From the IMG/VR virus record IMGVR_UViG_3300049846_000310, positions 1 through 27,296 of that record: DNA of 27,296 nt. One strand, 5' to 3'. How positions within the stretch are numbered: the first letter of the stretch is position 1; each line of letters opens with the position of its first letter. This stretch comes from a virus. The notes under the pieces are model-generated. The model saw only the letters and a list, made by a program, of their open reading frames with translations, was not told the origin of the DNA and did no database searches. Both the position numbers and the translations under genes were made by a program. Positions 1 to 27,296 of the stretch are shown in pieces.

Positions 1-1631
1 AGGATCCGTGCTGCAGCGAAAATAGACTTCTTCGGGTCCAGTCGATCCTGTGAGGAGATCCCCGCATCAGCCAGTGTGTTGTCCATGATCTGTGCAAGGC
101 CAACAGCCCCTGCAGAGGATCGAGCGTTAGGATTCCATCCAGCACTCTCATGGGCCAGCAGACCAGCCAGAAGGGCAGGATCGAGGCCATACTGGGCCGC
201 AGCTTGCTCAACAAACTTGCCCCAACCATTCGGAACCTTGTTGATGTTCCAAGGAGTTCCACTGAATGCACGCTGGGTGCGCCTGGTCGATGAGGAGAAG
301 TCCAGCAGCCTACGAAGACGTTGGTCAACCTGGGTGCTGCTCCACTCAATCTCAGGGGGCCTGGTGAGAGGCGCCTTGCCGGCAGCGACTAGCTGACGAT
401 CAGCAATATCCCACGGAGAGAGCTTTGTCTCCCGTGCAAGATACAGAACGCTGGACGGAAATTGAGCAGTCGGGTCACGTCGAATAGCTTCTAGCTGCTG
501 ATAGTCATCAGGACTGATAAGCTGCATGTCTAGAGCCTTACCCCTGTGCTGGGTAAACTTCTGAACAAGTACACCGAACTCCCGTTCACTGATCTGGGCT
601 CGACGCCGACTAGCACTAAGACCAGCAAGTACACCAACATAGGCACCGTTGACCCTAGGAACCTTGTCGTTTCCTGGTGCAGTTTCTACAGCAAACGGAC
701 CTACACCTCTACCTTTGGAGCTTGGCTGACCATCTGCAATCAGCTTCTCAACGGTGATGACTGCTGCCGCTGCTGCAGCCTCAGGGGTCATACCAGTCTG
801 GATGTTCTTCAGGGTCTCTGCACGAAGCAGCGATTCAGCCTGAGCTTGGGCCAGAGGCAGGGTCCAGTGAGGACGAGCACCGGGAGAAGTTCCCCTTAAG
901 GTAAGGTTTTCTAGATTCTTACGGAGAGCAGCAGCCCCAGCAACAAACGCAGGATTCTTTGCAATGTTTGTTTCAAATTGACGGACTCTCCCAATATATT
1001 CGTTGATAATTTTAGGAGAGTACCCACTAGACCTCAACTCAGCTTCAGAGATACCTCGACCAGAGGCCAGTTGAGCCTCAAGGTATTCACGGGCCTGGCT
1101 ATCTTCCTTCTGCTCAACAGTCAGGAGTTGATCCAGTTCTGCCGGCATAGGTTTGCCAGCCAGAGCAAATGCACTACGGATTTCCTCCTTCTCAGCTTTG
1201 GTGAAGCCACCCTTCTGCTCTGCCAGCGCAATTAGCTCTCTAACTCGATCCTTGTCAGCCCTGGCTTCCGATCGATCTGCAGCAGCGAGGTCAGCCTCCT
1301 TGCCGTCTCGGATAGAATCTCGCAATCCGATGAATTTCTGCGGGAACTTGCCGCCCCATGTCTCAGTGGTGCTGCCTGGAATCAGCGTCTCTTCAATTTG
1401 TGTAAGGGTGCTTTCATCGATCTGACCATCACGGGCCAGAGACTCGATGATCGTGAGTGCCCTATCACGGGATCCACCAAAACCAAGAGGTTGTCCTGTC
1501 TTTGGATCGATGACGGAGCTTAGGTTGCTGACGAACTGATTAAAGGCAGTCCCAGATGTACCCTGACTCAGAAGACCTGTAGTGAGCAGCCCTTCGTTCT
1601 CATCGATGGTATTTTGGGCCTGAGTCAACAT
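1..1631 (-). CDS. gp16-like internal virion protein with lytic transglycosylase domain (partial, C-terminus off the left edge)
   Basis: The reading frame stays open from an ATG at 1631 to the left edge, giving 543 residues without a stop. Near the visible end it carries a lytic transglycosylase (SLT) signature, AHESAGWNPNARSSAGAVGL followed by AQIM, with the predicted catalytic glutamate at residue 495. The preceding ~480 residues are charged and helix-prone (AEQKGGFTKAEKEEIRSAFA and similar). In T7, gp16 is ejected into the cell envelope, forms a conduit for DNA entry and cuts peptidoglycan, but its SLT domain is at the extreme N-terminus. Here it is far inside, so this ORF may include sequence that is the C-terminal part of gp15 in T7. 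The start overlaps the upstream stop (ATGTTGA), suggesting coupled translation. Placement after gp14- and gp15-like genes supports the call. Confidence 0.82.
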   Translation of the reverse strand, partial: MLTQAQNTIDENEGLLTTGLLSQGTSGTAFNQFVSNLSSVIDPKTGQPLGFGGSRDRALTIIESLARDGQIDESTLTQIEETLIPGSTTETWGGKFPQKFIGLRDSIRDGKEADLAAADRSEARADKDRVRELIALAEQKGGFTKAEKEEIRSAFALAGKPMPAELDQLLTVEQKEDSQAREYLEAQLASGRGISEAELRSSGYSPKIINEYIGRVRQFETNIAKNPAFVAGAAALRKNLENLTLRGTSPGARPHWTLPLAQAQAESLLRAETLKNIQTGMTPEAAAAAAVITVEKLIADGQPSSKGRGVGPFAVETAPGNDKVPRVNGAYVGVLAGLSASRRRAQISEREFGVLVQKFTQHRGKALDMQLISPDDYQQLEAIRRDPTAQFPSSVLYLARETKLSPWDIADRQLVAAGKAPLTRPPEIEWSSTQVDQRLRRLLDFSSSTRRTQRAFSGTPWNINKVPNGWGKFVEQAAAQYGLDPALLAGLLAHESAGWNPNARSSAGAVGLAQIMDNTLADAGISSQDRLDPKKSIFAAARI

Positions 1632-2401
1632 ACTTTGGCGATACCGCTGCTGATGACTGGATCCTCTCCTTGGCGCATATTGGGGAAGAGGTACTTGTTC
1701 AGGAGTGCCGGATTGGCTCCTGTGAGCCCGTTCATGCGTAGGTACTGCTTCCGCAGCACAGAAGCCACGGCAGCCAGTTGAGCCTTGTCCTGGGCCTGAG
1801 CAGGGGTGATGGTCTGGCCGTTGCCAAGATCGACCTGGGTTGTGTTGTCGGTGTTGAGCGCATTCTCCAGGAAGTCGCCCCACTTCAGACCAGCATCCTG
1901 AGCCAAGCCAGTCATGAAGCCGTAGCGCTTCCAACCTGAGAGACCACGAACTGTGGCCACAATATCAGGAGGTGCACCGTTCTTTGCCAGCCGATCAGCA
2001 TAGAGGTTTGTTTGATCTCTGGCTTCAGCGAGCCTCTTTTCGTCTGCTTCAAAGGCAGCAACCTGATCTGGAGGAAGACCGTTTTGGTAGTAGAGGGCCA
2101 AGCCCTCCTGCAGGTCATCTTCATCCTTATCCTTCTTGATCTGAAGGAGCGTGTCCGTCAGAGTCTTTGACATCCCAGCCAAGGCTTCCAGATCTCTCTG
2201 ACTTGCCTCTGAGTTGAGATTGTTGTTTCTAGCTAGTGCTGCAGCAAACTGACGACGATCATCAATGATCATCTGCTGATCTTCCCGCATCCAGCGGAGT
2301 TGATCATTCAACTGCTGCCGCATTGCACCAGTTTGATCCGGTGCTTGCAGTGGAGAAAAAGCCGTGCTCTTGGCACTGCTTTGATACTGCACAGTGTCCA
2401 T
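1625..2401 (-). CDS. gp15-like internal virion protein
   Basis: A 258-aa protein with no membrane segment, rich in charged and helical sequence (LLQIKKDKDEDDLQEG, FEADEKRLAEARDQTNLYAD) and containing the stretch VLRKQYLRMNGLTGANPALL. Identification as gp15-like is positional: it lies between the gp14-like gene and the transglycosylase-containing gp16-like gene, as in T7, where gp14, gp15 and gp16 form the internal core ejected at infection. T7 gp15 is about 747 aa, so this one is much shorter; the missing part may be in the next ORF. The ATG at 2401 follows the gp14-like stop after 4 bases, and the end overlaps the next gene by 7 bases. No specific catalytic motif is seen. Confidence 0.62.
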   Translation of the reverse strand: MDTVQYQSSAKSTAFSPLQAPDQTGAMRQQLNDQLRWMREDQQMIIDDRRQFAAALARNNNLNSEASQRDLEALAGMSKTLTDTLLQIKKDKDEDDLQEGLALYYQNGLPPDQVAAFEADEKRLAEARDQTNLYADRLAKNGAPPDIVATVRGLSGWKRYGFMTGLAQDAGLKWGDFLENALNTDNTTQVDLGNGQTITPAQAQDKAQLAAVASVLRKQYLRMNGLTGANPALLNKYLFPNMRQGEDPVISSGIAKVC

Positions 2402-2405
2402 TTAT

Positions 2406-3101
2406 TTACGTAGGTGATTTGTAGCTGAATCCGGCACCAATGGCGTTGACGATGGTTCCTCCAATCGCCAGGAGTGGGTTGCTCGATCCGCCGGCCACAG
2501 GCTTCTCTATTGGCTTGGGAGGAGCGGGCGGCTTGAGAGGCTTCAGCCCAAGACGCTCGTAAGCTGCCAGGTCTGCACCCTCCTTCTGCAGAGCGATGTC
2601 CTGAATATCCGACTGTTGTTGCTTATACCTACTCAGCAGGTTCTCTGCCAGAATTGCATTATTCCTGCCGTACTGGGAGAGCACATCACTAACCAGCCTC
2701 TTACTAGATCTACCGGGAGTCGAACCAGCTTGGGCCTTCCCTTGTGCTTGAAGCATCTGGATGAAACCATCTTGCTTCTGGAAAGCCATGCCCTGCAGAT
2801 ACTCCCGCATCTTGCGGTTCTCAGCTTCATAGCTGCGTGCTGCAGCAGATTGATTGAAGCCTAGTTGCTTACCATATACCTCCTTCGACTTATCGTAGAT
2901 CCTGAGTGACTGTTTGTACTCAAAGTCACGGATGGTGTTGGCGTACTCCCAGTTCAGGAGGTTGGTTTCATTCTCGTAGTCTGCGAGCCTCTGTGCATCA
3001 CGACGGGCAGCCCGCTGCGCAGATGCTTGAGAGGCATTGCCAAAGAGCCCACCAAGAAGGCTGATACCACCAGCTACAACAGCACCTGGAATAGCGACCA
3101 T
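2406..3101 (-). CDS. gp14-like internal virion protein
   Basis: A 231-aa protein starting with a glycine-rich hydrophobic segment (MVAIPGAVVAGGISLLGGLFG, about residues 1-21). A long charged alpha-helical middle follows (AQRAARRDAQRLADYENETN, EAENRKMREYLQGMAFQKQ), then a proline-rich linker (PLKPPAPPKPIEKP) and a second glycine-rich hydrophobic tail. T7 gp14 is an internal core protein of about 196 aa found in the outer membrane after ejection, and a hydrophobic N-terminus plus helical body fits. The position directly after tail tubular protein B and before the gp15-like gene is the same as in T7. The ATG at 3101 is 3 bases from the gp12 stop. The call rests on position and composition rather than a diagnostic motif. 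Confidence 0.72.
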   Translation of the reverse strand: MVAIPGAVVAGGISLLGGLFGNASQASAQRAARRDAQRLADYENETNLLNWEYANTIRDFEYKQSLRIYDKSKEVYGKQLGFNQSAAARSYEAENRKMREYLQGMAFQKQDGFIQMLQAQGKAQAGSTPGRSSKRLVSDVLSQYGRNNAILAENLLSRYKQQQSDIQDIALQKEGADLAAYERLGLKPLKPPAPPKPIEKPVAGGSSNPLLAIGGTIVNAIGAGFSYKSPT

Positions 3102-3104
3102 ATC

Positions 3105-5501
3105 TTAAGTTCCTCTCTTATAGAATTTAGGTGAGTAGTTACCCTCCCACATAGCTGAGAGCAGACTCACGGGGAATGGGCTTGTTGACGTAACTGATAC
3201 TCGGAAGTTCTCAGATCGTTGATAGATGGGTAAGGTGAAAACACCCTCTGCTAAGAATGGGATGTCGTTCAACCTGTAGGTATTGAGCTTGTTGACACCA
3301 GCAGTGGTCTCCCAGACCTCACGTCCCGCCGCCTCAACCTTGAGACCGATTTCACCACTGAGACCAAAGTTGAACTTTATCCGTGCAACTGAAAGGAACG
3401 CAGTGTAATCGGTCAGGGACTTGTCATCACCTGTGCGATAGTAGATTGCAGGCAGCTCAACAATGTAGTCAAACGAGTAGCCGACGATCAGCTTCTCAGC
3501 TGTGAGATCTTCGTTCTCGATGAGGGCGTACCACCCTGTTCCATCTTGTGCAATCGTTGATGGAGTGTAGATGGTTCCAGAGTTTGTGTAGTCAGGCCCA
3601 TTGGTTGTGGAGTTGGCAACAACCACCTGAATGGTTTTGGTGGAATCAGGAACGAAGCCAAGGTAGACTTTGGTGTCAGTGCCAGACAAAACTTTCGCTA
3701 CATCAACTCGCCAGTGATCCAGTCGAGGGTCCACACGACTTCCATCTGTTGATTGGATGGACGAGCTTGCTGGACTCTGAATCAGGTTGACTGACTGGAT
3801 GACGTAGGAGTCCTCCTGCTCGGTAACAGCCCAGTAGACGTCGCTTTCGATCGTGTGGTACTGGACTGAGCCAGATAGCTTCCACTGGAACCAGGACTCC
3901 TTCAGCCGCTTCTGTCCGTCAGACAGGAACTGGAAGAGGTAGACGTCTGGACTTGCTGGGGATCCCAGAGCAAGGAGGGAGGATTGACCAGAGCCAGCCA
4001 CCAAGCTGATGTTGCTTGGAATCCATTCTGGAACGATCTTTGTGATGTCGTTCATGAAGGGGGCTACGTCTGATCCAAGAGTTTCCATCTCAAAGACTCT
4101 GGTGTAAGCAGAACTCTTTGTGACAAACGCGGATGTAACCCCAAGATCTGCAGGATCTGTACTGATATCGTACTGGTATCTAGAGATAGATTTCACGACA
4201 ACACTGCCAGGAGTGAGGCTGTCGTTTGAGGATGACAGTAGGAACTGCTCACCTGTACTCATCAGCACCAACCCTTGAGAGACCGGAACAACGGCTCGCA
4301 TTGCTGCAGGCTTGGTGGTTGAAGTGTTGACATCGATTGGATCTGAGTCAACGCTGGTCAGAGCAGATGAAATGAAATAGTTGAAGTAATCACCAGCCTG
4401 GCTAAGAGCAACAGTGCTGTAGGTGAGGGCACCTAGCCTGTCCCTGTAAAAGAACATTTGCTGGATCGTCTGCCCATAAAAGCTAGGAAATGGGTTAGAC
4501 TCATCATCTCCAACAAGCCGAGGTTCCCAGCTAACCTCCCTGAACTGGAAGCTGCCATCACCCATCCTCACCAACTCATGTGGCATGGTGGAAGCCTGCA
4601 GTCCTGGGGAGACATCAGGCCGGATCGTTTCTTCCCAGATACCAGGACCAGAAACCCCATTATCTGCGATGAATTTGACATAGTAGTCGTCCTCTTCACC
4701 AGAGGTATTCTTCACCTGGGCGATATAGTTCTGCTGACACTGTGTAGGCAGCTTACTGATATTAGGGACCGTCTTCTGCATGACTTCGATAGCGTCCCCA
4801 GTCACACCACCTCTCACACTGATGGAGAAGGTGGAAGAACGGGACAACATGATGCCAGGTCCAATAACAGTGGCAGTCAGGCCAGATATGCCGAGACCAT
4901 TGATTGCAGATACGATACCATTACAGACAGTGTCAATATCAATAACTCCAGATGTTGGAGTATTGTAAGTAGCAGTATTACCATTGATAGTTACCTTGTA
5001 GGTAGAGTTGGTTACGATGGCCCTGACGCTGATGAACGCATAGTTGTTGACCCATGCTGCGGGGGCGGCTTGAGCGGATACTACTTTGGTTCTATTGGTG
5101 ACGTAGGTGAAGTCGTTGATCGACAGTAAGTGATAGTCTTCAGGCTTTGTACCTGTAAGGTAGCTAGCAGCACCACCAACCATAGTCACAGTCTTAGGTT
5201 CACCAGTCTGAATATCCCAAATGTAGATCTGAGCACCTTTGATGACCCCAAGGTACTGCTCAACCTTGTCCCTAAAGATCGAGAACCATTTCCCATTATC
5301 AAAGAATCCAGGGGCGTAGATTGTCCCACCTGCAGACTTAAGCTCTGTAATGAACTTTCCGCCACAACGCTTGATCAAACCAAACGTAGGATCAGGGTAA
5401 GCATTGATACACTTGCGAAGCTGGTTTGTCCGTTTCAGGGTATCAGCTTGCTGAGAGACTCCACCCAGGAAATTGGGAATGCGTTGGGTTACAGTAGTCA
5501 T
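3105..5501 (-). CDS. tail tubular protein B (T7 gp12-like nozzle)
   Basis: At 798 aa the length matches T7 gp12 (about 794 aa). The N-terminus, QRIPNFLGGVSQQADTLKRT followed by NQLRKCINAYPDPTFGLIKR, has the family's characteristic GG-SQQ-D start and the KRCGGKF segment. The rest is beta-rich, with long Ser/Thr stretches, as expected for the hexameric nozzle of the short podoviral tail through which DNA leaves the capsid. A GDGSFQFREVSWEPRLVGDD segment and the downstream NPFPSFYGQTIQQMFFYRDR segment are typical of this family. The start codon overlaps the upstream tail tubular A stop in an ATGA junction, so the two partners of the tail are probably made in a coupled way. Confidence 0.95.
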   Translation of the reverse strand: MTTVTQRIPNFLGGVSQQADTLKRTNQLRKCINAYPDPTFGLIKRCGGKFITELKSAGGTIYAPGFFDNGKWFSIFRDKVEQYLGVIKGAQIYIWDIQTGEPKTVTMVGGAASYLTGTKPEDYHLLSINDFTYVTNRTKVVSAQAAPAAWVNNYAFISVRAIVTNSTYKVTINGNTATYNTPTSGVIDIDTVCNGIVSAINGLGISGLTATVIGPGIMLSRSSTFSISVRGGVTGDAIEVMQKTVPNISKLPTQCQQNYIAQVKNTSGEEDDYYVKFIADNGVSGPGIWEETIRPDVSPGLQASTMPHELVRMGDGSFQFREVSWEPRLVGDDESNPFPSFYGQTIQQMFFYRDRLGALTYSTVALSQAGDYFNYFISSALTSVDSDPIDVNTSTTKPAAMRAVVPVSQGLVLMSTGEQFLLSSSNDSLTPGSVVVKSISRYQYDISTDPADLGVTSAFVTKSSAYTRVFEMETLGSDVAPFMNDITKIVPEWIPSNISLVAGSGQSSLLALGSPASPDVYLFQFLSDGQKRLKESWFQWKLSGSVQYHTIESDVYWAVTEQEDSYVIQSVNLIQSPASSSIQSTDGSRVDPRLDHWRVDVAKVLSGTDTKVYLGFVPDSTKTIQVVVANSTTNGPDYTNSGTIYTPSTIAQDGTGWYALIENEDLTAEKLIVGYSFDYIVELPAIYYRTGDDKSLTDYTAFLSVARIKFNFGLSGEIGLKVEAAGREVWETTAGVNKLNTYRLNDIPFLAEGVFTLPIYQRSENFRVSVTSTSPFPVSLLSAMWEGNYSPKFYKRGT

Positions 5502-6115
5502 CAGCGAGAGAGAGTTTTATAGGGTTGGTATGAGGAGTAGAAGTTTCGACCATTCGGAAAGCCAAACATGCTGTATTGACCCTGCTCACACTCGTACTGA
5601 AGCACCATGGCTCTTGCAGATTGCTCCCGATCCTTCAGAAGTGAAAACTGCGTCTTATCGCCAATAATCCTCGTAGCTGCGATAACAGCAGATCGCGCAA
5701 CCACATAGTCCCTGAAGGGGGATGGAGTATCCGTAAAGTCGAAAAGCCAGGTGATGTCGCACTTGACCTCATGATCCCACAGGAAGGTGTGATCAGTTTT
5801 GTTGTAGAGTTTCTTGTCCCTGGGCACTACATCAATGTCCCGGTTCTCAGGCAGGTCAGAGAGAACAATTTGGACGATGTTGTCAGGCAGTAGAATCTCC
5901 TTATTAACGTCAGGAGTGAAGGTGTATTCCCGTTCTCTGTTGAAGGCCCAACCTTCCGATTGGATCTCTCGATTGACGGCTACGAGAGTATCGTAGATAA
6001 TTGCGATTTCTGGGTTGGTATCATCGAGGGTTGTACTCGGTGCCTGACCGACCGCACCCAGAATCTGGTTCACTGCGGACAGTTCGGTGTCGGTGAGGGT
6101 AGCTGGGTATGACAT
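5501..6115 (-). CDS. tail tubular protein A (T7 gp11-like adaptor)
   Basis: At 204 aa it is close to T7 gp11 (about 196 aa). The N-terminal part, LTDTELSAVNQILGAVGQAP followed by STTLDDTNPEI, and the following VNREIQSEGWAFNRE segment are hallmarks of the family, which forms a dodecameric ring joining the portal to the gp12 nozzle. It also contains the conserved DLPENRDIDVVPRDKKLYN area and an ARSAVIAATRIIGDK helix. It is the first gene after the UUCG-loop terminator, which matches T7, where gp11 follows T-phi. The stop overlaps the start of the next gene by 1 base. Confidence 0.94.
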   Translation of the reverse strand: MSYPATLTDTELSAVNQILGAVGQAPSTTLDDTNPEIAIIYDTLVAVNREIQSEGWAFNREREYTFTPDVNKEILLPDNIVQIVLSDLPENRDIDVVPRDKKLYNKTDHTFLWDHEVKCDITWLFDFTDTPSPFRDYVVARSAVIAATRIIGDKTQFSLLKDREQSARAMVLQYECEQGQYSMFGFPNGRNFYSSYQPYKTLSR

Positions 6116-6126
6116 CGGTTATAGAT

Positions 6127-6154
6127 AAAAAAAAAAGGCCCCCGAAGGAGCCTT
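6127..6154 (-). terminator. Rho-independent-type terminator between capsid block and gp11
   Basis: Read on the minus strand, the sequence is an 8-bp stem AAGGCTCC/GGGGCCTT (one G-U pair) closed by a TTCG tetraloop, followed by a run of ten T (A-run at 6127-6136 on the plus strand). It follows the 73-aa gene and precedes tail tubular A. The equivalent position in T7 holds the T-phi terminator, which sets the excess of capsid over tail transcripts. Confidence 0.93.
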
Positions 6155-6168
6155 GTGTTAAACGTTAA

Positions 6169-6390
6169 TCAGACGTCGGTGATATTACCTTCGACGCCAG
6201 GGTAGGCGATGCGGAGGTTGGTGGTCACAGAGCGGACAGCGGAGTCAGGGATAGCGGCGCCACCGTACTGCTGGCGGGATTTCACCACCGAGATACGGGA
6301 AGCAGCACCAGCCACACCGCCAGAAATAGCACCGGAACCAGGAAGGTTGCCGGTAGTGGCAACGATGCCAAGAGCGTTAGAAAGAGCCAT
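6169..6390 (-). CDS. small virion-type protein of unknown function
   Basis: A 73-aa protein rich in Gly, Ala, Ser and Thr (residues 9-31 hold several GG, GA and GS pairs), with a beta-prone C-terminal half (SAVRSVTTNLRIAYPGVEGN). I do not recognise a family. It begins 5 bases after the stop of the 201-aa beta-repeat gene, sits in the major capsid transcript and is the last gene before the terminator, so an abundant virion or decoration role is possible. The ATG at 6390 has no clear Shine-Dalgarno sequence (upstream GGTTAATATCA). Cysteine is absent. Confidence 0.7.
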   Translation of the reverse strand: MALSNALGIVATTGNLPGSGAISGGVAGAASRISVVKSRQQYGGAAIPDSAVRSVTTNLRIAYPGVEGNITDV

Positions 6391-6395
6391 TGATA

Positions 6396-7001
6396 TTAAC
6401 CAGTAAGAGCGGTTACAGAAGCAGTCACGGGAGCGGTAGCACCAGTAACTGCGATAGTCACAATGTCACCGATCCGGTATCCACGACCAGCACCCACAAC
6501 AGCCAGGGTGGTCACGACACCACCAGAAGCAGTGGCGTTGACGGTCAAGCCGAGGGGACCGCTGGAGGGCTCCTCAGGGAGGGTAGCCGTGGGACCAATG
6601 GTGACAGCACCAGCAGTCACGTTCGTCCAGATTGCACAGCCAGTGACAGCCCCAGCAGGGCTCACATTGGTGACGATCAGACGGACGGTTCCGCCGGTCC
6701 CAGCAGCCAGAGGCACCAGGAGAACGTCACCTTCGCGGTAGTTGACACCGGCAGTGTTGATTGCAACAGCGGTATAGACACCGCCAGTAGCAGTCAGGGT
6801 TACAGTCAGACCGGACTGAAGATTCGGCCGCTCACAAGTTGTAGCAGCCGGGTTAGTGGTAGTTGCACCGGAGGTGCCGTTGGTGATGAGAGAAAGAGCG
6901 GCAACCCCACGATCCCTTCCATACTCGACAGGGCGAGGGGGAAAGAACGTGGAGCTGCCAGCAATTATACCCACACCAAGCGAAGTTTGGCGTACAGGCA
7001 T
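6396..7001 (-). CDS. beta-rich structural protein with two tandem GY/N-x-x-GD repeats
   Basis: A 201-aa protein of very low charge, dominated by Gly, Thr, Val and Ala. Two homologous units can be aligned by eye. Residues about 64-113 contain GLTVTLTATGGVYTAVAINT with AGVNYREGDVLL, and residues about 151-199 contain GLTVNATASGGVVTTLAVVG with AGRGYRIGDIVTI. This GxGYxxGDxVxI pattern is common in phage structural beta-sandwich domains. Lying between the major capsid gene and the terminator, it is probably a highly expressed head decoration or fibre-type protein, but no function can be assigned. A good Shine-Dalgarno sequence, AAGGAG, lies 8 bases before the ATG at 7001, unlike most neighbours. 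Confidence 0.75.
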   Translation of the reverse strand: MPVRQTSLGVGIIAGSSTFFPPRPVEYGRDRGVAALSLITNGTSGATTTNPAATTCERPNLQSGLTVTLTATGGVYTAVAINTAGVNYREGDVLLVPLAAGTGGTVRLIVTNVSPAGAVTGCAIWTNVTAGAVTIGPTATLPEEPSSGPLGLTVNATASGGVVTTLAVVGAGRGYRIGDIVTIAVTGATAPVTASVTALTG

Positions 7002-7016
7002 TGACTATTCTCCTTA

Positions 7017-8030
7017 TCAGGCTGCAGCCTGCAGTTCGATGGCAGCAGCGGGGTTGAGGGTGCCAGCACCCATAGCGAGACGGCCAACGATCAGGTCGCC
7101 CTGATACATGACCTTCACATCACTACCACTGGTCTGCACCGAAGGACCAATAGCCTCGACACAAGCGGCAGCTTCCTTGTAGTAGATCAGACCACAGTGG
7201 GTACTGAAGTCACCGCTGTAATCGTTGTTTTCACCAGCAACGCTGTTCACGGTACCGGCCAGGAAGGGCAGGTTGTTGCTGGTCTTGATCTTGATGCCGG
7301 CAATCTCGTAGAGACCTTGACCACTCTGGAGGGAACCAGAGTTGTTACCAAAGTCACGGTTGAGAATGTTGCTATCAACCTGCGAGATCAGTGCGTAATA
7401 CTGGCGAGGATTCAGCACAGCAGTACGCCCATCCTTGGGCAGGTTCTTCTCATCCAGAATGGCAGCGGCTTCAAAGAAAGCATCAACCAGTGCTTGAGCG
7501 TTATACTGGTTACCGACACCCAGACGGATGATGGAACCACCCGGTTCGGGACCAGGAGCAGCAGTGATGGGATGAGCTTCCCGTGCAGCCTTGGCGATGA
7601 TGCGGAAGATTTTCTTGTCGTAGCTCTCAGCAAGAGCATGACCGATCTTCTTGGCAATCTCCGAGCGCAGGGAGTAGTGGGCGAGGGTCTCGTCCAGGTC
7701 GTAGACGAATGCGTGAGAGATCAGCAGGTCGTCGCAGACGATGGTTTTCTCAGCCACCGGGGGATCCCCACTACCCAGGATGGGCGTGCCGGGGATGTGA
7801 TAGGCCGACTGCATCCGGCCAGTGAAGATGAACTGGGCACTACGGGCTCCTTTGATGGAGCGGTTCATGATGGTGCCCTTGGCGACGCAGGCGCTCTCGT
7901 ACGCCTTGAACATCTCGCCAGAGAACATCTTGAGATAGGTCCCGTACTTAGTGTCATAAGCACGAGAACCAGCGGTATCCGGTACAGCTTTGTTAATTGC
8001 ACCGATTACCGATTGAACGGTATTAGCCAT
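7017..8030 (-). CDS. major capsid protein (T7 gp10-like)
   Basis: At 337 aa it is close to T7 gp10A (345 aa). It contains the family's typical blocks: YLKMFSGEMFKAYESACVAK, SIKGARSAQFIFTGRM, the DDLLISHAFVYDLDETLAHY block, and the C-terminal VMYQGDLIVGRLAMGAGTLN. These form the HK97-type capsid fold. The ATG at 8030 follows a long non-coding leader carrying a tRNA and stem-loops, so it probably starts its own transcript. The end has two adjacent stops (TGA, TAA) and there is no sign of the T7 gp10B-type frameshift extension. Its neighbours differ from T7: four appendage-like genes and a tRNA separate it from the scaffold gene. Confidence 0.96.
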   Translation of the reverse strand: MANTVQSVIGAINKAVPDTAGSRAYDTKYGTYLKMFSGEMFKAYESACVAKGTIMNRSIKGARSAQFIFTGRMQSAYHIPGTPILGSGDPPVAEKTIVCDDLLISHAFVYDLDETLAHYSLRSEIAKKIGHALAESYDKKIFRIIAKAAREAHPITAAPGPEPGGSIIRLGVGNQYNAQALVDAFFEAAAILDEKNLPKDGRTAVLNPRQYYALISQVDSNILNRDFGNNSGSLQSGQGLYEIAGIKIKTSNNLPFLAGTVNSVAGENNDYSGDFSTHCGLIYYKEAAACVEAIGPSVQTSGSDVKVMYQGDLIVGRLAMGAGTLNPAAAIELQAAA

Positions 8031-8162
8031 TGAATTGAGGAAGTGAGTAAGTCAGTTCCTCGGATCCGAGATTATTTGCGCGCTTGAAAAGTAAGCATTG
8101 TGTCGTCTATCCGACTGTCGTTTGCGGCTAAAGGGTATCCGACGTATCGGGCCTAAAGCCAA
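8031..8162 (-). other. non-coding leader between tRNA and major capsid gene
   Basis: No ORF with support is seen here. The stretch holds a 12-bp perfect palindrome CTCGGATCCGAG (8059-8070) and two direct copies of TATCCGAC (8108-8115 and 8136-8143, 28 bp apart). Either could be part of a phage RNAP or host promoter region for the capsid operon, but I cannot identify a promoter consensus with confidence. Confidence 0.4.
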
Positions 8163-8236
8163 TCCCTCCACCTGGATTTGAACCAGGGACCATACCCGTA
8201 TGAAAGGCGTGCTCTACCAGACTGAGCTATGGAGGT
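8163..8236 (-). tRNA. tRNA with CAU anticodon (Met, or Ile if C34 is lysidinylated)
   Basis: The minus strand folds into a full 74-nt cloverleaf. Acceptor is ACCTCCA/TGGAGGG, D-arm GCTC-AGTCTGGTA-GAGC, anticodon arm CGCCT-TTCATAC-GGGTA with anticodon CAT, a 5-nt variable loop, and T-arm CCTGG-TTCAAAT-CCAGG. U33 and A37 are present and no CCA is encoded. Two positions are imperfect: A1-G72 does not pair and C27-A43 does not pair. An unpaired 1-72 is a feature of bacterial initiator tRNA, but the three G-C pairs expected at 29-31/39-41 of an initiator are absent (CCT/GGG), so an elongator Met or Ile2 tRNA is more likely. It lies just upstream of the major capsid gene. Confidence 0.85.
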
Positions 8237-8241
8237 AAGAG

Positions 8242-8321
8242 ACCCCTCTGTTTGTGCATCGTTGAGAGGCATGAGGGGTGTTCTGTCGGGGGTGATCAAT
8301 CCCCCGGCCTTCCAAAGAAGG
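8242..8321 (-). other. cluster of three stem-loops upstream of the tRNA
   Basis: Three inverted repeats follow one another: CCTTC-CAAA-GAAGG (8308-8321), GGGGG/CCCCC with an 8-nt loop (8288-8305), and ACCCCTC/GAGGGGT with a 24-nt loop (8242-8279). None is followed by a U-run on the minus strand, so they are not typical intrinsic terminators. They could be an RNA-processing site between the appendage cluster and the tRNA/capsid transcript. Confidence 0.5.
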
Positions 8322-8363
8322 ACTTAGAGCCGTTACAATGCCACGGACTCGGGCACTCAGAGA

Positions 8364-8873
8364 TCAGATATACTCAAGATCGATGAAGCTACCAGCACGA
8401 AGGATGGTGTTACCAGGATCGGAAGTGTTCTGAGCGAAGAGAACCTGGAATTCACCAGCAGTAGCTCCGTTGTGGATGATGCCAGTACCACGAATGAAGC
8501 CATCAGTGTTGGCAGCGTGGACAGGAGCGATGTCCGTGGTCCCGTTGTTGCTGGTGTCCAAAGCAAACGCAAGAGCCGTAGCATCAGGAACCCAGGTCTC
8601 GCGGAAGGCGCGGTACTGCGTGAGGGTTACAGGTGCCACTGCAGTATCTACGACCCGGAGGCGATACTTGAAGTCAGCCGCAGCAGGAGAGCTGTAGAAG
8701 AGATTGAAGCGGAACAGCACACGCTGGAATCGAGCCAGGCTAAAGCTCAACTCAGGGACGGTAACCAGAGTGGTGTTGGCTGTTACAGTCCGATCTTGCG
8801 AAAGGACGCGAGTCTCAATCTCACCAGGAACGTATTCGGTTGCGCTATTTTGGGGGTTGATGTTAAAGGGCAT
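8364..8873 (-). CDS. putative virion appendage or structural protein, unknown
   Basis: A 169-aa, beta-prone protein without cysteine or a membrane segment. It contains ELSFSLARFQRVLFRFNLFY and YRLRVVDTAVAPVTLTQYRA, followed by an asparagine/glycine-rich part and GTGIIHNGATAGEFQVLFAQ near the end. I do not recognise the family. The alternating hydrophobic pattern and the position as last gene of a four-gene appendage-like block suggest a virion surface protein. The ATG at 8873 has an AAGGA element 3-4 bases upstream, close but usable. About 60 bases of non-coding sequence separate it from the gene upstream. Confidence 0.72.
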   Translation of the reverse strand: MPFNINPQNSATEYVPGEIETRVLSQDRTVTANTTLVTVPELSFSLARFQRVLFRFNLFYSSPAAADFKYRLRVVDTAVAPVTLTQYRAFRETWVPDATALAFALDTSNNGTTDIAPVHAANTDGFIRGTGIIHNGATAGEFQVLFAQNTSDPGNTILRAGSFIDLEYI

Positions 8874-8935
8874 TGTCCTTAGTACGGATTATTGTGATGG
8901 ACTAAAAGGATGGTGGATCTACAATTATGAACCAG

Positions 8936-9505
8936 TTAGGGTCGCGGCGAAGTCAATGCCGAGACAAACTCCTCCGGCAAGTCAGTGTTGACAGCCATTG
9001 CAGCAACAGCCGTTGCAAGCTCATTGCTGACGAACCCACGCGAACGTGCTGCAGACCAGGCATAAAGAAATGTGCGGGTGTCTCCCACACTTGCCTGCTG
9101 CAGTCCAACAGTGAGCCCACCGTACAGTCCAGGAACATTCTGGATCAATGCACCGAGCATGGTATTCACCGCAGGATCGCCCATTACGGTTGTACTGAAC
9201 TCAACCCACCGAGGGGTCACGTTCTGCTTCCGCCAATCAGCCTGTTCTTTAGGTGAGAGCCTTACGGTCTGCCAACGTTGCCGCCAGGTGCCTCGATCAT
9301 TTTGAGGCTGAATCTCTTCAAGTCGATCTGTTGACGGCTCATACCTTGGAGGCTCAACAACAGTAACTAGAAAAACACCAAACGGTTGCAAGTCTGATGC
9401 GGTTGGTGTACGAGGGAAGCTGACGTTAGGGAAATCTTGTCGAAGTTGAGTTAAGGTGTATGGATAGCTTGTTGAGCCATTAGGAAAGACACGGATCATG
9501 TTCAT
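8936..9505 (-). CDS. tail-fibre-associated (assembly-type) protein
   Basis: A 189-aa protein. The N-terminal half has the layout seen in many phage tail-fibre-associated or assembly proteins: YPYTLTQLRQDFPNVSFPRT, then PFGVFLVTVVEPPRYEPSTD and the Trp/Arg-rich QNDRGTWRQRWQTVRLSPKE. The C-terminal half (about 100-189) is helical (LPEEFVSALTSPRP at the end). It directly follows the glycine-rich adhesin-like gene, as expected for a fibre partner. Two methionines (ATG AAC ATG) lie at the start; the first at 9505 is taken. Family membership is from remembered pattern, so the exact role (chaperone or fibre component) is open. Confidence 0.65.
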   Translation of the reverse strand: MNMIRVFPNGSTSYPYTLTQLRQDFPNVSFPRTPTASDLQPFGVFLVTVVEPPRYEPSTDRLEEIQPQNDRGTWRQRWQTVRLSPKEQADWRKQNVTPRWVEFSTTVMGDPAVNTMLGALIQNVPGLYGGLTVGLQQASVGDTRTFLYAWSAARSRGFVSNELATAVAAMAVNTDLPEEFVSALTSPRP

Positions 9506-9510
9506 GGTAA

Positions 9511-10371
9511 TTAGAGCCTATAGCGAATAATGACGATTCCAGAACCTCCAGAACCTCCAGCACCAGTTCCTGCTCCTCCACCTCCACCACTGCCACTATT
9601 CGCAGTGGCTGAAAGCCCACTACCGTTGTCACTTCCTCCATTTCCTCCACCAGCTTGGCCTAGGCCAATGGATCCCCCAGTGAAGTCGGAACCACCACCT
9701 CCACCAGCACGTGCTACTGCAGTTCCTGTAATGGAAGATGTTACACCTACTCCACCGTTACCTCCCACTGCTGCACTAGCAACGCCGCTTGCGGATTGAC
9801 CTACGCCACCAGCACCGCCGCCGCCGCCTCCAGCCCAGTCTCCCGTGGGGTCTCCACCACCTGCGTAGCCTTGGGAAGCTGTTCCACTGGCTCCTGAGGT
9901 ACCACCACCGTTACCACCTCCTGAACCTCCACTTGCTGCAGAGTTTCTACCGCCTCGACCACCTCCTACAGAGGTAATTGTGGAGAATTGTGAGTTATTA
10001 CCGTTGTTACCTGGAGTGCCTCCACTCCCAACAGTAACTGGGTATGATGCTGGGGTAAGTGTTAAACGAGACTCAGCACTAGCTCCTCCACCAGATGGCT
10101 CTCCTGGGACGGAACACCGATACCCTCCAGCACCTCCGCCACCTCCAGCACCAGCAGAACCAGCAGAACCACCACCTCCACCTGCGATGACTAGGTACTC
10201 AACGTCAGTAATGGTTGAGTTGACGACAAGAGTTCCGTTTGAAGTGAACGTGTGGACTCTGTAGAGAGTCCCAGATACATCAATGGTTGACTCAGTTCCT
10301 CCTGTGGCAGGCGGAGGACCAGCACCTGCAACACTACCAGCAGCAGCCAGCAGCATCGAACGACCTAACAT
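9511..10371 (-). CDS. glycine-rich adhesin or tail-fibre-tip-like protein
   Basis: A 286-aa protein from the ATG at 10371. The N-terminal ~75 residues are ordinary (TLYRVHTFTSNGTLVVNSTI, then DVEYLVIAGGG). The rest is dominated by polyglycine blocks (AGSAGAGGGGGAGGY, WAGGGGGGAGGVG, SGGGGGAGTGAGGSGG) and it ends with GSGIVIIRYRL. This is the phage Gly-rich domain pattern, in which polyglycine-II-like helices stack between loops, as in gp38-type receptor-binding adhesins of T4-like phages. Receptor recognition at the fibre tip is therefore the likely role. The start overlaps the upstream stop (TGATG). The loops between Gly blocks would be the variable specificity determinants. Confidence 0.75.
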   Translation of the reverse strand: MLGRSMLLAAAGSVAGAGPPPATGGTESTIDVSGTLYRVHTFTSNGTLVVNSTITDVEYLVIAGGGGGSAGSAGAGGGGGAGGYRCSVPGEPSGGGASAESRLTLTPASYPVTVGSGGTPGNNGNNSQFSTITSVGGGRGGRNSAASGGSGGGNGGGTSGASGTASQGYAGGGDPTGDWAGGGGGGAGGVGQSASGVASAAVGGNGGVGVTSSITGTAVARAGGGGGSDFTGGSIGLGQAGGGNGGSDNGSGLSATANSGSGGGGGAGTGAGGSGGSGIVIIRYRL

Positions 10372-10865
10372 CAAGCCCTCCCCCGCAGGGCGGCTACTTC
10401 GATAGTATTGGTCCCCCCTACAACGGTGATTACCACAGTCTCAACTTCACCAGCAGTGGGAGTTAGGGCTGAACCTCCGTCCCACTTAACTGTAAAGCCA
10501 GCGTTTCCAGCGAACCAAGTGATTGTTCCGCTTGTGTAGGTAAAGGAAAGAACGCCACGCCAGAGAGTGTTGGGTGGAATACTTGTAAGGTTGCTGAGGT
10601 TTATTGTAGTGGCACCGTTGATAGCGGCGGCACAACGGAATTCGTTTGCACGGGCAACATCAATGGTGTATGTACCAGCCACTGCAGCGATGCTCAAGCG
10701 AGGTTGTGTCACTTGACTGGTAAGAGCCCCTGAAGGTGGAAATGTTGAATCGTTGCCAGAAGATACGGCTTGACGCCACCAACCATTCAGCAGACCACCG
10801 TAGATATAAGTTGTATTATCTTCTGTATGAACTTGCCCAGGTACTGGGTTAGCGGGAAAAGGCAT
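10371..10865 (-). CDS. putative tail fibre/appendage protein
   Basis: A 164-aa protein. The N-terminus PFPANPVPGQVHTEDNTTYI with YGGLLNGWWRQ resembles the virion-attachment segment of many fibre proteins (a short P-x-G-Q-x-H start followed by a Trp-rich turn). The remainder is a beta-sandwich-like segment (FRCAAAINGATTINLSNLTS, then IPPNTLWRGVLSFTYTSGTI) ending RGRA. It is followed with a 1-base overlap by the glycine-rich adhesin-like gene, so the pair probably forms shaft or attachment plus tip. It lies just after the scaffold gene, not after gp16 where T7 keeps its fibre gene. Confidence 0.68.
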   Translation of the reverse strand: MPFPANPVPGQVHTEDNTTYIYGGLLNGWWRQAVSSGNDSTFPPSGALTSQVTQPRLSIAAVAGTYTIDVARANEFRCAAAINGATTINLSNLTSIPPNTLWRGVLSFTYTSGTITWFAGNAGFTVKWDGGSALTPTAGEVETVVITVVGGTNTIEVAALRGRA

Positions 10866-10896
10866 GTTTAGTTAGGGAGTCAGTTTGATTATCAAT

Positions 10897-11667
10897 TCAT
10901 ACAAGCGTTCCCGATCGATCAAGTTTGTCAAACACATCTTGTCGGTAGGCAGGGTCCGATTCATACCTGGGGTCTGCTTGAGCACGGACAAGCTCAGCCA
11001 TGGACCGGAAGACATCACCTTTGGAGGTGGGAGCCTTGCCCCGGAGCAGTGGACCTTCATTGCCCACAGCCTCGACATACTGGGCCTTGAGCCCCTGGAC
11101 GGCCCAATAGATGGCGTTCAGGTCACCACTGTCGATCACGCTGTTGTAAGCATCTTGGGCTGCTTGGGGGAGCGTCTCAGCCCACTCAACCATCTGTCGA
11201 TAAGCCTCAGGCCCACCAGCGATTGCCTGCACCTCGGCTGTCTGCTCAGGCGTAAGAGCCACAGCATCAGATTCCTGCTCTTGTTGTAGGGCATCCTCGA
11301 TCTGCTTAGTTAGCTCCTCGCCAAGCTCCTCAGCCGTCTCTTGAGTGAGTTGACCATATTGCTCAAACTCAGCCCGAAGATCATCGATACGATCCTCCAG
11401 GTCAAAGTCAGCTTCCTCGTCTTCAGGCTGCTGATCCTTTTCAGACTGCTGATTCTTTTCAGACTGCTGATTCTTTTTACTGAAGGCAGATTGAAGTTCC
11501 AGATAGGCAGCCTCAAGCTCAGCAGCAGATTGATACTTGCCAGCAAGTAACTCGCTCTGCGCTTCAGCCATCCGCTCGCCAACCTCCAGAGCTTCACTCT
11601 CAGCTTGGTTGATGGTATCCTGAACCTCAGGATCCTCATTCGGGTCGTACGTCAGATTGAATGCCAT
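10897..11667 (-). CDS. capsid assembly scaffold protein (T7 gp9-like)
   Basis: A 256-aa, strongly acidic, helical protein with many Glu and Gln, no cysteine, and a C-terminal basic-acidic helix (DPAYRQDVFDKLDRSGTLV), all typical of podoviral scaffolds. The TPEQTAEVQAIAGGPEAYRQ segment followed by MVEWAETLP is characteristic of the T7 gp9/cyanophage capsid-assembly family. It acts inside the procapsid and is lost on maturation. It sits downstream of the portal gene, as in T7. An internal 18-bp tandem repeat (11428-11481) adds three K/D-x-QQ-S-E units around residues 65-82. The start at 11667 overlaps the end of the small upstream gene by 32 bases. Confidence 0.9.
   Translation of the reverse strand: MAFNLTYDPNEDPEVQDTINQAESEALEVGERMAEAQSELLAGKYQSAAELEAAYLELQSAFSKKNQQSEKNQQSEKDQQPEDEEADFDLEDRIDDLRAEFEQYGQLTQETAEELGEELTKQIEDALQQEQESDAVALTPEQTAEVQAIAGGPEAYRQMVEWAETLPQAAQDAYNSVIDSGDLNAIYWAVQGLKAQYVEAVGNEGPLLRGKAPTSKGDVFRSMAELVRAQADPRYESDPAYRQDVFDKLDRSGTLV
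11428..11481 (-). repeat. three tandem 18-bp units inside the scaffold gene
   Basis: Plus-strand copies begin at 11428, 11446 and 11464, each starting CTGCTGATYCTTTT and differing by a few bases. On the coding strand they specify repeating NQQSEK/DQQ units in the scaffold protein. The phase is preserved (6 codons), so copy number can vary without breaking the frame. Confidence 0.85.
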
Positions 11668-11899
11668 TGGTGGTTAATACACGAAGTTTACCAAGGCCAA
11701 CAGTCTCTACATAGTTAGGACTGCGGCCGATTGTTGGGCGACCAATCTTGGTACGACGTGCGTACTTGTTGGTCTCCTCAGTTGTGTCGAGGCTGGTAGG
11801 GGTGGCTACTTCAGCAGCATCAACAGTGGGAGCCTCATTAGGCAGGGGTCGGAACTGCCGCTTGTTCTTGGCCGGCTTGGTTGGGACTTGATTCTCCAT
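11636..11899 (-). CDS. small hypothetical protein between portal and scaffold
   Basis: An 87-aa protein with a basic, proline-containing N-terminus (VPTKPAKNKRQFRPLPNEAP) and a basic centre (KYARRTKIGRPTIGRSPNYV). It overlaps the portal C-terminal coding region by 62 bases in another frame and the scaffold start by 32 bases, which is unusually compressed. I do not recognise a family. The location suggests a head-morphogenesis accessory, but the long double overlap leaves some doubt whether the first 20 residues are real. The only ATG is at 11899, and no Shine-Dalgarno sequence is evident. Confidence 0.55.
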   Translation of the reverse strand: MENQVPTKPAKNKRQFRPLPNEAPTVDAAEVATPTSLDTTEETNKYARRTKIGRPTIGRSPNYVETVGLGKLRVLTTNGIQSDVRPE

Positions 11900-13472
11900 T
11901 TGCGAGTTGTGGGTTTTTAGATGGATCCATTAGAGGTGAACTTGCCAATGCAGCAGTCTGGTCTACGAGAGACATCTCTTTCTGCATACCCATAGCTTGA
12001 GCAACCTGCTGCTCAACCTGCTGAGGCGTCCTGACAAGGTTGAGAATGTCGATGCCCTGTGCTGCAGCCAGACGCTTGATTGCCTCCAGTGGATCAACAA
12101 ACTTCTGCAGGGCTTCAGGCCCAAACACTTGAGCTACCGTACCTACAAAGCGTGTGAGACTCTCAGCGTCCTGTCCACGACCAAGAGCGTTGATGCCAGC
12201 GACAATGGTGGGACGAACAAGATCTTTGGGAATTTTCTGAATATCCTGGTTTTTCTGCAGTACGTGCAGCTTGCGATTTAGATAAGGAACAAGAAACTCT
12301 ACAGTGAGTAGAGAGAATAGACCGCCAAGTTGTTGCTCCAGTTCAAGCTGAGTCATTCGCACCTCTTCCGCAGTTGTGCGTTCGGAGTTACGGACGTTCA
12401 TAACCAAGAACGCTTCAGAGATTCGTTGAGTCAATTGAACGATCATCTCTTGAGCAGTCCTGAAGTCCATGGCTTTGCCTACCTGGACTGGGACAAGATC
12501 ACCTTCCTTGCCTAGAATCACGCCACCGTTCGGCGCAGCAGCCACTGTTGCTGGCTTCACAGTTGAGCCTGGATTCAGTAGATAAATCACTTTGGCTGCG
12601 ATTGCAGATCCCTCGACCATGGCCTGGCTCAGGGCATCCAGGGATTTCAGGTCTCCCAGGAATTCTTCTACCCGACCACGACCGTAGCTCTCTCCATCAA
12701 CGACGTTGAATCGGAGCACGATCCATGGAGAAGTATCAACCGGGGAACTCATCCGGCTCCCCTTCACAACCTTCCCATCAATCTCCTGATGCCATACATG
12801 CTTGTGGTCCACACGACGGACATGGGTGTAGACCTCCACATCCTCATCATCGGTGCCCTCCTGGTCATCGTCAGGCTCTGAAGCTTCCCTACGTTCTTTT
12901 CGGTAGGAGTCCTCATCAGCGATGTAACCTTCAGCTTCAAGGAGTTCTTTGCTGATGAGTTCCTTGATAATCAACTCAACCCAGGTGCCGTTACCATCAC
13001 GGTCTACAACATAACGGTTGAGTGGAAAGAACTGCATGTTGACGTCCTTCGGCGTATAGAGGACACCGTTGCCGCCAACCACAAGATGCTTGATTGCTTG
13101 GTGAACAATGACTCGATCACTAGAAGCTGCAATGGACTCCATGACCTGCCTCTCCATTTTGGAGAAGCTGCTGTCCAGTTCAGAGCGGATTTCAGGTGGA
13201 ATATCCTCTCCAAGTTTGGAATCATTCATCTGCAGCTTGAAGAAGCTGGTCTGTGGTGGAAGAAGGGCCAGCATCAACTTGGATGCAAGCGTGACCACAC
13301 CCTTAGCCCCTACGCTCTGCCAGGGAGTCTTGAGTTTGAGGTGGTTGCCTCTAGCTCGATATTGATCTTCTTGGATCAGATGTGGGATGGTAAGCTCTGC
13401 ACACTCAATGGCAGTGCTGAGAAAGTTTTCCCTGTATGATGCAAGGAAGTCGTATCTAGTTTTTGCTGTCAT
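11838..13472 (-). CDS. portal protein (T7 gp8-like head-tail connector)
   Basis: At 544 aa it matches T7 gp8 (536 aa). It starts YDFLASYRENFLSTAIECAE followed by LTIPHLIQED, the family's conserved N-terminal helix. Also visible are VVTLASKLMLALLPPQTSFF, the VDTSPWIVLRFNVVDGESYG/RGRVEEFLGDLKSLDALSQA block, and SEAFLVMNVRNSERTTAEEV with RMTQLELEQQLGG. These form the clip, stem and crown of the dodecameric ring at the portal vertex. The C-terminus is Pro/Gln/Ala-rich and disordered (SPNQAGQEQAAVPTPA). The ATG at 13472 lies 1 base after the upstream TGA. Confidence 0.96.
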   Translation of the reverse strand: MTAKTRYDFLASYRENFLSTAIECAELTIPHLIQEDQYRARGNHLKLKTPWQSVGAKGVVTLASKLMLALLPPQTSFFKLQMNDSKLGEDIPPEIRSELDSSFSKMERQVMESIAASSDRVIVHQAIKHLVVGGNGVLYTPKDVNMQFFPLNRYVVDRDGNGTWVELIIKELISKELLEAEGYIADEDSYRKERREASEPDDDQEGTDDEDVEVYTHVRRVDHKHVWHQEIDGKVVKGSRMSSPVDTSPWIVLRFNVVDGESYGRGRVEEFLGDLKSLDALSQAMVEGSAIAAKVIYLLNPGSTVKPATVAAAPNGGVILGKEGDLVPVQVGKAMDFRTAQEMIVQLTQRISEAFLVMNVRNSERTTAEEVRMTQLELEQQLGGLFSLLTVEFLVPYLNRKLHVLQKNQDIQKIPKDLVRPTIVAGINALGRGQDAESLTRFVGTVAQVFGPEALQKFVDPLEAIKRLAAAQGIDILNLVRTPQQVEQQVAQAMGMQKEMSLVDQTAALASSPLMDPSKNPQLANGESSPNQAGQEQAAVPTPA

Positions 13473-13473
13473 C

Positions 13474-14109
13474 TCAGAGCCCCATGTTCAGAGAGGATGC
13501 CCCAGATGATCTAGGAATGGTTAGCCGCGAAGTTCCCTTACTTGTACTCCTACTGATTTGGGCACGGGAACGTTTGGCTTTGATCCCAAGGTTCTCACCT
13601 GTAACCCGGATACTGTCCCCAAAGTTCATATCATTGGGGCTGATTGCCAGCTCTGGATTCAGTGGACTTGTGGACTGGGTTGCAGTGGGAGTCGGTGTAG
13701 AGATATTGCTAGAGCTAGGCTGTTGGGCAGGTGCAGTCGATGGTTGGGGTCCAACGAACCTGTAGTATTCAGATCTACTAGAGTCAGACGCTAGTCTAGA
13801 ATCTTTTGTACCACTTGGACCGAACCCAGTAGTATCCTCGACGTTATACCCACCAACAGCAAAGTCCCCTTTAGGGGTCAGGCCAGTCCACTTGAGATAA
13901 CCATTGACGTCATCCATTGTATAACCGGCCTGAATAGCTCGCTGAACTTCAGCATTGCCGAAGCCCTCACCCCTGCGAACTTTCTTGGCGAACTCTTCGT
14001 ATTTCTTGGCTTCGCTATTAGCAGCGGTATTGATTTTAAGGAAGTCACCTAGAGAACGAGTGTCTCCTTTATTACCTCCCTTTAGGTAGTTAAGTAGGGC
14101 TAGTGTCAT
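13474..14109 (-). CDS. T7 gp7.3-like virion/tail-assembly protein
   Basis: A 211-aa protein upstream of the portal, where T7 has gp7.3. The key signal is its C-terminus, IKAKRSRAQISRSTSKGTSR followed by LTIPRSSGASSLNMGL. As I recall, T7 gp7.3 ends with a comparable Arg/Lys-Ser-rich tail (KSLSVARSSGGGINI), and the motif S-L-x-I/V-x-R-S-S-G is common to this group. T7 gp7.3 is a small virion protein needed for tail assembly and host adsorption. The N-terminal part (YEEFAKKVRRGEGFGNAEVQ) is helical and the centre is a Ser/Thr/Pro/Gln linker. A Shine-Dalgarno-like AGGAG lies 10 bases before ATG 14109. Length is about twice T7 gp7.3. Confidence 0.65.
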   Translation of the reverse strand: MTLALLNYLKGGNKGDTRSLGDFLKINTAANSEAKKYEEFAKKVRRGEGFGNAEVQRAIQAGYTMDDVNGYLKWTGLTPKGDFAVGGYNVEDTTGFGPSGTKDSRLASDSSRSEYYRFVGPQPSTAPAQQPSSSNISTPTPTATQSTSPLNPELAISPNDMNFGDSIRVTGENLGIKAKRSRAQISRSTSKGTSRLTIPRSSGASSLNMGL

Positions 14110-14317
14110 CTTGTACGGACTCCTCCATGAGTCGAGATCGGATCCACCGAACTACGTCACGTTGACCTCCGCGCCACATCAGCTTCTCGTACTTCTCGTT
14201 GAACTGTGGAGATTGCTCGGGAAAGACCTCCTCCAATTCGGTCAGAAGTTTGTCGGTTGTCAGTCCAAGGCTGATGGGGCCAAGGACATCCTGAGTGCTG
14301 AGTTCGGGGTTAGTCAT
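14090..14317 (-). CDS. small conserved phage protein of unknown function
   Basis: A 75-aa protein beginning MTNPELSTQDVLGPISLGLT. The segment DKLLTELEEVFPEQSPQFNE followed by KYEKLMWRGGQRDVVRWIRS matches a short conserved family that I recall from many T7-like phages (D-K-L-L-x-x-L-E-E-x-F-P then G-Q-R-x-V-V-x-W-I). No function is known to me. The ATG at 14317 overlaps the RNR beta stop (ATGACTAA) and the end overlaps the gp7.3-like start by 20 bases, so it is likely co-translated with both. Confidence 0.75.
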   Translation of the reverse strand: MTNPELSTQDVLGPISLGLTTDKLLTELEEVFPEQSPQFNEKYEKLMWRGGQRDVVRWIRSRLMEESVQDDTSPT

Positions 14318-15026
14318 ACTGTGGAAGGTTGGTGTTACTATGTTCAAAGAAGGCAGGCATCCTGGCCCGCTTAGTATCAATCAGACCATCTGCCTTCCCT
14401 GAGTACATCAGGGAGTCACTCTGGTCAAGCCAGAACTGACGATCTAGGAATTTGTTGTCTGACTTCCCTAGATTCTGGAAGACCCACTGAACGGTGGCCT
14501 TTCGGAGGGTATCAAGAGATCGACTTACAGTGAGGCCCAACTCTTTGCAGACAAGAGAGTTTGCGGCAACGTGTACCTGCTCGTCTCTACTGATGTCGGC
14601 ACTTACGGTCCGCAGACCGGCATCACCGTTGAATCGGAAGAATGGGAGCAGGACAAAGAAGATCGATCTTTCCAAGACCATAGCCTTGAGTACGGTGTGG
14701 TCTGGGTGATCAATCCATGCTTGTGTGAGCCGTGCGGCCTCAGCCTCAGCTTGAGGGTCAGTGCCAAGGGAATCAGCAACGAAACCAAGGGCAAGGTCGT
14801 GTTTCTGCTCATCGAGAATGTTCGACTGTAGAAGAGTGAGGCTTGCAGCAGGGACATCTTTGCAGGTAGCTTCACGGATGAATCCGCCAACAGGAAGCTC
14901 CAGTTGACGAAGGGAAAGAGCCCGGAAGATTGTCTCTTCCGAGCCCGGTTTCAGGCTGCCTGCTGTAGGACGAACTGGTGTCCAACTACGTTTACGGGCA
15001 AGCAGCTTGTCATAGGGGGTGGTCAT
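14310..15026 (-). CDS. nrdB: class I ribonucleotide reductase beta subunit (NrdB-like), radical Tyr replaced by Leu
   Basis: A 238-aa ferritin-like protein. Six metal ligands of a class I R2 can be assigned: E43 (RQLELPVG), E73 and H76 (DEQKHD), E119 (LERSIFF), E149 and H152 (SRDEQVHV). The residue four after H76, where E. coli NrdB has the radical-bearing Tyr122, is Leu80. A stable tyrosyl radical at that site is therefore not expected; a class Ic-like metal-based oxidant (Mn/Fe type) is the closest precedent. The protein is much shorter than E. coli NrdB (about 375 aa). Its ATG at 15026 overlaps the alpha stop (ATGA), so the two subunits are coupled. Together they make dNTPs for phage replication. 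Confidence 0.88.
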   Translation of the reverse strand: MTTPYDKLLARKRSWTPVRPTAGSLKPGSEETIFRALSLRQLELPVGGFIREATCKDVPAASLTLLQSNILDEQKHDLALGFVADSLGTDPQAEAEAARLTQAWIDHPDHTVLKAMVLERSIFFVLLPFFRFNGDAGLRTVSADISRDEQVHVAANSLVCKELGLTVSRSLDTLRKATVQWVFQNLGKSDNKFLDRQFWLDQSDSLMYSGKADGLIDTKRARMPAFFEHSNTNLPQYD

Positions 15027-16483
15027 TCTTCGCAACCAATGCACTTAATGTCAAGGTGTGGCTGAGAGGGCTCAGATTTAATTACCCTCCCAGCCGCTAC
15101 CTCTTCATCAGTCAAAGGTGGAAAAAGGATGTCATGAAGCAGGGTATCAGCATCAGAACCCAAGGCAGCCATAGCACTGCTCTTGTCCTGAGTGTCACCC
15201 ATCACCTGAAGAGAGTAGTAGAGACTTGTCTGGGGAGACAGCAGCCACTCCTCAACGAACTCTTCGTCATAGCTGACTACATCGCTCCAGGAGTTGAAGC
15301 TGTAGCCGTGGAAGAGTCCCGTACTTTCATAAAGCTGAACAATACCGTTGACCACCCGGAAGTAATCATCCCAACCAACCTCAGAGGCAATTTCAACATC
15401 TCCGTACGAGTAGGTCTGCACACCAAAGGTGCCAGAGTCACGATCTACATCACGGGAGATTGGGGGAGCGATCTCAGGAGCGCACGTGTTTCCACGAAGG
15501 TCTTTGCTGCGGTAGCTGCAGGAGGCTGTAGGGGCGATGGCGAATGCTCGATCCATCTCTGCCCTTCTAGCAATGTGGGCTGCTGCACCAATGGCACGGG
15601 CCAACTGATCAACGATACGGTCAGCAGTGGTGATCGATGGCTCGACCTCAAAGAAAGAGTCAAACGCATCCCCAAGCTCTCGGTACGTGACACCGTTCTG
15701 AGCCAGGAAGTTGGCCAAGCCCAGCACACCCAGACCCACCTGGCGATCCTCAATGGGGTCCAGGTACTCTCCGGTGTCCCCCACTCCTGTGCGAGAATGA
15801 AGGTCGATAAGCTCTTGCATACCTTGCTTGAAGGCAGGCACAAGCTCATCGATGGTCACTGCTCCGAGGTTCACATGCTGAAGCAGACAAGTCCCACGGT
15901 GCTTGAGGTAGACCTCTAGGCAGACGTTGCCATAGATGCGATCACCGTTTTGATCGAACTTGATTTTGTTCAACCAGATGTCACCCCGCTTGATACCAGC
16001 GATGATGGCATCACGAACCTCTTGATCTGCAGCGTCCCATAGGTTGCTGTCGAGATCCACACAACGTTTTACCCAGGGAAGCTCTGAGCGATCAGCTTCA
16101 ACGAACTCAAGAATGTCAGGGTGATTGATGTCTAGATGAAGGACAACTGCTCCGTTCTTGTAGACTCCTCCACGCCGGAGGATCTCGTTGAGGCTGCTGT
16201 AGATTTTGGCAAAGCTGACTGGACCTGAAGCAACAAGGCCCTTGCCGTTTTCAGATCCCTTGGGTCGCAGGTTAGACAGGTGTACTGCAACACCCGCTCC
16301 ATATCTAAGAGCGTGTGATACAAATCGCCAGGATGCTTCAATTCCATTGGGACCTTCCATTTCATCTTCGACTACGAAGACCGTACAGGAAACTGGCAGA
16401 CGTGATTCAGGGTTGTCAATCCAATTTTGAACACGACCAGTACGGACAATAGGTGAAGTATTAGGTGAGTTCAGTTGAGGCAT
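15023..16483 (-). CDS. nrdA: class I ribonucleotide reductase alpha subunit (NrdA-like)
   Basis: A 486-aa catalytic subunit converting ribonucleotides to deoxyribonucleotides. Active-site elements are in order: C33 (PVSCTVF), N186-V-C188-L-E190 with the thiyl-radical cysteine, C199 (GTCLLQHVNLGA), PTASCS at 318-323, a Tyr-Tyr dyad at 422-423 (SLYYSLQ) as used for radical transfer from a beta subunit, and the redox-shuttle pair C481/C484 (CIGCEE) at the C-terminus. It lacks the ~200-residue N-terminal region and ATP-cone of E. coli NrdA, so allosteric activity control is probably absent. The YY dyad and adjacent beta gene make it class I, although its size resembles class II enzymes. The start overlaps the upstream Cys-rich gene by 23 bases. 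Confidence 0.93.
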   Translation of the reverse strand: MPQLNSPNTSPIVRTGRVQNWIDNPESRLPVSCTVFVVEDEMEGPNGIEASWRFVSHALRYGAGVAVHLSNLRPKGSENGKGLVASGPVSFAKIYSSLNEILRRGGVYKNGAVVLHLDINHPDILEFVEADRSELPWVKRCVDLDSNLWDAADQEVRDAIIAGIKRGDIWLNKIKFDQNGDRIYGNVCLEVYLKHRGTCLLQHVNLGAVTIDELVPAFKQGMQELIDLHSRTGVGDTGEYLDPIEDRQVGLGVLGLANFLAQNGVTYRELGDAFDSFFEVEPSITTADRIVDQLARAIGAAAHIARRAEMDRAFAIAPTASCSYRSKDLRGNTCAPEIAPPISRDVDRDSGTFGVQTYSYGDVEIASEVGWDDYFRVVNGIVQLYESTGLFHGYSFNSWSDVVSYDEEFVEEWLLSPQTSLYYSLQVMGDTQDKSSAMAALGSDADTLLHDILFPPLTDEEVAAGRVIKSEPSQPHLDIKCIGCEE

Positions 16484-16643
16484 GTTTCAAGCAGTTAGGA
16501 TGGAAGAAGAGGTGAAGGTATTTGCCAGCAGCCCTCGTATCTAGACGGAGTGCTTCTCCGCAGATATTTCCCTCACAAATACGACATACACGGTTTGAGT
16601 TTACTGCCTCATCAAGAGACATATTCAAGTATTTCTTGCTCAT
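16461..16643 (-). CDS. small Cys-rich zinc-finger-like protein
   Basis: A 60-aa protein with C20-x2-C23-x4-C28 (VCRICEGNICGEALRL) and later H48-P-N-C51. The layout C-x-x-C, a short strand, then H-P-x-C-L resembles half a LIM or treble-clef zinc-binding module. It lies directly upstream of nrdA, overlapping it by 23 bases and overlapping the MazG-like stop with ATGA, so it belongs to the nucleotide operon. It is not a glutaredoxin or thioredoxin: the CxxC is not in the usual fold context and the protein is too short. No function can be assigned. Confidence 0.7.
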   Translation of the reverse strand: MSKKYLNMSLDEAVNSNRVCRICEGNICGEALRLDTRAAGKYLHLFFHPNCLKHASTELT

Positions 16644-17032
16644 ACCAAATCCTCAAGGCTGGGTTCAAGGTAGTTGGGACCTTTCAAGATCTTCCCATCC
16701 TCACGGAGGATTGGCTTTCCATTAGAATCAAGCTTGGTTAGATTTGAAGCATGGACCCGTGAGTAGGCTTCTGTCAGATCCCAGCCGAATGCAGCAGCCA
16801 TCTGATAGCAGACATAGACCAGATCAGCCAGTTCCTTCAGGAGGTGTGCCTTGCGGGCGCGATGATCAGATTGATGGCCAACCCTCTCATCAAGATCATC
16901 GACAGCCTCCTTGACTTCCTTTGCTTCTTCAGAGATTAAGGAGAGCTGAAGACGGAGTGAATCCGTAGTCAAACCCTGAGGCAGGTCGAATAGGGTTCGG
17001 AATTCCTTCGCAGAGGCCATCAAGGGGTCCAT
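16640..17032 (-). CDS. MazG-like nucleotide pyrophosphohydrolase
   Basis: A 130-aa all-alpha NTP pyrophosphohydrolase-like protein. The Mg-binding signature EExxE is at 35-39 (LISEEAKEVKEAVDD) and ExxD at 67-70 (LLKELADLVYVCYQMAAAFG). The end has the usual KLDSNGKPILREDGK and KGPNYLEP segment. Such enzymes hydrolyse (d)NTPs to monophosphates; cyanophage MazG homologues were first proposed to lower (p)ppGpp, but dNTP preference is also reported. I prefer ATG 17032 because GAGGG lies 7 bases upstream and overlap with the preceding gene is smaller; an earlier in-frame ATG at 17104 would add 24 residues. Confidence 0.85.
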   Translation of the reverse strand: MDPLMASAKEFRTLFDLPQGLTTDSLRLQLSLISEEAKEVKEAVDDLDERVGHQSDHRARKAHLLKELADLVYVCYQMAAAFGWDLTEAYSRVHASNLTKLDSNGKPILREDGKILKGPNYLEPSLEDLV

Positions 17033-17267
17033 CGACTGGCCCTCGAAAAAGAATCGATCGATCTGTGCTGCTTTCTGATGAGCGGACTGCATGTTCAAGT
17101 TCATTTTCTAGGTAGTGGATGGCCTTCTTGAGATCTTCAACCTTGCTGCCTTTCTTACCAGCACGGCAGATGTATTTGATGGCGTTGCCAAGGTGGAAGT
17201 TCAGTCGTTGATCACGAATGAAGTCACCTATGGCCCAATTGCCACCGTAGTGTTCAGGACTCTTCAT
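16929..17267 (-). CDS. DUF3310-like small protein (nucleotide kinase-associated type)
   Basis: A 112-aa ORF from ATG 17267. Residues 1-58 match the DUF3310 pattern strongly: SPEHYGG, then IGDFIRDQRLNFHLGNAIKY followed by ICRAGKKGSKVEDLKKAIHY and LENEL. In this family the H-Y, G-N-A-x-K-Y-x-x-R and K-x-x-E-D-L-x-K-A-x-x-Y-L positions are conserved; the function is not settled. The remaining ~50 residues overlap the MazG-like coding region in another frame and look unlike a family tail. Either the C-terminus is overprinted, or the ribosome or the sequence changes frame here. The start overlaps the NblA-like stop by 14 bases. Confidence 0.75.
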   Translation of the reverse strand: MKSPEHYGGNWAIGDFIRDQRLNFHLGNAIKYICRAGKKGSKVEDLKKAIHYLENELEHAVRSSESSTDRSILFRGPVDGPLDGLCEGIPNPIRPASGFDYGFTPSSALLNL

Positions 17268-17514
17268 CAATAGGTAGGAGTGGAGAGAATTCGTCTAGTT
17301 TCTGCTTCATCACGTAAGCAACTGCGGCCTTCTGGACAAACCAGGCTTTCAGTAGCTTGTGGGTAAGCTCACGCAGCTTTGCAGGATCCTGGCAACTATC
17401 AACCATGCGCGACAGCTTGTTCATCTCAAACTGCTGTGCGAGAGTCAGCTCAAGATCCTTATATTCGTCATCAATGGGGAGTCCAGAGTCGGACGGTTCC
17501 AGTGCTTCGGTCAT
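17254..17514 (-). CDS. nblA: NblA-like phycobilisome degradation adaptor
   Basis: An 86-aa protein from ATG 17514. Residues about 21-74 form two predicted helices, DLELTLAQQFEMNKLSRMVD followed by PAKLRELTHKLLKAWFVQKA and VAYVMKQK. They align by eye with cyanobacterial NblA, whose pattern is E-L-S/T-L-x-Q-x-F-E-x-x-K, a short turn, then L-x-E-L...L...M-V-x-x-x-x-Y-x-x-x-L/M-K-Q. NblA dimers bind phycobilisome rods and the ClpC chaperone, so that phycobiliproteins are degraded and amino acids freed. An acidic, proline-containing N-terminal extension (LEPSDSGLPIDDEYK) is extra. It overlaps the exonuclease stop by 44 bases, in a nucleotide-metabolism operon. Confidence 0.62.
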   Translation of the reverse strand: MTEALEPSDSGLPIDDEYKDLELTLAQQFEMNKLSRMVDSCQDPAKLRELTHKLLKAWFVQKAAVAYVMKQKLDEFSPLLPIDEES

Positions 17515-18196
17515 AATCGGCGGATTGGAGGATACGGGCAAGGCGAGCATTGAGCAGAGCAGTCTCCTCAGTGAGGCCGGCCTGCTCAAATGCCTTCACT
17601 ACTGTTTTCCAGCTTTCGCCATGCTTGGCAAAGAGAGCTTCCGCTTTCTTGACACCAATGCCTGGGCAGCCGGCATAGCCGTCAGTCTGGTCTCCAGCAA
17701 GAGTCTGGATCAGATGCCACGTAGCCCCAGCTTCGGGAGTAATGGTGACCAGCTCTTGGAGGTCATACAGCTTGCCAGGAATCTGGCGCATGTCCTTATC
17801 TGGAGAGACGATGATGTGATCTGCCTCAGGGTCAGAAGTCTGGTAGATGCCTAGTGCATCATCAGCCTCCAATGTTGGGTAGATCTCTACATCGTAGATT
17901 GTCTTGAGCCAGTTGATCGCCCGCCTATATCCACAAGGCTTCTTGCGATTACGGTGCCCTTTGTATTCAGGGTAGATCTCCTTTCGGAAGTTCTCGCTGT
18001 CCGAGAAGAAGAGGATCAGACGATCGGAGTAAGAATCAAGCTCAGCATGGATCTTGTCCAACTCACGGATGAGGTTCCGCTGCAGATCGCTGAACCGACT
18101 TTGGACAACGACAACATCATCACCGTAGTCAAGGTCAACCTCGCACGCTGCAGCATTCTTGTAAAGGATGAAGTCGGCATCAATCAGTAGGCTCAA
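17471..18196 (-). CDS. 5'-3' exonuclease (T7 gp6-like, FEN family)
   Basis: A 241-aa nuclease. Metal-binding acidic clusters are visible: SLLIDADFILYKNAA at the N-terminus, FFSDSENFRKEIYPEYKGHR, LEADDALG and SPDKDMRQIPG. A helix-hairpin-helix-like GDQTDGYAGCPGIGVKKAEA near residue 180 follows. The enzyme removes RNA primers and degrades host DNA to mononucleotides. No ATG precedes the conserved start. I choose TTG 18196, which overlaps the upstream stop as TTGA and has GGAG about 13 bases before it. The alternative GTG at 18292 would overlap the upstream gene by 100 bases and add an unrelated basic leader. T7 gp6 is about 300 aa. Confidence 0.9.
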   Translation of the reverse strand: MSLLIDADFILYKNAAACEVDLDYGDDVVVVQSRFSDLQRNLIRELDKIHAELDSYSDRLILFFSDSENFRKEIYPEYKGHRNRKKPCGYRRAINWLKTIYDVEIYPTLEADDALGIYQTSDPEADHIIVSPDKDMRQIPGKLYDLQELVTITPEAGATWHLIQTLAGDQTDGYAGCPGIGVKKAEALFAKHGESWKTVVKAFEQAGLTEETALLNARLARILQSADYDRSTGTVRLWTPH

Positions 18197-18579
18197 AACT
18201 TGAAAGGCTCCATAACATAAAGTTGTGTTTGGTGTCCAGACAAGATCGGGATGTCGATGGCTTGAATCACCTTCGGCATGATGTCTCGCCACTTCACCGG
18301 GAAACGGTTCTGCAGAGGCTTGGTGAGCTTGGGAAACTGGGTGTAGACCTTGAGCTTGATGTGCTCTCGCAGACTGGCTGGGATCTCAACCTTCTGGGAC
18401 TTCAACTCCCTGGCGGTCAGATAGGCCGTCAACTGACAACGGAGTCGAGCATAGATGTCCCGCTCATCAAACCATTCAAAACCTAATTCATGGACAAGAC
18501 AGTTTGTGGACAAGAGCCTCCTCTCAAAAGTATGAACCTCAGCATCAAGTGGTGCGGATGGATCGCTCAGGTAATTCAT
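18193..18579 (-). CDS. hypothetical protein in the replication module
   Basis: A 128-aa protein that I do not recognise. It has an N-terminal segment with paired acidic and aromatic residues (VHELGFEWFDERDIYARLRC), a helical centre (LTAYLTARELKSQKVEIPAS) and a basic, proline-containing end (PKLTKPLQNRFPVKWRDIMP). No catalytic motif or membrane segment is evident. Its place between the coiled-coil gene and the exonuclease, with a 4-base overlap to the latter, suggests a replication accessory. The leader before ATG 18579 is one copy of a 15-bp direct repeat rather than a Shine-Dalgarno sequence. Confidence 0.78.
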   Translation of the reverse strand: MNYLSDPSAPLDAEVHTFERRLLSTNCLVHELGFEWFDERDIYARLRCQLTAYLTARELKSQKVEIPASLREHIKLKVYTQFPKLTKPLQNRFPVKWRDIMPKVIQAIDIPILSGHQTQLYVMEPFKF

Positions 18580-18580
18580 A

Positions 18581-18595
18581 GGTGGATTGATTAGT
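18581..18595 (-). repeat. 15-bp direct repeat, copy 1 (leader of the 128-aa gene)
   Basis: GGTGGATTGATTAGT on the plus strand, identical to 18811-18825. On the coding strand it reads ACTAATCAATCCACC, containing the TAA stop of the upstream gene and ending one base before the next ATG. The two copies flank the coiled-coil gene. Confidence 0.9.
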
Positions 18596-18809
18596 TGTCA
18601 AGAACGTAGATCCGATCAGGCTTGTGGCCCTGCTCAAGCAGTCGGATCCGTGCAGCAAGTTCGGATAGTTGAGCACTTAGCTGAGCAGTGACACTCCGCT
18701 TGAACTCTTCAATGTCCCTATCTAGGGCTACTACCTTCTCTCCGAGTGACTCGTTCAGGAACACCATGTCAGCGAACTGCTGACTTAGCGTTTCGTTTCT
18801 ACTACTCAT
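18591..18809 (-). CDS. small coiled-coil protein flanked by direct repeats
   Basis: A 72-aa protein with a heptad-like pattern of hydrophobic residues from about 9 to 60 (FADMVFLNESLGEKVVALDR, then DIEEFKRSVTAQLSAQLSEL and AARIRLLEQ). It is probably a parallel dimer or trimer coiled coil. The C-terminus HKPDRIYVLDN is short and non-helical. I know no function. It stands between the DNA polymerase gene and a hypothetical gene, with a perfect 15-bp repeat immediately before its own start and another spanning its stop, so it looks like an inserted or duplicated small cassette. Confidence 0.78.
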   Translation of the reverse strand: MSSRNETLSQQFADMVFLNESLGEKVVALDRDIEEFKRSVTAQLSAQLSELAARIRLLEQGHKPDRIYVLDN

Positions 18810-18810
18810 G

Positions 18811-18825
18811 GGTGGATTGATTAGT
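18811..18825 (-). repeat. 15-bp direct repeat, copy 2 (leader of the coiled-coil gene)
   Basis: GGTGGATTGATTAGT, identical to 18581-18595 and exactly 230 bp away. It includes the stop codon of the DNA polymerase gene and serves as the leader of the coiled-coil gene. Related leaders precede the SSB gene (AACCAATCCAC before ATG 23718). Confidence 0.9.
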
Positions 18826-20095
18826 GGACATCAGCCCAGGTGGGGCCGATCTTGGATTCAGCGGCAATGGGGAGGCGGATGTTATAGAAACGCCCAGCGG
18901 CTTCAGCAGAGGTGCAGAGGATGGACCCTAGGTTGTTGGAGTCCGCAGGATCGCACTCAAACTGCAATTCATCGTGGACGAATGCAAGTTGGTGGCCGGT
19001 TACCCCAAGATCCCCACTCATGTTGTTATGGGTGAAAACCATCCATCTCTTCGCCACCACCCCAGCGCTTGACTGGAGGAGATAGTTCAGAGCTTTGTGT
19101 TGGGAATCGACCTTGATCTGACGACCGTCGATTGCCTTGATCCAGCCCCTATCCTTGGCTGCAGCCTTGACACCCTTGACGAGGTTTTCCAAGCCGTCGA
19201 TAGCATCCATGTAGGCTTGACGAATTTCTGCCCCCTTGGCCTTAGCTTTAGCAGGAGGTAGTAGTGGGTCATAACTACGACCGATCTTCTCATCACCAGC
19301 CCCATAGAGGAATGCGTAGGTGACTGTTTTAACGAGCTTCCTGGATATGCCGATCTTGTCAGCATTCACCTGATGGATATCATCGTTGAGAAGGATGTCG
19401 GCATAGCGGCCATCGTCATAGGCAGCCAGGTAGTGGGCCAGCATCCGAAGCTCGATCCCACTCAGGTCTGCCCCCACCATGACCATCCCCTTACTGGCCT
19501 GGAATAGCCTCCTGAAGCGGAGGTCGCTGGGGACCTGGGCCAGGTTGGGGTTGCGGTGAGCGCAGCGGTGTGTGGCCGCTCCTACCTCACAGTGGTGATG
19601 GATTCGACCATCCCTGACCAGCCGAAGCCATCCGTTCTGGCCGTTGGATAGCATCCCAAGCTGCTTGGTAAGCTCTAGCATCCTGAAGAACTGGAGAGCC
19701 AGATCTGTGCCGTGGTCTTTGAGAGTGACCTCATCAACCTGGACCTTTCCTTTCTCCGTCACCTTTCTGGGCTTCCACCCATCAAACGTCTTCAGGATAT
19801 AAGCGATGTGATCCCTGCTGGTAGGATTGAAGTCCTTCAGCCTGGTCATCGCTGCACCCTTAACGTAGCCCTTGGTTTTGTTATCCTTTGCGGGAGTGAA
19901 AACCGGACCAGGAATAAAGGGGAATCGGCTGATGACTTCTTCCTGAGTGTCCAACAGTTCAGCACTCAATTCGGTATGTAGCTCTTGAGCTAGCCGTTCA
20001 TTGAATGCCCAACCGTAGATCTCCTGCTGCGTGAGTATCTCAGCTACCCGATGCTCTAAGGCAATCCAGGATAGGTCTTGCGGAAGCGTTGCCAT
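18821..20095 (-). CDS. family A DNA polymerase, polymerase domain (T7 gp5-like, split)
   Basis: A 424-aa protein holding thumb, fingers and palm. Motif A is GADLSGIELRML (catalytic D210). Motif B is RKLVKTVTYAFLYGAGDEKI with K256 and Y260 (the T7 Tyr526 position). Motif C is HDELQFE (D375). Also seen are the FNPTSRDH and THRCAHRNPNLAQVPS segments. The N-terminal IALEHRVAEILTQQEIYGWA is continuous with family members that carry the exonuclease in the same chain, but here that part is on a separate ORF overlapping by 40 bases in another frame. The region before FNPTSRDH is shorter than in T7, where the thioredoxin-binding loop lies, so that loop seems reduced. The ATG at 20095 lacks a clear Shine-Dalgarno sequence. 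Confidence 0.94.
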   Translation of the reverse strand: MATLPQDLSWIALEHRVAEILTQQEIYGWAFNERLAQELHTELSAELLDTQEEVISRFPFIPGPVFTPAKDNKTKGYVKGAAMTRLKDFNPTSRDHIAYILKTFDGWKPRKVTEKGKVQVDEVTLKDHGTDLALQFFRMLELTKQLGMLSNGQNGWLRLVRDGRIHHHCEVGAATHRCAHRNPNLAQVPSDLRFRRLFQASKGMVMVGADLSGIELRMLAHYLAAYDDGRYADILLNDDIHQVNADKIGISRKLVKTVTYAFLYGAGDEKIGRSYDPLLPPAKAKAKGAEIRQAYMDAIDGLENLVKGVKAAAKDRGWIKAIDGRQIKVDSQHKALNYLLQSSAGVVAKRWMVFTHNNMSGDLGVTGHQLAFVHDELQFECDPADSNNLGSILCTSAEAAGRFYNIRLPIAAESKIGPTWADVH

Positions 20096-20574
20096 AAGCT
20101 CAAGGTAACGTGGACATCTTGGATGTTGTAGTCCTCCATTTCAGGTGACCATTCCTTCCAGTCGGTGGTTTTGCCAAAGTCATCTTTCTTGATCCCCAGG
20201 CGATAACCCCACGCCTCTAGAGAGTGCCGGCCATAGAGCTTCGGGGGCATACCCCTTGGCTTTGTTGCAGAGTCCTTCTCCAGGAGGTTGGGAAATTTCA
20301 GCCTTGACAGAAGCAGAGTATCGAGGCCCCTACCATCAACGTTGAACCATGGGTAGAACTTCCTGATTACAGGAATGTCGTAGTTGATGATGTTGTGGCC
20401 AATCACCCACTCAGCAGAGTCGAGGAGACTGACAGCAGTAGAGATAGGATGGCGAGAACCCTGATCATTGAAGACCAGAGTTTCATCAGTATCGAGGTCG
20501 TGGAGAGTAACACAGTGGATGGTGGATGTGTCGTGATAGAGGCCGTCAGTTTCGATGTCGAAGATGAGCTTCAT
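20056..20574 (-). CDS. DNA polymerase 3'-5' exonuclease domain (split gene)
   Basis: A 172-aa DnaQ-fold exonuclease that aligns with the N-terminus of T7 gp5. Exo I is KLIFDIETDGLYHDTSTIHC, Exo II GHNIINYDIPVI, and Exo III the DYNIQDVHVTLSLWQRF region, giving the DEDDh/y-type acidic residues D5, E7, D78 and D156. It should proofread the separately encoded polymerase, presumably in a complex. ATG 20574 is chosen because it overlaps the upstream stop (ATGA) and starts exactly at the conserved fold; an earlier in-frame start would add 13 unrelated residues. It ends at a TAG 40 bases inside the polymerase ORF. Confidence 0.92.
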   Translation of the reverse strand: MKLIFDIETDGLYHDTSTIHCVTLHDLDTDETLVFNDQGSRHPISTAVSLLDSAEWVIGHNIINYDIPVIRKFYPWFNVDGRGLDTLLLSRLKFPNLLEKDSATKPRGMPPKLYGRHSLEAWGYRLGIKKDDFGKTTDWKEWSPEMEDYNIQDVHVTLSLWQRFRKTYPGLP

Positions 20575-20975
20575 GTAGTCACAACTGGGGCGATTGAGAC
20601 AAGCCACTCCCATACCGCGAGACGGTCAGTTTTATTAAATGGTTTGAGGTACGCAGGAGTGGTTGGGAGTTTCAGTTGATCTGCTGCCCATTTCCATTGA
20701 GAGTACCTAGGCTCATCCAGCACAACTGCATTGAAGGGAATACCCCCTACTATGATTTTGTAGGACTCACCTTCAAAATACTCAGATTCCTTCCAGTCAA
20801 AACCTATGAGTAGATTTGTGAAGTCATTCTTTCTGACGATGAAGTCAACATCATTCGCCCTTATTGGGGAACTACTTGTAACCAGAGACCCAACAAGTTC
20901 AAAGTCGAAGTTTGACCCAAAGTTATGCTTGATGAGCAGGCTGGCGAGTACCGGGGTAATTTCAACGAGAGCCAT
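20571..20975 (-). CDS. small nucleotidyltransferase-fold-like protein
   Basis: A 134-aa protein. Residues 28-46 read VGSLVTSSSPIRANDVDFI, matching the pol-beta-type nucleotidyltransferase signature hG[GS]-x(9-13)-DhD (G29-S30, D42, D44). The usual third carboxylate on the next strand may be missing: the candidate strand reads GIPFNAVVLDEP with Asn82. The rest contains a basic/aromatic end (YSQWKWAADQLKLPTTPAYL, FNKTDRLAVWEW). Substrate and function are unknown; a minimal NTase, inactive homologue or adaptor are all possible. Base composition is markedly lower in G+C than its neighbours. It overlaps the helicase stop (TAATG) and the exonuclease start (ATGA). Confidence 0.66.
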   Translation of the reverse strand: MALVEITPVLASLLIKHNFGSNFDFELVGSLVTSSSPIRANDVDFIVRKNDFTNLLIGFDWKESEYFEGESYKIIVGGIPFNAVVLDEPRYSQWKWAADQLKLPTTPAYLKPFNKTDRLAVWEWLVSIAPVVTT

Positions 20976-22585
20976 TAGAAATCAGTGGTGGATGGATTGA
21001 ATGAGTCAAATAGCGGTTCGGCTTCTTCCTCCCGGTATCGACATGTGGCCAGGCTGTACTGCAGGGTGCAAGCTGGGCCGACTTCCCCGGTGAGGCGGTT
21101 TTTTAGGACCCGGACGGTGGTGCCATCGTCGTTCTGTTGATCACGCTCCAGGGCGACAACTGCATCAGAGAGCTGTGCGATGGCTGCAGAGCCCCGAAGC
21201 TGACCAAGTGTCACCCTGGCCCCTTCTTCATGGTTCTGATCTCCGCTGGTGCGCTTGAGGTGAGAGACAAGGAACATGGTGATTCCTGTCCGCTCTACCA
21301 AGCTGCGGAGCTTCGTCATCGTCATGTCAATCATTCTCCGCTCATCCCCATCCAGACCCGAAAGAAGGATCGAGAGGTGATCAAGGAATACAATCTTGGT
21401 GTCCAGGCCCAAGGCCATGTACTCAATCTTCTTGTAGATCAACTCTGGGTCGTACGAGCCAAAGCCGTCAAACAAGTGGAGATCCCAGTTGGAAATCGAG
21501 CGATCGAATGCAGCCTTCAACTCCTCTGCGGAGTGATCACCAATGTGATACGGGCGTTGATCATGGACTGACATCAGACCCTTAGCGGTCCTCTGATTAG
21601 ATTCCTCCAATGCGAGGTAACCAACCTTGGCTCCTTCGTTCAGAAGGTGTACAGCCAACTCACGGCAGATCGAACTCTTGCCGATGCCAGAGCCTGCTGT
21701 GAACGTCACCAACTCTCCATAGCGAATGCCGTGGAGCTTGTTATCCAACCCCGTCCATGGGTAGTGGAACTCACATGGGGGGTTAGGTGTGGTGATGACC
21801 TGCAGCAAGTCACGTGCAGCGACAATGCCACCAGGAACCCAGAATTCTGCATTCCAGATCGCACTGCTGATCGCCTTGGAATCGGTAGCCTGGAGTGCAT
21901 CCGAAGCATCCTTGTACTGTGGGTCGATCTTGGCGACCTTGACCCGACCAGTAGGCAACACTGCAGCAGCCTGCTCGATGGCCTGCCGTCCAGCCTCATC
22001 GTTATCGAAGAAGAGGATGACGTATTCAAACTCCTGAAGCCACTCAAGCTGAGCCTGGATGGCCTTCTTGGCAGTCTGGGCACCATTGGGTAGGGAAACC
22101 ACAGGCCAGTTTGGAAAGACCTCATGAACGGACATAGCATCCAGTTCACCCTCGGTGATGATCACCTTCTTCTCAAACTTGTCTGAGCCTTTACCACCGT
22201 TTGACCACAGCCACTGGCCATAGAGCAGCTTGTCCTTGTTGGATCCCTCCCAGGAGAAATCCTTGTCTACAGTCTTTACCTTTGCGCCAACAATAGATCC
22301 CGTGCGGTCCTTGTAATAGAAGCGTAGAAGTTCACCGTCCTTGAAGCATTGGAATTTTCGGCAGGTTTCTGCTTTGATTTTACGCTTTGCGAGCCGTACC
22401 GCTTCACCTTGGACTTGGACATAGGTCATGGTTCGATGGGTGGATCGGGTCTCTCCTTCACCTGGCTCGTAGTGCCCACAGCGGTGGCAGTAGAAGTGAC
22501 CATCGCTATAGATAGAGCCGGCGTCAGAGGATCCGCAGTTGGAACAGTCGGTGTGGTAGAGAAACTCAGAAGCAGAATTCTCCAT
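20975..22585 (-). CDS. DNA primase-helicase (T7 gp4-like)
   Basis: A 536-aa bifunctional replication protein. A Zn ribbon is at C14-C17 and C33-C36 (CSNCGSS, FYCHRCG). The TOPRIM core has E145 (ITEGELDAMS) and D194/D196 (LFFDNDEAG). A RecA-like helicase carries Walker A GSGIGKSS at about 298-305, the Walker B-like KIVFLDHLS, and the SHLKRTSGDQNHEEGARVTL region. It unwinds the fork and makes RNA primers. ATG 22585 is preferred over 22618 because AGGAAAG lies about 6 bases upstream and it begins just before the Zn ribbon. It overlaps the upstream small gene by 20 bases. Confidence 0.95.
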   Translation of the reverse strand: MENSASEFLYHTDCSNCGSSDAGSIYSDGHFYCHRCGHYEPGEGETRSTHRTMTYVQVQGEAVRLAKRKIKAETCRKFQCFKDGELLRFYYKDRTGSIVGAKVKTVDKDFSWEGSNKDKLLYGQWLWSNGGKGSDKFEKKVIITEGELDAMSVHEVFPNWPVVSLPNGAQTAKKAIQAQLEWLQEFEYVILFFDNDEAGRQAIEQAAAVLPTGRVKVAKIDPQYKDASDALQATDSKAISSAIWNAEFWVPGGIVAARDLLQVITTPNPPCEFHYPWTGLDNKLHGIRYGELVTFTAGSGIGKSSICRELAVHLLNEGAKVGYLALEESNQRTAKGLMSVHDQRPYHIGDHSAEELKAAFDRSISNWDLHLFDGFGSYDPELIYKKIEYMALGLDTKIVFLDHLSILLSGLDGDERRMIDMTMTKLRSLVERTGITMFLVSHLKRTSGDQNHEEGARVTLGQLRGSAAIAQLSDAVVALERDQQNDDGTTVRVLKNRLTGEVGPACTLQYSLATCRYREEEAEPLFDSFNPSTTDF

Positions 22586-22790
22586 CAAGCTTTCCTGGAT
22601 TATCCTCGTCGTACTCATTCACTAGAGTGTCCAGATGATGGAAGATATCTACTGAGTCGAAACCCTGGCCGAGGAGAAACTCAAGGAATCGATCGATCTG
22701 ATAGTCGGCGCGGAGGACTTGATCTCCTCTTAGTTGATGGGAGATTCGACTGCCGTCGTCGTCGTAGAAGTTGAAGGAGACTTTAGCCAT
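22566..22790 (-). CDS. small hypothetical protein
   Basis: A 74-aa acidic protein starting MAKVSFNFYDDDGSRISHQL, with LEFLLGQGFDSVDIFHHLDT and NEYDEDNPGKLDGEFCF at the C-terminus. I do not recognise it. It lies between endonuclease I and primase-helicase and overlaps both (61 and 20 bases), so it is embedded in the replication operon. The acidic composition could mean a protein partner or DNA mimic, but this is speculation. ATG 22790 is the only ATG giving this frame; the sequence further upstream has a GTG (22820) with unrelated residues. Confidence 0.7.
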   Translation of the reverse strand: MAKVSFNFYDDDGSRISHQLRGDQVLRADYQIDRFLEFLLGQGFDSVDIFHHLDTLVNEYDEDNPGKLDGEFCF

Positions 22791-23131
22791 GACAGTGGAA
22801 TGTTTTGGTAATGACACCACGGGAATCCATGCTTCTCAGCCCACTGGGCGTGAGTCATCTTGGTCCGTGGAATGGTCTTGAAGGGTCCTTGGAATACGAA
22901 ACGAATATCTAGTTCTGGGTGTGCCTTCTTGACGGCAACCATCTTCCTCTTATCATCTGCATCCAAGTAGCCTTTCACCTCCAGGTAAATTCCATTGGGT
23001 AGGATGAAGTCAGGCTTGTACTTGCATTCCAGGACGTAAGGAAGCTGGACTGTCTCGTACTCGTAGTTGACCCGATGATGCTCAAGAAGGTCGGCTACCC
23101 TTCCTTCAAGAGCTGATCGGTAACCGGCCAT
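22730..23131 (-). CDS. endonuclease I (T7 gp3-like Holliday-junction resolvase)
   Basis: A 133-aa protein close to T7 gp3 (149 aa). It starts GYRSALEGRVADLLEHHRVN and has the core catalytic segment KPDFILPNGIYLEVKGYL, with E9, D41, E51 and K53 equivalent to T7 E20, D55, E65 and K67. The following AHPELDIRFVFQGP and HAQWAEKHGF are also conserved. It resolves branched DNA and breaks down host DNA for nucleotide supply. Start and SSB stop share a base (TGATG). The end overlaps a small hypothetical gene by 61 bases. Confidence 0.95.
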   Translation of the reverse strand: MAGYRSALEGRVADLLEHHRVNYEYETVQLPYVLECKYKPDFILPNGIYLEVKGYLDADDKRKMVAVKKAHPELDIRFVFQGPFKTIPRTKMTHAQWAEKHGFPWCHYQNIPLSWLKSPSTSTTTTAVESPIN

Positions 23132-23718
23132 CAGAACTCAATGTCCTCGGTACTCTCTTCTTCCTCAGCATCGTTATCAACATCTGCAGGAGGAATGTCA
23201 TCCGCAGAGAACCCACCCTCGTACACTCCGAAGAGATCCTTAGCTTCCTCACTACTGAGAGGTGGAACACTGGGATTAGCTGCAATGCTGATCACCTGGA
23301 TGCCACTAAGCTTGGTGCTGGTACCATAGGTGATACCATCCTTGAGAATGTACCCCTTCTGAACAAAGGCCAGACGAACCTTACTTCCAGAGTAAATCGG
23401 GATCCGCTCGTCAGTGATGAGAGTCCCTTCACTGTCTACAACGGTAGGCTTGGTCTTTGCATCCCAACCAAACTTGAGCTTGTACTGACCCTCCGCTACT
23501 TCCTCCCAGGGTTCGGGCTTGAGAACAGCACGCTTGGGGTTCTTGAGTTTTGCCTTCAGGGCAGTGATGATCTCTTCGCGTTCATGCTCAAGAGTCTCAA
23601 TCAGTTCTGCATTAGTAAGGATTGCAGTCAGGGTATAGCCGAACTCAGAGGGCTTGAGGATTGCCTGGAAGCCGTCAAGAAGTACAGGGTCAGCCGTCTT
23701 GTGGATTTTGGGTGCCAT
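23131..23718 (-). CDS. single-stranded DNA-binding protein (T7 gp2.5-like)
   Basis: A 195-aa protein (T7 gp2.5 is 232 aa). An OB-fold-type region (FGWDAKTKPTVVDSEGTLIT and SGSKVRLAFVQKGYILKD) is followed by a strongly acidic C-terminal tail, PADVDNDAEEEESTEDIEF, ending in Phe. In T7 gp2.5 the acidic tail with terminal Phe contacts the polymerase and primase-helicase and regulates DNA binding. The ATG at 23718 follows the RNA polymerase stop with a leader of CAATCCAC and no Shine-Dalgarno sequence. It is the first gene after RNA polymerase, as expected for the replication operon. Confidence 0.92.
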   Translation of the reverse strand: MAPKIHKTADPVLLDGFQAILKPSEFGYTLTAILTNAELIETLEHEREEIITALKAKLKNPKRAVLKPEPWEEVAEGQYKLKFGWDAKTKPTVVDSEGTLITDERIPIYSGSKVRLAFVQKGYILKDGITYGTSTKLSGIQVISIAANPSVPPLSSEEAKDLFGVYEGGFSADDIPPADVDNDAEEEESTEDIEF

Positions 23719-23727
23719 GTGGATTGG

Positions 23728-26079
23728 TTAACAGAAAAAGTATGTAGAGTCGAGGACTTCTTCAGGGTTGAAGTCCCCAATGATGGGAGGAGGCTCAGTA
23801 GCCTCGATCTGTTGGGCGAACTCCGTCAGGTAATCCCCTTCAGCAAAGATCCTGCAGTAGGTATCTCTGAGGATGCAGTTGAGTACACCCATGTCGGTAG
23901 CTCTGCACAGAACACTGTCGTGGATGACGGTGAATGGAGCGTTGAAGTTTTGGAAGGCTAGATGTAGAAGACTTGCATCGAGAGAGTGGATCAGGTTTGG
24001 GGCAGTAGCTGCTTTGTGTCTGTTTTTGTCCACCTCATCAGTCTCTCCATCAGCAACAGTCAACTTGCAATTACCTAGTAGCTGCAGCTTGACTGTAACA
24101 ATGTTTGGCTTCATCAGCCTCTGTCGGACTACAAACTTTGAGGGGGTTGTCCACTCAAGTTCCTCCTTACCCTGCTTGAGAGCCTCCTTAACTTGATCGT
24201 TGATCCACTTCATAACGGCCATAGGGCCTGGGACGATCTTGTTCATGGAGGTAATCACTGCTTTGGTGATCTGCTTGAGATCCTCAGCCGTGAATTCGGC
24301 CCCTTTTTCCTTCAACGCATCACGGATGTACTGGCGGTTGCTGTACGGCTTTGCGTTGTAGGGGATGGTCATCACCGTCCGCTTCGTGACCTTGCGATCG
24401 AGCAGCGGAGCCAGACGCTCAGGTAGGAGAGTCCTTGCCTCCTCAGCGACAGCCTTGTAGGCATCCTGAGGTTGATCTCCAGGGAACACATTCACCAGCC
24501 GAGCAGTGCTCATGTCTCTGGCCAGGCCCGCAAGGATCTGAAGACCTGAGCAGGTTGCATCGACAGCCACAGGAAGCTGGGTGAACTGACGCTCACAGGT
24601 GATCACACAAGCGTGATACTCCTCGCAAGCTGCCAGGAACTGCCAGGGCTCCTCAGCGGCCTCCCAATCAGGTCGGTTGCCTAGTGGATCTGTTGCAACA
24701 CGACTAATGAGGCTATGGTTGACTGCCACCCACTCCTGCCGCTCCTGTAAAGTTGCCTTGTCCAGGCCATAAGTGGTTGCGACCTGGAAGGCCAGCCACT
24801 GCTCTGCCTCATCAGTCAGGAGAGAACCCTGAGCAAAGCGTAGAAGACTCTTGCCAAAGTCGGTATCCTGAGGAGTCAAGTAGGCGGGAATTGGGTAGCA
24901 TCTGCCTCTGTAATCGAAGGACCATGGGATGTAGAACTGGTCGCGGTTCTTGAACCGGCCAACTAGATCCATGGTCTTCCGGGTCCTGCAGGACAACCGG
25001 ACGATATGGGCATTCCTGTTCATCACCTCAGCAGCAGCCCTGCGGTAGCTGTGTCGAGCTTCCTCATTGGTCTCGATGTCCCACGGTTTGGGTGGAAGTG
25101 GGATCTCGTAGAACGGGATGAACTTGCCGACAGGGATCCTCTGCTCCATCAGGGTCTCTGCCACCTCGACCACGAACGGGTTGAGGGAATAGGCCACCTT
25201 CTGCAGGGTGTTGAGGAACTTGAGCGGCTCCTCCCCCAGCATACATGTCCTATCGTCAGACTCCTTGCGGCGCAAGCGGATCAGAGAGTGTCCACGCATC
25301 ACCTCGTTCAGTAAGTAGCCGCCATGTTGATCGTGACTCCAGTCCTTGGGAGGGATGATCATGGGCCAGGCAAGCGGAGCAAATAGCTCTGCATTCTGCA
25401 TGAGAGATTCTCGGATCTCCATGTAAGCTGGAGTCGGGATGAGGTACATCTCACGCCGCCTTCCGCTCAACCTAACATCTCTTTGAAACCACCCACTAAT
25501 ATCTAGGATGCAGTCCAATAACCAAACACCAAGCTTCACTCTTGCGACTCTGGGCCAGCTATCCCAACTGACATCTCGTCTGTTCATCATCAACTTCGTC
25601 ACCCGAAGCCGTTGATCTGTACCAGCAGAAGCGTGCCAATAGAACTTCTTGATGGTGCTGAGTATCTCAGGGTGGTTCTGTTCATAGAAGCGAATTTGGC
25701 ATTCCGCTTCGATGGCTGAGCCGATGGCTGCAGCTATGTGAACAACTCGCTTATCAGACTCATGGTGGGAGAATGCGTTGTCGAACAGCACTTTGAGGGC
25801 GATCAAGGCTGCAGATTCTGTATCAACCTGGGAAAGATACTTGTGAAGTTCCTTAAACACGGGACCATTTTTACCCTCCCGGATCATGAACGCAGTAGCC
25901 TCAATCATCTCCACCAAGGGAGGCATCAACTCTTGAATGGATGCCTTACCATAAACGGATGAAGAAGCGTAGGTTTTCTTCTCCAGCTTGCGTGTGTTGT
26001 CGCGAAGGTTCTCGATGCCGCATCGGATTGCCTCTCGTTCAAGATCGTATTGCTCATCGATTTGAGCAGGAGTTAACAT
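23728..26079 (-). CDS. single-subunit DNA-dependent RNA polymerase (T7 gp1-like)
   Basis: A 783-aa phage RNA polymerase, shorter than T7 RNAP (883 aa). The palm has VAVDATCSGLQILAGL with catalytic D507. The fingers have RKVTKRTVMTIPYNAK with K566 and Y574 (T7 K631/Y639). The second catalytic Asp is D721 in the IHDSVLCR block, preceded by TAPNLIHSLDASLLHLAF. It also has the FYIPWSFDYRGRCYPIPAYL region. It transcribes the class II and III genes from phage promoters. The C-terminus ends YFFC, in place of the T7 FAFA foot. The ATG at 26079 is preceded by AGCAATCACCA, without a Shine-Dalgarno sequence. Confidence 0.96.
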   Translation of the reverse strand: MLTPAQIDEQYDLEREAIRCGIENLRDNTRKLEKKTYASSSVYGKASIQELMPPLVEMIEATAFMIREGKNGPVFKELHKYLSQVDTESAALIALKVLFDNAFSHHESDKRVVHIAAAIGSAIEAECQIRFYEQNHPEILSTIKKFYWHASAGTDQRLRVTKLMMNRRDVSWDSWPRVARVKLGVWLLDCILDISGWFQRDVRLSGRRREMYLIPTPAYMEIRESLMQNAELFAPLAWPMIIPPKDWSHDQHGGYLLNEVMRGHSLIRLRRKESDDRTCMLGEEPLKFLNTLQKVAYSLNPFVVEVAETLMEQRIPVGKFIPFYEIPLPPKPWDIETNEEARHSYRRAAAEVMNRNAHIVRLSCRTRKTMDLVGRFKNRDQFYIPWSFDYRGRCYPIPAYLTPQDTDFGKSLLRFAQGSLLTDEAEQWLAFQVATTYGLDKATLQERQEWVAVNHSLISRVATDPLGNRPDWEAAEEPWQFLAACEEYHACVITCERQFTQLPVAVDATCSGLQILAGLARDMSTARLVNVFPGDQPQDAYKAVAEEARTLLPERLAPLLDRKVTKRTVMTIPYNAKPYSNRQYIRDALKEKGAEFTAEDLKQITKAVITSMNKIVPGPMAVMKWINDQVKEALKQGKEELEWTTPSKFVVRQRLMKPNIVTVKLQLLGNCKLTVADGETDEVDKNRHKAATAPNLIHSLDASLLHLAFQNFNAPFTVIHDSVLCRATDMGVLNCILRDTYCRIFAEGDYLTEFAQQIEATEPPPIIGDFNPEEVLDSTYFFC

Positions 26080-26084
26080 TGGTG

Positions 26085-26158
26085 ATTGCTAAGTGGATCA
26101 GAGTCTCACGCAGAAATGCGCGTTAGAAGCGGTGATTACGACCATTGCTGAGTGGATC
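26085..26158 (-). repeat. imperfect direct repeat ATTGCTRAGTGGATC in the RNAP leader
   Basis: Two 15-bp copies, 26085-26099 and 26144-26158, differ at one base. The left copy immediately precedes the RNAP start codon. The right copy precedes an ATG at 26145 that opens a 15-codon ORF ending at 26098. A CGCA-GAAA-TGCG stem-loop (26109-26120) lies between them. Confidence 0.7.
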
Positions 26159-26164
26159 CCTGTC

Positions 26165-26199
26165 TGCAAAAGGAAAGCCGGGAGTTGAACCCCGGCCAT
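26165..26199 (-). other. stem-loop with T-rich tail downstream of the tRNA-Leu half (possible terminator)
   Basis: On the minus strand GCCGGG and CCCGGC form a perfect 6-bp stem with an 8-nt loop, extended by GGAA/TTCC, and followed by TTTT. It resembles a tRNA T-arm and its end resembles an intrinsic terminator. It could separate early transcripts from the RNAP leader. Confidence 0.4.
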
Positions 26200-26225
26200 T
26201 CCATTAAGCAATGAAAGTCGCCTTT

Positions 26226-26266
26226 GAACCTGAAACTAGCGCGTCTACCAATTCCGCCACATCCGC
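26226..26266 (-). other. 5' half of tRNA-Leu(CAG): tRNA fragment, putative attachment site
   Basis: The minus strand reads as a normal cyanobacterial-type tRNA-Leu from position 1 through the anticodon loop. The order is GCGGATG acceptor, TG, D-arm GCGGAATTGGTAGACGC, anticodon 5' strand CTAGT and loop TTCAGGT with anticodon CAG. Beyond position 38 the sequence fails to form the 3' anticodon stem (TCAAA in place of ACTAG), and no CATCCGC acceptor partner is found downstream, so it is not a functional tRNA gene. From memory, the podovirus P-SSP7 carries a roughly 42-bp host tRNA-Leu match near its integrase, proposed as attP. No integrase is visible in this window. Confidence 0.7.
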
Positions 26267-26350
26267 GTGGGGATTCCAGCGATGAGACTCAGTGGGAGCC
26301 GAACCGCTGGCGACCCGGAAACGGTAGCACAGTGGGGGTGGTAGTCGCGG

Positions 26351-26536
26351 TTAGTCGGGGAGGTCGATGGCGTCCGTCTTGCTGGTGGACACATGGTCAG
26401 ACCACATGAGAGCCTCCTGCAGCTTGGTGATGGTCAGTGACACCTCACGGCTGCCAGGCAGGGCCTGTAGCGCTTGGATGCACCAGTTGAGGTTGGTATC
26501 GACCTGATTCAGGATGTAGCGGCTGGTAACCTTCAT
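26351..26536 (-). CDS. Acb2/Tad1 hairpin-family-like protein (possible cyclic-nucleotide sponge)
   Basis: A 61-aa protein with two predicted helices. The second contains PGSREVSLTITKLQEALMWS (residues 27-46). This closely follows the pattern S-R-E-x-S-L-A-x-T-K-L-E-E-A-x-M-W-x-N, which I associate with the short Acb2/Tad1 hairpin domain of phage proteins. Characterised Acb2 proteins form hexamers that sequester CBASS or Thoeris cyclic nucleotides and so block host immune signalling. The N-terminal part (RYILNQVDTNLNWCIQALQA) would be the first helix. It is an early-region gene, immediately before the tRNA-Leu half, and its ATG overlaps the AT-hook stop (TGATG). Function is inferred from family resemblance only. 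Confidence 0.6.
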   Translation of the reverse strand: MKVTSRYILNQVDTNLNWCIQALQALPGSREVSLTITKLQEALMWSDHVSTSKTDAIDLPD

Positions 26537-26919
26537 CAGGCAGCAACCAGCTTGGGACGACCCTTCGGACGACCCGTGGGGACGGACACCACAGCGGGGT
26601 AGGATTGGCCAGCATTGAGGCCCTTGACGACCGCCTTGGCCTCCTTGAGCACCTTGGCGGCTTGGCCACGCTCACCGCGAATTACCACGCCAGAGGAGCG
26701 GCGGCGCACCGAGAAGCCGGTAACGTCGGCCTCATAGTGGAAGACAGGGATTTGGAAGATGCGGCGATCATCCTCAGGGTAATCGGTGTCGATGTCGTCA
26801 ATCAGATGGCCTTTGGCGACGATCTTTTCGACCTGAGCGGTGAGCTTGGCTGCCTCCTTCTCGGAGAGTTTCTTGATCTGAGAAGCAGAGAGTTTTTCGG
26901 GAATAGTAAAAGATGCCAT
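26536..26919 (-). CDS. early AT-hook-containing DNA-binding protein
   Basis: A 127-aa basic protein from ATG 26919. The N-terminal ~35 residues are helical and Lys/Glu-rich (LSASQIKKLSEKEAAKLTAQ). The middle has a beta-like FQIPVFHYEADVTGFSVRRR and the C-terminus has a tandem AT-hook, TGRPKGRPKLVAA (residues 116-127). AT-hooks bind the minor groove of AT-rich DNA, so this may be a transcription or nucleoid-like regulator acting early in infection. The remainder has no family that I can name. An in-frame TTG further upstream (26955) adds 12 residues without support. The stop overlaps the next gene. Confidence 0.72.
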   Translation of the reverse strand: MASFTIPEKLSASQIKKLSEKEAAKLTAQVEKIVAKGHLIDDIDTDYPEDDRRIFQIPVFHYEADVTGFSVRRRSSGVVIRGERGQAAKVLKEAKAVVKGLNAGQSYPAVVSVPTGRPKGRPKLVAA

Positions 26920-27013
26920 TGTTGTGGAATTGGGTGGTAAAACGAAGTTGCCCAACAGCGAATCAGGGAGGCTGCTGGGGTTTGGTGGAGGTGGTCATTG
27001 TTGGTGGTGGTTG

Positions 27014-27178
27014 TTAGTGGGCCTCCTCGGCCGCAGACTCGATCGCCTCATCAAAGGACAGGCGGCTGTCCTCGCTGAAGAAGCCAATGAACCAGTGGCC
27101 GCCGTTGCCGTACCAGTCGTCTGCGGTGTTCTGGTGCGCTCGCTTACGCAGCCAGTTGAGCTTCTCGGTGTCAGTCAT
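27014..27178 (-). CDS. small early protein of unknown function
   Basis: A 54-aa acidic protein: MTDTEKLNWLRKRAHQNTAD, then DWYGNGGHWFIGFFSEDSRL and SFDEAIESAAEEAH. Tryptophan and aromatic content is high in the centre (W-Y-G-N-G-G-H-W-F), flanked by helices. A textbook Shine-Dalgarno sequence, AGGAGG, lies 6 bases before ATG 27178, which is rare in this genome and points to strong early translation. It overlaps the stop of the partial upstream gene by 8 bases. A family is not recognised. Confidence 0.72.
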   Translation of the reverse strand: MTDTEKLNWLRKRAHQNTADDWYGNGGHWFIGFFSEDSRLSFDEAIESAAEEAH

Positions 27179-27296
27179 CGGAGCCCTCCTGTAGCAGGGC
27201 CTCGCGGATGAGAGCGACGTCCGACGAATCCAGGTAGTTGCCCTCTTGGTGCGCTTGTTCCACCACCGCCAGCGCCTGCTCCCGCAGGGTCGGGGG
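27171..27296 (-). CDS. early protein, C-terminal fragment (enters from the right edge)
   Basis: Forty-one codons are open from the right edge to a TGA at 27171. They read LREQALAVVEQAHQEGNYLD, SSDVALIREALLQEGSDD: an alternating helical, acidic segment typical of small phage early proteins. The start and any domain lie outside the window. Codon-level composition is similar to the neighbouring 54-aa gene, whose Shine-Dalgarno sequence lies inside this coding region. Confidence 0.6.
   Translation of the reverse strand, partial: PPTLREQALAVVEQAHQEGNYLDSSDVALIREALLQEGSDD

Follow-up and report, generated by a model that had tools for sequence, protein, structure and literature searches.

The question raised by this locus is whether a short open reading frame lying just before the RNA polymerase gene of a T7-like phage encodes a sponge for the cyclic nucleotide signals of host immunity and, if so, which of these signals its product would bind. 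The window, i.e. the whole stretch of DNA analysed, comprises the 27,296 bases of an IMG/VR record classed as linear, and carries a cyanopodovirus gene set that includes a primase/helicase, DNA polymerase, exonuclease, MazG-like protein and ribonucleotide reductase, together with structural genes for portal and scaffold-type proteins, a major head protein and a tail protein. The DNA polymerase appears as two ORFs on the minus strand (18821-20975; exonuclease part at 20056-20613, polymerase part at 18821-20095), the MazG-like nucleotide pyrophosphohydrolase is encoded at 16640-17104 (minus strand), and a tRNA-Met (CAT) gene lies at 8162-8237 (minus strand) in the structural-gene region. Atd1, a MazG-like phage protein, has been described as a counter-defence protein. 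The T7-like cyanophage identity proposed in the first-pass annotation is borne out by an RNA polymerase ∼60% identical to its counterparts in Synechococcus podophages from marine and fresh waters and by a 39-bp match to cyanobacterial tRNA-Leu. This match, which is identical in many Synechococcus, Cyanobium and some Prochlorococcus tRNA-Leu genes, and which is found also in a few non-cyanobacterial records, is of the same kind as the tRNA-Leu attachment site of integrase-bearing T7-like cyanophages (PMC8776855). Picocyanobacteria of the family Cyanobiaceae are treated here as candidate hosts.

The predicted 61-aa protein with its characteristic sequence pattern was located at 26351-26536 on the minus strand, which the first-pass annotation had not specified and which also carries the rest of the gene block. 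The 61 codons encode MKVTSRYILNQVDTNLNWCIQALQALPGSREVSLTITKLQEALMWSDHVSTSKTDAIDLPD, of which residues 29-45 read SREVSLTITKLQEALMW. GC content at codon positions 1, 2 and 3 is 0.53, 0.39 and 0.81, respectively, a coding-type distribution, and stops are present in both other same-strand frames across the interval. The start codon shares one base with the stop codon of the upstream gene (TGATG). That gene (26536-26919, minus strand) encodes a 127-aa protein of unknown function with a basic GRPKGRPK tail; its earlier designation as an AT-hook gene was not upheld, since despite this terminus no Pfam AT-hook match was obtained at E ≤ 10. Its relatives in three other phages (L003, L083 and L084) likewise adjoin RNA polymerase. 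On the other side, the acb2-like gene is followed by attP (26228-26266, minus strand), where 39 bp reproduce exactly the first half of a picocyanobacterial tRNA-Leu(CAG), by a terminator-like hairpin with a T-rich tail (26176-26197, minus strand), and then by the gene for the T7-like single-subunit RNA polymerase (23728-26079, minus strand; 783 aa), an order that agrees with the position originally assigned to the 61-aa protein. One terminator-like hairpin was found against 1.3 expected by chance, and L003 and L083 have similar hairpins in the corresponding position. A promoter search found none, early expression of the acb2-like gene being suggested solely by its position, and an Rfam search of the right end of the record gave no match.

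L003 and L083 are the two closest phages (63% RNA polymerase identity), and both retain the upstream gene, attachment site, terminator and RNA polymerase, with no acb2 between the upstream gene and the site. The acb2-like gene is thus a gene-sized presence/absence insertion by comparison with these phages. Searches with PF24729, the Pfam Acb2/Tad1 hairpin profile, also gave no match among 49 records recruited by RNA polymerase or the upstream gene, many of which are fragments, and the lone match in the relatives' search (L001) is not an RNA polymerase relative; this places the acb2-like gene outside the core block. Given its absence from L003, L083 and the 49 searched records, the gene is therefore cargo, gained by its own lineage or lost by others. 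A DNA similarity search of the surrounding region against phage records returned no match. In site-bearing relatives the tRNA-Leu site is preceded by a tyrosine-recombinase-like integrase, recognised by its conserved C-terminal motif, whereas in the present record two small ORFs occupy the integrase slot, including one of 54 aa and no family (27014-27178, minus strand), and the 39-bp site is kept. The integrase has thus been lost or lies past the end of the record. Taken together, the coding composition, the TGATG overlap, the gene-sized insertion and the family profile scores given below confirm that the acb2-like ORF is a real gene as opposed to a chance ORF.

Membership of the Acb2/Tad1 hairpin family, as first proposed, is supported by several profile comparisons. 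The protein matches PF24729, its sole Pfam match, with 28.8 bits (E 1.4e-6) against a curated gathering cut-off of 27 bits; a genome search repeated the match at 27.8 bits. PHROG 15810 was matched also (E 4.5e-7), and the Tad2-like domain (PF11195) was absent from the protein in the Pfam search. Since direct protein searches with the 61-aa query gave weak or short matches only, alignments of relatives, drawn from IMG/VR, were needed. A profile of ten hairpin-only proteins (A6) matched Acb2 homolog 43 (PDB 9ptq, six chains in the one entry) with E 2.5e-11 and Tad1 with E 4.8e-5 and 5.6e-4, and gave a weak match to T4 Acb2/Vs.4 (E 5e-3). Comparison of A6 with a profile of full-length members bearing an F-x-Y-H-x-P motif (A5) gave a probability of 99.2%; these two sets do not overlap, an earlier comparison (A1 vs A4) having been discarded because of a common sequence.

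Within a larger alignment (A3), all 47 members match PF24729 at E ≤ 0.01. The hairpin-tip residues kept by the 61-aa protein are R30, E31, T37 and K38, of which R30 and E31 are retained in 47 of 47 aligned relatives, as is T37, which is aligned throughout. The search patterns included T-K-L-x-E-A-x-M-W, and hence the invariance of T, K, L and W is partly by construction; R and E lay outside the database patterns, and one set of relatives was filtered on the R, which was nevertheless seen in every locus listed without that filter. When 92 distinct sequences were sorted simply by motif, three groups emerged, comprising 53 with a WLGMDL-type continuation (from Bacteroidetes and crAss-like phages), 20 with the N-terminal F-x-Y-H-x-P motif, and 19, mostly short, with neither. 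The protein examined here is shorter than most relatives, but its invariant residues recur in further hairpin-only members, 50-61 aa long, of unrelated phages. Hairpin-only relatives of this size class, all from unrelated phages and other genome positions, include S-CRM01 gp70 (51 aa) and Gordonia phage Abscondus gp10 (52-55 aa), which share R-E...T-K-L-x-E-A...W with it, and A0A8S5M953 of Myoviridae sp. ct1Js5 (50 aa), its best viral fold match. The gp70 gene of the T4-like Synechococcus phage S-CRM01 (L085, 1965-2120), annotated as hypothetical, lies between gp59 and gp32 and encodes a second cyanophage hairpin-only Acb2-like protein, with a score of 19.9 bits, under the Pfam cut-off. In Tenacibaculum phage Gundel_1 (L090, 923-1494) an Acb2-like gene directly precedes a DUF2829 (Tad2 family) gene, and the two are possibly a counter-defence pair; co-occurrence of Tad2 with family members was seen in none of 50 records, and the Gundel_1 pair is anecdotal. 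A further locus (L306, 3603-4064) encodes a crAss001_48 domain (PF21825) fused to the Acb2/Tad1 hairpin and adjoins a terminase-like gene. Such fusions to, and neighbours among, phage proteins that are structural or have no assigned role indicate that not every family member need be a sponge.

The helical hairpin expected from the first-pass annotation was recovered by AlphaFold, which models residues 2-24 and 30-52 as helices packed in an antiparallel hairpin (core pLDDT 97-98) with no strands; neither of two findings on which that annotation had staked its proposal, profile similarity and a hairpin fold, was thus lacking. Foldseek placed CbTad1 in the top three PDB positions, including 8kbf with cADPR and cA3 bound, although with E-values of 0.6-1 these matches are not used as proof; the best viral fold matches include entries named as Acb2/Tad1 hairpin proteins, again with E-values that are not significant. 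By comparison, the model of a full-length F-x-Y-H-x-P member (L169) has one short and two long helices, which is the Acb2 protomer as described (PMC10419184); in the PDB this model is matched best by T4 Acb2 with cGAMP (probability 1.00, TM 0.69-0.72, E 0.07-0.1). The short N-terminal helix, with the dinucleotide-pocket tyrosine (Y8 in T4), is absent from both the sequence and the model of the 61-aa protein, and Y11 and R26, near-invariant in the full-length A5 group, also lie outside it.

These differences bear on the two ligand sites. Cyclic dinucleotides (CDN) are held by Acb2 between the N-terminal helix and loop and the C-terminal regions of two protomers, while the cyclic trinucleotide (CTN) site is at the trimer interface, apart from the CDN sites (PMC10419184, PMC12043709). 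The T4 Y8A substitution abolishes dinucleotide binding and function (PMC12657218, PMC12657230), and Y8 falls in the aligned segment that is missing here; T68, where T68M lowers binding (PMC12657230), aligns with the retained T37. The tip arginine is not universal in the family, since T4 Acb2 has Asp at the R30 position. The aligned residue in p26, R67, presumably contacts the trinucleotide. With residues at the T37 site kept and the segment at the Y8 site lost, a trinucleotide sponge is predicted, and the protein more likely favours cyclic trinucleotides over dinucleotides or gcADPR. Binding of 3'3'-cGAMP is doubtful, given the loss of the N-terminal helix and its cyclic-dinucleotide tyrosine.

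Signalling immunity in the candidate host family was examined across 300 genomes, of which two have a SMODS CD-NTase over cut-off, SMODS being the CD-NTase family covered by the search, and three have SAVED over cut-off. In Aphanothece cf. minutissima CCALA 015 (G104, locus L193), which also bears the exact 39-bp attachment site, the CD-NTase adjoins a SLATT effector; a second genome (G311) has a CD-NTase with an E1-E2 protein and an HNH-SAVED nuclease, and a third (G363; L303, 3575-8896) has hydrolase-SAVED, Cas10 and Cmr4-like genes together, i.e. a type III CRISPR-like locus with a SAVED effector. The two SMODS-containing CBASS operons have 2TM SLATT effectors. Signalling immunity is thus present but uncommon in Cyanobiaceae, at about 1-2% of the 300 genomes. 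None of the same 300 genomes has a PF24729 match over cut-off, and hence there is no sign of a host or prophage source for the acb2-like gene.

The reading that best fits these observations, and which is considered probable, is that the gene encodes a minimal hairpin-only sponge of the Acb2 type and was gained by this T7-like cyanophage as one cargo gene placed in its early block. The protein would be made early, its hairpins would drive assembly of an oligomer, as in Acb2 and Tad1, and the oligomer would trap cyclic oligonucleotides at its three-fold interface, cA3 and other cyclic trinucleotides being the likeliest. A CBASS effector of the host, or one of a type III CRISPR system that relies on that signal, would then stay inactive before phage replication, and by analogy with characterised sponges the protein probably disarms signal-based immunity of the host. 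Hairpin-only forms may, however, fail to assemble. Carriage could possibly come at a cost to the phage, since Acb2-type sponges can trigger the Panoptes defence (PMC12657218). A more tentative proposal, to which somewhat less than even weight is given, is that the 50-61 aa proteins form a functional 'mini-Acb2' subclass of trinucleotide-only sponges, with the three-fold site kept and the dinucleotide pocket lost, and that one of them is used by this T7-like cyanophage. If so, Acb2's two ligand sites would be separated in a natural protein, the sponge would rank among the smallest counter-defence proteins, and cA3-type signalling immunity would matter in picocyanobacteria, marking it as a selective force on phages of Synechococcus and Cyanobium, hosts where CBASS looks rare. 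Within the literature searched, no paper on anti-CBASS proteins of T7-like cyanophages was found.

Other explanations fit parts of the evidence. The protein could be a sponge for cyclic dinucleotides in which another residue, e.g. Y7, replaces the tyrosine, with the ligand spectrum of Acb2. Indeed, homolog 43, the best solved relative, has FDTH in place of the F-x-Y-H of other members, and so an N-terminal tyrosine is not universal in the family, while both SMODS CBASS operons use SLATT effectors of unknown ligand. The short helix present in the L169 model is nonetheless missing here, as are the positions of Y11 and R26, and the loss of function in T4 Y8A also makes this explanation unlikely. 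Rather improbable, too, is a small regulatory or structural adaptor that resembles Acb2 and Tad1 through a common fold only. Two-helix hairpins are common, the Foldseek E-values are not significant, and in crAss-like phages the hairpin adjoins a terminase-like gene and is fused to crAss001_48; against this, the tip residue pattern is retained across very divergent phages, sequence profiles, beyond fold, tie the protein to characterised sponges, and the Gundel_1 relative adjoins a Tad2 gene.

An anti-Thoeris protein of the Tad1 type, binding gcADPR, is very unlikely despite the Tad1 chains among the profile matches, since the match is confined to the C-terminal hairpin and loops from the part of Tad1 that is missing here contribute to the gcADPR pocket (PMC12043709). 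The Thoeris component of the first-pass annotation is thus unsupported, and gcADPR binding is not expected. The short length of the protein relative to most relatives might suggest a degenerate remnant without function, but with an intact frame, a coupled start, coding composition and the same invariant residues in hairpin-only members of unrelated phages, this is hardly credible.

The hairpin-only sponge reading concerns a family that is already known, and it is the anatomy of this member that is of interest. Acb2 proper is a homohexamer that has three pockets for CDN and two sites for CTN, and binds cyclic oligonucleotides to block CBASS. With Acb2, the anti-CBASS sponge of T4 (Vs.4) and Pseudomonas phage p26/PaMx33, the protein shares PF24729 and the antiparallel helical hairpin; T68 and K69 of T4 Acb2 correspond to T37 and K38, and chain residue R66 of p26 in 8ixz to R30. 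Conversely, Acb2 is 88-94 aa in length as opposed to 61 aa, the interhelix loop is shorter here, direct similarity to T4 Acb2 is weak, and the N-terminal helix with Y8 is found on the T4 side only. In Tad1, an anti-Thoeris and anti-CBASS protein (CbTad1 7uav and 8kbf; 8kbb), the tip S-R-E...T(K)...EAL-M-W aligns, but only the C-terminal hairpin is matched (about residues 86-117 of chains of 125-132), and the N-terminal beta domain, which forms the gcADPR/CDN pocket, has no counterpart in the acb2-like protein. Among solved structures, homolog 43 is closest in sequence to the hairpin-only group and likewise is without the N-terminal tyrosine, although at 76 aa it has an N-terminal extension, unlike the 61-aa protein.
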